A DNA stretch of 64,000 bases from Nitrospira tepida (GTDB lineage Bacteria > Nitrospirota > Nitrospiria > Nitrospirales > Nitrospiraceae): NCBI RefSeq assembly GCF_947241125.1, contig NZ_OX365700.1:558001-622000 (forward strand), read 5' to 3'. The notes under the pieces were generated by a model, which was given only the letters and a program-made list of their open reading frames with translations, was not told where the DNA came from and did no database searches. Of the stretch, positions 1 to 64,000 are shown piece by piece. Made by a program: the position numbers and the translations under genes. Numbering within the stretch: the first letter of the stretch is position 1; every line of letters begins with the position of its first letter.

Positions 1-47
1 GAATAGCGCGGCGAGGCTTTCTCGACAAGCGTTGGCAAGGAGAGGCA

Positions 48-1565
<1,518 letters not shown>

Positions 1566-1587
1566 GAGCTGAAACCGTCCATTGCCC

Positions 1588-1711
1588 TCGGCCGTTCAAA
1601 ACGGTGCTCCAACGCGGCCGCAGGGAGCCTGGCGACTGAGTCGTACTGTTGCAGTACGTCACAAGGACAGGCGACTGAGAACGAAGTTGGGGGCCGTTTT
1701 CAACAAGCCGA
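1588..1711. repeat. Inverted-repeat (MITE-like) element between atpA and atpG
   Basis: The 147-base atpA-atpG gap is mostly one element with imperfect terminal inverted repeats. The left end at 1588-1604 reads TCGGC-C-GTTCAAAACGG. The right end at 1694-1711, reverse-complemented, reads TCGGC-TT-GTTGAAAACGG. Inside is a short hairpin, GTACTG-TTG-CAGTAC, near 1645. No transposase is encoded. The right end stops one base before the atpG ATG and leaves no recognisable Shine-Dalgarno there. Only one copy is seen in this window. Confidence 0.55.
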
Positions 1712-1712
1712 T

Positions 1713-2600
1713 ATGCCCAGTCTACAGTCACTCCGCCGCAAGATCGCGGCGGTCAAGAATACACAGAAGATCACCAAGGCCATGAAGATGGTCGCGGCCG
1801 CCAAGCTCAAGCGGGCCCAGGACCGGATCCTGGCGTTGCGTCCCTACAGCCACAAGTTGCGGGGGGTGATGGCCAATTTGAGCACGCGCGTGAATCGCGC
1901 CGCGCATCCCCTGCTGCAGAAGCGGGGAGAGAAGGTCATCGAGGTCCTGGTGGTCACGAGCGATCGCGGGCTCTGCGGGGCCTTCAACGCCAACATTCTC
2001 CGCAAGTCCATGGAGGTGTTGCGCGAGTTCGAATCCCGCGGCGCCAAGGTCAGCGTCAGCATCGTTGGCCGTAAGGGCCGCGACTTCCTCACGCGGCGTC
2101 CCTGGACGATCAGACAGAACTGGATCGGGTTCTTGGACCGCCTCACGTTTGAGCACGGGGTCGATATCGGCAGCGAGTTGTCGGACGCCTATACTAAGGG
2201 CACGTTCGACGAACTGTACGTGGTCTATAACGAGTTCAAGTCAGCGATCCAACAGCGGGTCATCGTCGAAAAGCTCTTTCCGATCTCCGCCGATTTCTTG
2301 TTCGGCCAGGGTGATCAGGCGAGCGAAAGCCAAGCCGCGGGGGGCAGCTATCTCTACGAGCCGGATGAGGACCAGTTGCTGGAGGCCCTCCTGCCCAAGC
2401 ACGTTCAAACGCAGGTCTATCGTATCCTGCTGGAATCGTTTGCCGCGTTTTACGGCGCGCAGATGGCGGCGATGGACGGGGCCACGCGCAACGCCGGCGA
2501 GCTGATCAAGAAGGTGACCCTGTACTACAACAAGACCCGCCAGGCGGCGATCACGAAAGAACTGATGGACATCGTCGGCGGCGCCGAAGCGTTGAAATAG
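1713..2600 (+). CDS. atpG: F1F0 ATP synthase subunit gamma
   Basis: Central rotor shaft of F1, coupling ring rotation to catalysis in the alpha3beta3 head. The protein has 295 residues, the usual size. It begins MPSLQSLRRKIAAVKNTQKI, the typical N-terminal helix, contains the conserved SDRGLCGAFN segment, and ends with the helix containing the family's A-ATKNA-like stretch (DGATRNAGELIKK). The ATG lies directly after the inverted-repeat element and lacks a clear ribosome binding site, so initiation may depend on coupling or on a structured leader. It sits between atpA and atpD in the normal order. Confidence 0.97.
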   Translation: MPSLQSLRRKIAAVKNTQKITKAMKMVAAAKLKRAQDRILALRPYSHKLRGVMANLSTRVNRAAHPLLQKRGEKVIEVLVVTSDRGLCGAFNANILRKSMEVLREFESRGAKVSVSIVGRKGRDFLTRRPWTIRQNWIGFLDRLTFEHGVDIGSELSDAYTKGTFDELYVVYNEFKSAIQQRVIVEKLFPISADFLFGQGDQASESQAAGGSYLYEPDEDQLLEALLPKHVQTQVYRILLESFAAFYGAQMAAMDGATRNAGELIKKVTLYYNKTRQAAITKELMDIVGGAEALK

Positions 2601-2601
2601 A

Positions 2602-4162
<1,561 letters not shown>

Positions 4163-4199
4163 GCCGGCTTTCTCGATAAAAGAGAGCACAAAGGAAAAG

Positions 4200-4622
4200 A
4201 TGGCAGGAAAGTTGTTGCTAGAAGTGGTGACGCCGGAGAAGCTCCTGTTGAGCCAGGAGGTCGATGAAGTCATTGCGCCTGGCTCGGAAGGTGAATTCGG
4301 CGTGCTGCCGGGCCATTGCCATTTTCTTTCGACACTCAAGATCGGCGAATTGCGCTACCGTTCCGGCAACAACACCGGGTACATGTCCGTCCTCTGGGGG
4401 TTTGCCGAAGTCACCCCGACCAAAGTCACCATCCTGGCGGAAATCGCCGAGAAGGCCGAAGAGATCGACATCGAACGGGCGCAGGCGGGGGTGGAAAAGG
4501 CCGAGGCCCGCTTGAAGGCCGGCACAATCTCCTCTGAACTCAAAGAAGCACAGATCAGCCTCGAAAAAGCCCGTCTGCGGAAAAAGATCGCTGAACGAGC
4601 CCGGCGCGGCGGACATGCCTAA
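4200..4622 (+). CDS. atpC: F1F0 ATP synthase subunit epsilon
   Basis: Epsilon subunit of the central stalk, which modulates rotation and inhibits ATP hydrolysis. The 140-residue protein has the N-terminal beta-sandwich (LLLEVVTPEKLLLSQEVDEVIAPGSEGEFGVLPGH is spread over residues 5-40) and a C-terminal helical hairpin rich in A, E and K. It starts 37 bases after atpD, with an AAAGGAAAAG ribosome binding site. An open frame continues in phase straight after its TAA stop. Confidence 0.96.
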   Translation: MAGKLLLEVVTPEKLLLSQEVDEVIAPGSEGEFGVLPGHCHFLSTLKIGELRYRSGNNTGYMSVLWGFAEVTPTKVTILAEIAEKAEEIDIERAQAGVEKAEARLKAGTISSELKEAQISLEKARLRKKIAERARRGGHA

Positions 4623-4778
4623 TTGCGTGACGATCATCCCGACCCCGATTCGTACCCTCCACGCCCTCATCGAATTCTGATCCGTCTCATACGGTTGCTT
4701 ATCCTCCTCGTCCTCCTTGCTGGGGTGTATTACTACGCCATCCTGCCGCTGCTGGGAATGTTGGGCTTAAGAAACTAA
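4623..4778 (+). CDS. Possible small membrane protein immediately downstream of and in frame with atpC
   Basis: A 51-codon open frame starts with TTG directly after the atpC TAA and stays in the same reading frame to a TAA at 4776-4778. The product would begin RDDHPDPDSYPPRPHR, a charged, proline-rich head, followed by one hydrophobic helix of about 25 residues (LLILLVLLAGVYYYAILPLL) and a short tail GMLGLRN. No strong Shine-Dalgarno precedes the TTG. It could be translated by termination-reinitiation, arise from readthrough of the atpC stop, or not be expressed. I do not recognise a family. Confidence 0.4.
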   Translation: MRDDHPDPDSYPPRPHRILIRLIRLLILLVLLAGVYYYAILPLLGMLGLRN

Positions 4779-4818
4779 TCCATCTTCCCAAAGTCGATCA
4801 CGCCTATCCGTCAGGGTT

Positions 4819-4914
4819 GGGAGCGACGCCCGTATGGTCCCTTGCTCCCGGAGCCCGCACGATCTGAATGTGCTCGCTCGACGGCCGCAGTAGGACCATA
4901 CGGGCATCGCTCCC
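4819..4914. repeat. Long inverted repeat in the gap before the HNH-like gene
   Basis: Two 22-base arms, 4819-4840 and 4893-4914, are reverse complements with a single mismatch (GACGCCC against GGGCATC) and are separated by 52 bases. No T-run follows either arm, so this is not a standard intrinsic terminator. It may be a remnant of a small mobile element or an mRNA structure at the end of the ATP synthase operon. The rest of 4779-5091 holds nothing else I can identify. Confidence 0.5.
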
Positions 4915-5091
4915 ATGGGATAATTGCTCGGGAGGTAATGGCGAGAAACAACCTTTCCGCCCGTTGCTTCCCTCGTGTGCACAATTTGTTTAGGATTTGG
5001 AGTAAGAAGTCGCCTGGCACCATTTCATGGTTCTCATGTTGGCTGGGAAGTGGTTGTGACATCCTGACAAGTCGCTGACCGAGGTGAATTC

Positions 5092-5994
5092 TTGAGTAAC
5101 GTGTGTGCGCTGTGCGACCGGAAGTGTGAATTGAAGCTCTCTCATATCATTCCGAAGTTTGTGATCGACTGGCTGAAGACCACTCAGCCAGGTTCGCTTA
5201 GAGCTGGAGGTGCTCCGAATCGCCGAATTCAAGATGCTTACAAGATCCCACTCTTATGTGGTGGATGTGAAAGCCAGTTTTCGAAATGGGAGACGAACTT
5301 CTGCAAAAAGGTGTTTGCTCCATATCATAGGAAGCAGTCAGCTAGCTTGGTCTATGGGCCATGGGCAAACAAATGTCTTGTTTCAATTTCCTGGCGCGTG
5401 GTTCATTTCATCAAACGCCAGTTTGGTATAAGACATTTCAGCCAGACCCAGACATATGAATTAGATAAGGCGATAAATAGCTGGCACCGCTTTCTTTCTG
5501 GAAATGAGATGTCCATTGGTCTCTATACACAACACCTTCTACCCCTCACGATAATTCACGAACATACGATTCCGAACCTCTCACCATTTATGAACCGTTA
5601 TCTCATCGGTTCCGTCGACATCGATGTGATTCGGTCTGAAAGAATGGCATATGCATTTGCGAAACTTGGACAAATACTTCTCTTTGGTCGGATTATGGAC
5701 GAGAACCCAGAACATTGGTCTGGTACGGAGGTCGCCGCTGACTCTGGCAAGATTGAACCGGGGCCCTACTCTGTCCACGCTGTGGTGATGGACTTTCTCA
5801 ATGGGCGAGCTAACCGTGCAGGCTATCTATTATCCACTATGTCTAAAAAGCAAAAGGATCTTGTAGAAACTTCATTGATCAAGAATGTATCTGAATTCAG
5901 CAAAACAGATCTTGCCAGAGCTATGGCCGCCGATGTGTCTTTCTCTGGGAACCAAGCATTCGAAATAACCGGCAGCCAGGAGCCATCTGAATAA
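5092..5994 (+). CDS. Low-GC zinc-finger/HNH-like protein of unknown function
   Basis: This 300-residue protein has C-x2-C at residues 5/8, the segment SHIIPKF at 17-23, and a second C-x2-C at 56/59 followed by SQFSKWE. Two knuckles around an S-H-I-I-P motif resemble a treble-clef/HNH-type zinc site, as in a widespread family of uncharacterised bacterial proteins. Nuclease activity is inferred only. The start is TTG, chosen because GAGGTGA lies five bases upstream and because the frame opens with the CxxC. Base composition and codon use are clearly more A+T-rich than the neighbours, which suggests horizontal acquisition. It stands alone, flanked by an inverted repeat and an acetyltransferase gene. 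Confidence 0.75.
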   Translation: MSNVCALCDRKCELKLSHIIPKFVIDWLKTTQPGSLRAGGAPNRRIQDAYKIPLLCGGCESQFSKWETNFCKKVFAPYHRKQSASLVYGPWANKCLVSISWRVVHFIKRQFGIRHFSQTQTYELDKAINSWHRFLSGNEMSIGLYTQHLLPLTIIHEHTIPNLSPFMNRYLIGSVDIDVIRSERMAYAFAKLGQILLFGRIMDENPEHWSGTEVAADSGKIEPGPYSVHAVVMDFLNGRANRAGYLLSTMSKKQKDLVETSLIKNVSEFSKTDLARAMAADVSFSGNQAFEITGSQEPSE

Positions 5995-6059
5995 TTGTGC
6001 TGATCAAGCAAGTGGAAACAATCTGCACAAAAGCATTTCCACTACTGAGCTAGCAGGCC

Positions 6060-6614
6060 ATGCAGTTCCCCATCGAAGCCAAGCTGAAGGACGGGACGTC
6101 GGTGGAGTTGGTCCTGGCCGACCATCGGGATTGGCCGGCGCTGGCCGCTCTCTATGAGCGGATCGTGGCGGAAGGCATCTCCTATCCTCACGATCGGCCG
6201 CTGACGCTGGATCAGTTTCAAGACTATTGGGTGCGAGGCAAGAGCACGGTGGTCGCCTATGAACGGCCGCGGAAGGACCAGGCCGATCTGCTCGGGGCCT
6301 TCTACCTCAAACCGAACTGGCCCGGGCGGGCGAGGCATGTGGCGAACGCGGGCTTTATCGTGGCGCCGGAGTGGCGTCGTCGTGGCTTGGGGTGGCTGCT
6401 CGGCGCGGTGATGCTCGACTATGCCAAGTCCTTGGGCTATCGCAGCGTGCTCTTCAACCTCGTGTTCTCTGACAATCACGTTGCCCGAGGCTTGTGGGAG
6501 AAGCTGGGCTTCCGCGTGATCGGAACGATCCCGGGCGCCGTGCGGAAGAACGACGGCACCTACCAGGATGCCTTCATCATGTTCCGGTCGTTGCTGTCGG
6601 ATGGACAGCGTTGA
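6060..6614 (+). CDS. GNAT family N-acetyltransferase
   Basis: Predicted acetyl-CoA dependent acetyltransferase of 184 residues. The acetyl-CoA pyrophosphate-binding motif is visible as VAPEWRRRGLGWLLGAVMLDYAKSLG at about residues 100-125. It is followed by the FNLVFSDNHVARGLWEKLGFRVIGTIPGA strand-helix typical of GNAT enzymes that act on amino groups of small molecules or proteins. The substrate cannot be told from the sequence. GC content returns to the genome norm here, unlike the preceding gene. It converges with the ABC ATPase gene downstream. Confidence 0.9.
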   Translation: MQFPIEAKLKDGTSVELVLADHRDWPALAALYERIVAEGISYPHDRPLTLDQFQDYWVRGKSTVVAYERPRKDQADLLGAFYLKPNWPGRARHVANAGFIVAPEWRRRGLGWLLGAVMLDYAKSLGYRSVLFNLVFSDNHVARGLWEKLGFRVIGTIPGAVRKNDGTYQDAFIMFRSLLSDGQR

Positions 6615-6689
6615 TGGGGACTCGATCTGGGATTGTCCATAGTCCAGCCCCGTAGCCGATCGCGGGAGCGCATTTTGTCGAGAACAGGG

Positions 6690-8003
6690 TCAGCGGTAGG
6701 AACCGACGGGCTTCCTTGAGTTTTTGGGTTCGAACCGATTGGTCCATTCGACCAGCGGCCTGACGAGCCCGCGCATCTGGCCGCTGAAATCCCCGCGCGC
6801 CGAGTCGCCGGCCAGGGGATCCACGACGGTAAATCCTGCCGCCTGCCGTTCGAAAAAATGCACGTGGAAGGGTTCTTGGCAGAAGGCGCTCGGGCTCACG
6901 AAGAAGGTGCCCTCCGTCAGGAGGTTGCCAGGAATCCAGGCGGTTCCCACAAAACGGCCGACGGGCCGCACCGATCCCCGCCATTGCGGATCGAGATCGA
7001 ACGTTTCGAACAGGTCGACGCCCTGTTCGTTCGTGATCGTCACGCTCGGCGTCACGGGCGAGCAGGGACGCAGCACCTCATATTCCATCTCGACCGCAAA
7101 GCTCTCGCGCACGTCGATGGTGTCCGTGAGTTCTCCGTCGCAGTTCTTGACCCGGATGCTGCACAGTCTCATGGTACTGTCGCCGGGGGCGGTCCGCAGG
7201 TCGGGCCACTCTCTGAAGGACCAATCGTCGAACCCTCCGTGCAGGTAGGACGAGACGACCTGGTGCGCCGGGCCATCCGCCACGAGCCGCCCTTTCTCCA
7301 GCAGCAGCACCCGATGGCAGAGTCGGCTCATGGCCTGCATGTCGTGCGACACGAGCACGATGGTCTGTCCCTTTGACCCGAGGTCCTGCATCTTCTGCAT
7401 GCACTTCTTCTGGAACTGGAGATCGCCCACGGCCAACGCCTCGTCCACGAGCAGGATTTCCGGATCCAGATGCGCCCCGACCGCGAAGGCCAGCCGGACA
7501 TACATGCCGCTGGAATAGCGTTTGACCGGCGTATCCAGAAACTGTTCGACGCCGGAGAAGGCGACGATTTCGTCGAATTTCTTCCGGATTTCTCGCCGCT
7601 TCATGCCGAGAATGCTGCCGGTGAGATAGATGTTGTCCCGCCCGGTCAGTTCGGGATGGAAGCCCGTTCCCACCTCCAGGAGCGTGCCGACCCGTCCGCG
7701 GACGACCGCGCGTCCGGATGTCGGCTCCGTCACCCTGGACAGGATTTTCAGCAGGGTGCTTTTGCCGGACCCGTTCCGGCCGATGATGCCGAACACGTGG
7801 CCGCGCGGGATTTCAAACGACACGTCCTTGAGCGCCCAGAGAGGTTGACGTCCGGATGCTCCGCCGGAAGATTCCGCGCGCCCGCGGAGCAGCGATGCGG
7901 CCTTCTGCGTGATCCGTTCCGCAAGAGAGCCGGAGGAGTCGGCCGACGTTCCGATATGATACTGCTTGGTCAGGTGCGCCGCCTCTATCGCGATATCGTT
8001 CAC
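6690..8003 (-). CDS. ABC transporter ATP-binding protein, O-antigen/teichoic acid exporter type (Wzt-like)
   Basis: Cytoplasmic ATPase of a polysaccharide export ABC transporter. It has Walker A GRNGSGKST, the LEVGTGFHPELTGRDNIYLTG segment diagnostic of Wzt/TagH-type ATPases, signature YSSGMYVRL and Walker B ILLVDEALAVGD. A C-terminal domain of about 150 residues resembles the Wzt carbohydrate-binding domain (NEQGVDLFETFDLD, then FHVHFFERQAAGF). The frame is open to 8117, but homology begins at DIAIEAAHLTKQY, so the GTG at 8003 is preferred. The partner permease (Wzm) and glycosyltransferases are absent nearby, so it is an orphan or works with a distant permease. Confidence 0.88.
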   Translation of the reverse strand: MNDIAIEAAHLTKQYHIGTSADSSGSLAERITQKAASLLRGRAESSGGASGRQPLWALKDVSFEIPRGHVFGIIGRNGSGKSTLLKILSRVTEPTSGRAVVRGRVGTLLEVGTGFHPELTGRDNIYLTGSILGMKRREIRKKFDEIVAFSGVEQFLDTPVKRYSSGMYVRLAFAVGAHLDPEILLVDEALAVGDLQFQKKCMQKMQDLGSKGQTIVLVSHDMQAMSRLCHRVLLLEKGRLVADGPAHQVVSSYLHGGFDDWSFREWPDLRTAPGDSTMRLCSIRVKNCDGELTDTIDVRESFAVEMEYEVLRPCSPVTPSVTITNEQGVDLFETFDLDPQWRGSVRPVGRFVGTAWIPGNLLTEGTFFVSPSAFCQEPFHVHFFERQAAGFTVVDPLAGDSARGDFSGQMRGLVRPLVEWTNRFEPKNSRKPVGSYR

Positions 8004-8178
8004 GGCATTCTCGCAGATGTTCTTGTCGCTCTGAGTGAACCCCTTCGGTCCCGGGACCGAAGGGAACGAGACGGGATGACCCTGTTCTCCAGGGGTGTGC
8101 CCGTGATGGTCGCGCACCGGATCGGGAAACCGCCGATCGCGGGCGTGCCAGTAGAACCGCTAGATTCAGAGCGAATGG

Positions 8179-8262
8179 TTACCAGTAGGCAAAGCGAAGA
8201 TCAAAGCGGACGGAGGAGTACGGCATTCCTTTTATCGTATCGAGCGCATCCCGAACAGTCAT
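8179..8262 (-). CDS. Possible 27-residue peptide or gene remnant
   Basis: A short open frame with an excellent ribosome binding site (GAGGAG, seven bases before the ATG) and a promoter-like sequence upstream at 8288-8316. The product starts MTVRDALDTIKGMPYSS and ends with VRFDLRFAYW, an alternating pattern with a terminal aromatic residue. It is unlike any protein I can name. It could be a leader peptide ahead of the ABC ATPase, an independent small protein, or the start of a truncated gene. Confidence 0.35.
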   Translation of the reverse strand: MTVRDALDTIKGMPYSSVRFDLRFAYW

Positions 8263-8287
8263 GGGATTCTCCTCTATGTAGCTTTAT

Positions 8288-8316
8288 CCTATACTCTTTA
8301 TGACCGCGCGACGCAA
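8288..8316 (-). promoter_or_regulatory. Sigma70-like promoter for the 8262 small ORF
   Basis: On the minus strand TTGCGT (8316-8311) is followed after 17 bases by TATAGG (8293-8288). The -10 is about 26 bases upstream of the small ORF's start codon, leaving room for the GAGGAG ribosome binding site. The call rests on consensus match only. Confidence 0.35.
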
Positions 8317-8683
8317 CCAGGCCTGTTCATTGATCGTCAGATTGTTATGACATCTTAGCGGACTTAATGCAGATGCGCCATGTCGAATGGCCGGTTGAAG
8401 TCGAAACACTGGGCCCAGACATTTGACGGTCAGTTAACAGGAGGGTCGCCTGTGTTGTGAACTAGGGGATTCCCTAGGCGGGCTTCAATGCGATCAGCGA
8501 GATGACCTCTACCGGTTTCCTCGAATGGCAAGATCTTTCCTGAACAGAGGGAAGGACGTTGGACCCAATCGGGCGCTTCATCCCGGCGCGACCGGTTGAG
8601 GGAAATCGGCGCTCGTCCGTGTGCGCCCATCGAGATCAGACGTGTCGGCCCGCCCCTCTTGTCCGAGGCGCCGGTGATCGATT
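8317..8683. other. Intergenic stretch with no recognised gene
   Basis: Between the small-ORF promoter and the 3' end of the Anbu gene I see no convincing coding sequence, RNA gene or repeat. Short open frames here lack ribosome binding sites and recognisable protein sequence. Confidence 0.5.
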
Positions 8684-9454
8684 TCAGGGAGCGGGTGTGC
8701 CAGGAATCTCGGAAGACGAGCGAGTGCGCAGGGGCAGGGCATCAAGCAGCCGATCGACCCACTTCGAAGGTAGCTTTTCGACCGATTCGCAAATTCTGGA
8801 TTGCCACCAGGAGGAAATCTCGACGAGGTCCTCTTTCTGAAAGCGGTGCTCGGCGATATCGAAGGTATCGTGCCGATAGAGCACGACATCCAGGGGATAC
8901 TCGACGCTGGTGGAACTGGTCCGCGTCGCGTCAAAGGCCAGGAACCCCACCTTCAGGGCAAGGTCCATGCTGGAGTTGTACCGCAGCACGCGGTCGAGCA
9001 GTGGTTTTCCGTAGCCGGTTTCGCCGATGATGCAGTACGGAGTGCCCTCGCTGACTTCCACCCAGTTGCCCTGAGGGTAGATGAGATAGAGCTTGTGTTC
9101 ATGGTCATTCTCCAACTGTCCTCCCACGAGTGCGTGGAGATCAAACATCAACCCCGCCTTGTCGAGGGCTTGTTTATCTTCATCCGCCACCCGGCGAATC
9201 TGGGCCGCGAACACGTTGACGGCTTTGAACAGCTTGTCGAACGTCTGATCGCTCTCCCCGATGGCCTCGTCGAAATACGTCACGGCCTTGTCCCGCACGG
9301 AACGCAGCCCCGAGGTCATGAGAAACATCGAATGCCGGCCGTGCTGGTGAATGGAGACTTTCCGCGCCGTGATGCATTCCGCTCCGGTCGTCACTCTCGT
9401 GTCGGCGATCCCGACCAGCCCGTCCGCCACTTTCATGCCCAGACAAAAGGTCAT
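8684..9454 (-). CDS. Anbu, proteasome-like peptidase (ancestral beta subunit homologue)
   Basis: Ntn-hydrolase fold protein of 256 residues. It starts M-T-F-C-L-G, so removing Met exposes Thr as the expected N-terminal nucleophile. DTRVTTG near residue 18 and the KVSIHQ region with its lysine fit the proteasome/HslV catalytic core, and MTSGLRSVRDKA fits the Anbu subfamily. Anbu assembles into helical or ring-like multimers; its physiological substrate is unsettled. The start codon overlaps the alpha-E stop (ATGA), indicating translational coupling. The ATP-grasp/alpha-E/Anbu order matches the conserved Anbu operon, which often also carries a transglutaminase-like gene that is not present here. 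Confidence 0.93.
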   Translation of the reverse strand: MTFCLGMKVADGLVGIADTRVTTGAECITARKVSIHQHGRHSMFLMTSGLRSVRDKAVTYFDEAIGESDQTFDKLFKAVNVFAAQIRRVADEDKQALDKAGLMFDLHALVGGQLENDHEHKLYLIYPQGNWVEVSEGTPYCIIGETGYGKPLLDRVLRYNSSMDLALKVGFLAFDATRTSSTSVEYPLDVVLYRHDTFDIAEHRFQKEDLVEISSWWQSRICESVEKLPSKWVDRLLDALPLRTRSSSEIPGTPAP

Positions 9455-10431
9455 TGTGCCTCCGCTCCCGTGATTGTACTGTGGATCGGACGGGGGGCAA
9501 AGAACGTATCAAAAATGGCCTCCCCGACGTGATTGAGGTGCGCTTGAAACCGGTCCACGAATTCATGCAGGCCGCCGGCGACGCATTCCTCGAGATCGGC
9601 GAAGTCCAACTCCGCGCGAAGCCGCCCCAGTCGTTTCTCGGCCTGGTTCTGGTAGGCTCCGTGCTCGGAGCCGGAGATGGCGTGCAGCGAATCCTCGCTC
9701 TTGATGAGACAGTACCGGATTGCCCTGGGAAAGGTGGCATCGAGGATCAGGAACGCGGTGACGCCGTTCGGCGAGATGCGGCCGAACCGTTTGTAATACA
9801 TTTCAAGCGCGCTGGCCGACTTCAACAGCGCGGACCACTGGATGATGTCGAACGGCGTGCCGACCTCGGCCACGTTCGGCAGCAGCATGAAGTACTTGAC
9901 GTCCAAAATACGGGACGTCTTGTCCGCCCGCTCCAGGAGGCGGCCGAGCCGGGCAAAATGCCAGCCTTCCCCGTGCGACATGGTGGCGTCGGTGATCCCC
10001 AGGAAGAGGTGGCTGGCGGCCTTGACCTCCGCCAAAAAGGCGTGCAGATTTCGGCTGGACAGTCCATGAGCCACGGCGTCTCGGACCATCAAGTGGAAGC
10101 GGTTGACCTGCTCCCACATGTCGGTGGAGATGATCTCGCGGACGGACCGCGCATTTTCCCGGGCGGCCGCCAGGCAGGACAAAATGGAATTGGCGTTCGC
10201 GGCGTCCGCCGACAGAAAGTGGATCACGGTCTCCTTCGTGGCCTTTCCATAGCGGCTCGTAAAACTCTCGTGATCGCCCGTGGTCGCCACCAAAGGCTCC
10301 CACTGCTCGGCCGTGCCTCCGGGAAGGTCGAGGGTCAGATTGAGGTTGACCTCGATGAAACGGGCATAGTTCTCCGCCCGCTCAATATACCGGTTCAGCC
10401 AGTAGATGGAACTCGCCACCCGGCTCAGCAT
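9451..10431 (-). CDS. Alpha-E domain protein of the Anbu/ATP-grasp operon
   Basis: A 326-residue, mostly helical protein starting MLSRVASSIYWLNRYIERAENYARF, which is diagnostic of the alpha-E (DUF403) family. Conserved segments include YNANSILSCLAAARENARSVRE-like text (ANANSILSCLAAARENARSVREIIS begins near residue 77) and LGRLLERADKTSRILDVKYF. Comparative genomics links the family with circularly permuted ATP-grasp enzymes in a proposed peptide-modifying or peptide-synthesising system; no reaction is established. It lies 55 bases after the ATP-grasp gene and overlaps the Anbu start. Confidence 0.93.
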   Translation of the reverse strand: MLSRVASSIYWLNRYIERAENYARFIEVNLNLTLDLPGGTAEQWEPLVATTGDHESFTSRYGKATKETVIHFLSADAANANSILSCLAAARENARSVREIISTDMWEQVNRFHLMVRDAVAHGLSSRNLHAFLAEVKAASHLFLGITDATMSHGEGWHFARLGRLLERADKTSRILDVKYFMLLPNVAEVGTPFDIIQWSALLKSASALEMYYKRFGRISPNGVTAFLILDATFPRAIRYCLIKSEDSLHAISGSEHGAYQNQAEKRLGRLRAELDFADLEECVAGGLHEFVDRFQAHLNHVGEAIFDTFFAPRPIHSTITGAEAQ

Positions 10432-10486
10432 CGTCGGCCGGTCGCCGGCTCGCCGCCGGTTCGCTGTTCGATGATGAACGCATCAT

Positions 10487-11911
10487 TCATGAGAGGACCC
10501 ACGTATCTTTGTTCCCGCCGCCTTGGGATGAATTCACCACCAGCGACCCTTTTCGCAGCGCCACGCGCGTCATGCCTCCCGGCAGCACATACACCGTTTG
10601 GCCATAGAGCACATACGGACGCAGATCCACGTGGCGTCCTTCCAAATGATCCTCGATCAAGGTGGGGACTCGAGAGAGGGCCAGCGTCGGCTGGGCGATG
10701 TAGTTGCGGGGATCGGCCTCAATGCGCCGGGCGCATTCCTCGCGCTCGTGCTGCGAGGCCTGCGGGCCGATCAGCATCCCGTATCCGCCGGCTTCATTGG
10801 TGGCCTTGACGACCAGTTGATCCAAATGCTCCAGGACATAGGTCCGATCCCGCCGGTCCGAGCAGAGGTAGGTCGGGACGTTCGGAAGGATCGGCTCCTC
10901 CGCCAGGTAATAGTTGATGAGCTTCGGCACGTACGCATAGATCGCCTTGTCGTCGGACACGCCCGTGCCGGGCGCGTTCACGAGGGCGACCCGCCCCTTC
11001 TTGTAGGATTCCATCAACCCGGGGACCCCGAGCACGGAATCGCGGCGGAACGCGAGCGGGTCCAAGTAGTCGTCGTTGATCCGCCGGTAGATCACGTCCA
11101 CGCGCTGCGAGCCCTTGGTCGTCCGCATGTGGACGAATCCGTCCACGACCACCAGGTCGCTGGCTTCCACCAGTTCCACCCCCATCTTCTGGGCGAGCAA
11201 GGAATGTTCGTAGTAGGCGGAATTGAAGATGCCGGGCGTGAGAATCACAATCGTCGGGTCGGGCAGGTCCGACAAGTAGCGGAGGGTCTCCAGGAGCTGG
11301 TTCGGATAGCCATCGACCGGCCGCACGCGATAGGCGTCGAACAGCTCCGGAAACGTCCGTTTCATCACCTGCCGGGCTTCGAGCACATAGGCGACGCCGG
11401 ACGGGCATCGCATATTGTCTTCGAGGACGTAATATCGGCCGTCGCCGATGCGGACCAGGTCGATGCCGGCGATGTGGCACCAGATGCCGCGGGGCGGATG
11501 AAGCCCCATGCAGGCCTGAAGAAACCCCTTGCTGGTGTAAATCAGCTCGCTGGGGATGACGCCGTCCTTGAGGATGCGCTGCTCGTGGTACACATCGTCG
11601 ATGAACAGATTCAGGGCGCGCAGGCGTTGGGCCAGCCCGGATTCGATCTGCTCCCACTCCGATGCCGTGACGATCCGGGGGACGATGTCGAAGGGAAAGA
11701 TCTGCTCATGCCCGCCGTCGCTTCCGTACACGCCGAAGGTCATGCCCATATTGAGAATGACGCGTTCGGCCGCTTGCTGGCGTTTCTTGAGTTCTCCTTC
11801 GGCCAGCGACGCAAACTTCCGCAGCAAGAGCGTGCTTTCGGGCCGTGGCTGGCCCGTTCCCTCGTACAGCTCGTCGTAGAACTCGCCCGGGTCATAGGCC
11901 GAGAATCTCAT
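10487..11911 (-). CDS. Circularly permuted ATP-grasp family protein
   Basis: A 474-residue predicted ATP-dependent carboxylate-amine ligase. It begins [18 protein letters not shown] and carries [39 protein letters not shown] and [18 protein letters not shown], typical of the circularly permuted ATP-grasp family found next to alpha-E proteins. The ligated substrate is unknown, and peptide tagging or small-peptide synthesis has been proposed for the family. It is the first gene of the three-gene operon ending in Anbu. The upstream region carries a MITE-like element about 80 bases away. Confidence 0.92.
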
Positions 11912-11992
11912 GAAAGATCCCTTCTGACTCCCTGGAACCGCTCGTCACCGCCCACGCCACCATCCTCTGTCAGCCCGCTGAAAACCGACCCC

Positions 11993-12209
11993 TAACCCAC
12001 ATTATCCATGAGCAGTTCTGCTGCAATTGTGGATTCGCCGCTGCGACAAGCCAACACGCGGTTTCGGCGGCATGGTGGCGGGCGGACTCGCCGCTCGGTC
12101 GGTCAACAGACTGTTTCAAGTCTGTCTCCCTTCCTCACGGCTCCGCGCGCCCGTCTCGCCTGGCGACTCCGCAATTTCGCGACGAACCGTCATGAATAAT
12201 GTGGGCTAA
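11993..12209. repeat. MITE-like element, copy 1
   Basis: A 217-base element with terminal inverted repeats TAACCCACATTATCCATGA (11993-12011) and, reverse-complemented from 12190-12208, TAGCCCACATTATTCATGA. It matches, in the opposite orientation, the element at 28259-28503, including the interior block around GCGACAAGCC, GGCGGCATG and CTGTTTCAAGT. The CTA at 12206-12208 is the reverse complement of the TAG stop of the adjacent heme protein gene. Both copies preserve one open frame through the second half (GGM-AG-LAAR, then LFQV and a terminal RTVMNNVG), possibly a relic coding sequence. Confidence 0.8.
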
Positions 12210-12796
12210 GGCTCCAGCGGAATCTGAATCACAATCGCCCCCATCACCTCGCCGGCTTTGAAGTCGTGTTTGGGACTCTTAGGATGCGCATTGTGGCAGC
12301 CGATGCAGGCTTGGGCCACCGCGCGGTCGGCGTAGATGGCCTGAAAATAGCGTTCCGTACCGGTGGTCGTCAAACCGGTATGGGGCTGCTCCGGATGCTG
12401 TTGGACCTGTTCCAGCCCGGCCTTTTCGGCCTCGGTGGCGGGCGCATTCTGCCGGTTGATCGGCCAGAGCCCGATCAACCGGTATCGGATCTTCGTGCCG
12501 GTGAGCGAGGCGAGGTCGTTGGTTTCTCTCAGGAACTGCGCCGGAAGCGGAAGGGTGTGGGCGGCCCGCCAGTTCTCCGAGGCGACCAACTTGCCCTGCT
12601 GCTGCAACCGCTCGACGACCTGCAGGGTGTAGAACGTCCGGTGGGCTTCAATCACCGCGTGCAGATAATCCGCGACAGCCTCGATGGGAAGCGTGACCGT
12701 CCGGGAGGGTTCCGCCGCATGGCTGGGAGGCGCGAGCAGGATGCCGAGGACAATCAGGGGCGCGAGCGCGAATGAACGTACGGTGCGGCCTCTCAT
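12206..12796 (-). CDS. Exported c-type heme protein, DUF3365/Tll0287-like
   Basis: A 196-residue protein with a signal peptide (RSFALAPLIVLGILLAPPSHAAEP) and a single c-type heme site CIGCH at about residues 164-168. The remainder, with LASLTGTKIRYRLIGLWPINRQNAP and AGEVMGAIVIQIPLEP, matches the DUF3365/Tll0287-like family of periplasmic PAS-like heme domains thought to sense redox state or small ligands. It is probably a soluble periplasmic sensor or electron carrier. Its stop codon TAG lies inside the terminus of the MITE-like element. It diverges from the HDOD-GAF gene. Confidence 0.88.
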   Translation of the reverse strand: MRGRTVRSFALAPLIVLGILLAPPSHAAEPSRTVTLPIEAVADYLHAVIEAHRTFYTLQVVERLQQQGKLVASENWRAAHTLPLPAQFLRETNDLASLTGTKIRYRLIGLWPINRQNAPATEAEKAGLEQVQQHPEQPHTGLTTTGTERYFQAIYADRAVAQACIGCHNAHPKSPKHDFKAGEVMGAIVIQIPLEP

Positions 12797-12981
12797 GGAG
12801 CGACCTCCTTTTTCGAACCGGCCTGTGCGGGTATTGTACGCCGGTCCTCCGGCAAGGTCACGATCGGGTCATCGAACACCGCCGCGGCGGACTCAAGATC
12901 GAATGGCCCTATCCGATAAAGACATCAGCACTGCCGGCTCATACAGGACTCAGTCACGCATCCCAAGCGATCCGAATTCCC

Positions 12982-14541
12982 ATGCCGACACCGGCCGAAG
13001 AGATTCGAGAGGCGCTGCATCCGGACTTGCAGCCGCTGTTCTACCGGCATTCCTGCGGCCTGCCCGCGCTGCAAGCGACCTGCCGCACGATCCTGCGCCA
13101 GGCCGATGACCGATCGAATGCCGACGATCTTTCCCGGATCGTCCGGCTGGACCCTGGGCTCACCTGCAAGATTCTGCAATTGGCCAACAGCGTCGCCTAC
13201 AGTCCGGCCCAGCCCATCACGTCCATCCCCCATGCCGTGACCTGGCTGGGACAGGACATCGTGCGGGCCCTGGTCGCCACGACCTCTTTGGTCGAGCAAC
13301 TGAAAGAATGGCCGGAGCGGCATGAACTGGTGACCGCGCTGATCGTGAAAGGGCTGTACACCGCCGCCTATGCGACGGAGATCGAAGCCGCCATGCAGGT
13401 CCCGCCGCGGGGCGGTCTGTTCAGCGCGGCCCTGCTCTATTCGCTCGGAGACTTGGCGATCGCCTACCAGGCGCCGCTCCTCTGGCACGCCCTCTCGGCT
13501 GCGGCGTTGCGCGGCCTGGAAGCTGGAGCACAAGGACGCGAGGAAACCGGCATCCTCGGCGCGACCAAACGCCAGGTCGCGGTCGCGCTGGCCGAACATT
13601 GGAAGCTGCCGGCCGATTTCGGACTTCTGCTGGGGACGCCGCCCGGGTTGCCGTCCTCCCGATGGCGAACGGAGTCCGAAGAATTCTCCGGTCTGGTCGT
13701 GGGCACCAACCTGCTGATCGAAGCGCTCAGCACGGAGAGCGATCCGGCGAAGGTCGCGGGGATCACCAGACAGATTCAGATCGGCACCGGCATTGAGCCG
13801 ACGGTCCTGCAGAAGCGATTGGCGCGGGCCCAGGAGAAGGCCCGGCAACTCGTTCGGTCGGTCGGCCTGCCGGATTCATTCGGCCGGCCCGCCGGCCCTC
13901 CGTCGGCCCGTACGGGGCCGGAGGTCCTATCGTCCTCCTGCCGGCCGGATCAAGTGCCGGAGGAGCGGAAGCGGAAGACCATTCGTCCCGAGGCGCCGAC
14001 GCCGATGCAGATCCGTCCGCTTGAAACGCTTCGGGAATTTCAGCGCACGTTGGACGCGGCCCAAGATCTCCATACGTTGCTCTCATCCTTCGCTGCGGCG
14101 CTAGAGACCAGCGCCGGATTTGTGAGGGTCGGCATCGCCCTGTTGAACCCGACCAATCGTGACGCGCTGGTGGGGCGGCATGTGACCGGCGTGACGCCGG
14201 CCGAGCCCTACCTAGCCTCCCTGACGGGGTCGCTGTCCCGGCAGCATCCGTTCCTGGCTTCGGTGCTCGCGGCGCGCGAGCCGATGCTGGTGACGGAATT
14301 CGCCCGAGGCCATCACTTCCGTCCTTCAGCCGAATTTCTGGAGGTCTGGAAGGCAACCTCCGCTGTTCTGGCCCCTCTGCGCATCCATGCCCGTCCCATC
14401 GGCCTCATCTATGCCGACCGAGGCGAAGCGCCTCGCTCTGTCGTGGATGAGGACTACGAAGTCTTCCTCGCGCTCTTCAATCAGACCAGCTTGAGCATGA
14501 ACCGGCTGGCGGGCGTCCGCGAGCAGAGACCCGCGGCCTGA
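12982..14541 (+). CDS. HDOD-GAF signalling protein
   Basis: A 519-residue cytoplasmic protein. Residues about 20-225 form an HDOD domain (LARIVRLDPGLTCKILQLANS-like text at 45-70, then ITSIPHAVTWLGQDIVRAL), a degenerate HD fold without the catalytic His-Asp pair. A proline-rich linker leads to a GAF-type domain at about 365-510 (LHTLLSSFAAALETSAGF, then APLRIHARPIGLIYADR). Such proteins link ligand sensing to regulation of signalling or motility. The frame is open from 12772, but the upstream part overlaps the divergent promoter region and has no homology, so the ATG at MPTPAEEIREAL is chosen. Confidence 0.85.
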   Translation: MPTPAEEIREALHPDLQPLFYRHSCGLPALQATCRTILRQADDRSNADDLSRIVRLDPGLTCKILQLANSVAYSPAQPITSIPHAVTWLGQDIVRALVATTSLVEQLKEWPERHELVTALIVKGLYTAAYATEIEAAMQVPPRGGLFSAALLYSLGDLAIAYQAPLLWHALSAAALRGLEAGAQGREETGILGATKRQVAVALAEHWKLPADFGLLLGTPPGLPSSRWRTESEEFSGLVVGTNLLIEALSTESDPAKVAGITRQIQIGTGIEPTVLQKRLARAQEKARQLVRSVGLPDSFGRPAGPPSARTGPEVLSSSCRPDQVPEERKRKTIRPEAPTPMQIRPLETLREFQRTLDAAQDLHTLLSSFAAALETSAGFVRVGIALLNPTNRDALVGRHVTGVTPAEPYLASLTGSLSRQHPFLASVLAAREPMLVTEFARGHHFRPSAEFLEVWKATSAVLAPLRIHARPIGLIYADRGEAPRSVVDEDYEVFLALFNQTSLSMNRLAGVREQRPAA

Positions 14542-14699
14542 ATCGGCATCCGGCGAGGGCGTCCGGTCCCGTCCGCTGTCCCATCCTCGGCGACAGCCCG
14601 CCAAGGCCGTCGTCCGTGCTTCCCTGTCGCATTCGACCCATGTTTTCCGTACACTGGTGCCTTGGGCGAATGAACGGTCATCGTGCGGGATGGGCACTC

Positions 14700-15683
14700 A
14701 TGACAGCGACACCGCAATTTCCAGGTGAACAGGGCGCCGAGGGAGCCTTTCAGCGGCAAGCGGATGCATTCCGGGATTGGGTGACGGAGGACGGGAGGTC
14801 AGGCTATCCGGCCGAGGGGGGCCGCTACCACCTCTATGTGTCCTGGGCCTGCCCTTGGGCCCACCGCACGATCATCGTGCGACGGCTGAAGGGGCTTGAA
14901 GCGGTCGTGGGCATGACGGTCGTCGATCCGATTCGCGACGAACGGGGCTGGGCCTTTCGCGAGGGGCCCGGCCATTCGCTCGATCCCGTCAATCACTTCC
15001 GGTTTCTGAGCGAGGCCTACCAGGCCACCGACCCGCAGTATCGCGGCCGCGTCACCGTTCCGGTCCTGTGGGATCGGGAGCGAGGGCGGATCGTGAACAA
15101 TTCCGATGACGACATCATGCGGATGTTCAACCGCGCCTTTAATCGGTTCACGTCCAGTGATGTGGATCTGTGCCCAAGCGAGCTGGAACGGGAGATCGAC
15201 CGGTTGAATGAGTTTCTCTATGACAACGTGAACGACGGGGTCTACCGGGCGGGATTCGCAACCTCGCAGGCTGCGTACGAACAGGCCGTCACGCGTCTAT
15301 TTGATGCGCTTGATGCGTTGGAATCGCGTCTCTCCACGGGTCGATTCCTCTTCGGCGAGCGGTTCGTCGAAAGCGATTGGCGCCTGTTTGTCACCTTGCT
15401 GCGGTTCGACCTCGTGTACCACGGCCATTTCAAATGCAACCTGCGCCGCATCGTGGATTATCCGAACCTCTTCGGCTATCTCAAGGATCTCTATCAGGTG
15501 GAGGGCATCGCCGACACCGTGAATGTCGACCACATCAAACGGCATTATTACGTGACGCACGGCGAGATCAACCCGACGCGGATTGTTCCGTTGGGACCGA
15601 TCCAGGATCTCCGCTCGGATCCGGGCCGGCGCCACCTCGGCGCCGGCGCGATCTCCTCCGATCGCGCCGCTCGGGGCGCCTGA
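14700..15683 (+). CDS. Glutathionyl-hydroquinone reductase (YqjG/ECM4-type glutathione S-transferase)
   Basis: Xi-class glutathione transferase that reduces glutathionyl-hydroquinones through a catalytic cysteine. Residues 48-54 read VSWACPW with Cys51, the class-defining CPWAHR motif. The downstream text (DPVNHFRFLSEAYQATDPQYRGRVTVPVLWD, then IVNNSDDDIMRMFN) is characteristic of the family. The length of 327 residues matches it. The frame extends upstream to 14616, but the ATG at 14700 (MTATPQFPGEQG) fits family starts better. No close operon partner is seen. Confidence 0.93.
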   Translation: MTATPQFPGEQGAEGAFQRQADAFRDWVTEDGRSGYPAEGGRYHLYVSWACPWAHRTIIVRRLKGLEAVVGMTVVDPIRDERGWAFREGPGHSLDPVNHFRFLSEAYQATDPQYRGRVTVPVLWDRERGRIVNNSDDDIMRMFNRAFNRFTSSDVDLCPSELEREIDRLNEFLYDNVNDGVYRAGFATSQAAYEQAVTRLFDALDALESRLSTGRFLFGERFVESDWRLFVTLLRFDLVYHGHFKCNLRRIVDYPNLFGYLKDLYQVEGIADTVNVDHIKRHYYVTHGEINPTRIVPLGPIQDLRSDPGRRHLGAGAISSDRAARGA

Positions 15684-15776
15684 CCTCCCCCTGGCCGGCA
15701 GGGCCCGTCATCGAAATCTCGAATTGTTGGAAGAATCGGCGTCCTGGCACTACTCTGGTCGGGAGAGAGGTGGAGT

Positions 15777-16328
15777 ATGAGGCAACCGGGCTCGTGCGCG
15801 GGAATCCTATGGAGTCGGCGAGCCATCGCCATGGTCGCGGCGGTGACCAGTCTCATTGGTCCGCCGGCTGGAGCAGGAGCGGACAACCCGCTCTCCTCAA
15901 GTCCGGACGCCATCCTGCTCGCCGTCGAGCGGGAAGGGGCTCAAGCGGTCGTGGCGCGGCTCACGAGCGATCCGCACGAATGGAAACATGTGCTGCAGCA
16001 GATCGAGGAAGGGCGCACTCCCTGGCTGAAGGTCGGCCGCGCCTTGCAACCCGGAACCGGGGTGGGCACGCGACATCCGCTGGAGGTGGCGCTCCTGTCA
16101 GCCTTGCCCAACAATCCCGACCAGGTCTTGCGATGGATCGGACAGGGCGTAGCCCTCGAGGATGTCTGTTCCGTTCCACGCGCGGAATGGGACCGAGCCC
16201 AGGTGCGTGACTATCTCGCACGGGCGAAAAAGTCGTTGAAGAAACCGCTGCCGGCCGATATCGACCCGATCCGCGTGCGATGCCTCCGTCAGCTTGATAA
16301 GGTGACGGCGCGCATCCAACGACCATAG
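15777..16328 (+). CDS. Exported protein of unknown function
   Basis: A 183-residue protein with an N-terminal hydrophobic segment (RRAIAMVAAVTSLIGPPAGAGA) that looks like a cleavable signal peptide, then a mostly helical, soluble domain. Two cysteines are visible, at DVCSVPRAEW and VRCLRQLD, which could form a disulfide. I recognise no family. The start ATG follows a GAGAGGTGG ribosome binding site. It is a single gene between the glutathione-transferase and RRM genes. Confidence 0.75.
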   Translation: MRQPGSCAGILWSRRAIAMVAAVTSLIGPPAGAGADNPLSSSPDAILLAVEREGAQAVVARLTSDPHEWKHVLQQIEEGRTPWLKVGRALQPGTGVGTRHPLEVALLSALPNNPDQVLRWIGQGVALEDVCSVPRAEWDRAQVRDYLARAKKSLKKPLPADIDPIRVRCLRQLDKVTARIQRP

Positions 16329-16386
16329 GTCCGTTTGCCAGATGATACCTCTCCTCGCCTTGCCGGGAACATAACGCTGATCACGC

Positions 16387-16415
16387 TTGTTCTGGCCGGA
16401 AGGGTGTGGTAGAGT
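16387..16415 (+). promoter_or_regulatory. Putative promoter of the RRM gene
   Basis: TTGTTC (16387-16392) and TAGAGT (16410-16415) are separated by 17 bases, with GTGTGG just before the -10. Similar -10 boxes beginning TAG occur at other promoters in this window. A start here would give a leader of about 190 bases. Confidence 0.35.
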
Positions 16416-16422
16416 CCACCTA

Positions 16423-16450
16423 CCTCATCGGCGCAGGGCCTGCGATGAGG
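16423..16450 (+). promoter_or_regulatory. 5' leader hairpin of the RRM gene
   Basis: CCTCATCG (16423-16430) pairs perfectly with CGATGAGG (16443-16450), and CGCAGG/CCTGCG-like bases extend the stem inward. It lies just downstream of the putative promoter at the start of the long leader. Long structured leaders are common on small RNA-binding protein genes with cold-responsive expression; that role here is inferred. Confidence 0.4.
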
Positions 16451-16612
16451 AGAAAAAGAAGAGGCCCATTCACGATGTTGTTTTGTTCGGGGTTCTGATC
16501 GGAAGCCGATCCTAAGCCGCTCCATGGTTTGCGTCTTCGGGCAGACTTTTCCCGTTCTCTTCCTCCCTCAAGACAATATCACTTCATCACTTTCAATAAG
16601 GAGGAACCCCTC

Positions 16613-16936
16613 ATGGGTTCAAAAATTTTCGTCGGTGGGTTGCCCTACGCGGCAACAGAGCAAGAGTTAACGGACCTGTTCGGACAACACGGCGCTGTGG
16701 CGTCCGCGCAGATTGTGACAGACCGGTTTACCGGCCAGTCGCGAGGATTCGGCTTTGTCGAAATGTCCTCGCCGTCTGAAGCTCAGACCGCGATCAATGC
16801 CCTCAACGGGACGCAGTTCGGCGGACGGACGCTGACCGTCAACGAGGCGAAGCCGCGTGAAGCCCGTTCCGAAGGCGGGCGAAACGGGGGATTCGGCGGG
16901 GGTGGCAGCCGCGGCGGCAAGCGCGACCGCTGGTAG
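16613..16936 (+). CDS. Small RRM-type RNA-binding protein with glycine-rich tail
   Basis: A 107-residue protein with one RNA recognition motif. RNP2 is KIFVGGLPY at residues 4-12 and RNP1 is RGFGFVEM at about 45-52. The tail is glycine- and arginine-rich (GGRNGGFGGGGSRGGKRDRW). It resembles bacterial and cyanobacterial single-RRM proteins that bind mRNA, often cold-induced. The ATG at 16613 is chosen over an open upstream extension because AAGGAGG sits ideally before it and RNP2 follows directly. A strong terminator follows, so it is monocistronic. Confidence 0.93.
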   Translation: MGSKIFVGGLPYAATEQELTDLFGQHGAVASAQIVTDRFTGQSRGFGFVEMSSPSEAQTAINALNGTQFGGRTLTVNEAKPREARSEGGRNGGFGGGGSRGGKRDRW

Positions 16937-16958
16937 GCACCAGTCGACGTCATGAGGA

Positions 16959-16996
16959 GGGGGCGGCTCTCTCGGAGAGCCGCCCCCTTTTCTTTT
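16959..16996 (+). terminator. Intrinsic terminator after the RRM gene
   Basis: A perfect 13-base stem, GGGGGCGGCTCTC (16959-16971) with its complement at 16975-16987, closes a three-base loop. It is followed by a T-rich run (TTTTCTTTT). Confidence 0.9.
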
Positions 16997-17161
16997 CTCC
17001 GGGTCCCCCCGTACCTATGTAGCCGCCCACCCGCGCGAGCAACCGGTCCACCCGTCCTCATCACATGGCCCTGGTAAATCGTCAGAACTCTCATGTATCC
17101 TACCGGCCCTGCGCGCCCTGATAGGCGCAAAGAGGGATGGTCGGAAAAGGAGGGCCTCTCC

Positions 17162-17845
17162 ATGGAGATGAAGACGGCCAGCATCTCGGTGCTCTGTACG
17201 GTGCAGCTTCTGTCGGCTTGCGCTCAGGACCTGGTGCGGTTGGATCCCGCGACTAGGGAGTCGCTCAAGAGTACGTCCGAGATCAAGGTGATTCATCACG
17301 TGGCTCCCGAACTCTACGTTCCCACTGACCAGCCCCGGGTGGCCTATACAGGCGGCGGGGGCTATGCGGCCTTGGAATCCCAGACCCGTGATTTGTTGAT
17401 CCGAGAATACGATCTCAAGGATCCGATCCTCAGGGTCAAGACCAACTTCGCGGCAGCCGCGGGGAAAAAATTGGGGGGCCCGACCCTGACGCCGGTGCCG
17501 GCGCCCTTTATGATCGGCGAGGGGCCGGACCGCCTGAAGATGCAGTTCGGCCGCGAGACGATCCTCGATTTCGCGACGATGTATTGGGCTGTGGTGCCCC
17601 TTCCGTTTGAGCCGGCCGATATCGTCGCCTATCGAGCGCGAGCCAGACTCATCCGATTTCCCGAGGGGAAGATTCTGTGGCAAGGTGTGTGCGATCTGGA
17701 GGGGAAGGACACGTCCGGCGGGCCCAGAGGGGCGAACGCGCAGGGCCCAAAGGCTGGTGGGCTCAAGGAAGCGTTTGATCTCTTGGCGGATACCTGCACC
17801 GACCAGCTTGTCGCCCAATTTATGGGGAAAGAGACCGAGCAATAA
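17162..17845 (+). CDS. Putative lipoprotein of unknown function
   Basis: A 227-residue protein with a type II signal sequence ending in the lipobox LLSAC-A, so it is probably lipid-anchored in the envelope. The mature part contains VIHHVAPELYVPTDQP, a glycine-rich turn, and a C-terminal part with two cysteines (GVCDLEG and DTCTDQ) suitable for a disulfide. I recognise no family. The ATG at 17162 is preferred over the upstream frame because AAGGAGG precedes it. A second lipoprotein gene follows after 79 bases and may be co-transcribed. Confidence 0.78.
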   Translation: MEMKTASISVLCTVQLLSACAQDLVRLDPATRESLKSTSEIKVIHHVAPELYVPTDQPRVAYTGGGGYAALESQTRDLLIREYDLKDPILRVKTNFAAAAGKKLGGPTLTPVPAPFMIGEGPDRLKMQFGRETILDFATMYWAVVPLPFEPADIVAYRARARLIRFPEGKILWQGVCDLEGKDTSGGPRGANAQGPKAGGLKEAFDLLADTCTDQLVAQFMGKETEQ

Positions 17846-17924
17846 GCGCGGCGTCCGAAATGGCTCTGTATCCCGATCGACCGGTGACGCCCATGCCCTC
17901 ACGCGGAGATTCGTTGAGACTTTG

Positions 17925-18356
17925 GTGACCGGGTTCCGTCTCCTCTCGACACAGGGTCGCACGAACCGTCCTGTTCAGTGGATTGCCGCTGTCCTCCTCG
18001 CGCTTCAGTTTGCCGGTTGCTCCGTCGGCATGGCGATCAGCGGGAAGCGGGAGCCGCGGCTGGAGCTGCTCCAGGTCAGCATGGCCCGGCAACATGTGGA
18101 GGGCATCCTTGGCCAACCGGTCGACACCGCCCAAACCAAAGACGGCTACCACACCGCCGTCTACGTCTATACCCGCGGGGATGAACCGAGCGCCGGCCGC
18201 GCGATCTTCAATCTCTTCATGGACGTTATCACCCTGCTGATCTGGGAAATTCCGGCAACGGCGGCGGAGGCCTCGCGAGGGGAGCAACGACGCTACCCGG
18301 TCGTCTACGACTCGGAGGAAAAGGTGGTGGCGTTGAATGAGTACGGCAACCTGTGA
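17925..18356 (+). CDS. Small putative lipoprotein (BamE/SmpA-like fold suspected)
   Basis: A 143-residue protein with a hydrophobic segment WIAAVLLALQFAGC ending in a lipobox (F-A-G-C). The mature part includes ARQHVEGILGQPVDTAQTKDGYHTAVYVY, which resembles the helix-turn and strand of small outer-membrane BamE-like lipoproteins, then a hydrophobic stretch IFNLFMDVITLLIWEIP. The start is uncertain: GTG 17925 and TTG 17922 are adjacent candidates, the ribosome binding site is weak, and the open frame extends further upstream antisense-free. The BamE-like assignment is inferred. Confidence 0.65.
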   Translation: MTGFRLLSTQGRTNRPVQWIAAVLLALQFAGCSVGMAISGKREPRLELLQVSMARQHVEGILGQPVDTAQTKDGYHTAVYVYTRGDEPSAGRAIFNLFMDVITLLIWEIPATAAEASRGEQRRYPVVYDSEEKVVALNEYGNL

Positions 18357-18433
18357 AGCCCGCCGGATTGGGCTGGCGCCTCACCCCTGCTGAAGAAACC
18401 AAGCCGGAGCCAGCGGCCTGATCGCGTCGCACG

Positions 18434-19444
18434 ATGACCTCCCTTCGTCCTTGGCCGGACGTTCAGACTGAAGTGCTGGTCACGTCCGGGGAAACACCCA
18501 AGCGTGTTGATCTGTTCCTGGCCAACCGCGATCCGGCCTTGTCGCGGGCGGTGATTCAACGGCTCATCGAGGAAGGCCGCATCCGCGTCAACGACCACCC
18601 GACCAAGCCGAGCTACAAGATCAGGCCGGGGGATCGCATTACGCTCACCATTCCTCGTCCGGCACCGCTGGAGCTGAAGCCGGAAGCCATCCCGCTGAAT
18701 GTCCTGTTTGAGGATGAGGCGCTGCTGGTCCTGAACAAACCGGCCGGCTTGGTTGTCCACCCGGCGCCGGGCCATTGGTCCGGCACCTTGGTCCATGGAC
18801 TCCTGCACCACTTCAACCGGCCAGATGGGGCGCTTTCCACGATCGGCGGCAAGGAACGGCCCGGTCTGGTGCATCGGCTGGACAAAGAGACCTCGGGGGT
18901 CATGGTCATCGCCAAGACGGACGAGGCCCATGCGGGGCTGGCGGCCCAGTTCAAGGCCCACAGCATCACGCGCGAGTACGAAGCGCTGGTCTGGGGCTCG
19001 ATGAAAAAACCACGTGGCCTCATCGAATTGGCGATCGGGCGGGATACCAAGGAGCGCAAAAAATTTTCCGCCCGGACGGCCAGGCCGAAACCCTCGGTCA
19101 CGGAATACCAGGTGATAGGGCGTTTCGGGAAAACGGCCACCGAAGTCGTGCTGCTGCCCAAGACCGGACGCACGCATCAGATTCGAGTCCATCTGGCGTC
19201 CATCGGCCATCCCGTCTTGGGCGATCCGACGTACGGAGGGCGAAAGGTCCGTACTGTTGCCGAGCTGGAAATTCCGCGGGTGATGCTCCATGCCCGGTTG
19301 TTGGGGTTCATTCATCCTGTGACCAAACGGTATCAGCAGTTTGCAGTGGACCCGCCGGCCGATATGCAGCAGGTTCGCACCGCGTTGCAGGCGCTCGAGC
19401 CGGCCGGCCGCGTTCGAGGCCATCGACTCTTGACAGCGCGATAG
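18434..19444 (+). CDS. RluA/RluD family rRNA pseudouridine synthase
   Basis: Isomerises specific uridines in large-subunit rRNA to pseudouridine. The 336-residue protein has an N-terminal S4 RNA-binding domain (residues about 20-75; KRVDLFLANRDPALSRAVIQRLIEEGRI), then the catalytic domain with HRLDKETSG. Asp150 is the expected nucleophile. PKTGRTHQIRVHL and LGDPTYGG are the other conserved motifs. The arrangement matches RluD, but substrate sites cannot be told from sequence alone. Confidence 0.93.
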   Translation: MTSLRPWPDVQTEVLVTSGETPKRVDLFLANRDPALSRAVIQRLIEEGRIRVNDHPTKPSYKIRPGDRITLTIPRPAPLELKPEAIPLNVLFEDEALLVLNKPAGLVVHPAPGHWSGTLVHGLLHHFNRPDGALSTIGGKERPGLVHRLDKETSGVMVIAKTDEAHAGLAAQFKAHSITREYEALVWGSMKKPRGLIELAIGRDTKERKKFSARTARPKPSVTEYQVIGRFGKTATEVVLLPKTGRTHQIRVHLASIGHPVLGDPTYGGRKVRTVAELEIPRVMLHARLLGFIHPVTKRYQQFAVDPPADMQQVRTALQALEPAGRVRGHRLLTAR

Positions 19445-19467
19445 CGTGAGCGTATCAGTCTGCTGCA

Positions 19468-19487
19468 TTTGACGAACGACGATGATG
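19468..19487. repeat. Partial GTCA-heptad arm
   Basis: TTTGACGAACGACGATGATG matches the right arm of the GTCA-heptad palindrome at 28657-28679 closely, but no left arm is seen. It overlaps the start codon of the next gene. Confidence 0.4.
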
Positions 19488-19910
19488 GACAGCAATCACG
19501 TGTTGGATCTCCTCGGCAATCTGATCACGCAGCTCAAGGGCTATGCCGCCAGATTGCCGGCCGTCGTTCACCTCAACATGCTTCCGGGAGGCCTGAAGCC
19601 GAAGCCGGAGGCTGTCGAGACCTATGAGCAGACCCTCTCGCGATTCCGCGGGCAGGCCGGCGGCACTCCCTACAGACGGTTGACGCCGCTCTTCATGGAT
19701 TCGCTGGAGGCCTTTGAAGCGGGCAATCTATTGGGGACGGTGCAACCGCTCTTGGCGGTTCTCGATCATCTTGAACAGATGGCCCGGGACAAGGACATCC
19801 TGATGTCGCCGGCCGACACCAAGCGAATGGCGGAGTATCGCGCCCATCTCCATAAGATCCTGCCCGGCAATGAGCCGGAATTGGAAGGGGCAGGCAAAGG
19901 AATGGTTTAA
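19482..19910 (+). CDS. Conserved-looking hypothetical helical protein
   Basis: A 142-residue soluble protein without signal peptide or cysteines, rich in leucine-patterned helices (VLDLLGNLITQLKGYAARL, then LGTVQPLLAVLDHLEQMARDKDIL). I recognise no family. The start codon lies inside a degenerate GTCA-heptad arm and has no good Shine-Dalgarno; ATG 19482 and ATG 19485 are both possible. It follows rluD by 37 bases and may share its transcript. Confidence 0.7.
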   Translation: MMDSNHVLDLLGNLITQLKGYAARLPAVVHLNMLPGGLKPKPEAVETYEQTLSRFRGQAGGTPYRRLTPLFMDSLEAFEAGNLLGTVQPLLAVLDHLEQMARDKDILMSPADTKRMAEYRAHLHKILPGNEPELEGAGKGMV

Positions 19911-19980
19911 CAGTGTCGCCACTGGCTGGGCCCGGCTGTCTCGACGTCCTTTGGAAGAGGCTTCGCAGGGGGGCTGAAGG

Positions 19981-20160
19981 TTAATGGCCCATTTTCGGGC
20001 CGGTGGCGTTCGGCCCTTCAATCACCAGTCTCACCCGAACCAGGCTCTTGCAATGGGGGCAGGTGGTGCGAATCGTGTTCTCGTCCTCGTGCTCCAGCAG
20101 CTCTTCCTTGAGCCACATGAGTTTGAAGCATCGGGGACAGGCGCGGACTTGTGTTGCCAT
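19981..20160 (-). CDS. Small zinc-ribbon protein
   Basis: A 59-residue protein with two CxxC pairs (ACPRCFKLMW and TTCPHCKSL) that form a probable zinc ribbon, separated by an acidic segment EELLEHEDENT. The ATG at 20160 is preferred over a longer upstream frame because the zinc knuckle starts a few residues later and the upstream extension overlaps the divergent acetyltransferase start. It could be a nucleic-acid or protein-binding module; no function is assigned. Confidence 0.7.
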   Translation of the reverse strand: MATQVRACPRCFKLMWLKEELLEHEDENTIRTTCPHCKSLVRVRLVIEGPNATGPKMGH

Positions 20161-20237
20161 AATGCATTCCCGATTTGGTCGATAGCCTCCGGCATCCGAT
20201 GACGTGCCGGCGGGCGGTACTCTAATACAGAGACCTC

Positions 20238-20714
20238 GTGCCACTCAAGACCAAGGTGTCGGACCAGACGAAGACTGTCCCAAGGCCTCGGAAATCCGCC
20301 GGGACGATCGTCTATGCGGACGGCACCGACATTTCCCCCCAACACCTCCTCCGGCTCTATCAGCAGGCCCCTTGGGCTAAGGGGCGGACCATCGAGGAAA
20401 CGAAGGCGATGCTTAAACAGACAGATGAAGCCGTGACGGCCTGGGATGGAGCACGGTTGGTCGGATTCGGCCGGGTGCTGACCGATTACGTGTACCGCGC
20501 GTCCATCTGGGATGTGATCGTCGATAAAGCGTACCAGGGCCGGGGGATCGGCACGGACCTCGTGAATCGGATTTTGCGCCACCCGCGGTTGAAGCGTGTC
20601 GAGCTGTTCTGGCTCTGTACCCGCATGCCGGGTTTCTACGAGAAGTTGGGATTCAGCGCCAAGGAGCAGACCGGCATGGTGTGGACGAGGGGCAAGCAGG
20701 CGAAGTTGGAATAG
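20238..20714 (+). CDS. GNAT family N-acetyltransferase
   Basis: A 158-residue predicted acetyltransferase. The acetyl-CoA site is YQGRGIGTDLVNRILRHPRLKRVELFWLCTR, beginning near residue 100, followed by MPGFYEKLGFSAKEQTGMVW. The first strands include WDGARLVGFGRVLTDYVYRASIWDVIVD. The start is GTG at 20238. The substrate is not predictable. It diverges from the small zinc-ribbon gene across 77 bases. Confidence 0.87.
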   Translation: MPLKTKVSDQTKTVPRPRKSAGTIVYADGTDISPQHLLRLYQQAPWAKGRTIEETKAMLKQTDEAVTAWDGARLVGFGRVLTDYVYRASIWDVIVDKAYQGRGIGTDLVNRILRHPRLKRVELFWLCTRMPGFYEKLGFSAKEQTGMVWTRGKQAKLE

Positions 20715-20795
20715 TCTCCGCTCAGTGAGGAAGCATCGAGCCTATCGAGGCCCCATCATTCTCCGAGCAGCGTATCCGCGGCGGCTCACGCACAG

Positions 20796-20830
20796 CGGCC
20801 CGCGCCGGGGGATCGCGACGGCGCGGGCCG
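20796..20830. terminator. GC-rich hairpin between convergent genes
   Basis: CGGCCCGCGCCG (20796-20807) pairs perfectly with CGGCGCGGGCCG (20819-20830) across an 11-base loop, between the convergent acetyltransferase and beta-barrel genes. There is no clear T-run on either side, so it may act as a weak or factor-assisted bidirectional terminator, or simply as a 3' mRNA structure. Confidence 0.4.
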
Positions 20831-20849
20831 GGTCGCTCCAAATTCATCC

Positions 20850-21488
20850 TCAGAAAGTGTAGCGAAGGCCCACGAGCAGGCTCATGGTCGTCGCATCGAA
20901 GTTGCCTTCAGCCCCTCCGACTTCAATCCCGCCGCGATTGCGCTTCCAGGCGACTTCGGTGTTGAGCGCCATATTGGAGGTCAAGGGGAAATCCACGCCG
21001 CCGGCGAGACGGAACGCAAACGTATTGCTCACGTCGGTTCTGGGCGTCCCCGCCGCTTCGCTGAAGGAGTTGACGTTGACGCCGATGCCGGTGGAGAGAT
21101 AGGGCATGGCATTGCCGAACCGGCCCGGGTGAAATTCCAACGTCGGCAGGATCGACACGGTGTTGAGTGTGCCCAGGTCCCGGCTGGGCGTTTCGTTATC
21201 GATGCCGCGGCGTTCCCAATCGACCATCAAGCCGGCCGAGAACCACTTGTTCAGTCCATACATCGCCTGAACGTTCAAGGCATGGCTGAGGCCTCCGTCC
21301 GTTCCCGCCAGGAATTCCTGAGAGAGGAGCGAGAGGCCGGCGCGCACGCCGATCTGGAATCGGCCCTCCTTGACCTGACCGTCATGCACCCAGTCGGCCG
21401 CCAAAGCCGTCGACCACAGGCCGAGGTTGCCGCAGAGCATCAGCGCCAGCCATCCTGCTGCCGATCGCCCCGTTCGTCTTCTCATCAT
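20850..21488 (-). CDS. Outer-membrane beta-barrel protein
   Basis: A 213-residue protein with a signal peptide (GWLALMLCGNLGLWSTALA) and alternating amphipathic strands (GRFQIGVRAGLSLLSQEFL, ALNVQAMYGLNKWFSAGLMVDWE). It ends with MSLLVGLRYTF; a C-terminal phenylalanine is typical of outer-membrane barrels. It is small, probably eight strands, in the OmpX/OmpA-like size class. The first ATG of an ATG-ATG pair at 21488 is chosen because GGAGGGTGAC precedes it. Confidence 0.87.
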   Translation of the reverse strand: MMRRRTGRSAAGWLALMLCGNLGLWSTALAADWVHDGQVKEGRFQIGVRAGLSLLSQEFLAGTDGGLSHALNVQAMYGLNKWFSAGLMVDWERRGIDNETPSRDLGTLNTVSILPTLEFHPGRFGNAMPYLSTGIGVNVNSFSEAAGTPRTDVSNTFAFRLAGGVDFPLTSNMALNTEVAWKRNRGGIEVGGAEGNFDATTMSLLVGLRYTF

Positions 21489-21708
21489 GTCACCCTCCCT
21501 CCTCGCTCGTTGGAGATGAATCAAGAGACCGCTGGATTCGGATCATGCCGTGGACTCTGATGCCCAACGCGATCTCGGGGCCGCCGTTCGACTCTATAGC
21601 CCATTGATGCAGGAGATGCAAGCCAAAGAGCCGGGGACGGGCCGGCTCACTGAAAAAAGAGCACGGCCGGAAATCCTGTAGGGAACAGGCCGGTATCGGT
21701 AGAACTTC

Positions 21709-22539
21709 TCAATGCGTCAGAGTGGAAGAGCTGAGGCGTCTGTGTTTCGGGGACAGCAGCGCCGCCAGGATGAAGACAAGCGTCGCCAACAGCACGATCG
21801 TCGGGCCGGAAGGGAGATCCCACCAGTAGGACACCAGCACGCCGCCGATCGCGCAGCCGGCGCCGATGAGCACCGAGTAGGAGGTCATTTGCGCCAGACT
21901 GTGCGTCAACTGATAGGCGCTTGAGGCCGGGATCAACATCAAGGCGAAGACCAGAATCGCCCCGACGATCTTCAGCGACACGACGATGGTCAGCGCGATC
22001 AGCGAAAGCAGGAGGTAGAAGATCTTGCGGGCGGGAATGCCGGAGGCCTCCGCCATCTCCTGGTCGAAGGCGATGAAGTACAGCTCTTTCGAGAAGAGCA
22101 CGATGGTGCCCAGGACCAGCAATCCCAGCAGTGAAATCGAAAGGAGTTCTTCCGGTGTGACGGCCAGCACGCTCCCGAACAGATATCCGTACACCTCCGC
22201 GTTGTAGGTCTTCATCAGCCCGATGAACAGAATGGCGAGCGCCATCGTGGCCGTGTACAGAATGCCGATCGAGACGTCCAGTTTCATCCGGCCCTTCTCC
22301 TCCATCAACCCCGTGATCCAAGCCGTGCTGAGTCCGAACAGAATGGCCAACGGCAGGGGCGGACCGCCGATCAGGTAGGCCAGCGCGACGCCGGCGAACG
22401 CGGCATGGGCCGTGCCGGCCCCGATGAAGGCCAATCCGCGAAGAACGACAAAGACGCCGATCAGCGAACAGAGCGCCCCGACGAGCGCGGCGGCAAGCAG
22501 CGAGCGCTGCATGAAATCATAGGTCAGCAGGTCCAGCAT
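21709..22539 (-). CDS. Metal ABC transporter permease (ZnuB/MntB type)
   Basis: Integral membrane subunit of a zinc- or manganese-type importer. The protein has 276 residues with about eight hydrophobic helices, beginning MLDLLTYDFMQRSLLAAALVGALCSLIGVFVVLRG. GAGTAHAAFAGVALAYLIGG is typical of the ABC-3 permease family. It is the last gene of znuA-znuC-znuB on the minus strand, separated from the ATPase gene by 252 bases that contain a GTCA-heptad palindrome. The metal cannot be decided from the permease alone. Confidence 0.92.
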   Translation of the reverse strand: MLDLLTYDFMQRSLLAAALVGALCSLIGVFVVLRGLAFIGAGTAHAAFAGVALAYLIGGPPLPLAILFGLSTAWITGLMEEKGRMKLDVSIGILYTATMALAILFIGLMKTYNAEVYGYLFGSVLAVTPEELLSISLLGLLVLGTIVLFSKELYFIAFDQEMAEASGIPARKIFYLLLSLIALTIVVSLKIVGAILVFALMLIPASSAYQLTHSLAQMTSYSVLIGAGCAIGGVLVSYWWDLPSGPTIVLLATLVFILAALLSPKHRRLSSSTLTH

Positions 22540-22667
22540 CGAGGTTCGGCGCCGAATGGTGGGCTGAGGGTATAACGCGTCCCGTCCGGAGAATCAAATG
22601 CCGTCGCCGGCCCGAGCGTCCTGAGCAATCGGTGCAAACAGCCGCGAGCAGAGGAGGACAGATACCT

Positions 22668-22711
22668 GTCACTCGTCAAATAGATCGATTGACGTTTGAC
22701 GCATGACGACG
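22668..22711. repeat. GTCA-heptad palindrome, copy 2 (short)
   Basis: The left arm is GTCACTC GTCAAAT (22668-22681). The right arm at 22687-22711 reads on the minus strand as GTCATGC GTCAAAC GTCAATC. The right arm is nearly the same sequence as the left arm at 28579-28610 in reverse orientation, which shows these are copies of one family. It lies in the 22540-22791 gap between the transporter permease and ATPase genes; the rest of that gap shows nothing else firm. Confidence 0.7.
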
Positions 22712-22791
22712 AAACCAAGCGTCGATGCATCCGGTGCATGCCAAAAGCCATGCGTGCCACGACATGGCTGGTGGACTTTTTCAATACCTTG

Positions 22792-23583
22792 TCAGTGGTG
22801 ATGGTAGTCCCTCACCGTCACCATGCCATGCTCGGAGATGAGCAGATCTTTCTCATACACCTGCTGCAAGACCTCCGGCTTGAGCACGTCTTCGGGCGGC
22901 CCGGCGGCGACGATCCGCCCCTTGAGCAGGAGCAACCGATCGACATGCGGGCTGATGAGGTTGATGTCGTGGGTCACGAACAGGACCGTCAATCCCAGGT
23001 CCCGATGGAGCTGGCGGATCAAATCAAGCACGCTGTGCTGGGTGGTGAGATCGATGCCGGTCGTCGGCTCGTCGAGCAACAACACCTGGGGCTGCTGGGC
23101 CAAGGTGCGGGCGATCATCACCCGCTGTTGCTGTCCTCCGGAGAGCAGCCCCAGCGCATTGTCTTGATAGTCAGCCATCCCGACCTTCTCCAAGGCATCC
23201 AGCGCGATTTGTCGATCGGCCTTGCCGGGACGTTTCAGCAGACCTAAAGCACCGTACCGCCCCATCATCACGGCTTCGAGGACGGTGACGGGAAAGTTCC
23301 GGTCGAGCACGCCCTTTTGAGGCAGGTAGCCGATCCGGGCTCGGTGATGGCAGCGCAGCTCTTCGCAGGAACAATCGAAGATGTGCAGGCGCCCGGAAAG
23401 CGGCGGAAGAAGCCCGAGAATCGCCCGGCAGAGCGTGGTCTTTCCCGATCCGTTCGGGCCGATCACGCCGAGAAACTCACCCTCGTAGATCTCCAGGCTC
23501 ATGTCCCGGAGGGCGACGGTTCCCGGGAACCCGAAGGTCGCGTGGACGAACCGGATGATGGGTGGTGCCATGCGAAGGCTCAA
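22792..23583 (-). CDS. Metal ABC transporter ATP-binding protein (ZnuC type)
   Basis: Cytoplasmic ATPase of the zinc/manganese importer. It has Walker A GPNGSGKTT, signature LSGGQQQR, Walker B LLLDEPTTGID and the switch histidine in VTHDIN. The length is 263 residues. It ends with a histidine-containing tail VRDYHHH that may bind metal. It lies 32 bases after the binding-protein gene, consistent with one operon. Two in-frame ATGs near the start (MSLRM) leave a four-codon uncertainty. Confidence 0.94.
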   Translation of the reverse strand: MSLRMAPPIIRFVHATFGFPGTVALRDMSLEIYEGEFLGVIGPNGSGKTTLCRAILGLLPPLSGRLHIFDCSCEELRCHHRARIGYLPQKGVLDRNFPVTVLEAVMMGRYGALGLLKRPGKADRQIALDALEKVGMADYQDNALGLLSGGQQQRVMIARTLAQQPQVLLLDEPTTGIDLTTQHSVLDLIRQLHRDLGLTVLFVTHDINLISPHVDRLLLLKGRIVAAGPPEDVLKPEVLQQVYEKDLLISEHGMVTVRDYHHH

Positions 23584-23615
23584 TCTGGCTGCTCAAGCTG
23601 CGCTCAGCCGGCGCA

Positions 23616-24608
23616 TCACCGGGCGGGACGCACCGACTGGTCAAAGGCGCGGAGCAATTGGAGCACATTATAGCGGAGCATGTCGAGATAGCTATCCGTC
23701 CCCGGCAGGGCGCCCGGGAGCGGCGTCAGGATGGCGACCCGTGCCCCGGTTTCCCGCGCCAGCAGGGCCGGCAGCTTCTGATTCAGTTGGGGCTCGGACA
23801 CGATGACCCGGATGTGATGGGTGCGGATCAAGGCGACCAGGGACTGGATGTGCCTGGCCGAAGGCTCCGAGCCAGGCTGCGTTTGAATCTCCCCGACGAT
23901 CTCCAGATCGAACCGCTTGGCGAAATAGGGCCAGGCCGGGTGATGGACGATCAGACGCCGGTCCGGCAGCTTCCGGAGTTGGTCCAGCAATTCGCTTCGC
24001 GTACGGTCCAATTCTTGGAGGTAGACCGCCTGATTGCGCCGGAACTCCGCGGCATGGGACGGGTCGGTCTGGCTGAGCGCGTCGGTGATATGGCGAATCA
24101 TCGTCACGGCGTTATCCGGGTCCAGCCACACATGGGGGTTTGAGCCGGAGTCATGGTGGTCATGGCCCGAGATTTCCGTTGAGGCCGCACCCTCCCGTGG
24201 ACGATCCGGCAAGAGCGGGATGCCCTTGCCCGTCGTGACCAGCAAGAGGGAGGGATTGTTGGCGCTCCGGACCAGTCCGGACACCCAAATCTCCAGGCCA
24301 ACCCCGACCTCCACCAGCAGCTTCGCCTTGCGGACGGCCATCACGTCGCTGGGTCGAGGGGAATAGGAGTGCTCGCTCTCCAATCCCTTGATGAGCGTCG
24401 CGATGCGGACGTGAGGACCGCCGATTCGTTCCACCCAATCTCTGAGCACCGGGATCGTCACGACCACAGAGATGGGGTCCGAGGCCTGGGCCAAAGGAGC
24501 AGGAGTCGACAGGACGGCGAAGGCCAGGACCAGGATTGTGAAAAGGTGTCTCACGAATCGAAGAAAGGCGCGAAGGGGCCGACACAAAGGCACGGGGGAC
24601 CCTAGCAT
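23616..24608 (-). CDS. Metal ABC transporter substrate-binding protein (ZnuA type)
   Basis: Periplasmic metal-binding protein of the cluster A-I importers, 330 residues with a signal peptide (FTILVLAFAVLSTPAPLAQA). Metal ligands are suggested by ESEHSYSPRPSD, by HHPAWPYFAKRF and by the glutamate in VSEPQLNQ. A short histidine-rich loop, GHDHHDSGSNPHVWLDP, favours zinc over manganese. It is divergent from anmK and leads the znuA-znuC-znuB operon. No Zur box could be recognised with confidence. Confidence 0.93.
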   Translation of the reverse strand: MLGSPVPLCRPLRAFLRFVRHLFTILVLAFAVLSTPAPLAQASDPISVVVTIPVLRDWVERIGGPHVRIATLIKGLESEHSYSPRPSDVMAVRKAKLLVEVGVGLEIWVSGLVRSANNPSLLLVTTGKGIPLLPDRPREGAASTEISGHDHHDSGSNPHVWLDPDNAVTMIRHITDALSQTDPSHAAEFRRNQAVYLQELDRTRSELLDQLRKLPDRRLIVHHPAWPYFAKRFDLEIVGEIQTQPGSEPSARHIQSLVALIRTHHIRVIVSEPQLNQKLPALLARETGARVAILTPLPGALPGTDSYLDMLRYNVLQLLRAFDQSVRPAR

Positions 24609-24785
24609 CGGGTCTGCATGAAGTCAACGGAGGGCAATCTGGTAGAACTGGCTGGCCGTGCCATCGACGAACTTGACCCGCGCGACCAGTTCCATTAGCG
24701 TAAGCCGCTTTTTGGGCTTGGCTCATCCGAGCATGGAGTGACCGATGGAATGGCGTTCGCCGAACGGGCAGATGGGGGCTCACGC

Positions 24786-25982
24786 ATGCGCGTCGTCGGA
24801 TTAATGTCGGGAACGTCAGGGGATGGCGTCGATGCCGCCCTGGTCGAGATCGGCGGACAAGGAGAACAGCTTGAGGTCCGCTTGGTCGCCTTTGCCGGGA
24901 CGCGCTTTTCGCCGGATCTTCAACGGCGCCTGTTGAAGGCGGCGCTGGAGGGCTCCGTCCGCGAGATCTGTTACTTGAACGCCCTGCTCGGCGAAATTTT
25001 CGCGCGGGCGGCGTTGAAGGTGATCAAGCGAGCGAAGCTCACTCCCCCCGAGATCGATCTGATCGGGTCGCATGGGCAAACCGTCCACCATCTGCCGATC
25101 GGTTGGCGCGAGCCGGGGATCGGACCCGTGCGCGCCACGCTCCAGATTGCGGAGGCTTCGGTCATCGCCGAACGAACCGGCGTGACGACCGTGGCCAACT
25201 TCCGCGCCCGCGATATGGCGGTCGGGGGAGAAGGGGCGCCGCTGGCTCCCTATGCGCACTATATGTTGCTGCGAGATCCCAACCGGACCAGGCTCGTCGT
25301 CAACCTCGGCGGCATCAGCAATGTGACCGTCTTGGCCAAGGGCGCCGGCTTGGACCGGGTCCAGGCGTTCGACACGGGACCGGCGAACATGGTGCTGGAT
25401 GGGTTGATCCAGCAGATGACCAAAGGCCGGCTGAGCATGGACCGCCAGGGGGTCATGGCCCGGTCCGGCCGGGTTGATGCCGCGCTGTTGAACGAGTTGT
25501 TGCGGCATCCCTATCTCCGGCGCCACCCGCCGAAGTCCACCGGGCGGGAAGAATTCGGCGCCGAGTTTGTCGCCCGGATCAGGGCCGTCCAGAAACGACG
25601 GAAGCTCGCCGATCGAGATGTCATGGCCACCTGCGCACGCTTCACGGCCGAATGCATCGGGAAGGCGCGCCGGTGGCTGCCGGGAGAGATCGATGAGGTC
25701 ATTGTGGGGGGCGGCGGGGTTCGGAATCGGGCGGTGATGGGCCACCTGGCGCAGGTGCTGGCACCGGCGCCGGTGCGGACGTTGGACGAGGTCGGATGGT
25801 CGAGCAAGGCCTTCGAGGCCGTGGCCTTTGCCATCTTGGCCTATCAGACGGTCCATGGAAAACCCAACAATGTTCCCTCGGTGACGGGGGCCAGGAGCGC
25901 GGTGGTGCTCGGCCACCTCGTGCCGGGGACGCCGGAGTCGATCCTGCGGCTCCTCCATCGACTCGGAACGCCGGAACGCTGA
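24786..25982 (+). CDS. anmK: Anhydro-N-acetylmuramic acid kinase
   Basis: Phosphorylates 1,6-anhydro-MurNAc during peptidoglycan recycling. The 398-residue protein starts MRVVGLMSGTSGDGVDAALVEI, the family signature at the phosphate site, with GSHGQTVHHLP and NLGGISNVTVL in the expected places and FDTGPANMVLDGL in the second half. The ATG at 24786 is preferred over the longer frame because the signature starts there. Its stop overlaps the next gene's start by one base (TGATG). Confidence 0.95.
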   Translation: MRVVGLMSGTSGDGVDAALVEIGGQGEQLEVRLVAFAGTRFSPDLQRRLLKAALEGSVREICYLNALLGEIFARAALKVIKRAKLTPPEIDLIGSHGQTVHHLPIGWREPGIGPVRATLQIAEASVIAERTGVTTVANFRARDMAVGGEGAPLAPYAHYMLLRDPNRTRLVVNLGGISNVTVLAKGAGLDRVQAFDTGPANMVLDGLIQQMTKGRLSMDRQGVMARSGRVDAALLNELLRHPYLRRHPPKSTGREEFGAEFVARIRAVQKRRKLADRDVMATCARFTAECIGKARRWLPGEIDEVIVGGGGVRNRAVMGHLAQVLAPAPVRTLDEVGWSSKAFEAVAFAILAYQTVHGKPNNVPSVTGARSAVVLGHLVPGTPESILRLLHRLGTPER

Positions 25983-26500
25983 TGGACAAGACAGCATGGA
26001 TCGTCTTGGGCGTCTCCTGCGTGCTGGCAGGGCTGTGGCTCTGGCGGGGGGTGGGCCGGCGGCAGCAGCCACGGCTGGACGACCGGACCTTGATCGACCG
26101 AGTCGGCCTGACGGCGCAGCCGGTCCTGTCTCGGGAAGAACTCGAATGGTACAACCTGATCAGGCTGGCGGTGCAGGATCGCTATCTGGTCCTGAGCCAG
26201 GTGCCGCTATGGGTCCTGGTTTCGATGCGCGGCGGCAACCGGAGCGAGCGCGCGACGTTGATGGGGCGGCTTGCGCTGAAACGGGTGGGCTTTGTGTTGC
26301 TGCATCCGGGAACGGGCGAGATCTACAAGGCGATCGACATCGGGAGCTTGAAAGGTCCTGCGGCCGTGGAGCGTCGCCGGGATCGGTTGATCGCGCAGGT
26401 CTTCGCGGTCGCCGGGATCGAGCATGTCCGGCTCGCTCCTCAGGACGTGCTCTCGGTTCCGGTCGTGGCGGCCAGCTTGGGAATCGAGTCCGGCGAGTGA
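25982..26500 (+). CDS. DUF2726 domain protein with N-terminal membrane anchor
   Basis: A 172-residue protein with an N-terminal transmembrane helix (WIVLGVSCVLAGLWLWRGV) and a cytoplasmic domain. The text QPVLSREELEWYNLIRLAVQDRYLVLSQVPLWVLV matches DUF2726, a restriction-endonuclease-like fold family of unclear function. The typical C-terminal cysteine residues of many DUF2726 proteins are not present. It overlaps anmK by one base, so translation is probably coupled. Confidence 0.75.
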   Translation: MDKTAWIVLGVSCVLAGLWLWRGVGRRQQPRLDDRTLIDRVGLTAQPVLSREELEWYNLIRLAVQDRYLVLSQVPLWVLVSMRGGNRSERATLMGRLALKRVGFVLLHPGTGEIYKAIDIGSLKGPAAVERRRDRLIAQVFAVAGIEHVRLAPQDVLSVPVVAASLGIESGE

Positions 26501-26534
26501 CGCAGCGGGGGGGACTGTCGGCGGCGCGAGCCGG

Positions 26535-27092
26535 TCACGGGTCGAGGTTCCGCTCCCCGGTCGGTGAGTATTTGGCCAATTCTTTTCGCGCCACGTCGGC
26601 TTCGACCGTGTCCGGCCACTCGGAGATCACCCGTTCAAACGTGATGCGCGCTTCCTCCGGCTGTCCGAGTTTGCCGTAGGTCAGGCCGATCTTCAGCGTG
26701 GCCGCCGTGATTTTCGGATTCACCGGGTAGGAGGACGCCAGTTCTGAAAACGTGTTCATCGCATCCTCGTACCGCCCGAGCCGGTATTGGCATTCGCCCA
26801 GCCAGTAACGGGCGCTCGGCGCGAGCGAGGACTTTCCGTGAATGGCCAGAAAGAACTGAAAGCCTGCGAGCGCCGCTCGATAATCCCGTTGCCGGTATTC
26901 CTCCATGACGCGGTCGTACAAGCGTCGAGCCGCTTCTGATCGAGTCTGGCGGCTTACAATCTGGCCATTGAGCTGGTCGAAGGCCTGTTCAGATACCGGG
27001 TCCTGTACGGGAGCTGCCTGCACCAGCGACTGGGCGGCTGGCAGGCTGAGCAGAATCCAGATCAGAAGCATGCGTTGAGAGAATGTGGTCAT
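26535..27092 (-). CDS. Exported TPR protein, CpoB/YbgF-like
   Basis: A 185-residue protein with a signal peptide (LLIWILLSLPAAQSLVQA), a short linker and three TPR-like repeats: LYDRVMEEYRQRDYRAALAGFQFFL, SARYWLGECQYRLGRYEDAMNTF, and AATLKIGLTYGKLGQPEEARITFERVI. It resembles the C-terminal half of CpoB/YbgF of the Tol-Pal system, but tol and pal are not in this window. It may instead be a general periplasmic assembly protein. Confidence 0.82.
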   Translation of the reverse strand: MTTFSQRMLLIWILLSLPAAQSLVQAAPVQDPVSEQAFDQLNGQIVSRQTRSEAARRLYDRVMEEYRQRDYRAALAGFQFFLAIHGKSSLAPSARYWLGECQYRLGRYEDAMNTFSELASSYPVNPKITAATLKIGLTYGKLGQPEEARITFERVISEWPDTVEADVARKELAKYSPTGERNLDP

Positions 27093-27445
27093 TGCTGCGT
27101 CCTCGCTTTCCTCTACCTCTGCGATCGTGCTAGCCGGACACTACGCAACTGCTATGCCATAAGGATCGATATGATCCCCGCTGCCGAGAATTGTCCGCTC
27201 GGCGATTCGGCCTGCAATGCTGCGAGCTTGGTACAGGACCCAGAAATGTCACCCTTCGCTGTTGCCCATGGATTCGGATCGGCGTTCACCAAAAGGTTCG
27301 CTCAGAACCATCTCTGCCTGTGGACAAGGGTGGAGTTGGTGAGGATCGGAATCCTCGGTCTGTCGGAACTTGACTTCTCGCCGAACCCTGTTCCAGGATC
27401 GCCGCTGCGAGTGCCAGCTCGTTGCGACCTCATCGTCCGCCGATC
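27093..27445. other. Intergenic region between divergent genes, no gene recognised
   Basis: This region lies between the divergent TPR protein and beta-helix genes and presumably holds their promoters. I see no well-placed consensus pair, no RNA gene and no repeat. Small open frames inside lack ribosome binding sites. Confidence 0.45.
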
Positions 27446-28261
27446 ATGACCGTCTCTTCGGAAGCACCGCTTCTCTTTGACCAGCCGCCGCCGAATCCGG
27501 CAGGAGGGCGCACGCTCATCGTGGATGCCGCCGGCTCCAAGGCCTTTGTCCGTCCCAGCGAGGCGTTGCTCCAGGCCGGGCCGGACGATCTCGTCTTTGT
27601 CCGCCCCGGGACCTATGAAGACAAGATCTTTATTGCGGACCGTCCGGTGACGCTGATCGGGGCCGGGCGGGATGCGGTGCAGATCTTCAACCGTCGCGGG
27701 GGTCCGCTGTATCTGCAACGGGTGCCGTCGGGCCGCATCAGCGGGATTACGTTCCGCTATGTCGGCAGCGACCAACATTCAGCCGTGAACGTCTTCGATT
27801 CCTCCTGTACGATTTCGCACTGTCGGGCCGCGGACGGCATCCTCTCCGGCGTGGTGCTCTACGGACCGGAATGCCGGGTCGCCTTCATCGACAACGAAGT
27901 CCGCGGCAACCGCGAGTCGGGGATCTTCGTGTTCGGCGGAGCCTGCCCCCGGGTCGCCGATAATCTCTGCGTCGGGAACCATCACTTCGGTTTGGCCGTC
28001 CGCGATCCCGGCACACATCCCGAGTTCATCCGCAACACCTGCCGGGAGAACTATCTGAGCGGCATGCTCCTGTTCTGCGAAGCGCAGGCGCTCCTCCTCG
28101 ACAATGTCTGCCGGGACAATCATCACTGGGGCGTGGTGATGACGCCGGACTGTGTTACGACGCCGGCGCGCGGCGATCTATCGAAATCCAACGACCTTGC
28201 CTCGAATCCGCGCGGCCCCCTGCAAGTCACCGAAACTCCGCTTTCCGAAATCGGCCGGTAG
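27446..28261 (+). CDS. Right-handed parallel beta-helix repeat protein
   Basis: A 271-residue protein without signal peptide. It has repeated beta-helix rungs of about 23 residues: ISGITFRYVG, CTISHCRAADGILSGVVLY, CRVAFIDNEVRGNRESGIFVFGG, CPRVADNLCVGNHHFGLAV, and ALLLDNVCRDNHHWGVVM. NosD/pectate-lyase-like proteins share this fold; the enzyme activity, if any, is not predictable. Cysteines recur at matching rung positions. The TAG stop (28259-28261) is the first three bases of the MITE-like element, so the C-terminus may have been set by that insertion. Confidence 0.8.
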   Translation: MTVSSEAPLLFDQPPPNPAGGRTLIVDAAGSKAFVRPSEALLQAGPDDLVFVRPGTYEDKIFIADRPVTLIGAGRDAVQIFNRRGGPLYLQRVPSGRISGITFRYVGSDQHSAVNVFDSSCTISHCRAADGILSGVVLYGPECRVAFIDNEVRGNRESGIFVFGGACPRVADNLCVGNHHFGLAVRDPGTHPEFIRNTCRENYLSGMLLFCEAQALLLDNVCRDNHHWGVVMTPDCVTTPARGDLSKSNDLASNPRGPLQVTETPLSEIGR

Positions 28262-28503
28262 CCCACATTATTCATGACGGTTCGTGACGAAACCGCTAAG
28301 ACGCCAGGCGTTGGACCCATTGCATGGAGAACAGCAATGGGTACCCCCACGCGGAGGCGCTTGCGGCTGAGGCGTACTTGAAACAGTACGTTGAGGCCGC
28401 GAGCGGCGAGCCTGCCCGCCAGCATGCCGCCAAGCCGCATGCTGGCTTGTCGCATCGGCGTATCGGCGGTTGCAGTAGAAGCGTTCATGAATAATGTGGG
28501 CTA
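28259..28503. repeat. MITE-like element, copy 2
   Basis: A 245-base element with terminal inverted repeats TAGCCCACATTATTCATGA (28259-28277) and its reverse complement at 28485-28503, apart from the outermost base context. Relative to copy 1 (11993-12209) it is inverted and 28 bases longer in its outer half. Shared interior blocks include GCGACAAGCC and CTGTTTCAAGT. It encodes no transposase. The first three bases serve as the stop codon of the beta-helix gene. Confidence 0.82.
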
Positions 28504-28578
28504 GCAGGATGATCAAAAAGCCCGTTAGCCAGGGACCTGTTGCTCCTGGAATGCAACGAGCGATCGCCTCGTGGTCTG

Positions 28579-28679
28579 GTCGTCATGCGTCAAACGTCAA
28601 GCGTCAATCGACCAAGGATGACGGGGAAAGGGCACGAAGAGCTGTTGTTCCAATACATTTGACGAATGACGAGTGATGG
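28579..28679. repeat. GTCA-heptad palindrome, copy 3
   Basis: The left arm (28579-28610) carries GTCATGC GTCAAAC GTCAAGC GTCAATC. The right arm (28657-28679) reads on the minus strand as TCACTC GTCATTC GTCAAAT. The loop is about 46 bases. It lies between the MITE-like copy 2 and the corA 3' end. Confidence 0.72.
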
Positions 28680-28708
28680 ACGTCGTCCTCCTGCTTGTTG
28701 CGGCAAAT

Positions 28709-29815
28709 TTACAGCCACTGCTTGCGGTGGAAGAACCAGAGCATGCCGCCGGCGATGAGGACCATGACTGCCAGGGTGATAGGATAGCCCAGCGGGGATT
28801 TCAGCTCGGGCATGTAGTCGAAATTCATGCCGTAGACGCCGGCGATAAAACTCAACGGCATGAAAATGGTGGTGATGACGGTGAGGACCTTCATCACCGA
28901 GGTCATCCGGTTGCTGGCGCTCGACAGGTAGAGTTCCAGCATGCCCGCGATGATGTCGCGGTAGGTTTCGATCGCGTCGATGAGTTGGATGGTATGGTCG
29001 TAGAGGTCGGCCAGATAGGTGCGGGTGAACTCGGTGATCATCTGTGATTGCCCCCGCTGGAGGGTTCCGATCACTTCGCGGAGCGGCCACACCGCCCGGC
29101 GCACGAACAGGGCGCAGCGCCGCAGGCTGTAGAGTTCCTTCAGGATCTCCGGTTTCGGGTCGCTGAGAAGTTGTTCCTCCACCCGTTCCGTGACCTCGCC
29201 GATCCCCTCCAATACGCCGAAGTAATTGTCCACGATGGCGTCCAGCAAGGCGTACACCAGATAGTCGGCGCGTTGGGTTCTCAATCGTCCTCGCCCGGTC
29301 CGCAACCGATCCCGCACGGCGACGAAGGGATCGTTGCCGTTCTCCTGAAAGGTCAGGACGAATCCCTGCCCGAATACGAAACTGATCTGTTCCGTCAGCA
29401 GATGGCGATCCTGAACGGCATAGCTGAGATTCTTCACCACGATGAAGCCGTACGTTCCATAATCCTCGCCCTTGGGGCGCTGCTCCGTGTTGACGATGTC
29501 TTCCTGCACCAGCGGGTGCAACTGAAATAGGGCGCCCAGTCTTTCAATCAGGCTCAGGTCGTGGATGCCGCTCACGTTCACCCAGCAGATCTGGTTGTCG
29601 TTCAACAGCCCGGGCAGTTCATCGAGGTTGGCCAGCGACGGCTCCAGACAGCCTTCCGCATTGAACAGCATGAACTGGAGCGTGACCGGCCCGACTCGGG
29701 GTTCGCCGATGTGCACCAACGTGCCGGGCGGCAGGCCGGCCTTGCGGGATCGCCGCCGCTGGCGCTTGGGTTTGGGGGTTTCAGTCGGAGCCGCAGGAGC
29801 CGGTTGATCGCTCAT
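28709..29815 (-). CDS. corA: CorA family magnesium/divalent cation transporter
   Basis: Homopentameric magnesium channel of 368 residues. The C-terminus has two transmembrane helices, VITTIFMPLSFIAGVYGMNF and a second helix from PLGYPITLAVMVLIAGGMLWFF, with the invariant GMN selectivity motif between them. The long N-terminal cytoplasmic funnel contains RPKGEDYGTYGFIVVKNL and the helices ILKELYSLRRCALFVRRAVWPLREVI. The start is set at MSDQPAPAAP; the basic, proline-rich first 35 residues are unusual and probably disordered. It is a single gene, preceded on its 3' side by repeats. Confidence 0.94.
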   Translation of the reverse strand: MSDQPAPAAPTETPKPKRQRRRSRKAGLPPGTLVHIGEPRVGPVTLQFMLFNAEGCLEPSLANLDELPGLLNDNQICWVNVSGIHDLSLIERLGALFQLHPLVQEDIVNTEQRPKGEDYGTYGFIVVKNLSYAVQDRHLLTEQISFVFGQGFVLTFQENGNDPFVAVRDRLRTGRGRLRTQRADYLVYALLDAIVDNYFGVLEGIGEVTERVEEQLLSDPKPEILKELYSLRRCALFVRRAVWPLREVIGTLQRGQSQMITEFTRTYLADLYDHTIQLIDAIETYRDIIAGMLELYLSSASNRMTSVMKVLTVITTIFMPLSFIAGVYGMNFDYMPELKSPLGYPITLAVMVLIAGGMLWFFHRKQWL

Positions 29816-29926
29816 CTGGTGGAGCACTCTGGTTGGAATGCCGCGGTTCGGGCGCACTCTACCCTGTGCGTACGACGGGTGCAACATCTGGGGATTTTTC
29901 GCGAAGGTCGGCGACGGCGATGGGGA

Positions 29927-30847
29927 TCAGTTTGACGAGCGGCGCCCGACCGCCTGACTTCGGAAGAAGGCAAAGCGAGTACCGCCCTGTTGTTTGGCGA
30001 GGTACATGGCCGAGTCGGCCTGTTTCAGCAGCCCGTCTGCACTTTGATCATCCTGGGGAAACAGGGTGATGCCCAGGCTGACCCCGACCGTCGCCTGCCT
30101 GGTCGGCAGGGCGCAGGGTTGTTTGATCGACTGAATGATCCGGGTGGCGACCGTCTCGGCGCCCTGTTCCGTCGCCGTCCCTTCGAGGATGATCGTAAAT
30201 TCGTCGCCGCCCATGCGCGCGACCGTATCGACCTCCCTGACGCAGTTCTTCAGCCGGTCGGCGACGATCTTGAGGACCAGGTCGCCGGCGTCGTGCCCCA
30301 GCGAGTCGTTCACGGCCTTGAAACCGTCCAGGTCCAACAGCATCAGCGCGAAGCCCTGTTGGGTGCGCCGGGACCGGGCGATGGCCTGTACGAGCCGGTC
30401 TTGAAAGAGCGCGCGGTTGACCAAGCCCGTCAGTTGATCGTACTGAGCCAAATAGGTCAGCCGTTCCTCGGTCCGTTTGCGCTCGATCGAATAGCGAATC
30501 GATCGGGCGAGCAGGTCGCCCTGGATCTGGCCCTTCACCAGGTAGTCTTGGGCGCCTTGCTGGACGGCTTGAAGGGCCGCCGCCTGGTCGGCGTAGCCGC
30601 TCAGGACGACAATCGGAATGCCGGGACTAGTCTCTTGCACCAGGGTTAGGGTCTTGAGGCCTTGGCCGTCCGGGAGCGACAGGTCCAGCAGCACCGCGTC
30701 GAACCGGTCCCGGCTCAACGAAGCAAGCGCGCGCGTGAGGTCGGGGACGTGGCTGATCTGAAATTGGTCCGCGCTCCAATCGGAGAGAATGTCCTGGGCC
30801 AGTTGGGCGTCCACGGGGTTGTCTTCGACGAGCAGGATCTTCAGCAT
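29927..30847 (-). CDS. Response regulator with GGDEF diguanylate cyclase domain
   Basis: A 306-residue cytoplasmic protein. The receiver domain (1-120) has acidic pocket EDN at 8-10, phospho-acceptor Asp55 in LLDLSLPDG, and conserved Lys105 in DYLVKGQ. The GGDEF domain (about 135-300) has intact GGDEF at 213-217 and an RxxD inhibitory site at 204-207 (REVD), so cyclic-di-GMP synthesis with product inhibition is expected. No partner histidine kinase is adjacent. The 3' end faces away from corA. Confidence 0.95.
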   Translation of the reverse strand: MLKILLVEDNPVDAQLAQDILSDWSADQFQISHVPDLTRALASLSRDRFDAVLLDLSLPDGQGLKTLTLVQETSPGIPIVVLSGYADQAAALQAVQQGAQDYLVKGQIQGDLLARSIRYSIERKRTEERLTYLAQYDQLTGLVNRALFQDRLVQAIARSRRTQQGFALMLLDLDGFKAVNDSLGHDAGDLVLKIVADRLKNCVREVDTVARMGGDEFTIILEGTATEQGAETVATRIIQSIKQPCALPTRQATVGVSLGITLFPQDDQSADGLLKQADSAMYLAKQQGGTRFAFFRSQAVGRRSSN

Positions 30848-31203
30848 CCCAACACTGTCCTAAGGCAGGTCATGCCGACCAAGCCGATTGTGCACCGGCG
30901 GTGACCGACCGGCTGGATGGACCATATGGACCGGGATGGATCGGTCCGGGCCTCTCAGCGGCCAGTGTAGCCTGCCCGATAGAGCTTGCCAAAGAATTCG
31001 CGGAAACCGGAAGGTGATCTGGAGGATGGCCGGGTGCGCTCTGCTAGGGATTTCACCAGTTTTGGGGAGGCACGGACGGAAAGCAAGGTGATGGCGACGA
31101 CGGCGCTACGGCATAATGTGGTCGGAAGAAAGGCGCGCGACCGCTATGTCGAGGGAGGGAGACGTGGAGACCTGGCGAGTGGCCGAGATCAGGGAAAAGG
31201 TGC
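30848..31203. other. Divergent intergenic region, no gene recognised
   Basis: It separates the diguanylate cyclase and sugar dehydrogenase starts. I find no recognisable RNA gene, repeat or convincing promoter pair. A plus-strand open frame near 30986-31405 overlaps the dehydrogenase start out of frame and looks like a shadow. Confidence 0.45.
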
Positions 31204-32475
31204 ATGCTCAATAACTGGACGATATTCCTTCGTAAGGATCAGGCGGTTCCGGTCGGCAAGACAGAGCTCTTGTCACCCCGCACCCTGTCTCTGTGGCGGG
31301 CGCTTTCGCTCGTGCTGGCTTGTTCGGCATGTAGTGGGGGAGACGACACCGGAGGAACGACGGCGGGCGATCCTTCGCCGCCGCCACCCTCTTCGATCGC
31401 CGTGAAACTCGAGCCCATCACGATGGCGCTTAGTGCGCCGGTGTTCATGACTGCGCCTCCAACGGACAATACCCGCCTGTTCATCGTGGAACAGGGCGGC
31501 GCGATCAAGGTCTTCGATGTCTCAACCGGATCGCTGCTCTCCACCCCCTTTCTCGACCTCTCTGGTGCCATCGCGAGCGGCGGCGAGCGCGGCTTGCTCG
31601 GGATGGCGTTCGATCCCAGCTATCAGAGCAACGGGCGCTTCTATGTGCATTACACGGATACCAATGGTGATATCGTGATCGCTCGGTACCTAGCCAGTAC
31701 CTCGAACGCCAATGAAGCGGACCCGTCCTCTGCCGTGATCTTGCGCAGGATCGCCCATCCCACCTTCTCAAACCATAACGGCGGCATGCTGGCCTTTGGA
31801 CCGGACGGCTGTCTCTACGCGGGACCCGGCGACGGGGGCGGAACTGGTGACCCGAACAACAACGCGCAGAACCCGGCCTCGCTATTGGGCAAGCTTCTCC
31901 GACTGGACCCAACCACCGGCAACGGCTGTACGAATGCCATCCCGAACCCCTTCGCCGGTGCGGGAGGAGCGCCTGAAGTCTGGAGTATCGGGTTGCGGAA
32001 CCCCTGGCGCTTCTCGTTCGATCGGCAGACCGGCGATCTCTACATCGGCGATGTCGGGCAAAACACCCGGGAGGAAGTCAATGTCTCGCCGGCCCCCCAT
32101 GCGGGCCGGCAAGCCAATTACGGCTGGCGATTGATGGAGGGATTCCTGTGCTTCAATCCTGCGAGCAATTGCAATCCCGGCGGACTCACCCTACCGGTGC
32201 TCGACTATGACCAAACGGGAGGCGCCTGTTCGGTCATCGGCGGCTATGTTTATCGCGGGACGGCGATCCCGTCGCTCCAAGGCACCTATTTCTATGCGGA
32301 TCTCTGCGCGGGCTTTGTCCGGAGCTTCCGGTACCGGAACGCGCAGGTGACCGACCAGTTTGAATGGCCAAGCCTGAGCCCGGGGCCCTCGATTACCAGC
32401 TTTGGCGAAGACGCGCAGGGCGAACTGTACATCATGACCTTGAACGGCGGCCTGTGGCGCATTGCACCGCTGTAA
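31204..32475 (+). CDS. PQQ-dependent sugar dehydrogenase family lipoprotein (Gdh/sorbosone type)
   Basis: A 423-residue exported protein. After an unusually long N-terminal stretch, the hydrophobic segment SLVLACSACSGG gives a lipobox-like site, so it is probably lipid-anchored. The soluble quinoprotein glucose dehydrogenase/Hedgehog-interacting-protein-like six-bladed propeller is clear: FIVEQGGAIKVFD, GERGLLGMAFDPSY, FSNHNGGMLAFGPDG, YAGPGDGGGTGDPNNNAQ, GLRNPWRFSFDRQTGDLYIGDVGQ. The HNGG histidine matches the active-site position in the family. Substrate and cofactor use are inferred. Paired cysteines near residues 315-350 suggest disulfides. Confidence 0.88.
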   Translation: MLNNWTIFLRKDQAVPVGKTELLSPRTLSLWRALSLVLACSACSGGDDTGGTTAGDPSPPPPSSIAVKLEPITMALSAPVFMTAPPTDNTRLFIVEQGGAIKVFDVSTGSLLSTPFLDLSGAIASGGERGLLGMAFDPSYQSNGRFYVHYTDTNGDIVIARYLASTSNANEADPSSAVILRRIAHPTFSNHNGGMLAFGPDGCLYAGPGDGGGTGDPNNNAQNPASLLGKLLRLDPTTGNGCTNAIPNPFAGAGGAPEVWSIGLRNPWRFSFDRQTGDLYIGDVGQNTREEVNVSPAPHAGRQANYGWRLMEGFLCFNPASNCNPGGLTLPVLDYDQTGGACSVIGGYVYRGTAIPSLQGTYFYADLCAGFVRSFRYRNAQVTDQFEWPSLSPGPSITSFGEDAQGELYIMTLNGGLWRIAPL

Positions 32476-32507
32476 GTAAGAACTCAAAAATGGAACACTC
32501 CACTACT

Positions 32508-32560
32508 TCAGGTCTATACGCACTGTCACAACGTGAACTGCAGGAAGCCTATCGGCTGTG
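32508..32560. repeat. Accessory-island repeat, copy A (degenerate)
   Basis: It shares the block ending GTGAACTGCAGGAAGCC with copies B (33880) and C (35206), and weaker similarity beyond. The CAGGAAGCC landmark is at 32541 here. It begins right after the sugar dehydrogenase gene and marks the left edge of the island. Confidence 0.5.
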
Positions 32561-32721
32561 AGGAGTGGGGGTAACTAGCGGAGTAGCCGTGACACGGGGC
32601 GGGTTTAAATGCTCGGTGCAGAAGTGGATGCCATGAGAGGTAGAATGTCCCCTTTGTTTCTTCAGCACATTCATCCGGCCGTAAAGGACAGGACCTAATT
32701 CTCCGGCGGACAACAGTTCGA

Positions 32722-33354
32722 CTAGGTAAGTAAGTACAGCAGTGTTGCCAATCCCACACCCATTATTAATAACTTAAGTATATGGAGGACGGGCTTGGCC
32801 CATGCCCGCTTTCTCGCCCTCTCGATTTTCTGCTTCTCGTCCCTAACTTCCTTGAGTATTAAAGATGGGTGTGGCTCAAAATGCGTCTCCAATTCCATTC
32901 TTACCAACTGAGTCTTTAGGACCTCGCCACAAGCTAACTCGTTCGTTCTTGAGGGAAAGTCTAGGCCACTCCGCAAGCGCATAGTCGTTCCGGGAACCAG
33001 GGTGCCCTGTCGCAGAGCATCCAACGGAAGTGCCGCTTCAAAATAAACTTGATAGTTCGACTTATCTCGTTTTTGAGGGTGTATTTCATCCAAGGACAAC
33101 GTGCCTACGCAACGCTCCTCTGCATCCAGAAAATCGTGCTCCTCCACTTTGCGAGTCGACATAACGAACTTGATTGAGCCTGTGACCTCGATGAGGTCAT
33201 ATGGCTTTAGGCGCTCAGACCACTCTTCGTGCTTAAAAGAATTCAAGCATCCTTCTAGTCTCGTAGTTACTATCACATATGCCGTCTCGTCACTGTAGAA
33301 GCCACTTTTTGTATTTATTTCCACAACTCTGAGGGCCGCGCTGAAATCACTCAT
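32722..33354 (-). CDS. Tail-anchored protein of unknown function
   Basis: A 210-residue protein with no signal peptide and one C-terminal hydrophobic helix (HILKLLIMGVGLATLLYLLT) preceded by a very basic stretch KIERARKRAWAKP. This suggests tail anchoring with the bulk in the cytoplasm. The soluble part is beta-rich (DLIEVTGSIKFVMSTRKVEEHDFLD). I recognise no family. The gene is notably A+T-richer than the core genes and lies on the minus strand between island repeats A and B, so it looks like acquired cargo. The ATG at 33354 is the first in the frame; the ribosome binding site upstream is GGAGGAGAAATCTCC-like. Confidence 0.7.
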   Translation of the reverse strand: MSDFSAALRVVEINTKSGFYSDETAYVIVTTRLEGCLNSFKHEEWSERLKPYDLIEVTGSIKFVMSTRKVEEHDFLDAEERCVGTLSLDEIHPQKRDKSNYQVYFEAALPLDALRQGTLVPGTTMRLRSGLDFPSRTNELACGEVLKTQLVRMELETHFEPHPSLILKEVRDEKQKIERARKRAWAKPVLHILKLLIMGVGLATLLYLLT

Positions 33355-33837
33355 GGAGATTTCTCCTCCGAAAGATGAGCGGACCAGGTCGCGACGCGAG
33401 GCCAGGAATTGTTTTCATGAGCCATTTGGGGTGTCTGGCGGGCACAGCCGGGACTCCAAGTCACACCGCTTGCACAGCCGTCGCATCCACCCATCCTCCC
33501 CATTAGGCGCTCCTGCTGCTCACTTGCGCAGAGTACCTCGAGTTTCCACTCGTGCTCCGCACGATTCAGTTACCTGATCCAGGCGAGCCGCAGCCCAACC
33601 GGGCCAGTCATGCAGCCACGACGTAAGCGGAGCCTTCTCATGCGCCTGCCGCCAGAGACTCGACCACTGCCAAATTTCCCCCGTTCCGCGAGCTTAGCCC
33701 GCAGCGCGTCCCCTTCAACATAGCATGGTCAAAAATAAAAGTAGAATGTCCTTTCCTTGTCCACAACCGCATCATGGCTCAGGGTCATCACCTGTCCCGC
33801 CGGATTGGGAGCGTATATGAGGTTGAAAAAGGGGGTA
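33355..33837. other. Non-coding part of the accessory island
   Basis: No convincing gene. The motif GTAGAATGTCC occurs at 33741 and also, as GTAGAATGTCCCC, near 32640. These could be remnants of insertion-sequence ends, but no transposase fragment accompanies them. Confidence 0.35.
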
Positions 33838-34050
33838 TTCAACTTTTCAAGTCGAGGCGCGTTATCACTGTGTGAATTACAGGAAGCCGTTTGGCTCCAG
33901 GGCGTAGGCATAACGGACGGACAGCTATGATGCTGAAGGCGCAAGGCTGGAAGGGCGGTGTGCGGAGGGCCTCTGCCCTGGCGGGCGAAGGTGTATCACA
34001 TGCTAGACGGCTGTCGCCGTGTCGGTCTGCCGTCCTCGCGCGCGGGTGCG
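33838..34050. repeat. Accessory-island repeat, copy B
   Basis: A repeat of roughly 210 bases. It starts CAACTTTTCAAG, continues through TACAGGAAGCCGTTTGG (landmark 33880), and contains a block at 33949-34015 that is almost identical to 35267-35337 in copy C, beginning GGCTGGAAGGGCGGTGTGCG. It carries no intact gene. Confidence 0.7.
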
Positions 34051-34059
34051 ACCTCAGGG

Positions 34060-34089
34060 AGATTCAATCAGGCCATTGGTTGCGAGGGG
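34060..34089. repeat. Duplicate of the initiator-tRNA 3' end and flank
   Basis: AGATTCAATCAGGCC, ATTGGTTGCG and AGGGG here match AGATTCCATTAGGCC, GTTGGTTGCG and GGGG at 35587-35616 with four mismatches in about 30 bases. The latter covers the last 12 bases of the tRNA-fMet gene and the bases just downstream. A tRNA 3'-end duplication is what an att site left by an integrative element would look like. Confidence 0.5.
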
Positions 34090-34255
34090 CGGCTTCCCTC
34101 GTAATTTAACTGCGCAAACATTATTGAGGATTCCGCTGCGGTGAGACTTGGCGAGGCATGGGATATGAGCGCTGGTTAGGAATTGGCGAAGGGGTAGACA
34201 GCAGGAGTAATACCGTCTAAACTAGCTGGGCTTATATAGAGAGGTATACAAAGCG

Positions 34256-34471
34256 ATGGCACCTGTTGATAGCACAATACCCCTTGAGCTGACGCGAGAA
34301 TCGATTGTTCAGCAACTCGATCGTGAGGCTCGGCGCCGCCTGAACATCTCTGGTGAGGAGTTAGTGCGCCAATTTCGTTCGGGTCTACTGAAAGACTGTG
34401 GCAAGGTAGCTGACTTATTGGCGCTCGCCAGCCTCCTAACTGAGGACGACCCTCTGTTTGCCGCTGCCTGA
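34256..34471 (+). CDS. Small antitoxin-like protein, first gene of a two-gene module
   Basis: A 71-residue soluble protein, MAPVDSTIPLELTRESIV and on, with the helical segment REARRRLNISGEELVRQFRSGLLKD and an acidic C-terminus LLTEDDPLFAAA. Its size, helical N-terminal part and 14-base overlap with the following gene resemble type II antitoxins. No DNA-binding domain can be named with confidence. It lies between island repeats B and C. Confidence 0.6.
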   Translation: MAPVDSTIPLELTRESIVQQLDREARRRLNISGEELVRQFRSGLLKDCGKVADLLALASLLTEDDPLFAAA

Positions 34472-35093
34472 CCTCCATTCACTTCTCGCACACGCTCGCG
34501 ACCTTACTAAGCGCTACATGGCGGGGAAGAACCCTGGCTCTTTCCAGGCGTTCCGCGACCTGGTGCAACTGCTTCTGGGCAATACCGTTATTCCAGCCCA
34601 TGCAGCCGTGCGTCTGATCAAGGGCCCAAGACCGAATGTTTATGTTCTCGGAGGATACCAAGGTCCAACCGACCCAGTGGAACTAAACGATGGGCGATTC
34701 CTGCGTGTAACAATGACGCTCTTCTGGGTCTCGACCAAAGATGGGGACCGCGTCAAAGTAGAGACGTCCAATTTCCAGTACCAAATGGACAAGCTTGGTG
34801 ACCGCTGGATCTGCCGGTACGACTACATCCGAGAAGCCCCAGACCAGCACCCTTCGACTCACCTCCACGTGCGCGGTTCGCTAACCGAGGACTGCCTGAG
34901 CGGCGATTTCCCGCTTGAACGGGTCCATTTCCCTACCAATCGCGTTTCTATCGAGGCCGTTATTCGTCTTCTGATAGAGCAGTTCAAGGTGACCTCCAAC
35001 ACCCCTGAGGAGATCTGGCGACCCCTCCTAGCAGAAACCGAAGCGGCGTTCATGCAGATTGCCCATAAATCATTATCAGGTCCCGCGACCTGA
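34458..35093 (+). CDS. Putative toxin-like partner protein, second gene of the module
   Basis: A 211-residue protein. Conserved-looking motifs in the second half are NFQYQMDKLGDRWICRYDYIREAPDQHP, HLHVRG and ERVHFPTNRVSIEAVIRLLIEQF. The combination of an R-Y-D-Y strand, H-x-H and H-F-P-T recalls TumE/DUF6516-type toxin proteins, but this is a pattern-level suspicion. It overlaps the upstream small gene by 14 bases in a different frame, indicating coupled translation. It could also be an orphan accessory protein unrelated to toxins. Confidence 0.6.
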   Translation: MPLPDLHSLLAHARDLTKRYMAGKNPGSFQAFRDLVQLLLGNTVIPAHAAVRLIKGPRPNVYVLGGYQGPTDPVELNDGRFLRVTMTLFWVSTKDGDRVKVETSNFQYQMDKLGDRWICRYDYIREAPDQHPSTHLHVRGSLTEDCLSGDFPLERVHFPTNRVSIEAVIRLLIEQFKVTSNTPEEIWRPLLAETEAAFMQIAHKSLSGPAT

Positions 35094-35165
35094 TCGCTGT
35101 GTCCTCTCAGACTATTTGCTTGGCCTCTCACTACCTGGTTCTGCATGGTATGCCTCTGTAGGACG

Positions 35166-35380
35166 TTCAACTTTTGGTCTAGGCGCTTCGTCACAGTTTG
35201 AACCGCAGGAAGCCGTTTGATTGCAAGGTGAGAAGGTACGACGTGGCAATGGGACTGGAGACACGAGGCTGGAAGGGCGGTGTGCGGAGGGCCGCTGCCC
35301 TGGCGGGCAAATGGTGTATCAGATGCTGGACGGCTGCCGTCGCGCCGGCCTCGCGCTCCGGCGCGGCCTCACAGGCGCGG
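35166..35380. repeat. Accessory-island repeat, copy C
   Basis: It starts CAACTTTTGGTCTAGGCGC, with landmark CAGGAAGCCGTTTG at 35206, and shares the long block 35267-35337 with copy B. On the minus strand it ends an open frame with SNGFLRFKL, while copy A ends one with PIGFLQFTL, so the repeat may derive from a coding 3' end. The stretch 35381-35542 shows no gene. Confidence 0.7.
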
Positions 35381-35542
35381 CGGCCATCGGGAAGACACCG
35401 CACAGGGGATTGATATCAACGCATCAGGGCAAGGCCCGAAGCCACCGTCCTTCGTCAGCCTGGACCATGGGAATCCTCTCTCCCTCGGGGCTAAAAATAT
35501 TCGGTGGGGGATGGCGTTCAGAAAAGAGGAAGATCTTGGCGG

Positions 35543-35582
35543 CAAAATAAAACGGGCTCGGCATTCCGAAGCCGAGCCCGTT
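35543..35582 (-). terminator. Intrinsic terminator of the initiator tRNA gene
   Basis: AACGGGCTCGGC (35551-35562) pairs perfectly with GCCGAGCCCGTT (35571-35582) across an eight-base loop. On the minus strand the stem is followed by TTTTATTTT. Confidence 0.93.
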
Positions 35583-35602
35583 GGAAGATTCCATTAGGCC
35601 GT

Positions 35603-35679
<77 letters not shown>

Positions 35680-35684
35680 GGCGG

Positions 35685-35714
35685 ATGCTAACAGAACGTT
35701 TCGCCTGAATACAA
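35685..35714 (-). promoter_or_regulatory. Promoter of the initiator tRNA gene
   Basis: On the minus strand TTGTAT (35714-35709) and TAGCAT (35690-35685) are spaced by 18 bases. Only five bases separate the -10 from the first nucleotide of the mature tRNA, so transcription may begin at or next to the mature 5' end. Confidence 0.6.
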
Positions 35715-35768
35715 GATGCGGAGGAGGAAAGTTGCGCGGCGGTGGAAAAGAATGGTAACAGGCAGGTG

Positions 35769-36731
35769 ATGCGGATCGTCTTCATGGGCACGCCGGAGTT
35801 TGCCGTCCCTTCGCTCGAGGCGCTGCTCCGCTCGGAGGATCAGGTGGTCGGGGTCGTGACGCAACCGGACCGGCCCAAGGGACGGGGCCAGGAATTGGCC
35901 GCGCCGCCCGTCAAGCAACTGGCTGAGCGGTCCGGCGTTCCCGTGCTGCAACCGACCAAGATGAAGGACCCCGCCTTTCTCTCTGCGCTTCAAGCCTGGC
36001 AGCCGGACGTCATCGCCGTGGCGGCGTTCGGGCGGATTCTTCCGCCTGCCATCCTGTCGCTGCCGCCCAAAGGCTGCATCAATGTCCACGGATCGTTGCT
36101 CCCCAAGTATCGCGGGGCCGCGCCCATTCAATGGGCCATCATCAATGGCGAGCGGGAGACCGGCATCACGACCATGTTGATGGACGAAGGGATGGATACC
36201 GGCGCGATGCTGCTCCAGGAAGCGATTCCGATCGAGCCGGACGACACGGGCGGCTCGCTCGGGGCCAAGCTGGCGCAGGTGGGAGCCAAGCTGCTCATCG
36301 AAACCATGCGCCAATTGAAGGCCGGGCAGTTACGGCCGATTGTCCAGGACCACGGTCAGGCGACGCTGGCGCCGATTCTCAAGAAGGAACATGGGCTCAT
36401 CGACTGGACCCTCGCCGCCGCCGCCTTGGCGAATCGCGTGCGAGGTCTCTCCCCCTGGCCCGGCGCCTACACCTTTGCCCGTTTGAATCAGCAGATAGAG
36501 CGATGGAACATCTGGGAGGCCCAGGCTTCCGAGACGGCTGGCTCCTCCGGCCAGCCCGGTACCATCAGCAAGGTGGAGAAGGACCGGTTGCTCGTGGCCA
36601 CGGGAGAAGGCGCGCTTGCCATCACAGCCCTCCAGCCTGCAGGAGGCCGCCGCATGACTGTCGCTCAGTATCTCGCTGGCCATGCGATCAGCCCCGGCCT
36701 CGTCTTGGGGCCTCCTCCGGCAGAGGGATGA
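35769..36731 (+). CDS. fmt: Methionyl-tRNA formyltransferase
   Basis: Transfers a formyl group from 10-formyl-tetrahydrofolate to Met-tRNA(fMet). The 320-residue protein begins MRIVFMGTPEFAVPSLEALL, and the formyl-transfer core includes INVHGSLLPKYRGAAPIQWAI with the catalytic Asn-His and Asp residues of the family. The C-terminal OB-like domain follows from about 210 (LSPWPGAYTF). The frame reaches 35742, but the ATG at 35769 (or GTG 35766) fits the family. It heads fmt-rsmB-rpe; the usual neighbour def is absent upstream, where the tRNA gene lies instead. Confidence 0.96.
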   Translation: MRIVFMGTPEFAVPSLEALLRSEDQVVGVVTQPDRPKGRGQELAAPPVKQLAERSGVPVLQPTKMKDPAFLSALQAWQPDVIAVAAFGRILPPAILSLPPKGCINVHGSLLPKYRGAAPIQWAIINGERETGITTMLMDEGMDTGAMLLQEAIPIEPDDTGGSLGAKLAQVGAKLLIETMRQLKAGQLRPIVQDHGQATLAPILKKEHGLIDWTLAAAALANRVRGLSPWPGAYTFARLNQQIERWNIWEAQASETAGSSGQPGTISKVEKDRLLVATGEGALAITALQPAGGRRMTVAQYLAGHAISPGLVLGPPPAEG

Positions 36732-36768
36732 CGCCACCATCCGCCGGCCCGGTTCGTCACGTTCCCTC

Positions 36769-38229
36769 GTGAAACGTCCTGACCAAACAGCACAAGCGAA
36801 AAGTAGGCACAGGAGCGCACGGACAGTTGCGCTGGATGTGCTCGGCGCGGTGGAGGATCGGCGCCTGCACGCCGAGGACGAGCTCGATCGCGCGAGCGCC
36901 GCCGCCTCGTTGGATCAGCGCGACCGGGCACTGCTGTTGGAGCTGGTCTATGGAGTGTTGCGGCAACGGAGCCTGCTCGATTGGCGGCTGAACCGGGTGG
37001 CCGATCGTCCCATCGAACGGCTGCCCCCTCCGATCCGGTGGATTCTCAGGCTCGGCGCCTATCAGATCCTGTGGCTGACTAAGATCCCGCCTCGCGCGGC
37101 CGTGCATGAGACGGTGGAATTGGTTCGAGGAACCAAGCTCCACAATCGCGACCATTGGACGCGATTCGTCAATGCCGTGCTCCGGGCCTTGTTGCGGTCT
37201 TCCGATATGCTGTTGCCCGATCCTTCCTCCGATCCGCAGATCAATCCTATCAAGCCCATCGAGGCGTTGAGTGTCCGCTATTCCTGTCCGCCCTGGATGG
37301 TCGAGCGGTGGATCACGCGCTTGGGCATTGAGGGGGCCGCGGCCCTCTGCCGGCAGGTGGCGGCAGAACCCCCGCTAACGCTCCGCGTCAATCGGATCCG
37401 GCTCCAACAGGCCGAGCTGCTGTCGACTTTCCAAGCGGCCGGCATCGCGGCTCGGCCGACCGAGGTCAGCCCGGATGGGGTTGTGGTCGAGCGAGGCGGC
37501 AATCCTGCCGAGCTTCCTCTGTTCCGGAAGGGAGGATTCTATATTGAGGATGAAGCGGCCCAGTTGATCCCGCGCCTGCTCGGTCCGAAGCCGGGAGAAC
37601 GGATCCTGGATGCCTGCGCGGCGCCAGGCGGGAAAACCACGCATTTGACGGCGCTGATGGAGAATGAAGGAGAAGTCATCGCGTTGGATCGCAGCCCGTC
37701 GCGATTGCGACTCTTGAGGGAGAATCTCCTTCGATTGGGCGCGACCAACGTGAAGTCGTTCGTTTATGACCTCGCGACGTTGCCGCGCGCTGATCGATTA
37801 CACGATCGACCACAGCCTGAGGCCGACTTCCCGGCGGACCTGCTTCAGCCGTTCGATCGGATTCTGCTCGATGCGCCCTGCAGCGCCTTCGGCGTGTTGC
37901 GCCGTCATCCCGAAGCGAAGTGGCAGAAGAGTGCGGAAAGCCTCTCCGACCTGCATCGATCGCAGCTTGATCTCCTGGACAGGACCGGCCATCTCTTGCG
38001 GCCCGGCGGCGTGATCGTCTATAGTACCTGCTCGACTGAGCCAGAAGAAACCACCCAGGTGATCGACCGCTTTTCCGAGGCGCATCCGGAGTTTGTGCGA
38101 GAGTCGGTGGCGCCGGAGCTTCCTCCCGTTGCCCAGTCTTTAGTCAACGCGCGCGGCGAATTCTGCTCAGCCGTGAACGCATTCAACATGGACGGCTTTT
38201 TCGCGGCGCGCCTCCGTCGGTCTTCGTGA
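36769..38229 (+). CDS. rsmB: 16S rRNA (cytosine-967-C5) methyltransferase
   Basis: SAM-dependent RNA m5C methyltransferase of about 486 residues. The N-terminal NusB-like domain (to about 150) contains ARTVALDVLGAVEDRRLHAEDELDRA. The catalytic domain has SAM site DACAAPGGKTTHL, motif IV DAPCSAFG with one active-site cysteine, and motif VI YSTCSTEPEE with the other. The open frame begins at 36682 inside fmt; the GTG at 36769, after the fmt stop, gives a sensible N-terminus. The stop overlaps the rpe start. Confidence 0.92.
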   Translation: MKRPDQTAQAKSRHRSARTVALDVLGAVEDRRLHAEDELDRASAAASLDQRDRALLLELVYGVLRQRSLLDWRLNRVADRPIERLPPPIRWILRLGAYQILWLTKIPPRAAVHETVELVRGTKLHNRDHWTRFVNAVLRALLRSSDMLLPDPSSDPQINPIKPIEALSVRYSCPPWMVERWITRLGIEGAAALCRQVAAEPPLTLRVNRIRLQQAELLSTFQAAGIAARPTEVSPDGVVVERGGNPAELPLFRKGGFYIEDEAAQLIPRLLGPKPGERILDACAAPGGKTTHLTALMENEGEVIALDRSPSRLRLLRENLLRLGATNVKSFVYDLATLPRADRLHDRPQPEADFPADLLQPFDRILLDAPCSAFGVLRRHPEAKWQKSAESLSDLHRSQLDLLDRTGHLLRPGGVIVYSTCSTEPEETTQVIDRFSEAHPEFVRESVAPELPPVAQSLVNARGEFCSAVNAFNMDGFFAARLRRSS

Positions 38230-38936
38230 TGACTCGCTCGACTCTCAAGATTGCACCCTCCATCCTTTCAGCGGATTTCGCGCGGTTGGCCGACGAAATC
38301 GCCCGCGTCGAACAGGGCGGGGCGGATTGGCTGCACGTCGATGTCATGGACGGGCATTTCGTGCCGAACCTCACGGTGGGGCCGCCGATCGTCGAATCGA
38401 TCCGCAAGGTGACGCGCCTGCCGCTCGACGTGCATCTAATGGTGACGAATCCGGACGACTGCATCGGCGCCTTTGCCGAGGCCGGCGCGGACTATCTCAC
38501 GGTGCATGTGGAGGCCTGTCCGCACCTGCACCGGACCGTGCAATTCATCAAGGAGCGCGGGGTCAAGGCCGGCGTCACGTTGAATCCGGCCACATCGGTA
38601 GTCACGCTGGAAGAAATCCTTCCCGATGTCGATCTGGTCCTCGTCATGTCGGTCAATCCAGGCTTCGGGGGGCAACAGTTCATTCCCGGCTCGCTGGACA
38701 AGATCAAAAAAATCCGCGCGATGCTGGATCAAGCCCGGAGTCAGGCCCTCTTGGAAGTGGACGGGGGTGTCAAGGTGGACAACGCGGCTCAAGTCGTCGA
38801 GGCCGGCGCGGACGTGTTGGTGGCGGGCTCCGCCATCTTTTGCAGCGCCGACTATGCGGGCACGATCAAGGCCATGCGCGAGGCGGGCCATGCGATGCCG
38901 GACGGGTCTCGTGGACGCAGCTCCGTCTCCAGGTAA
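38229..38936 (+). CDS. rpe: Ribulose-phosphate 3-epimerase
   Basis: Interconverts ribulose 5-phosphate and xylulose 5-phosphate in the pentose phosphate/Calvin pathways. The TIM barrel of about 235 residues carries KIAPSILSADFARLADEI, HVDVMDGHFVPNLTVGPP (metal-ligand His and Asp), PLDVHLMVTNPD and VMSVNPGFGGQQFIP, all family hallmarks. ATG 38229 overlaps the rsmB stop by one base; GTG 38226 is an alternative. The C-terminus, after MREAGHAM, is a variable basic tail. Confidence 0.96.
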   Translation: MTRSTLKIAPSILSADFARLADEIARVEQGGADWLHVDVMDGHFVPNLTVGPPIVESIRKVTRLPLDVHLMVTNPDDCIGAFAEAGADYLTVHVEACPHLHRTVQFIKERGVKAGVTLNPATSVVTLEEILPDVDLVLVMSVNPGFGGQQFIPGSLDKIKKIRAMLDQARSQALLEVDGGVKVDNAAQVVEAGADVLVAGSAIFCSADYAGTIKAMREAGHAMPDGSRGRSSVSR

Positions 38937-38957
38937 CCGGCCGAAAGTCGAGGTGGC

Positions 38958-40520
38958 GTGGACCGCAGGGCATTGATCGATAGTCTCCATCCCCTTGAGG
39001 GCAAGGTCCTCACGGCCCTGGCTCGGGAGGTGCAGCAAGCCCAGTCCCTGGAGGCCCTCGCCGCAGCGACCCAGCTCGAGCCGTCGCAACTCAGCATGGC
39101 GGTGGAATGGCTTCTCGCCAAGAAGCTGATCCGCGTCGAATCGGAAGTCGTCACTTCTCAGGTCTCCCTCACCAAGATCGGTGAACAATTTCTCCAAAGC
39201 CACTCCCCGATCGAACGGGCCTTGGCAACCCTACGAACGGCCAGCGATCTGGGGCAGAGCTACACCATTCAGGAACTACAGGCCAAGGAGCAGATCGAGC
39301 CGTCGCAGATGAGCGGCGTGGTCGGCACCCTGAAGAAGGAAGGCGCGATCCGGATCGTCCAGGGCGGCTATGTGCAGGCCACCGGCCGCCCGAGCCCTAC
39401 GGCGGAGACGTTGCGCGGCCTGTTGGAACAGTTGAAGGACGGTCCGACCGATCTGGCGGCGATCGCGGAGCCGGCGCAGGCGGTCCTCAAACAGTACGCG
39501 GTTCGACGGGGCAATACGCAGGAACCGTTCCGCATCGACGAGCGGGTGACGCGCGAATACTCGCTCACCGGCGAGGGCCGGGAAGCGGCCGAAGCCTTGG
39601 CGCAAGTCGGCGAGATCGAGGAGGTCTCGCAGTTGACGCCGGAGATGCTGAAGGACGGGTCCTGGCGTCACAAACGATTTCGCAAGTACACGATCAGCCT
39701 ACGGCCGCCGCGAGTGGCGCCCGGCAAGCGGCACCCGTATCGGGAGTTCCTGGACCTGGTGAAGCTGCAACTCGTCAGCATGGGGTTTCAAGAGATGCGG
39801 GGCTCGCTGGTCGAGACCGAATTTTGGAACATGGACGCGCTCTACATGCCGCAGTTTCATCCGGCGCGCGACATTCACGACGTGTACTTCGTCAAAAACC
39901 CGACCCATGCTTCCGCGATCGAGGAGCCCTTCCTCTCGCGCGTGAGCGCCGCGCACCGATCCGGGGGCAAGACCGGCTCGACCGGCTGGGGCTATGAGTT
40001 CAACGAAACCAGGGCGAGGCGATTGGTGCTGCGGAGCCAGGGCACGGCGGTCTCCGCCCATTGTTTGGCGAGCAGGCCGCTCATTCCCGGCAAGTACTTT
40101 TCGATCGCCCGCTGCTTTCGCTACGACCAGGTGGATGCGACCCACGCCACGGATTTTTTCCAGATCGAAGGGATCGTGCTCGGAGCCGACATCAATTTCC
40201 GAACCCTGCTCGGGCTGCTGCACTTGTTTGCGCGGGAAGTGGCGCAGGCGAAGGAAAGCAAGTTCTTGCCGGCCTATTTTCCCTTTACGGAGCCGTCCGT
40301 CGAGCTGCACGTGCGTCATCCCAAGTTGGGCTGGATGGAGTTGGGCGGCGCGGGCTTGTTTCGGCCGGAAGTAACGATTCCGCTCGGCGTGGATGTGCCG
40401 GTGATCGCCTGGGGTTTGGGGTTGGACCGGATGGCGATGGTCGCCCTCGGCATTCACGACATTCGCGATTTGTTTGCCGCGGATTTGGATCTGATCCGGA
40501 CGACCCGGGGTAAATTCTAG
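38958..40520 (+). CDS. pheS: Phenylalanyl-tRNA synthetase alpha subunit, archaeal/eukaryotic type
   Basis: Catalytic class II subunit charging tRNA-Phe. At 520 residues it is far longer than typical bacterial PheS (about 340). The first 240 residues contain tandem winged-helix-like modules (LEGKVLTALAREVQQAQSLEALAAATQLEPSQLS) found in archaeal and cytosolic eukaryotic enzymes. Catalytic motifs are clear: HPYREFLDLVKLQLVSMGFQEM, FHPARDIHDVYFV, FRYDQVDATHATDFFQIEG and ELGGAGLFRPEV. The start is GTG with GAGGTGG upstream. It follows rpe by 21 bases and precedes pheT. Confidence 0.94.
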   Translation: MDRRALIDSLHPLEGKVLTALAREVQQAQSLEALAAATQLEPSQLSMAVEWLLAKKLIRVESEVVTSQVSLTKIGEQFLQSHSPIERALATLRTASDLGQSYTIQELQAKEQIEPSQMSGVVGTLKKEGAIRIVQGGYVQATGRPSPTAETLRGLLEQLKDGPTDLAAIAEPAQAVLKQYAVRRGNTQEPFRIDERVTREYSLTGEGREAAEALAQVGEIEEVSQLTPEMLKDGSWRHKRFRKYTISLRPPRVAPGKRHPYREFLDLVKLQLVSMGFQEMRGSLVETEFWNMDALYMPQFHPARDIHDVYFVKNPTHASAIEEPFLSRVSAAHRSGGKTGSTGWGYEFNETRARRLVLRSQGTAVSAHCLASRPLIPGKYFSIARCFRYDQVDATHATDFFQIEGIVLGADINFRTLLGLLHLFAREVAQAKESKFLPAYFPFTEPSVELHVRHPKLGWMELGGAGLFRPEVTIPLGVDVPVIAWGLGLDRMAMVALGIHDIRDLFAADLDLIRTTRGKF

Positions 40521-40533
40521 ACGAAATCAAACC

Positions 40534-42291
40534 ATGCCGACGATTAGTGTTCACCGTACCGATCTGGAATCGCTCATCGAGGCTTCGAAGGGGCCGGGGG
40601 CATCCACGCGCAAACCGGAGGCGCGGGGGCGTGAACGGATCTCGACCGAACAGTTGGAGGAGCTGCTCCAGCTCGTCAAGGGCGAGTACAAGGGACAGGA
40701 TTCGGACACGGGCGAGTGGCGGGTCGAGCTCCAGGACAGCAACCGTCCCGATCTCTGGTGCTGCGAAGGCATCGCCCGCCAAATTCGCATCAAGCGAGGC
40801 GGGAAACTCCTCTCGTACCCCTTCTTCTCCAAGAAGACCAAGGCCACGCAACGCATCCTGGTCGGTCCCGGCATCGAGCAGGTCCGTCCCTACGTCGCCG
40901 CCTGTTCGGCCAGCGGCTATGAGGTGACCGAGGCCGGCCTGGCTCAATTGATTCAAACGCAGGAAAAACTGGCCGATATGTTCGGGCGCAAGCGGCGCAC
41001 GGTGTCGATCGGCATCTATCGCCTCGCGAAGATCCGATTCCCGGTCCATTACGAATTGGTCAAGCCGGACGAGACCCGCTTCACGCCGCTGGGCTTGGAC
41101 ACCCCTATGACGCTGGGGGAGATGCTGATGGTGCATCCGAAGGGCGTCGAGTATGGCGGGATTCTGGCCGGAGCGGAACGGCTGCCTCTGTTGCGGGACG
41201 AGGAGGGGCAGGCCTTGAGTTTTCCGCCGATCATCAACAGCCGGGAAATCGGAGAGGTGCAGGTCGGCGATCGGGACCTGTTCGTCGAGGTGACAGGCAC
41301 GGACCTCCCCATGGTCGTCCTGGCGCTCAATATCTTTGCGGTGAATCTGGCTGACCGGGGCGCGCGGATTGACCCGGTGGAGGTGCGGTACGGCTACAAG
41401 ACGCCGCTCGGCAAATCGGTCGTCACCCCTTGTGAGATCGGACAGGCGCGCGCCATTGCCCTCGACCAGATCGGCGCCGCGCTGGGTCAGGCCTTGAGCG
41501 GGCAGGAGATCCGGAAGGCGTTGGAGACCTACGGCTATGAGGTGGCTCTGAAGAAAACCCAGGTGGTCGTGAAGCTGCCGCCCTATCGGAACGACGTGAT
41601 GCACCCGGTCGATGTGGTCGAGGATGTCGCGATCAGCCGGGGCTATGGAAGCTTTACGCCCGTGATGCCGCAGCAGTTTACCGTGGGAGGGCTGTCGCAG
41701 ATCGAACAGCGATCCGATCGGGTCCGGGACCTCATGGTCGGGCTCGGGTACCAGGAGGTCATGTCGAATATCATGGCCTCCCGGCAGGAACTGGTGGACC
41801 GCATGCGTCTGGCCGGGACTCCTTGGGAGCGGGTCGTGGAGGTGGACAATGTGATGTCCCTCTCCTACGCCTGTCTCCGCCAGAGTTTGTTGCCGTCTCT
41901 GCTGCGGGTGGAGGCGGCCTCCAATCGGGCCTTCTATCCCCATCGACTGTTTGAGGTCGGCGAGTTGGCCAGGCCGGACGAGAGCCGTTCGATCGGCTCC
42001 CGGACGCTGACATCGCTGGGGGTGCTGGCGGCCCATCAGTCGGTTTCATTTTCGGAGGTGCACTCGGCGCTGGACCTGCTCCTGTACTATCTCGGGCTGG
42101 AGTATGAATTGAAACCGATCGCGCACCCCTCGTTCATGGACGGGCGCGTGGGCGAGATCGTGATCCGTGATCGAGGCATCGGTCTCATCGGCGAGTTCCA
42201 CCCTGAAGTCTTGGAACAGTGGCAGATCGGCGTGCCTGCCGCGGGACTGGAACTTGATCTGACGGCCTTGGCGGAGGAGGAAGAGGAATAG
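40534..42291 (+). CDS. pheT: Phenylalanyl-tRNA synthetase beta subunit, archaeal/eukaryotic type
   Basis: Editing and structural subunit of PheRS. At 585 residues it is shorter than bacterial PheT (about 800) and lacks the N-terminal EMAP-like tRNA-binding and C-terminal anticodon-binding extensions. The text EWRVELQDSNRPDLWCCEGIARQIR and FPPIINSREIGEVQVGDRDLFVEVTGTD is characteristic of archaeal/eukaryotic beta subunits (B3/4 editing region). PPYRNDVMHPVDVVEDVAISRGY is the B5-type region. It lies 13 bases after pheS in the same operon and converges with rplT. Confidence 0.94.
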   Translation: MPTISVHRTDLESLIEASKGPGASTRKPEARGRERISTEQLEELLQLVKGEYKGQDSDTGEWRVELQDSNRPDLWCCEGIARQIRIKRGGKLLSYPFFSKKTKATQRILVGPGIEQVRPYVAACSASGYEVTEAGLAQLIQTQEKLADMFGRKRRTVSIGIYRLAKIRFPVHYELVKPDETRFTPLGLDTPMTLGEMLMVHPKGVEYGGILAGAERLPLLRDEEGQALSFPPIINSREIGEVQVGDRDLFVEVTGTDLPMVVLALNIFAVNLADRGARIDPVEVRYGYKTPLGKSVVTPCEIGQARAIALDQIGAALGQALSGQEIRKALETYGYEVALKKTQVVVKLPPYRNDVMHPVDVVEDVAISRGYGSFTPVMPQQFTVGGLSQIEQRSDRVRDLMVGLGYQEVMSNIMASRQELVDRMRLAGTPWERVVEVDNVMSLSYACLRQSLLPSLLRVEAASNRAFYPHRLFEVGELARPDESRSIGSRTLTSLGVLAAHQSVSFSEVHSALDLLLYYLGLEYELKPIAHPSFMDGRVGEIVIRDRGIGLIGEFHPEVLEQWQIGVPAAGLELDLTALAEEEEE

Positions 42292-42343
42292 GGCGCGACC
42301 GAGTCAACCGGCGGCAGAAACAAGGCAGGGGCGAAGATAGACA

Positions 42344-42392
42344 ACGGCCCCGGGGCAAGGCTTTCTGAGCTTCGTCCCAGGGCCGTCTTTAT
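42344..42392. terminator. Terminator between convergent pheT and rplT
   Basis: ACGGCCC (42344-42350) pairs with GGGCCGT (42380-42386), with further inner pairing (GGGGC/GTCCC with one G-T pair, then AAG-GCT/AGCTT). On the plus strand CTTTATT follows. It probably terminates pheST and, less efficiently, rplT transcription. Confidence 0.8.
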
Positions 42393-42410
42393 TGTGTATG
42401 TCGTGATGGA

Positions 42411-42773
42411 TCAGGCGGTCGCCACGTGCTGGCGCGCCAACGAGACCAGCTGCTCGAATCCGCCGGGGTCCTTGATGGCCAGTTCGGAGAGGGCTTTCCG
42501 GTCCAATAGCACCTTGGCCTTCTTCAGCGCGTTCATGAACCGGCTATAGGTCAAGCCGTGCTGGCGGGTGGCCGCGCTGATCCGCGCGACCCACAGTTGC
42601 CGGAAGTTCCGCTTGCGCTTCTTCCGCTCCCGGTAGGCATAGGTTTGGCCCTTATCGACCGATTCGGTGGCGGATCGAAAGAGCCGGCTCTTGGCGCCGT
42701 ATTGGCCCTTCGCCAGTTTCAGCCGTTTTTTTCTTCGTTGTCGGGTTTTTGGCCCGCCTTTGACCCGTGGCAT
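42411..42773 (-). CDS. rplT: 50S ribosomal protein L20
   Basis: Primary 23S rRNA-binding protein needed early in 50S assembly. The 120-residue product, MPRVKGGPKTRQRRKKRLKLAKG and on, has RSATESVDKGQTYAYRERKKRKRNFRQLWVARI, the conserved core. In many bacteria L20 autoregulates the infC-rpmI-rplT mRNA; no operator could be recognised. It is the last gene of thrS-infC-rpmI-rplT. Confidence 0.97.
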   Translation of the reverse strand: MPRVKGGPKTRQRRKKRLKLAKGQYGAKSRLFRSATESVDKGQTYAYRERKKRKRNFRQLWVARISAATRQHGLTYSRFMNALKKAKVLLDRKALSELAIKDPGGFEQLVSLARQHVATA

Positions 42774-42818
42774 GGCGATGTGCTCCCTTCGTGTGATCTG
42801 TAGTCGTTCGCCGGAACG

Positions 42819-43022
42819 TCAATCGTGCGGCAGCAGCCTGGCGATCGTCCCGCTTTGGGTCGGAGAGACTTCGCTCTTCCCCTTCAGCCGGCGCTTTTGG
42901 CTGCGCGTCCGGCCGGTCAGCAGATGTCGCCTCCCGGCCGGCTTATGCAGGACGCGGCCTGACGCCGTCTTTTTGAACCGCTTGCTCGCTCCGCTGTGTG
43001 TCTTGAGTTTCTTGCCCGCCAT
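42819..43022 (-). CDS. rpmI: 50S ribosomal protein L35
   Basis: A 67-residue ribosomal protein, MAGKKLKTHSGASKRFKKTASG and on, with the L35 core HKPAGRRHLLTGRTRSQKRRL. It lies in a longer open frame that runs upstream through infC in another register; the ATG at 43022, preceded by GAAAGACGAGGA, gives the exact family length. It lies between infC and rplT in the standard order. Confidence 0.96.
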   Translation of the reverse strand: MAGKKLKTHSGASKRFKKTASGRVLHKPAGRRHLLTGRTRSQKRRLKGKSEVSPTQSGTIARLLPHD

Positions 43023-43051
43023 GCTGTGTCCTCGTCTTTCCTGTGGCTTTC

Positions 43052-43561
43052 TCAGTTCTTCGGCGCCACCACCATGATGAGGCTCCGCCCTTCCATCCTG
43101 GGAGCGTACTCGATCGTGCCGCAATCGGTCAGATTGGCGATCACGCTCTGCATCACGTTGCGTCCCATTTCCTGATTCGCCATCTCGCGGCCTCGATAGT
43201 TCACGCTGACCTTGGTCTTGTTGCCCTCTTCGAGGAATCCCCGGATCTGGCGGATTTTGATTTCCAGATCGTGCTTGTCCGTTCTCGGGCGCAGCTTGAT
43301 TTCCTTGACCTGCGTGGATTTCTGATGCCGCCGGCTTTGATGCTCCTTCTTGCTGAGCTCGTACTTGTACTTCCCATAGTCCATGATCCGGCACACGGGA
43401 GGCTGGGACATGGGCGCGACTTCGACCAGGTCATACCCCATCTCCTGAGCCTTCCGGTAGGCCTCAACCGTCGGGAGAATCCCCAGTTGCTCGCCCTCAG
43501 GGCCGATGACGCGGACTTCGCGGATTCGAATTTCCCGATTGACTCTCAGCTTCGGAACGAT
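43052..43561 (-). CDS. infC: Translation initiation factor IF-3, ATC start codon
   Basis: It binds the 30S subunit and controls start-codon selection and subunit separation. The 169-residue protein has the N-terminal domain (KLRVNREIRIREVRVIGPEGEQLGILPTVEAY spans residues 4-35) and the C-terminal domain with YGKYKYELSKKEH and RGREM. No ATG, GTG or TTG begins the N-terminal domain. The ATC at 43561, five bases after GAGGTG, is the only well-placed start, consistent with the rare AUU/AUA/AUC starts used by infC for autoregulation. Starting at the first ATG (43441) would delete the N-terminal domain. Confidence 0.93.
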   Translation of the reverse strand: MVPKLRVNREIRIREVRVIGPEGEQLGILPTVEAYRKAQEMGYDLVEVAPMSQPPVCRIMDYGKYKYELSKKEHQSRRHQKSTQVKEIKLRPRTDKHDLEIKIRQIRGFLEEGNKTKVSVNYRGREMANQEMGRNVMQSVIANLTDCGTIEYAPRMEGRSLIMVVAPKN

Positions 43562-43588
43562 AAGCCACCTCTTTAGAACGTGGATGAA

Positions 43589-45514
43589 TTAAGACCGGCC
43601 GAAGGGTTGTGTCATGTCCGCCCGCAACATGTCAAGCAGGGCCGGAACGGTCATGCTGCCCAAATCGGCCTTGTGACGCCCCCTCACGGAGATCGTGCCG
43701 CTCTGCACTTCGCGATCACCCACGACCAACATGTAGGGAATTTTGGACGTTTCCGCCTCGCGGATTTTGAGCCCGATCTTCTCGTTGCGCACATTCGCGT
43801 CGACCCGAAAGCCGGCTTCCGACAACTGCGCGCGCAGGGCCTCCGCATAGGCGTGCTGCTTCTCGGAGATCGGCAGGATCACGGCCTGGACCGGCGCCAG
43901 CCAGGTCGGGAAGGCTCCGGCATAGTGCTCAACCAGAATGCCGAAGAACCGTTCGATGGACCCCATCAGCGCCCGGTGAATCATGATCGGCTGGTGGGAC
44001 TTCCCGTCCTCGCCGATGTAACTCAGATCGAAGCGCTCCGGATTATTGAAATCGACTTGAACGGTTGAACATTGCCAGGAACGGCCGAGCGCATCCTTGA
44101 TCTTGATGTCGATCTTCGGTCCGTAAAAGGCGCCGCCGCCTTCGTCCCTCTCGTAGGCAATGCCCTGTTCCTTCAGGGCCGCTTCGAGCGAGCTGGTGGC
44201 CTGGGTCCATTTCTCATCGGACCCCACCGACTTCTCCGGGCGGGTCGAGAGAAAAATCTCGAACTCGGTGAAACCGAACGCGTTGAGAATGAAAAACGTG
44301 AAATTGAGGACCCGGCTCACTTCTTCCTGGATTTGATCGGGGCGGCAGAACAGATGCGCGTCGTCCTGGGTGAAGCCGCGGACGCGCAAGAGGCCGTGGA
44401 GCACCCCCGTGCGCTCGTACCGATACACCGTCCCCAGCTCGCCGTAGCGGATCGGCAGGTCCCGATAGCTCCTGAGATGGGACTTGTACACCATGATGTG
44501 GTACGGGCAGTTCATCGGCTTGAGCTGATATTCGCTGTTCTCCACCTTCATCGCGGCGAACATGTTCTCGCGGTAATAGTCGACGTGGCCGCTGGTTTTC
44601 CAGAGGTCGAGGCGGGCGACGTGGGGCGAGTAGACCAGTTGATAGCCCTGCTTCAGGTGCTGCTCCCTCCAGAAGTTTTCGATCAGCAGCCGGATGAGGG
44701 ACCCCTTGGGATGCCAGAGGACCAGCCCTGGGCCGATCTCGTCCTGGATGGTGATGAGGTCCAGCTCCTTGCCGAGCTTGCGGTGGTCGCGCCGCTTGAT
44801 TTCCTCCAACTTATGGAGATAGGCGTCGAGCTCGGCCTGGGTCGGAAACGACGTCCCGTAAATCCGCTGCAGCATGGGATTCCGCTCGTCGCCCCGCCAG
44901 TAGGCGCCGCCGGTGCTGAGCAGCTTGAAGGCGCCGACATGCCCGGTCGTCGGCAAGTGCGGTCCGCGGCAGAGATCGACGAACTCCCCCTGGCTGTAGA
45001 GCGAGATGGGTTGGCCGTCCTCGAACCCCTGGATCATCTCGACCTTGTACTGCTCGCCCCGCGAGCGAAAGAAGGAGACGGCCTCGTCCTTCGGCAGTTC
45101 GGTCCGCTTGACGGTCAGGCCGCGCGCGATGATCTCCTTCGCGCGGGCCTCGATCTTTTCCAGATCCTCCGGCGTAAAGGGCCGATCGAACGCAAAGTCG
45201 TAGTAAAACCCTTCGTCAAGCGCCGGGCCGATGGTCAATTGCGCGGTCGGAAACACTTCCTTGACCGCCTGCGCCATGATGTGGGTGCTGCTGTGCCGAT
45301 AGACTTCCCGGCCGTCCGGCGAGTCGAACGTGAGCGGCTCGATGGCCGCGTCCTTCGTCAACCGCGCCGAGAGGTCCATCGGGCGCCCGTCCACCTTGGC
45401 TGCAAGGATGCTCTGATCCAGGCGCGCGCCGGCTTGGGCCAGCGCGTCCTGTACCGTGCAACCAGTCGGAACCTGTTGGCGAGACCCGTCTGGGAGGGTG
45501 ATTGTGATCTGCAC
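43589..45514 (-). CDS. thrS: Threonyl-tRNA synthetase
   Basis: Class II synthetase with editing. From GTG 45514 it has 641 residues, matching the usual bacterial length. The TGS domain (ITITLPDGSRQQVP), the editing domain with HSSTHIMAQAV, and the catalytic core follow in order: MNCPYHIMVYKSHLRSYRDLP, RVRGFTQDDAHLFC, then the anticodon-binding C-terminus. The open frame reaches 45568, but that extension runs through a hairpin and T-run after tRNA-Val, so the internal GTG is preferred. It precedes infC by 27 bases. Confidence 0.95.
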   Translation of the reverse strand: MQITITLPDGSRQQVPTGCTVQDALAQAGARLDQSILAAKVDGRPMDLSARLTKDAAIEPLTFDSPDGREVYRHSSTHIMAQAVKEVFPTAQLTIGPALDEGFYYDFAFDRPFTPEDLEKIEARAKEIIARGLTVKRTELPKDEAVSFFRSRGEQYKVEMIQGFEDGQPISLYSQGEFVDLCRGPHLPTTGHVGAFKLLSTGGAYWRGDERNPMLQRIYGTSFPTQAELDAYLHKLEEIKRRDHRKLGKELDLITIQDEIGPGLVLWHPKGSLIRLLIENFWREQHLKQGYQLVYSPHVARLDLWKTSGHVDYYRENMFAAMKVENSEYQLKPMNCPYHIMVYKSHLRSYRDLPIRYGELGTVYRYERTGVLHGLLRVRGFTQDDAHLFCRPDQIQEEVSRVLNFTFFILNAFGFTEFEIFLSTRPEKSVGSDEKWTQATSSLEAALKEQGIAYERDEGGGAFYGPKIDIKIKDALGRSWQCSTVQVDFNNPERFDLSYIGEDGKSHQPIMIHRALMGSIERFFGILVEHYAGAFPTWLAPVQAVILPISEKQHAYAEALRAQLSEAGFRVDANVRNEKIGLKIREAETSKIPYMLVVGDREVQSGTISVRGRHKADLGSMTVPALLDMLRADMTQPFGRS

Positions 45515-45538
45515 TGAACTCAAAACAAATGGCCTGGA

Positions 45539-45574
45539 AAAGAAGAAAGGCACCGGAACCGGCACCACCGGTTC
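45539..45574 (-). terminator. Hairpin with T-run between tRNA-Val and thrS
   Basis: On the minus strand GAACCGG-TGGTG-CCGGTTC (45574-45556) is followed by CGGTG and then a T-rich run, CCTTTCTTCTTTT. It could end tRNA-Val transcripts partially and attenuate the downstream thrS-infC-rpmI-rplT genes. Confidence 0.55.
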
Positions 45575-45590
45575 GATGCCTCAGGTTACA

Positions 45591-45665
45591 TGGTAGGCGC
45601 GGACGGTCTTGAACCGTCGACCTCTACCGTGTCAAGGTAGCGCTCTCCCCCTGAGCTACGCGCCT
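45591..45665 (-). tRNA. tRNA-Val (GAC anticodon)
   Basis: A 75-nucleotide cloverleaf with encoded CCA. The acceptor is AGGCGCG with CGCGCCT, the D-arm GCTC...GAGC, the anticodon arm CTACC-TTGACAC-GGTAG with GAC, and the T-arm GACGG-TTCAAGA-CCGTC. It lies directly upstream of thrS and probably shares a promoter with it. Confidence 0.95.
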
Positions 45666-45680
45666 AGAATCCAAGCCGGA

Positions 45681-45710
45681 ATGCTAATACATGGTCTTCT
45701 TGAGTGTCAA
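45681..45710 (-). promoter_or_regulatory. Promoter of tRNA-Val and the thrS operon
   Basis: TTGACA (45710-45705) and TAGCAT (45686-45681) on the minus strand, 18 bases apart. The -10 box is the same as that of the initiator tRNA gene. The leader to the tRNA would be about nine bases. Confidence 0.7.
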
Positions 45711-45761
45711 GAAACGGAGCTGGAAGGAGCCCGGACCTCTGGGACCTGCTTGCCAGCTCCG
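45711..45761 (-). terminator. Terminator-like hairpin after the HU gene
   Basis: CGGAGCTGG on the minus strand (45761-45753) pairs perfectly with CCAGCTCCG (45723-45715) across a 29-base, partly paired loop, followed by TTTCTT. It also immediately precedes the tRNA-Val -35 box. Confidence 0.6.
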
Positions 45762-45794
45762 GTCTTGGACGATGGCGCTGCGGAGAGAGGCGCG

Positions 45795-46067
45795 TTACTT
45801 CACTGCGGCCTTCAGTTCCTTGCCGGCTGAAAACTTGGGCACTCGGGCGGCCGGGATCTTGAGCGGCTCGCCGGTGCGCGGGTTTCGGCCGGTTCTGGCC
45901 TTTCGCTTGCTCACGGAGAACGTGCCGAAATTCACCAGGCTGACGCGCTGACCCTTTTTCAGGGACGCGGATACCGCCGCGGTGAAGGCTTCGAGGGCCG
46001 TCCCGGCCGCCACCTTGGTGATGCCGGCCGACGCAGACATCTTCGCGATCAGTTCCTCTTTGGTCAT
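45795..46067 (-). CDS. HU/IHF family DNA-binding protein
   Basis: A 90-residue nucleoid protein, MTKEELIAKMSASAGITKVAAGTALEAF and on, with the DNA-binding arm signature VNFGTFSVSKRKARTGRNPRTGEPLKIPA. It is a typical HU-like subunit that bends DNA as a dimer. GGGAGGAATC before the ATG is a strong ribosome binding site. In many bacteria ihfA follows pheT; here an HU gene lies upstream of thrS instead. Confidence 0.96.
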   Translation of the reverse strand: MTKEELIAKMSASAGITKVAAGTALEAFTAAVSASLKKGQRVSLVNFGTFSVSKRKARTGRNPRTGEPLKIPAARVPKFSAGKELKAAVK

Positions 46068-46171
46068 CGCTGATTCCTCCCGTAACGCGCCACAAGGGTC
46101 GCCCCGTTTCGCTCAGAGGGGGCGCCCTCACGGGTTAATGGTGACATGAAACGCAGGCCACAGGCCTGAAT

Positions 46172-46759
46172 CTACGAGGCGATGGTCTGAACCGCTTTAG
46201 TTCTGGAAACGGGAATGTGCAGGGCCGTGATTTTCTTTCGCAAGGTGTTGCGGTTCATCCCCAGCAATCGAGCGGCCTGAATTTGGTTGCCGTTGGTTTC
46301 TTTGAGCGCGCGGGTCAGCAGGGGCCGCTCGACGGCCGACATGAGAATCGGATAAAGATTCTTGGCGGATCCGTTCCGCATGCCCTTGACGAAATCTCCG
46401 ACTTTGGATTCGATCAGTTCCTCCAGCGACAGCACGCGGCCATTGGGTTTCTGGCCGTTGCGGGTTTCGGGCGATGCATGGAGAAAGCGAATGGCTTGCT
46501 GCAGGGACTGGCGCGATCCGGCGACCACGAGCGGCTTGTGCGAATCGACGATCGCTTTGAGCGGTCCCGGTTCGGCGAAAGCATTGGTCGTACATTCCAC
46601 CAAGGCCACATCGAACCGTTTCTTGGGGATCAGCCGTGACAGCCCTCCGACTTCCTTCGCATGGGTGACCGTGGCGTCCTTGAACGTTTGTTTGACCTGC
46701 GCCTGCAAATCCGCATCAGAAGTCACGAGCAGAAGATTCAGGGGTACGGCACGAACCAT
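46172..46759 (-). CDS. Fis-family regulator with degenerate receiver-like domain
   Basis: A 195-residue protein. The N-terminal part (LNLLLVTSDADLQAQVKQTF, then RFDVALVECTTNAF) has a receiver-like rhythm, but the expected phospho-acceptor position appears as glutamate in ALVECTT. It may therefore be phosphorylation-independent. The C-terminus (PLLTRALKETNGNQIQAARLLGMNRNTLRKKITAL) is a clear Fis-type helix-turn-helix. The open frame reaches 47053, but MVRAVPLNLLLVTSD at 46759 is the sensible start. It may regulate nearby genes; no target is evident. Confidence 0.85.
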   Translation of the reverse strand: MVRAVPLNLLLVTSDADLQAQVKQTFKDATVTHAKEVGGLSRLIPKKRFDVALVECTTNAFAEPGPLKAIVDSHKPLVVAGSRQSLQQAIRFLHASPETRNGQKPNGRVLSLEELIESKVGDFVKGMRNGSAKNLYPILMSAVERPLLTRALKETNGNQIQAARLLGMNRNTLRKKITALHIPVSRTKAVQTIAS

Positions 46760-47207
46760 GGTGTGGATTCCAGCAGGAGAAGAGGGCGGGATTATGTCCC
46801 AGGTCCAGCACGATGTCAATTCGGAATATCGCATTCGAAAAAAATCGGAGCCGATGCTGTTCGCGCGTGTTCGATCGCCGCAAATCAACAGAACAAGCGG
46901 GCGCGCAGCCATTTCAATAACTTGGAATTGGACGTATTTTCGACTCAATCGGCATCGACGATGAGAACAGCATGAAATGCAACGTGAAATGATGATGCAT
47001 GGCGCCAATGTGCCGAATGGAACTCGCGAGACGACGTTCATTCTGTGAACCAAGTTGCAAACAGATAGATCGAATCGACCGATGGACTCGTCTCAAAGGT
47101 TGCAACCATGCTTCAAGCGGAAGCAGGTGGAGCTGTCAGAAGACCATCCATCTTCGATTCGCAAGTCGATCACATCAGCCGGTCGCTCCTCACCTGGTGC
47201 CAGCGTC
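46760..47207. other. Long divergent intergenic region, no gene recognised
   Basis: It lies between the divergent Fis-like and Rrf2 genes, is somewhat A+T-richer than the surroundings and holds only short open frames without support. It probably carries the Fis-like gene's promoter and leader. Confidence 0.4.
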
Positions 47208-47237
47208 TTGACAGCGCCCAGCGTGATACGCTAATCT
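47208..47237 (+). promoter_or_regulatory. Promoter of the Rrf2 gene and sulfur operon
   Basis: TTGACA (47208-47213) and TAATCT (47232-47237) are separated by 18 bases. The expected start point is near 47244, just upstream of the putative operator. Confidence 0.6.
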
Positions 47238-47251
47238 CCCCATGCGAACCT

Positions 47252-47278
47252 TAATCTCTATCGGATATGTAGGATTTA
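47252..47278 (+). promoter_or_regulatory. Putative operator for the Rrf2-family regulator
   Basis: An imperfect dyad, AATCTCTA and TAGGATT, lies around TCGGATATG and ends about ten bases before the Rrf2 start codon. A+T-rich dyads of this size at the regulator's own start are typical for CymR/IscR-type autoregulation. The motif itself is inferred from this single site. Confidence 0.4.
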
Positions 47279-47287
47279 TAGATCTTC

Positions 47288-47734
47288 ATGTTAAGTAAGC
47301 GAATCCATTATGCCATTTTGGTCGTCATCGACCTGGCACTTTATGGGGGGATCAGCCCGATTCAGGCGAGGACCATCGCGCGACGACAATCCATCCCGGC
47401 GAGGTTTCTCGAACATGTCCTGAATGCGATGAAGCGAGCCGGACTGATCGAGAGCGTGCGCGGGGCGCAAGGCGGCTATCTCTTGGTCAAGCAGCCGGCC
47501 GAACTCTCTCTGGCGCAGATCGTTGAAGCGGTCGAAGGGCCGATCATGGGACGGACGGCGGCGCGGGGTCCGGCGCACCTGCACCGGCCGACTCAGATCG
47601 ACCTGCTTCTTCGGGTCGTCACGGAACGGCTTCGCCAGGCGGAAAACGACGTGCTCAACCGCATCACGCTCCAAGAACTGATCGATCGCTATCAAACCGC
47701 CCACCAGGCGGACAGCCAGATGTATCACATTTAA
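47288..47734 (+). CDS. Rrf2-family transcriptional regulator without Fe-S cysteines
   Basis: A 148-residue winged-helix regulator. MLSKRIHYAILVVIDLALYG is the Rrf2 N-terminus, and ARTIARRQSIPARFLEHVLNAMKRAGLIESVRGAQGGYLL is the helix-turn-helix and wing. The three cysteines of IscR/NsrR are absent, as in CymR, which represses cysteine genes through a partner enzyme. Its location before a sulfate assimilation operon suggests the same physiological role. The tail is unusually long for the family. Confidence 0.92.
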   Translation: MLSKRIHYAILVVIDLALYGGISPIQARTIARRQSIPARFLEHVLNAMKRAGLIESVRGAQGGYLLVKQPAELSLAQIVEAVEGPIMGRTAARGPAHLHRPTQIDLLLRVVTERLRQAENDVLNRITLQELIDRYQTAHQADSQMYHI

Positions 47735-47757
47735 CCGCGATCGACGGACGATCGCGG
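47735..47757 (+). other. Perfect hairpin after the Rrf2 gene
   Basis: CCGCGATCG-ACGGA-CGATCGCGG begins right after the Rrf2 stop codon. No T-run follows, so it may be a processing or stability element between the regulator and reductase genes rather than a terminator. Confidence 0.5.
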
Positions 47758-47798
47758 CGGACGCGCGCCTGCTTGTCACGGCGCCGAGAGGGACGACG

Positions 47799-50291
47799 AT
47801 GACCACAGCCACCATACAACGGGTGCCGGTGCAGACGGCCCCCATCCCCCAGAACATTCTCGAAGAGATTGAAGCGTTCGAAATCGAGGCGCAACGGGTT
47901 CTGTCGGGTGAACTGTCCGGCGATCTCTTCAAACCCTTCCGCCTCCAGCACGGCATTTACGGGCAGCGGCAACCCGGCGTCCAGATGTTTCGGATCAAAA
48001 TTCCCTTCGGAGGGCTGACCGGCAACCAACTGCGCCGGATCGCCGAGCTGGCCGACTTGTATACGACGGGGGTCGGCCATGTCACGACGCGGCAGGACAT
48101 TCAACTGCATTACGCCGAACTCAAACATGTGGGCACGATGATGCGAGGCCTGGCCGAAGTCGGTCTCACGACCAGGGAAGCCTGCGCCAACACGGTCCGC
48201 AACGTCACGGCCTGCCACCTGGCCGGAGTCTGCGCCGGAGAGGTGTTCGACGTCACGCCCTATGCGAAGACGGTCGCGTTGCATTTGTTGCGTAACCCGC
48301 TGAACCAGAGCCTGCCCCGGAAGTTCAAGATCGCCTTTTCCGGTTGCGCGCACGACTGCGCCCTTACCCCGATTCACGACATCGGGTTGCTCGCCGCCCG
48401 CCGCCCCAACGGCGAGATCGGCTTTCGGATGGTGGTTGGCGGAGGACTCGGCTCGACGCCGCGCCTCGCGCAGGTCCTGCGTGACTTCGTCCCGATGCCC
48501 GAACTGATTCCCACGATCGAAGCCGTGATCAAGGTCTTCGACCAACTCGGCAACCGGAAAAACCGCCATAAGGCGAGGATGAAGTTCGTCATCGACAAGC
48601 TGGGCTTCGAGGAGTTCAAGCGGCGCTGGGAAGAGGCCTATGTTTCGATGGGGCACGGCGTTCCCCGCACCGAACCCCTCCGCTTGCTGGACCATTGGGA
48701 TGAGCCGGGTCCGCTGATCATGCCGTCGAAGAACGGCGGGCAGGGCGGCGGCCATGGCAACGGCCATGTGCCGGGCATGCATCTCACGGAGGTCGAAGTT
48801 TATGATCGATGGAGACGCACCAACGTCTTGGCTCAGAAGCAGGCTGGCTATGCGGCCGTGTTCATCAAGCTGCCGATGGGGGACGCCACCGTCGATCAAA
48901 TGTACGTCCTGGCTGATGCCGCCGAGCAGTTCGCGAACGGCAATCTGCGGACCACGATCAGTCAGAATCTCATTATCCGCTGGGTGCCCGAATCGAAACT
49001 CCCCGCGCTCTACGACCTGCTCGCCGCCCATGGCTTGGCCGAGCCGGGTGCGGAACTCGTGGAGGACATCGTGGCCTGCCCGGGCACGGACACCTGCGGC
49101 CTCGGCATCACCTCGTCGAAGGGCTTGGCCAGAGCCCTGGCCGAAGTGTTCCCTGCCGGCTCTGTCCTGGACGATCTCAAGGGCACCAGCATCAAGATCA
49201 GCGGCTGCCACAATTCCTGCGCGCAGCACCACATTGCCACGATCGGGCTGCACGGAGTCGGCAAGCGCATCGGAGACCACACGGCTCCCCATTACGAACT
49301 CCACGTCGGCGGCGGGGTGAACGGCATGGCGCGTATCGGGCAACTGGTTGTCAAACTGCCGGCGAAGAACGTGCCGGCGGCGGTCTCGCACCTGGTCGAG
49401 GTGTTCCGTCGGGACCGCCAGGGAGAGGAAACGCTCCCGGCCTTTGTCGCCCGGGTCGGCAAATCCAAGCTGAAGGATGAATTGATTCCCCACACGATCC
49501 TCCCGTCGTTTGAAGAGGACCCGACCTACTACTACGACTGGGAGGGGGAGAAGGAATTTGTCCTGGAAGACTTGGGACCAGGGGAATGCGCCGGCGGCGC
49601 TCTGGAATTGATCGACAACCAGATGTTGGAGGCCGAGCAGGAGTTTTATCAGGCGAAGTTGCTGTTGGAAAAACATCAATATGCGGTGGCGGTCAACAAG
49701 GCCTATCGAGCCATCATCGCCTGCGCCAAGGCCCTGTTGGTCACGGAAGGGGTCGAGCCGGCAACCGATGCCGACACGTTCCGCGAGTTCGAAACCAGGC
49801 TGGCCAGCAAAGGCGTGATTCCCTCCGCCTACCGGAACTTGCAGGAGCGTTGCGGAGACCTCGGTCCGAAGGACGCCGGCGCCGAGTTCGCGCTGGCGCG
49901 GCTGGACTTTGCTAAGGGGTTCATCGAGGCCTGCCGCAACGCCACCGAAGGGATTGGGAAGGACCTGAAGCTGAAAGCGGCCGTGTCGGCGCCGTCTCCG
50001 ATCCAGGACGCACCAGAAGCGGTGGGGAACGGGGCGTCGGCGCAGGAGCCCTCTGCGGCGCCGGTCTATGATCTCCGCGGCGTTGCCTGTCCGATGAACT
50101 ATGTCAAGACCAAGCTCAAGCTGGAAATGATGGAGGCCGGCGAGCGGCTTGAAGTCTGGTTGGATGCCGGCGAGCCGATCCGGAATGTGCCGATGAGCCT
50201 GCGCAACGACGGCCATAAGGTCTTGTCGGAACAGCCCCTCGATCCAACCGCGGCACACTTCAAGATCCTGGTTGAGAAGGTGGAGACATGA
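47799..50291 (+). CDS. Siroheme sulfite/nitrite reductase fused to HEPN-like and TusA domains
   Basis: An 830-residue protein. Residues 1-570 are a ferredoxin-type sulfite/nitrite reductase with its two half-repeats joined by a glycine-rich hinge (GGQGGGHGNGH). The C-terminal half has the siroheme/4Fe-4S ligands Cys427, 433, 470 and 474. The N-terminal half carries an equivalent set, Cys139, 145, 183 and 187. A helical HEPN-like domain (about 607-717; FYQAKLLLEKHQYAVAVNKAYRAIIACAKALL) lacks the R-x4-6-H RNase motif. Residues about 753-830 are a TusA domain with the sulfur-carrier cysteine at 764 (RGVACPMNYVKTKL). The genome context favours sulfite as substrate, but nitrite is not excluded. 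Confidence 0.93.
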   Translation: MTTATIQRVPVQTAPIPQNILEEIEAFEIEAQRVLSGELSGDLFKPFRLQHGIYGQRQPGVQMFRIKIPFGGLTGNQLRRIAELADLYTTGVGHVTTRQDIQLHYAELKHVGTMMRGLAEVGLTTREACANTVRNVTACHLAGVCAGEVFDVTPYAKTVALHLLRNPLNQSLPRKFKIAFSGCAHDCALTPIHDIGLLAARRPNGEIGFRMVVGGGLGSTPRLAQVLRDFVPMPELIPTIEAVIKVFDQLGNRKNRHKARMKFVIDKLGFEEFKRRWEEAYVSMGHGVPRTEPLRLLDHWDEPGPLIMPSKNGGQGGGHGNGHVPGMHLTEVEVYDRWRRTNVLAQKQAGYAAVFIKLPMGDATVDQMYVLADAAEQFANGNLRTTISQNLIIRWVPESKLPALYDLLAAHGLAEPGAELVEDIVACPGTDTCGLGITSSKGLARALAEVFPAGSVLDDLKGTSIKISGCHNSCAQHHIATIGLHGVGKRIGDHTAPHYELHVGGGVNGMARIGQLVVKLPAKNVPAAVSHLVEVFRRDRQGEETLPAFVARVGKSKLKDELIPHTILPSFEEDPTYYYDWEGEKEFVLEDLGPGECAGGALELIDNQMLEAEQEFYQAKLLLEKHQYAVAVNKAYRAIIACAKALLVTEGVEPATDADTFREFETRLASKGVIPSAYRNLQERCGDLGPKDAGAEFALARLDFAKGFIEACRNATEGIGKDLKLKAAVSAPSPIQDAPEAVGNGASAQEPSAAPVYDLRGVACPMNYVKTKLKLEMMEAGERLEVWLDAGEPIRNVPMSLRNDGHKVLSEQPLDPTAAHFKILVEKVET

Positions 50292-50294
50292 TGG

Positions 50295-50381
50295 GTCATG
50301 GTCATCAGTCAGTGGTCGCTCGGTGAGAGTGGACGCCCGGTTTGTTTTACTATTGACCGGTGACCATTGACGATTGACGCG
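50295..50381. repeat. GTCA-heptad palindrome, copy 4
   Basis: The left arm at 50295-50322 has GTCATG, GTCATCA, GTCAGTG and GTCGCTC. The right arm at 50352-50381 reads on the minus strand as GTCAATC GTCAATG GTCACCG GTCAAT. The right arm shares TGACCATTGACGATTGACG with copy 1 in the ATP synthase operon. It sits between the reductase and cysH genes. Confidence 0.73.
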
Positions 50382-50430
50382 AACGGGGCCGATGCCAGTC
50401 GAAATGGCGTGAAGCAGGCAGAGGCGAGCG

Positions 50431-51150
50431 ATGACAGAGACAGTCAGACCATCGGAGAGCGAGCTGAAGGATCTGAGCGACTCGTTCGAGTCGAGACAGC
50501 CGTGGGAGGTGCTGGCCGAGGTGCTGCCGCGCTACGCGCCACGGATCGTCCTGGCCTGTAGCTTCGGGGTGGAAGACGTCGCCTTGATCGACATGATCCA
50601 CCGGATCGACCCGGCTACGCCGCTGTTTTACCTGGATACGGATTTTCTGTTTCCGGAGACCCACGAGGTACGGGACCGCGTGATCGAGCGGTACGGGCTC
50701 AAGTCCGAGCAGGTCATCCGGATGAGGCCGCTGTTGACGCCCGAGGCCCAAGCCCGTCAATACGGCGAAGCCCTGTGGGATCAGGGACCGGAGGGGGCCG
50801 ACCGCTGCTGCGGCCTGCGCAAAATCGAGCCGCTGACGCGCGTGCTGAAAGATTATCGGGCCTGGATCACCGGCATTCGGCGGGACCAGGCTCCAACACG
50901 GGCCGGGGCCGGCATCATCGAGTGGGATCGGAAATTCGAGTTGGTCAAGGTGAACCCGCTGGCCCGGTGGACCAGCGACGAGGTGTGGACCTACGTCCGT
51001 CTGCACGACGTGCCCTACAATGTCCTTCACGACCGGAATTATCCCAGCATCGGCTGCACCCATTGCACCGCTCCGGTGGGCAACGGGGAGGATCCGCGCT
51101 CCGGCCGGTGGAGACATCTCGGCAAGACCGAGTGCGGGCTCCACAAGTAA
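50431..51150 (+). CDS. cysH: Adenylyl-sulfate (APS) reductase, CysH family, 4Fe-4S type
   Basis: Reduces APS to sulfite using thioredoxin. The 239-residue protein has the PP-loop-like ACSFGVEDVALIDM, the cysteine pair RCCGLRKIEPL, GIRRDQAPTRA, and SIGCTHCTAPVG. The CC...CxxC pattern ligates a 4Fe-4S cluster and marks APS-type rather than PAPS-type enzymes. The C-terminal catalytic cysteine is in KTECGLHK. It forms part of the sulfur operon after the reductase fusion. Confidence 0.95.
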   Translation: MTETVRPSESELKDLSDSFESRQPWEVLAEVLPRYAPRIVLACSFGVEDVALIDMIHRIDPATPLFYLDTDFLFPETHEVRDRVIERYGLKSEQVIRMRPLLTPEAQARQYGEALWDQGPEGADRCCGLRKIEPLTRVLKDYRAWITGIRRDQAPTRAGAGIIEWDRKFELVKVNPLARWTSDEVWTYVRLHDVPYNVLHDRNYPSIGCTHCTAPVGNGEDPRSGRWRHLGKTECGLHK

Positions 51151-51203
51151 TCCATCATCATCCTGAGGGATCGTCAGATGACTAACAGTCAGAGGGTCGT
51201 CCT

Positions 51204-51617
51204 GTGAAAAAACTTGCCGTGCTCATCACCAGCGGGGCCTACAACCGGTTGCTGCAAGCTCTGGAGTTCGCGGGGGTTGCCACGCAGCATGGGGTGCAGG
51301 TCAGTGTGCTCTTCCGAGATGAAGCGGTCTCCCGCATGACCAAGGATAAAGTCCGCGACATCCCGTTTTCGGACGCCTATCGCGGACGCGAAACGCGGGT
51401 GAAGAATCTGTTGAAAGAGCAACAGCGGCACGATCTGGCGGCGCTGATGCGGGAGATGAAGGAACGAGGAGACGTGAAGATGTCGATCTGCCGGGATTCG
51501 TTGGCCTACTTCGACATCACCGTGGATCAAATCATCGCGGAGATCGACGAAGTGCAGGGTCTGGATGTCTTTTGGAAAGAGGAGGTCGGCACGGCCGACC
51601 AAGTGGTGGCGTTTTAA
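51204..51617 (+). CDS. DsrE/DsrF-like sulfur-relay family protein
   Basis: A 137-residue cytoplasmic protein with the DsrE fold: KKLAVLITSGAYNRLLQALEFAGVATQHGVQVSVLFRDEAV, then DVKMSICRDSLAYFDI. A single cysteine at about residue 97 is in the position used for persulfide binding in several family members. The start is GTG; the AGAGGG upstream is acceptable. Its stop overlaps the next gene's start (TAATG). A sulfur-transfer role with TusA is inferred from context. Confidence 0.85.
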   Translation: MKKLAVLITSGAYNRLLQALEFAGVATQHGVQVSVLFRDEAVSRMTKDKVRDIPFSDAYRGRETRVKNLLKEQQRHDLAALMREMKERGDVKMSICRDSLAYFDITVDQIIAEIDEVQGLDVFWKEEVGTADQVVAF

Positions 51618-52675
51618 TGCAGGCGTTCATCGCCAAAGTGGGCAAGGGGGCCAAGACCGCCAAGGATTTGACCTGGGATGAGGCCAAACAGGCGATGGGT
51701 CTCCTGATCGAGGGATCGGCCACGCCGGCCCAGGCCGGCGCCTTCTTGATGGCCATGCGAATGAAAGGGGAATCGGTGGGGGAATTGGCCGCTTTTACCG
51801 CGGTGGCGCGCCAATATGTTTTGCCGCTGTCCGGCCTCTCCGGGCTCAAGATGGTGGACGTGCCCTGTTATGCGGGCAAGCGAGACACCTTCTACGCGGT
51901 CGTCGGCGCGGCCATCATCGCGGCTGCGGCCGGAGCATCCGTGCTGATGCATGGGTGGGAAGGGACGCCGGAGCGGCCCGGACCCTGGTCTGTGCTGGGA
52001 CGTTTGGGCATTTCCACCGACCTTGGACCGGCGGAGGTGAGCGAGACTTTGGCAAGCAAGGGGTTCGCCTATCTGGACATGGCGATTTACCATCCGCCGT
52101 TGGCGCGGTTTCTTGATTTGCGCCGGGAGCTGGGACTGCGGAATTTTTTTCATCCGGTGGCGCGGCTGATCAATCCGGCGCGGGCCCGTTGCCAGTTGAT
52201 CGGCATGGCCCATCCGCCCTATTGCGATAAGACGGTGGAAGCCTTGAATATGTTGGGCGCGCCGCATGCGTTGGTCATGCGAGGGGTGGAGGGAGAGCCG
52301 GAACTGTCGATCGCGTCCCTGACCCGGTTCGTCGAGTTGCGCGACGGCAGACTCATTCCCACCACGCTCCATCCGAAGGATGTCGGTTTGCCGCTGGGCA
52401 CGAGCCGCGACATGGCCGGCTTTGCCCCGTCGCTGCGGGACCAGGAGGCCGCGCTGCTCGTGAAAATTCTCCAGGGCGAAGTGAAGGGTGGTCCTCGGGA
52501 TTGGGTGGTGCTCAACGCTGCCATGCTGCTCTACGCAAGCGGCGTGACGCCGTCGATGGTCGCGGGGGTGCCGCTGGCGAACCAGACGATCGATCGCGGA
52601 GCGGCCCGCGACAAACTGCGGCTGTTGGCGCAAATGGGTACAGCCTCGGCCGCCTCGCGATTGCGCGCGAGCTAG
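51617..52675 (+). CDS. Anthranilate phosphoribosyltransferase-like protein (TrpD2/YbiB type)
   Basis: A 352-residue member of the glycosyltransferase family 3. The N-terminal helical domain (DEAKQAMGLLIEGSATPAQAGAFLMAMRMKGESVGELAAF) and the alpha/beta domain with MVDVPCYAGKRDTFYAVVGAAIIAAAAGASVLMHGWEG are those of TrpD. The PRPP-site glycine-rich signature of true TrpD (GTGGD) is altered to PCYAGK, and DRGAARDKL lies near the end. TrpD2 proteins such as YbiB bind nucleic acids instead of making tryptophan. Its place in a sulfur operon is unexplained. It overlaps the DsrE stop by one base. Confidence 0.85.
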   Translation: MQAFIAKVGKGAKTAKDLTWDEAKQAMGLLIEGSATPAQAGAFLMAMRMKGESVGELAAFTAVARQYVLPLSGLSGLKMVDVPCYAGKRDTFYAVVGAAIIAAAAGASVLMHGWEGTPERPGPWSVLGRLGISTDLGPAEVSETLASKGFAYLDMAIYHPPLARFLDLRRELGLRNFFHPVARLINPARARCQLIGMAHPPYCDKTVEALNMLGAPHALVMRGVEGEPELSIASLTRFVELRDGRLIPTTLHPKDVGLPLGTSRDMAGFAPSLRDQEAALLVKILQGEVKGGPRDWVVLNAAMLLYASGVTPSMVAGVPLANQTIDRGAARDKLRLLAQMGTASAASRLRAS

Positions 52676-52705
52676 AGATCCAGCAAGAGATAAAGGACCA
52701 GAGCG

Positions 52706-53503
52706 ATGAAACATCTCCGGCAATTGGAAGATCAGAGCGTCTTTATTCTCCGCGAGGCCTACAAGCATTTCGACAACCTGGCCATGCTCTGGTCGATGGG
52801 GAAGGATTCGACGGTGCTGTTGTGGCTCGCGCGCAAGGCCTTTTTCGGGCACGTGCCGTTTCCCCTGCTCCATGTGGATACGAGTTACAAGATCCCGGCC
52901 ATGATCGAATACCGCGACCGGTTGGCCCGCGAATGGCGGCTCAACCTGGTTGTGGGACAGAATAAGGAAGCCTTGGCGGCCGGCATGAACCATACATTGG
53001 GGCGGCAGGTCTGCTGCACGGCCTTGAAAACCAACGGGCTGAAGCAGCTTATCGAGAAGCATGGCTACACGGGAATCATTCTTGGTGTTCGGGCTGACGA
53101 GGAGGCCACCAGGGCCAAGGAACGGTACTTTTCTCCCCGCGACAAGCACGGCGAATGGGACTTCCGTGAGCAGCCGCCCGAACTCTGGGACCAGTTCAAG
53201 ACCTCCTTTCCGGCCGGGACACACATTCGCATCCATCCGCTGCTGGATTGGACCGAGATCAATATCTGGGAATACATCAAGCTGGAGAACATCCCCTTCA
53301 TCGACCTCTATCTGGATAAGGGGGAGGGCATCCGCTATCGCAGCCTGGGCTGCGCCCCCTGCACGTTCCCGATCAAATCTACCGCCAAGACCGTCGATGA
53401 CATCATCGACGAGTTGCGATGCACCAAGACAGCGGAGCGGGCGGGCCGTGCACAGGACGAAGGGCGGGGGATGGAGATGTTGCGCAAAGACGGATACATG
53501 TGA
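52706..53503 (+). CDS. cysD: Sulfate adenylyltransferase small subunit
   Basis: It works with the CysN GTPase to form APS from sulfate and ATP. The 265-residue protein has the PP-loop variant [18 protein letters not shown], the ICCTALKT-like segment [34 protein letters not shown] and the C-terminal [11 protein letters not shown]. It is slightly shorter than E. coli CysD (302). It precedes cysN by seven bases. Confidence 0.95.
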
Positions 53504-53510
53504 GCCGATT

Positions 53511-55349
53511 ATGACTACCGCGACCGATACTCACGTTTCTCAGGCCCATTTGAATATCGTCATCGTCGGCCACGTGGACCATGGCAAATCGACCTTGGTC
53601 GGCCGCCTCTACGCCGATACCGGCTCGCTGCCGGACGGCAAGTTGGAAAAGGTGCAGGCGATCTGCCGCCAGCAGGGCAAGGAATTCGAGTATGCCTTTC
53701 TTTTCGATGCCTTTCTGGAGGAACAGGAACAGGGAATCACGATCGACACGGCCCGCACGTTCTTCTCGTGGAAGAACCGGCAGTACATCATCATCGACGC
53801 CCCGGGCCACAAGGAGTTTCTCAAGAACATGGTGTCGGGCGCCGCACGGGCGGAAGCGGCTCTGCTGCTGATCGATGCCCATGAGGGCGTCAAGGAGCAG
53901 TCCAAGAAGCACGGCTATCTCCTGTCCCTGCTCGGCGTGAAACAGGTGGCGGTGGTCGTGAACAAGATGGACCTGGCTGACTACAGCCAGGATACCTTCG
54001 CCCGCATCGAACAGGAGTACAGCGAGTTTCTGGCGCAACTAAGAGTGAAGCCGCAGCGGTTCATCCCCGTCAGCGCCAAGCTGGGCGACAATATCGCGCA
54101 GCCGAGCGCGCACATGCCCTGGTACAGCGGCCCGACCGTGCTTCAAACGCTGGAGTCGTTCACCAAAGAGACCGCCCGCGAGCAGCAGCCGCTCCGGTTT
54201 CCGGTGCAGGACGTCTACAAGTTCGACGCCCGGCGCATCCTGGCCGGCCGCATTGCCAGCGGCGTGCTCAAGGTCGGCGACCGGCTCTTGTTCTCTCCCT
54301 CCAACAAGTCCGCGGTGGTGCGGACGGTGGAGGCCTTCAATGTCGATCCCGTTCCGACAGAAGCGCGCGCCGGCCAATCCACCGGCATCACACTGGATGA
54401 GCAGATCTTCGTCGAGCGGGGCGAGATGGCGTCCCATCAGGAAACCGTGCCTCAGGTCTCGACGCTGATCCGATGTAATCTGTTCTGGATGGGACGGAGG
54501 CCGCTGGAGATCGGGCGGAAGTATCTCCTGCGTCTGGCCACGCGGGAGGTGGACTGCGAGGTCGCGACCATCCACCGTATCATCGACACGCAGGATCTGG
54601 ATGCCAAACAGATCCACACCTCGGTCGGCCGGAACGAAGTCGCCGAGCTGACCATCCGGACCAAATCACCGATCGCGTTCGATCGTTACTCGGATTCCGA
54701 TGTCACCGGACGGTTCGTGCTCGTGGACCAGTATGACGTGTCCGGCGGCGGCATCATCACCGAGGGGCTCCAGGACGACCAGACCCAGCTCCGCGAGGAG
54801 GCTCGGCGGCGTGATATCGCCTGGGTCAAGGGGGACGTGAGCCCGGACGAGCGGGCCTCGCTGTTCGGGCACCGGGCGGCGATGGTCCTGATCACCGGAG
54901 GGGCGCATGCCGGCAAATCCTTCCTGGCCCGCCGGTTGGAAGTCCGCCTGATCGCCGAGGGACGGCACGCCTATTTGCTGGACGGGCAGAATCTCCGGCA
55001 CGGGCTCGACAGCGACGTGCGGGACGAAGATGTGAAGGAAAAGGAATTGGTCCGGCGGTTCGGCGAAGTGGCCCGGCTGTTCACGGATGCCGGCCTGATC
55101 GTGATTTCGACGACCAACACCTTCAGCCGGGCCGACCATCAGGATGTCCGGACCTTGGTCCAGCCGACGCCGGTGATCACCGTGCACCTGTCCAATCAAC
55201 CGGAGGAGCCGCCGCCGGGCACCGATGTGTCGTTTGCCGGTCCTAAGGATTTTGAGGCTATCGCCAAGCAGATCATCGCCGAGCTGAAGGACCGAGGAAT
55301 TCTCTCCCATCAGGGGGGAGGAACGCCCTCTCCGCAGTATTCCATTTGA
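53511..55349 (+). CDS. cysN: Sulfate adenylyltransferase large subunit (GTPase) fused to degenerate APS kinase domain
   Basis: Residues about 1-430 are the EF-Tu-like GTPase: GHVDHGKST (G1), [11 protein letters not shown] (G3), NKMDLADY (G4) and the following beta-barrel domains. From about 445 a CysC-like domain follows, with GGAHAGKS as P-loop and [13 protein letters not shown]. The APS-kinase lid containing the RDPKGLY-like motif is missing; the sequence passes to [23 protein letters not shown] and ends at 612. Kinase activity is therefore doubtful, which fits the APS-type CysH that needs no PAPS. The frame is open upstream to 53061 inside cysD; ATG 53511 is the start. Confidence 0.93.
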
Positions 55350-55405
55350 TGTTCGGCGGCGGTCGACGTGAATAGGCGCCGTCCCGCCGGCGGGGCTCGG
55401 GTGGT

Positions 55406-55435
55406 TTGACTCTCTCGAAAAGCCTGTGCTAGGGT
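55406..55435 (+). promoter_or_regulatory. Promoter upstream of the Mrp ATPase gene
   Basis: TTGACT (55406-55411) and TAGGGT (55430-55435) are spaced by 18 bases, with TGTGC directly before the -10. The same TGTGCTAG arrangement occurs upstream of yebC. The Mrp gene may thus be transcribed separately from, or in addition to, the sulfur operon. Confidence 0.6.
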
Positions 55436-55460
55436 GCCCGTTTACAAACGGTGCTCTGCG

Positions 55461-56399
55461 ATGAGTGATACCACGGCCATGGCGCCGGACAAGAATCTCA
55501 AGGACATTCTGACGAAGCTCCAATACCAGGACGACGCCAAGGTCGTGGAGCAGATTACGGCCCAGATGCGGCAGGTCCAAGACCGCATGGCCGGCATCAA
55601 ATACAAGCTGGTGGTCATGAGCGGCAAGGGCGGCGTCGGCAAAAGCATGACGACCGTGAACCTGGCGCTGGCCCTGGCGCGGATGGGCTATAAGGTCGGG
55701 CTGTTGGATGTCGATCTCAACGGGCCCTGCGTGCCCCGCATGATGGGCCTGCATGGCCAGCGGTTGACCATCACGCCGGAAGGGGCCCTGCCGCCGATCG
55801 GACCGCTCAACATCAAGGTCGCATCGATGGATTTCTTCCTCGACGCGACCTCGCCTGTGCGTTGGAAGGGGCCGATGGACCTCAGCCCTGTCTGGCTGGG
55901 TTTGATGGAAATGAACGTCATTCGCGAATTTCTCGGCGATGTCATCTGGGGGGAGCTTGATTACCTGCTCACGGACCTTCCCCCCGGAGCCGCGGCGGAC
56001 AAGCCGCCGGTCATCGCCGGCTTTATTCCCGACCTGGCCGGCGCCGTCGTGGTGACCACCCCGTCGGAAGTAGCCTCCGATGTCGTCCAGAAGTCGATCA
56101 CCTATGCGCGGGACATGGGCATCAATGTGCTCGGAGTGGTCGAGAACATGAGCCAATACCGCTGTCCTTCCTGCGGGGCGGAACACGATCTGTTCGAAGG
56201 CAACACCGAGGCCATGTGCGGAGCCTTGGATGTCCCGTTGCTCGGACGGATCCCCTTCGACCGGACCCTGGCGAAGACTTTCGACAAGGGTGTGCCGTTG
56301 CTCGACGAGACCTATCCGACCCTGCAACGTTATCGGCAGATCGCCGAACGGGTTGTGACGTTGGCCGAATACCGAAAGGTCTTGGCTGAGAAGCTCTAA
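55461..56399 (+). CDS. Mrp/ApbC (NBP35-type) Fe-S cluster carrier ATPase
   Basis: A 312-residue P-loop ATPase with deviant Walker A VMSGKGGVGKSMTTVN, LDVDLNGPCVPRMMGLHG, DLPPGAAADKPPVIAG and the C-terminal ENMSQYRCPSCGAEHDLFEG, whose CxxC bridges an Fe-S cluster in the dimer. It probably supplies clusters to Fe-S enzymes such as the adjacent APS and sulfite reductases; that pairing is inferred. The start at MSDTTAMAP is preferred over the nine-codon upstream extension. Confidence 0.93.
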   Translation: MSDTTAMAPDKNLKDILTKLQYQDDAKVVEQITAQMRQVQDRMAGIKYKLVVMSGKGGVGKSMTTVNLALALARMGYKVGLLDVDLNGPCVPRMMGLHGQRLTITPEGALPPIGPLNIKVASMDFFLDATSPVRWKGPMDLSPVWLGLMEMNVIREFLGDVIWGELDYLLTDLPPGAAADKPPVIAGFIPDLAGAVVVTTPSEVASDVVQKSITYARDMGINVLGVVENMSQYRCPSCGAEHDLFEGNTEAMCGALDVPLLGRIPFDRTLAKTFDKGVPLLDETYPTLQRYRQIAERVVTLAEYRKVLAEKL

Positions 56400-56440
56400 G
56401 GACGCTGTAACCTGGACGTGCGACATCACGAGGTGCTGGC

Positions 56441-57202
56441 ATGAAGTTCGTCTGCCTCAACTGTGAAACCTACATGACCTTCCAAAAGGTCGAGCAACCG
56501 GCGGAGGGCTCGCTGGGGGTGTTTTTCGGCTGCCCAGCCTGCGGGGCCAAGTTTTCCATGGTCACCAATCCGGGCGAGACGCAGATGGTCAGTTCACTCG
56601 GCGTCAAGCTCGGCGGAAGGCCGGCTCCGGCCGAGCCGTTTGAAATGACCCGGGGGACGCTCAAGGAAGAAGCCAAGGCCGGCATGGGGCAAATGGCGGC
56701 CTATCTGAACGAAAAGATCCAGGCGGGACAACCGGCGCATCAGGAGGCCCATCCCAAGCCAGCCGCCTCCGCCTCGCCGAAGGAGGGGGAGAAGTCGGGA
56801 GGCTCCTGTCCTTTCGCCGCGGTCGTCGCCCAGATGGGAATGGGCAGCGGGAGCAAGCCGGCGGAGACCGCCCCCTCGGGATTGACTTGGACTCCGGATG
56901 CTACCGAGCGGTTGGAACGTTTGCCGTCCTTCGTCAAACCTATGGTGCAGGCCAGCGTCGAGGCCTATGCCAGACGGCATGGGTACGCGAGCATTACCCT
57001 ACAGGTCATGGATGATGCGAAGAGCGAACCCAACGGCCTCACCTGGACCGCGGAGGCGGAACAACGGCTTGAAAATATCCCCGACTTCATCCGGCCAATG
57101 GCGCGGCGTGAAATCGAACGGCTCGCCAAAGAACGTGGCGCGGCGACCGTCACCGCTCAGGTCATGGATGAGGCAAAGGACAAGTTTCTGAAGTTCATGT
57201 AA
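56441..57202 (+). CDS. Zinc-ribbon protein with two PCP_red-like domains
   Basis: A 253-residue protein. A zinc ribbon at the N-terminus (FVCLNCETYMTF, then FGCPACGAKF) is followed by a flexible linker. Two tandem copies of about 45 residues come next, LTWTPDATERLERLPSFVKPMVQASVEAYARRHG and LTWTAEAEQRLENIPDFIRPMARREIERLAKERG. Each resembles the PCP_red domain at the C-terminus of light-independent protochlorophyllide reductase BchB. This is not a photosynthetic gene set; in other bacteria the domain occurs with Fe-S and sulfur enzymes. Its function is unknown. A strong terminator follows. Confidence 0.85.
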   Translation: MKFVCLNCETYMTFQKVEQPAEGSLGVFFGCPACGAKFSMVTNPGETQMVSSLGVKLGGRPAPAEPFEMTRGTLKEEAKAGMGQMAAYLNEKIQAGQPAHQEAHPKPAASASPKEGEKSGGSCPFAAVVAQMGMGSGSKPAETAPSGLTWTPDATERLERLPSFVKPMVQASVEAYARRHGYASITLQVMDDAKSEPNGLTWTAEAEQRLENIPDFIRPMARREIERLAKERGAATVTAQVMDEAKDKFLKFM

Positions 57203-57229
57203 GCAATGGGTTGCAGCGGGCTGCGGTAC

Positions 57230-57265
57230 AGAGCCCATTCGGCAGGCCGAATGGGCTCTTTGTTT
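57230..57265 (+). terminator. Intrinsic terminator after the PCP_red protein gene
   Basis: AGAGCCCATTCGGC (57230-57243) pairs perfectly with GCCGAATGGGCTCT (57246-57259) and is followed by TTGTTT. It is probably the end of the sulfur operon transcripts. Confidence 0.9.
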
Positions 57266-57298
57266 GTCGGGCGCTCGTCGGTCGGGTAGTTGGAAGGA

Positions 57299-58117
57299 AT
57301 GTCTGAGATCAAAGGTTGGTGGGTTTCGTTTCGGCATCTGTGGCTCGCGATTGTTCTCGTCGCTTCACCCTGGATCTCTCCCTCCGTTCTTCAGGCCCAA
57401 CATTATCAGGACCAGCACGGGGAATCCGATGCCGGTTATGGAGTCCCCGGGCATGCAGAGCCCGCGTCGAAAGTCCCGCAGTGGGAAGGGTCGGCGGAAG
57501 GCAAGGCCTATTCTGAATTCAGCCATCAGATCAGCGCCCTCTGTGTCCTGCTGCTCGGCTTGGGCGAACTCCGGTCCAGCTTTGGTGTTCGTGGCAAAGA
57601 TTGGGACACGTATCTGCTGCCGGGAGCGCTGATGGCGGCCGGGGTCTGGCTGCTGATCTGGAGCGACCATGATGCCTGGCCGGTCGGGCACATGAGTTTT
57701 CTCGACACTTTCGTCAGGGCAACGGGCGAGATCGCGCAACACAAGCAATACGGCCTGCTCGCCTTGGGCGTCGGCGCGATTGAATTGGCCAGGCGGCGAG
57801 AGGCTCTTCAGGCTCCGGGTTGGCTGTTCCCGCTGCCGCTCTTCGCGATTGTGGGCGGGCTCATGCTGTTCTCCCACAACCATGGCGCCCATCCCGCGGC
57901 GCAACATATTGCGATGCACCATGCCTTGATGGGAACCACCGCGGTCGCGGCTGGGATTGCCAAGACCCTCGCTGGTTGGAAGACCGTCCGGCAACTTAGT
58001 CCAAGAGCCGGCGTCGGCCTGGAGGGCGTTGGCACTCGCAACATCTCCTGGTGGGACCTCACCTGGTCATTGCTTGTGCTGGTGATCGCGGTGCAGTTGC
58101 TGCTGTATCGGGAATAG
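57299..58117 (+). CDS. Polytopic membrane protein with histidine-rich segments
   Basis: A 272-residue protein with a probable signal peptide (LWLAIVLVASPWISPSVLQA), an extracytoplasmic stretch rich in H, Q and E (QHYQDQHGESDAGYGVPGH), and about five transmembrane helices. Histidines cluster in SHNHGAHPAAQHIAMHHALMG, and HDAWPVGHMSF lies between helices, which suggests metal or heme binding. I recognise no family with confidence; copper-resistance-type membrane proteins look similar. The ATG at 57299 is preceded by GGAAGG. Confidence 0.78.
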   Translation: MSEIKGWWVSFRHLWLAIVLVASPWISPSVLQAQHYQDQHGESDAGYGVPGHAEPASKVPQWEGSAEGKAYSEFSHQISALCVLLLGLGELRSSFGVRGKDWDTYLLPGALMAAGVWLLIWSDHDAWPVGHMSFLDTFVRATGEIAQHKQYGLLALGVGAIELARRREALQAPGWLFPLPLFAIVGGLMLFSHNHGAHPAAQHIAMHHALMGTTAVAAGIAKTLAGWKTVRQLSPRAGVGLEGVGTRNISWWDLTWSLLVLVIAVQLLLYRE

Positions 58118-58144
58118 TGCGGATCGAGCCGCACCGCGGTCGCG

Positions 58145-58174
58145 TTGACACCCCCGTTCAGTCTGTGCTAGCTG
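58145..58174 (+). promoter_or_regulatory. Promoter of the yebC-ruvA-ruvB operon
   Basis: TTGACA (58145-58150) and TAGCTG (58169-58174) are spaced by 18 bases and preceded by TGTGC, as at the Mrp promoter. It lies 36 bases upstream of the yebC start codon. Confidence 0.55.
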
Positions 58175-58209
58175 TACCAAGTTCCACCGGTTGATGGCAG
58201 GAGGGTCCT

Positions 58210-58962
58210 ATGGGCGGCCATAGTCATTGGGCCACCACCAAGCGGCACAAAGCGGCGGTTGATGCCAAACGGGGCAAGCTCTTCACCAAGGTCATCCGCG
58301 AGATCACGATCGCGGCCAGGGGGGGAGGGGACCCGGACGGCAATCCGCGCTTGCGGTTGGCCATCATCAAGGCCCGCGAAGCCAACATGCCCAATGACAC
58401 GATCAAGAAGGCCATCCAGCGCGGGACCGGCGAATTGCCCGGAGTCACGATCGAAGAGTTCTCGCTGGAAGGCTACGGTCCGGGCGGGACGGCGCTCCTG
58501 ATCGAAATCCAATCCGATAATCGAAACCGCACCGTCGCGGAAATCCGGAGTCTCCTCACCAAGAACGGCGGCAACCTGGCTGAGGCCGGCGCCGTCGCCT
58601 GGCAATTTCACAAGAAGGGCCTGATCATCGTCGATAAGGACAAGGTCGAGGAAGACAGGCTCCTGTCTCTGAGCCTTGACGCCGGGGCCGAGGACGTCAA
58701 GGTCACGGACAAGACCTTTGAAGTGATCACCGCGCCGCATGATTTCGAGCCGGTGAGAAAAGCCATCGCGGATGCCCAGATCGAACCCTCGCTGGCCGAA
58801 GTCACGTTCCTGCCCCAGAACTCCGTCCAGCTTGAAGAAAAGGCGGCCGAGCAGATGCTCAAGCTTCTGGAGGTGCTGGACGATCACGACGATGTCCAGA
58901 AGGTTCACGCCAACTTCGACATCTCGGAAGAAATCATGGAGAAGGCTGCGGCAGCCGGTTAG
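58210..58962 (+). CDS. YebC/PmpR family protein
   Basis: A 250-residue member of the widely conserved YebC family, implicated as transcriptional regulators and, for one clade, in translation of proline-rich stretches. It begins MGGHSHWATTKRHKAAVDAKRGKLF, the family signature, with GGGDPDGNPRLRLAI and EGYGPGGTALLIE. It stands upstream of the ruv genes, as in many bacteria. GCAGGAGGG is the ribosome binding site. Confidence 0.96.
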   Translation: MGGHSHWATTKRHKAAVDAKRGKLFTKVIREITIAARGGGDPDGNPRLRLAIIKAREANMPNDTIKKAIQRGTGELPGVTIEEFSLEGYGPGGTALLIEIQSDNRNRTVAEIRSLLTKNGGNLAEAGAVAWQFHKKGLIIVDKDKVEEDRLLSLSLDAGAEDVKVTDKTFEVITAPHDFEPVRKAIADAQIEPSLAEVTFLPQNSVQLEEKAAEQMLKLLEVLDDHDDVQKVHANFDISEEIMEKAAAAG

Positions 58963-59010
58963 TATCAAGCTGGTTGCCTGTAGAGTCATCGGGCCCCTGC
59001 CCGAGCCGGC

Positions 59011-59610
59011 ATGATCGCCTCACTGACGGGCCGACTGGTCCGCAAATCCCCGAGCCAGGCCGTCATCGATGTGCAGGGCGTCGGTTACGAACTCTTTATT
59101 CCCCTCAGCACCTACTGTGGACTCCCGGACGTGGCTCAGGTCACCAGCCTGCATGTGCAGACCTGCCTCCGGGAGGATGCGATTCAACTGTTCGGATTTC
59201 TGACTGAGCCGGAGAAGACTGCGTTCGGGCTGCTGACCACGGTCAGCGGGATCGGACCCAAGTTGGCGCTGAGTGTGCTTTCGACCTTTACGATTCCGAA
59301 CCTGGCCGAGGCGGTGCAGGCCGGCGATATCGATCGGTTGGCAACCGTGCCCGGTATCGGGAAGAAATCCGCCAGCCGGCTTGTGCTCGAATTGAAGGAC
59401 AGGGTCGAGCGACTGTCGGTGATCGGCGGGCTGTCGTCACCCGCCGCCGGCTGTCCTGCCACATCCGTCTATGAGGACGCGACCTCCGCCCTGGTGAATC
59501 TGGGGTACAAGCCGGCCGATGTCAAACAGGTCTTGAGCAAGCTCCATCTTGAACAGGCCGATCTCACCGACGTCATACGGGCGACGCTCAAGCACTTAGC
59601 CAAGGGGTGA
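59011..59610 (+). CDS. ruvA: Holliday junction branch migration protein RuvA
   Basis: It binds four-way junctions and loads RuvB. The 199-residue protein has an OB-fold N-terminus (MIASLTGRLVRKSPSQAVIDVQGVGYELFIPLSTY), helix-hairpin-helix motifs (LLTTVSGIGPKLALSVLS and LATVPGIGKKSASRLVLELKD) and the C-terminal RuvB-interacting domain (DATSALVNLGYKPADVKQV). It is followed at once by a secreted-protein gene rather than ruvB. Confidence 0.97.
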   Translation: MIASLTGRLVRKSPSQAVIDVQGVGYELFIPLSTYCGLPDVAQVTSLHVQTCLREDAIQLFGFLTEPEKTAFGLLTTVSGIGPKLALSVLSTFTIPNLAEAVQAGDIDRLATVPGIGKKSASRLVLELKDRVERLSVIGGLSSPAAGCPATSVYEDATSALVNLGYKPADVKQVLSKLHLEQADLTDVIRATLKHLAKG

Positions 59611-60105
59611 ATGATGAGACAGGTCACCGTCATAGGCGTTATAGGATTGACTGGAGCCGTCCTGGCCGCCGGCCTCCTCGTAACTCCCGCGGGAGCCGAA
59701 GAGAAGGAAGAGCCGAAGATCAGGCAGTTGCGCTGCGGGAGCTGCCCGGAGGGGTTTGCCACGACCGCGGTGACCAGTGATCCGAAAACCTGCCCGGAGG
59801 GCGATGCCACGTTGGTGCAGTGCGTGCCGCTCGGAGGCAATCTCCTGTCCGTCTGCGGAGAATGCCCGGAAGGCTATGTCAAGGTCGGGGGAACGATGGT
59901 ACCGACCCAGTGCGCCAGGGACGGAGGCGCCATGAGCCGATGTCAGCTCCAAAAAATGGATTCCAGCACGCCGAATCCCTCCCAGGGCGGCCGCTTTTGC
60001 CCGCCTGACTGCGCCGGTCAGTTCCCGACGCCGGGACAGGGCGCGATGCCGCCTCCCGGCCAGACGTTGCCGCCGCCTCCTTCGACTGGTCAGGGGAGCC
60101 AGTAA
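59611..60105 (+). CDS. Cysteine-rich exported protein inserted between ruvA and ruvB
   Basis: A 164-residue protein with a signal peptide ([23 protein letters not shown]), then about ten cysteines in repeated CGxCPEG units ([37 protein letters not shown]). The tail is rich in proline and glutamine ([22 protein letters not shown]). The cysteine pairs suggest disulfides in the periplasm. I recognise no family. It starts right after the ruvA stop, and its TAA overlaps the ruvB ATG, so it is translationally embedded in the ruv operon. Confidence 0.8.
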
Positions 60106-61115
60106 TGTCCATGGATCGGCGCATCGTGTCGCCCGGCCAGACGGATGAAGAGCAGGGGTTGGAGTTGACCCTCAGGCCTCAGAGCCTGCAGGACTATATC
60201 GGCCAGGTGTCGATGAAGCAGTCGCTGCAAGTCTGCATCGACGCAGCCAAGCAACGGGGGGAGGCGCTGGACCATGCGATCTTTTACGGCCCTCCCGGGC
60301 TCGGCAAGACGACGATCGCACATATCATCGCGCGGGAAATGGGGGCGGCGATCCGCTCGACCTCGGGGTTGGTCTTGGCCCATGCCGGGGACCTGGCGGC
60401 GATCCTGACCAACCTGCAAGCCGGTGATGTGCTGTTTATCGACGAGATCCATCGCCTGCCCGCCTCGGTAGAGGAGGCCCTGTATCCGGCGATGGAGGAC
60501 TATCAGTTGGACCTGGTCGTCGGGCAGGGTCCGCAGGCCAAGACCATCAAGCTCGAGCTGCCGCCCTTCACCCTGGTAGGCGCGACGACCAGAGCCGGTG
60601 CCCTGACCAGCCCCCTCCGGGAACGGTTCGGACTGGTCTATCGGCTGGGGTTCTATTCGCCGGAAGAGTTGGAAGCGATCGTCCGCAGGACCGCCCGCCT
60701 GCTTCGCGTGGACATCGACGAGGAGGGCGCCAGGGAAATCGCCGGGCGGGCCCGGGGGACGCCCCGAGTCGTCAACCGGCTGATGAAACGGGTGCGGGAT
60801 TTTGCCCAGATCAAGGCCCAAGGGCACATTAGCCGCCAAGTGGCGCAGGATGCCTTGGACTGGATCGGGGTGGATCGGGCTGGGTTCGATGAAATGGATC
60901 GGAATATCCTTTCGACCATCCTGGAGAAGTTCGGAGGAGGGCCGGTCGGGGTCGAATCCCTCGCTGCCGCGATCAACGAGGACCGGGCCACGCTCGAAGA
61001 AGTGTACGAGCCCTATCTGATTCAAGCCGGTTATCTCGAGCGGACCGCGCGCGGCCGTTGCGCCACAAGGCTGGCCTATGAGCATTTCGGCAAGAAAAAA
61101 GATCTGTTCGCATAG
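60105..61115 (+). CDS. ruvB: Holliday junction DNA helicase RuvB
   Basis: AAA+ motor that drives branch migration. The 336-residue protein has Walker [13 protein letters not shown], Walker [10 protein letters not shown], sensor [18 protein letters not shown] and the winged-helix C-terminus. [18 protein letters not shown] near the start matches the family. Its start overlaps the stop of the secreted-protein gene by one base. Confidence 0.97.
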
Positions 61116-61370
61116 GCGAGCATCAGGGTGATGGCATGAGAATGATCGCGGGGTTCACCACCGGGCCCCTCGCATCACTCCCGGCTGAGTACCCGATTTG
61201 TTCGACTGGCCTATCCTTGCAAGACTTCAGGGGTTTTTAGTAACATCTTCACTTTGGACGTGAAGAGAAGTTCCTTCTCTCCGGCCATGCATTCCAGGGC
61301 TGCGCTATAGCGCCAATTCTGGTCGAGCCGCATCCAGTAGGAATTCTCGTATGAGACGGACCCTCCGGTG
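61116..61370. other. ruvB-pheA intergenic region
   Basis: About 250 bases. A short hairpin (GAGAAG-TTC-CTTCTC) is present near 61265. A minus-strand open frame of 40 codons (61211-61333) exists but has no ribosome binding site. No promoter could be assigned confidently. Confidence 0.4.
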
Positions 61371-62447
61371 ATGAACAGAGACCTGCAAGAGCTGCGGCGG
61401 CGGATCGACCAACTGGACGATGAAATCCTTCGGTTGCTGAATGAGCGATCGACCTATGTCATTGAAATCGGCCAACTCAAGCGGCAGAACGACGCCGGGG
61501 CGAATCTGCATACCCCCGCGCGCGAGGCGGAGATCATCCAGCGGCTCACCAGCCGGAATCCCGGCCCCTTTCCGAGCGATGCGATCCGGTCGGTCTACCG
61601 GGAGATCATGTCCGCCTCTCTCTCGTTGGAGGGACCGCAAAAGGTTGCCTATCTGGGGCCGCGCGCCACGTTCACGCACCTGGCCTCCCGCCAGAAATTC
61701 GGCGAGTCGGCGCAATATGTCCCGGTGACAAGCATCAAAGATGTCTTCACGGAGGTCGAGCGGGGCCGGGCGAATTTCGGGGTCGTGCCGATCGAGAATT
61801 CGACGGAAGGGGTGGTGAGCCACACGCTCGATATGTTCATCGATTCACCCCTGCTCATTTATGGGGAGGTCCTGCTTGAGGTGTCGCATCACCTCCTGTC
61901 CAAGTCGGGGGCGAAGGAGGAGATCACAAAGATCTATTCACACCCCCATGCGTTGGCCCAATGCCGGAACTGGCTGGAAACCCACGTGCCGAACGTACCC
62001 CTGTCCGAAGTCGCGAGCACTGCACGCGCCGCCGAAATGGCGTCCGAAGACGCCTCCGCCGGAGCCATCGCCTCGGAGCTGGCGGCGCACCTGTACGGCC
62101 TGAAGGTGGTGCAGTCGAGGATTGAAGACAACATCAATAACTTCACCCGGTTTCTGGTTTTGGCCAAGACCGCTCCCCAGCGGACCGGAAAGGACAAGAC
62201 CTCCGTGATGATTTCGGTCAAGGACCGCGCGGGCGCCCTCTATGACCTGTTGCGGCCCTTTGCCTCATCCGGCATTAACATGACCAAAATCGAATCCCGT
62301 CCCTCGCGACGGAAGGCCTGGGAATACATTTTCTTCGTCGACGTGGAAGGGCATGTCGAAGAAGAGCGCATGAAGAAAGCGCTCGACGAGGTCAAGTCCC
62401 GCTGTCTCTTCATGAAAATTCTCGGATCGTACCCGGCGCACGCGTAA
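61371..62447 (+). CDS. pheA: Bifunctional chorismate mutase/prephenate dehydratase
   Basis: It converts chorismate through prephenate to phenylpyruvate for phenylalanine synthesis. The 358-residue protein has an AroQ chorismate mutase domain at 1-90 (LRRRIDQLDDEILRLLNERSTYVIEIG), a prephenate dehydratase domain at about 95-275 (VAYLGPRATFTHLASR, GVVPIENSTEGVV, with NNFTRFLVL near its end), and an ACT domain for feedback control with LRPFASSGINMTKIESRPSR. ATG 61371 or GTG 61368 is the start. hisC follows after two bases. Confidence 0.96.
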   Translation: MNRDLQELRRRIDQLDDEILRLLNERSTYVIEIGQLKRQNDAGANLHTPAREAEIIQRLTSRNPGPFPSDAIRSVYREIMSASLSLEGPQKVAYLGPRATFTHLASRQKFGESAQYVPVTSIKDVFTEVERGRANFGVVPIENSTEGVVSHTLDMFIDSPLLIYGEVLLEVSHHLLSKSGAKEEITKIYSHPHALAQCRNWLETHVPNVPLSEVASTARAAEMASEDASAGAIASELAAHLYGLKVVQSRIEDNINNFTRFLVLAKTAPQRTGKDKTSVMISVKDRAGALYDLLRPFASSGINMTKIESRPSRRKAWEYIFFVDVEGHVEEERMKKALDEVKSRCLFMKILGSYPAHA

Positions 62448-62449
62448 CC

Positions 62450-63544
62450 ATGGCACTGATTGTTCATCCAGACATTGATTCGCTCGTTCCCTACGTCCCG
62501 GGCAAGCCGATCGAGGAGCTGCAGCGGGAATTGGGCCTGTCGCGGATCGTCAAGCTCGCCTCGAACGAGAACCCGCTGGGTCCTTCCCCCAAGGCGGTGG
62601 CGGCGATCGGGCCGGTGACCGGTTCCCTGCATCGCTATCCGGACGGCGGGGCATTCCGGCTGCGCACCGCGCTGGCGGAACGATGGAAGGTGACTCCCGA
62701 CCAAGTGCTCTTGGGTAACGGCTCGGACGAGATTCTGGGCCTGTTGGCGCGGACGTTCCTTTCTCCCGCCGACGAAGCGGTCATGGCCAGCGAGACGTTC
62801 GTGATCTATAAAATGGAAGTGACCGCCGCGCACGGGAAGTCGGTGACTGTGCCGATGAAGAACGGACGCCATGACCTCTCCGCCATGGCCGATGCCATCA
62901 CCCCTCGCACCAGGCTGCTGTTTATCTGCAATCCCAATAACCCCACGGGCACCATGGTGACGGAGACCGAAGTCCGGGCCCTGATGCAGCGGGTGCCGGA
63001 GCAGGTCGTCGTGGTATTCGACGAGGCCTATTATGAATATGCCGATGCGGCCGACTATGCCGATTCGCTGGCCTATGTGAAACAGGGGCGCCACGCGATC
63101 GTGCTCCGGACTTTCTCGAAAATCTACGGCTTGGCCGGCCTGCGCATCGGCTATGGGCTGACCACCCCGGAGATCGCGAGTTACCTCAACCGGCTGCGTC
63201 CCCCCTTCAATGCGAATAGCGTCGCGCAGGAGGCGGCGATCGCGGCCTTAGGCGACGAGACCCATGTGACGCGAAGCCGGAGCCTCAATCGGGAGCAGAT
63301 GGCCGTGGTGCGGCAGGGACTCGAAGCCCTGGGCTTGACTCCGCTCCCGAGCCAGGCGAATTTTTTGTATTTCGATGCGGGACGCGACGGGCGGGAACTG
63401 TTCCAGGCCCTGCTCCGCGAAGGGGTCATCGTCCGGCACATCGAAGGGTCGATGGTGCGGGTGACGATCGGCCTTCCCGAGGAGAATCAGATGTTTCTTG
63501 CCGCGCTCCGGAACGTGCTGGAGCGTGAACCAATACAGTCTTGA
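62450..63544 (+). CDS. hisC: Histidinol-phosphate/aromatic aminotransferase, HisC family
   Basis: PLP-dependent aminotransferase of 364 residues. It begins with KLASNENPLGPSPKAVAAI, binds PLP phosphate around LLGNGSDEIL, and carries the Schiff-base lysine in RTFSKIYGLAGLRIGYG. Family members act on histidinol phosphate, aromatic amino acids or both. Its position between pheA and aroF suggests it transaminates phenylpyruvate (and perhaps histidinol phosphate); this is inferred. Confidence 0.93.
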   Translation: MALIVHPDIDSLVPYVPGKPIEELQRELGLSRIVKLASNENPLGPSPKAVAAIGPVTGSLHRYPDGGAFRLRTALAERWKVTPDQVLLGNGSDEILGLLARTFLSPADEAVMASETFVIYKMEVTAAHGKSVTVPMKNGRHDLSAMADAITPRTRLLFICNPNNPTGTMVTETEVRALMQRVPEQVVVVFDEAYYEYADAADYADSLAYVKQGRHAIVLRTFSKIYGLAGLRIGYGLTTPEIASYLNRLRPPFNANSVAQEAAIAALGDETHVTRSRSLNREQMAVVRQGLEALGLTPLPSQANFLYFDAGRDGRELFQALLREGVIVRHIEGSMVRVTIGLPEENQMFLAALRNVLEREPIQS

Positions 63545-63560
63545 GCGTCGAGGCCACAAC

Positions 63561-64000
63561 ATGATCATTGTCTTGAAACCGGACGCGACGGAAAAGCAGA
63601 TCGATCATCTGCTCGATAGGCTGCGGGAACTCGGATTAAAGTCGCATATTTCCACGGGACAGGAACGCACGATCATCGGCGTGATCGGGGATGATCGCAT
63701 CCTGCACAATCAGCCGTTGACGGCCTTCCCGGGCGTGGAGAGCGTCACGCCCATTCTGGCTCCGTGGAAACTGGTCAGCCGGGAGTTCAAGAAAGAGGGG
63801 ACGATCATCGATGTCGGCGGGGTGAAAATCGGGGACAAGAAGCTGGCGATGATGGCCGGTCCCTGCGCCGTGGAGCGGTTGGAATTGACCGTCGGCATCG
63901 CCCATGAGGTGAAGGCCGGCGGGGCAAGCATCCTGCGTGGCGGCGCCTACAAGCCGCGGACCTCGCCCTATTCTTTCCAGGGAGTGGGCCGGGAAGGGCT
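63561..64000 (+). CDS. aroF: 3-deoxy-7-phosphoheptulonate synthase, type Ib (truncated by window end)
   Basis: First enzyme of the shikimate pathway; only the first 146 codons lie in the window. It begins MIIVLKPDATEKQIDHLLDR, a ferredoxin-like regulatory domain (1-70) with the FPGVESVTPILAPWKLVSREFK link typical of AroF/AroG type Ib. The barrel start follows as LAMMAGPCAVERLEL and GGASILRGGAYKPRTSPYSFQG. It lies 16 bases after hisC, forming a pheA-hisC-aroF aromatic operon. Confidence 0.93.
   Translation, partial: MIIVLKPDATEKQIDHLLDRLRELGLKSHISTGQERTIIGVIGDDRILHNQPLTAFPGVESVTPILAPWKLVSREFKKEGTIIDVGGVKIGDKKLAMMAGPCAVERLELTVGIAHEVKAGGASILRGGAYKPRTSPYSFQGVGREG

Follow-up and report, generated by a model that had tools for sequence, protein, structure and literature searches.

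Which reaction is carried out by a sulfite reductase (SiR) that bears a sulfur-carrier domain on the same chain, and where does its reduced sulfur go? The question is raised by a gene of Nitrospira tepida within a stretch of 64,000 nucleotides (contig NZ_OX365700.1, positions 558,001 to 622,000; hereafter the window, in whose numbering coordinates are given unless stated otherwise). A sequence-only reading of the window had described the product as a siroheme reductase joined to HEPN-like and TusA domains, and had suggested that the tethered carrier channels the product and that a second siroheme might be bound. Here we follow up that reading with profile searches, structure models and comparisons across genomes.

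A single chain of sulfite reductase, HEPN and TusA

The gene has no internal stop across its 830 codons, which lie in one frame (Table 1), and its source genome is a single contig of 4.73 Mb. Pfam NIR_SIR (E = 6.6e-60) and NIR_SIR_ferr (E = 9.5e-36) were each matched in two stretches of the 830-residue protein, the doubling of both domain types that is expected of an assimilatory siroheme SiR. In an AlphaFold2 model (mean pLDDT 81; our structure models are protein chains without cofactors), residues 22–559 resembled solved siroheme reductases (Z 30–35), residues 599–720 matched the HEPN protein 2hsb (Z 16.5, 2.5 Å over 119 residues) and residues 750–828 matched TusA folds (Z 12–13; 3lvj, Z 12.0). 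Profile searches agreed for both appended domains, with HEPN spanning residues 611–665 (E = 3e-6, above the curated cut-off) and TusA spanning residues 757–827 (E = 2.5e-16). The cysteines at 139/145/183/187, 427/433/470/474 and 764 all stand where the sequence-only reading had placed them, both CX5C…CX3C sets included.

An assembly error or frameshift joining separate genes was ruled out by full-length copies within the family and beyond it. A match was present in 60 of 60 sampled family genomes, 50 of which carry the fusion full length and in a single frame at 70–77% identity (72% in the named relative Candidatus Nitrospira defluvii), the other ten mostly ending at contig edges; full-length fusions at 43–51% identity occur in other classes of Nitrospirota. 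The gene product is a siroheme SiR followed by a HEPN-fold domain and TusA, and is no artefact.

Table 1 Features of the fusion gene, its operon and a thiocarboxylate-carrier operon of the same genome (window coordinates, except in the last row)
Feature	Coordinates	Strand	Basis and remarks
Rrf2-family regulator (IscR/CymR-like)	47288..47734	+	next upstream gene; Pfam Rrf2 4e-31; conserved neighbour
SiR–HEPN–TusA fusion gene	47799..50291	+	one open frame, 830 aa; Pfam domains; family conservation
N-terminal SiR half, residues ~44-285	47928..48653	+	Pfam; holds R65, R98, R134, K175, K177 and the second cysteine set
N-half cluster motif C139-X5-C145...C183-X3-C187	48213..48359	+	complete in 108/130 homologues
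C-terminal SiR half, residues ~335-560	48801..49478	+	Pfam; homologous to N-half
C-half siroheme-[4Fe-4S] motif C427-X5-C433...C470-X3-C474	49077..49220	+	catalytic cluster; invariant in 130/130 homologues
C-terminal SiR extension, residues 561-600	49479..49598	+	ends GPGEC(597)AGG; Cys597 codon 49587-49589
HEPN-fold domain, residues 601-720	49599..49958	+	Pfam E 3e-6; 2hsb match; without RNase motif
TusA domain, residues 754-828	50058..50282	+	active Cys764 in CPMN; Pfam; fold match
CysH, assimilatory (P)APS reductase	50431..51150	+	Pfam 4.7e-50; NCBIfam PRK02090 above cut-off
DsrE-like protein	51204..51617	+	Pfam DsrE 9e-11; conserved cysteine in SICRDS; only in part of family
TrpD-like phosphoribosyltransferase	51572-52675		just below trpD cut-off
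CysD, sulfate adenylyltransferase small subunit	52706..53503	+	NCBIfam PRK05253 1.8e-109
CysN fused to APS kinase	53517..55349 (start approximate)	+	NCBIfam PRK05506 2.6e-148, from ORF residue 153
ThiS – CysM-like – ThiF – threonine synthase-like – MoaD – NIL – ThiF – JAB operon	C1:2305889-2311098 (L151:4889-10098)	minus	same genome

The gene belongs to a sulfate-assimilation operon

The surrounding genes run in the order Rrf2, SiR fusion, cysH, DsrE-like, TrpD-like, cysD and cysN–APS kinase; this arrangement is shared throughout Nitrospirales, only some of which have the DsrE gene. The encoded CysH carries CC/CxxC and a C-terminal TECGLHK, and the Rrf2 gene matched the CymR model at 7.9e-25, below that model's cut-off. 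None of the genes of the operon was recognised as encoding a flavoprotein subunit. That the 830-residue protein is an assimilatory siroheme SiR within a sulfate-assimilation operon is well supported.

A short APS-kinase match had raised the suspicion of a frameshift in cysNC, but this was ruled out when the gene was set against N. defluvii and others. In nearly all the Nitrospirales examined, the TrpD-like gene is part of the cys operon. At eight loci from other classes of the phylum (L041–L045, L047, L048 and L052), AprA/AprB-like genes, recognised by eye, were found near the SiR gene, mostly together with an Rrf2 regulator; cysH was not detected there.

One catalytic site, and a second cysteine set that decays

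Family members were sampled in order of similarity to the 830-residue protein, so divergent ones are under-represented in the sample. Around the C-half site, R65, R98, R134, K175 and K177 were invariant in 129 of 129 homologues in which the region was present. Matched through our own alignments to residues in the literature, these include the two arginines and two lysines by which Fsr binds sulfite, a set conserved among sulfite reductases, and an arginine, here R98, that marks assimilatory enzymes and is replaced by threonine in DsrA (PMC10229431). Neither the CXnCCX3C motif of DsrAB nor its threonine was found, the protein having CX5C…CX3C and Arg98 instead. K177 aligns with Asn226 of tobacco nitrite reductase (3vlx being the N226K mutant), and a separate NirA of the same genome has Asn there, as plant nitrite reductases do; the protein under study thus has the sulfite-binding set of two Arg and two Lys, with Lys at the nitrite reductase 226 position. 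From what is known of the family, the siroheme-[4Fe-4S] centre would sit on C427/C433/C470/C474 and sulfite would be held by R65, R134, K175 and K177 of the other half. Catalysis of this kind is well supported, and sulfite reduction for assimilation is strongly expected from the families to which the sequence belongs.

Two further residues are nearly invariant: Y54 (codon 47958-47960) is Tyr in 129 of 129 homologues covering the position and C129 (codon 48183-48185) is Cys in 125 of 129. C129 had gone unremarked in the sequence-only reading. The two residues align with the Tyr and Cys that are cross-linked beside the siroheme in Mycobacterium tuberculosis NirA (1zj8).

Could the N-half cysteines hold a second working siroheme, as the sequence-only reading had suggested? 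All four are present in 108 of 130 homologues, which speaks for such a site, but 11 lack them entirely and the remainder, one of them truncated, have a partial set; relatives with a missing or partial set still keep every catalytic residue. The two halves of SiR are homologous (hhalign probability 99.7) and mirror-image positions can therefore be read across; those facing the N-half cysteines, F355, S388, E422, G462 and S464, all vary freely, so that the N-half cysteines face no conserved sulfite-binding pocket. On a tree of 88 SiR sequences (quick method, midpoint root, some long branches) the set changed state about 10 times. These observations do not support a second working siroheme, which we consider very improbable; judged from the alignments, the C-terminal cluster is the only one that can be part of a working site.

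Since it is kept in most members yet has repeatedly decayed, the N-half set looks like a relic or a structural cluster, as in DsrA, and probably represents a non-catalytic cluster inherited from a duplicated ancestor. Assimilatory SiRs arose by duplication and fusion, after which one cluster motif was lost (PMC10229431); a second motif is what would be expected of the duplicated ancestor, and it has been lost from the assimilatory enzymes studied. The loss that is usual in assimilatory enzymes has not occurred here, C139, C145, C183 and C187 all being present, and a set that is retained but often decaying fits an intermediate stage of that loss. As N-half loss is typical of the assimilatory SiRs studied (PMC10229431) and not strictly defining, we regard this SiR as a variant of that group and not as an outsider.

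An invariant cysteine at the end of the reductase

The reductase ends in an extension of about 40 residues. Its Cys597, within the motif GxGEC[A/S], is the residue that a channelling model would depend on, and the sequence-only reading had overlooked it. Cys597 is invariant in 130 of 130 homologues, more constrained than the N-half cluster, and its equivalent is the third-last residue in 29 of 29 relatives without HEPN; a conserved cysteine near a flexible C-terminus, the arrangement of DsrC, is thus found in every one of these core-only proteins. All tail-bearing SiRs formed one clade with SH-aLRT 100 in our quick, midpoint-rooted tree. In a second sample, of Acidobacteria only, clade SiRs that reach the C-terminus carried the tail and distant NirA-like ones were without it.

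No solved structure was found that covers the extension, and no profile match ran past position 546 of 587. In a core-only model, pLDDT was 84–85 over the 20 residues preceding the tail and 61 over the final six; in the 830-residue model pLDDT fell below 50 at residues 591–595 and 597–600. Low predicted confidence over the last six residues is as expected of a flexible arm.

The position and flexibility of this arm raise the possibility of a full DsrC-like mechanism, in which reduction would halt at S(0) and a Cys597 persulfide or Cys597–Cys764 trisulfide would be freed by a separate reductant, much as a dissimilatory SiR passes its intermediate to DsrC (PMC10229431). We think this unlikely, as Arg98 and the cluster motif are of the assimilatory and not the Dsr type, and core-only relatives have a single conserved tail cysteine per SiR, not two. 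The likeness of the Cys597 arm to those of DsrC and APS reductase is one of resemblance, not homology.

HEPN and TusA are absent from simpler relatives

The HEPN part of the 830-residue protein has no Rx4-6H in a motif scan, as the sequence-only reading had noted; the motif occurs somewhere in 24 of 105 relatives but at no conserved place. A HEPN RNase or toxin role was rejected for want of a conserved motif. The active cysteine of TusA is retained in 94 of 94 fused copies, all of which have CPxN in place of CPxP (here CPMN, 50088-50099). A stand-alone TusA of the same genome (L152:3667-3936) has CPYN, likewise CPxN.

In a scan of named genomes, the three-part SiR–HEPN–TusA protein was found in Nitrospirota, Poribacteria, Nitrospinota, Armatimonadetes, Persephonella and one Bacillota bin. 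Bacteroidota, among others, have SiR–HEPN without fused TusA, and the reductase stands alone in Acidobacteria, Omnitrophota, Methylomirabilota, Chloroflexi, Planctomycetota, Myxococcales and Actinomycetota. The SiR tree shows about 3 gains or losses of HEPN, which simpler relatives lack, and many tail-bearing relatives are without fused TusA. At two loci a separate TusA gene follows the SiR–HEPN gene, 44 bp (L051) or 8 bp (L096) downstream.

Candidate acceptors encoded elsewhere in the genome

The components expected of a protein-thiocarboxylate pathway of cysteine or homocysteine synthesis (ThiS/MoaD, ThiF, JAB and a PLP-dependent synthase) are present in the genome, in an operon about 1.7 Mb from the SiR gene (Table 1). 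Both of its ThiF copies match ThiF alone and are too short to include a rhodanese domain. ThiF of this kind was found in 37 of 41 family genomes and 22 of 22 genera, mostly as pairs about 2.7 kb apart. In Poribacteria, Omnitrophota, Methylomirabilota and Bacillota the SiR gene has ThiF, JAB or ThiS genes as neighbours. JAB scored over its cut-off in 24 of the 29 organisms with a SiR of this clade versus 7 of 14 controls, a weak enrichment; it was missing from three Bacteroidota relatives. Operons combining sulfite reductase, SirA (TusA), ThiS/MoaD, JAB and a rhodanese-less E1 were described by Iyer et al. in 2006, who proposed that SirA replaces the missing rhodanese and also reported ThiS fused to sulfite reductase (PMC1779556).

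Two Acidobacteria (L212 and L214) encode NirA-like SiRs with a C-terminal ThiS/MoaD-like domain of ~73 residues ending in GG, recognised by eye; this is a separate fusion of SiR to a sulfur carrier. In Wolinella, bisulfide from Sir is reportedly used to make HcyS thiocarboxylate.

A putative relay of protein-bound sulfur

A carrier domain together with a never-varying cysteine on a flexible arm suggests hand-over of protein-bound sulfur. Sulfite would be reduced for assimilation at the single C-half siroheme-[4Fe-4S] site, and Cys597, on an arm that in simpler relatives is the natural C-terminus, would reach the active site or its exit as first acceptor of the reduced sulfur. Cys764 of the tethered TusA would then accept it from Cys597, with HEPN as a spacer or docking part between SiR and TusA, and TusA would feed final carriers such as ThiS/MoaD of the ThiF–JAB–CysM operon, so that not all sulfur would be released as free sulfide. 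The sequence-only reading stands in part: transfer of protein-bound sulfur is plausible, being supported by TusA fused or adjacent to SiR and by the carrier operon in the genome and strengthened by the conserved Cys597, while its second siroheme is not supported.

In favour of the relay from Cys597 to Cys764 and ThiS/MoaD, which we infer from these parts, are the place of SiR in the cys operon, the invariant catalytic arginines and lysines and the presence of one site only; the invariance of Cys597, its fixed third-last place and the full support of the tail clade; and the fused or adjacent TusA, the ThiS–ThiF–JAB operon and the published operons of like content. Against it are the distance between SiR and the ThiS operon, the many tail-bearing relatives without fused TusA and the three Bacteroidota relatives without JAB.

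The chief objection concerns the chemistry. HS- is the product that canonical assimilatory SiRs release, and persulfide formation needs sulfur at the S(0) level; an assimilatory site such as this one would be expected to reach HS-, and its CX5C…CX3C motif and Arg98 argue for full six-electron reduction and hence against the relay. Alternatively, the arm may serve to keep the product close to TusA or to protect it, or may come into play only when electrons are in short supply.

The same active site (PMC10229431) would suit an ordinary assimilatory SiR that gives out free sulfide, with TusA and HEPN stabilising or regulatory and Cys597 structural or redox-regulatory (for example, an oxidation-sensing disulfide). 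Relatives without HEPN and TusA exist, and the CysM-like enzyme of the genome could take up free sulfide. Yet Cys597 is as invariant as the cluster ligands and in many phyla lies at a constant number of residues from the C-terminus, and the carrier domain retains its active cysteine in every fused copy, which together exceed the needs of stabilisation; we regard this explanation as possible but doubtful. To an assimilatory SiR that passes protein-bound sulfur through Cys597 and Cys764 of TusA towards thiocarboxylate-based cysteine synthesis we give an even chance. A bolder form, in which a DsrC-like arm is at work throughout the clade and sulfur is relayed covalently, in the Nitrospira branch via the CPxN TusA, to ubiquitin-like thiocarboxylate carriers with no free sulfide, is offered only tentatively.

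Comparison with known systems

The protein shares the fused double-half fold of E. coli CysI, maize SiR, M. tuberculosis NirA (1zj8) and plant nitrite reductase and, as in assimilatory enzymes generally, has the C-half siroheme-[4Fe-4S] motif and the R/R/K/K substrate residues. Unlike them it retains a second cluster motif in the N-half and adds the extension ending in GEC, HEPN and TusA. With DsrAB and DsrC it has in common one working and possibly one structural cluster site, and a cysteine on a flexible C-terminal arm that may accept sulfur; it differs in carrying arm and carrier on one chain, in its assimilatory-type motif and Arg98 and in its assimilatory operon, and we claim no sequence relation between the arm and DsrC. 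The TusA domain has the fold and active cysteine of E. coli TusA and YeeD but CPxN for CPxP, and is fused to SiR. Linkage or fusion of SiR to a sulfur carrier recalls the ThiS/MoaD–SiR–SirA operons and ThiS–SiR fusions, in which the fused carrier is ThiS/MoaD (PMC1779556), whereas here it is TusA, joined through HEPN, on a different SiR clade. The ECGLH arm of CysH (APS/PAPS reductase), whose gene is adjacent here, likewise has Glu-Cys near a flexible C-terminus, but on an unrelated fold, so that the likeness is one of appearance only.

Implications for sulfur assimilation

Our search found no paper naming a SiR–HEPN–TusA fusion or the tail cysteine; subscription reviews lay outside that search, so a prior mention is possible. 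Assimilatory SiRs release sulfide and dissimilatory SiRs pass sulfur on to a carrier arm, and the two are commonly seen as opposites. In the Cys597 clade an active site of the assimilatory type occurs together with a second cluster motif that has been retained and a C-terminal cysteine that never varies, and one protein thereby poses two testable questions: how the loss of the second siroheme site came about, and whether protein-bound sulfur can sustain assimilation. For Nitrospira, nitrite-oxidising bacteria that are key nitrifiers of soil and drinking water, it offers a concrete sulfur route. If the bolder form of the relay is true, sulfate assimilation would run without free sulfide in a widespread, undescribed clade of sulfite reductases.
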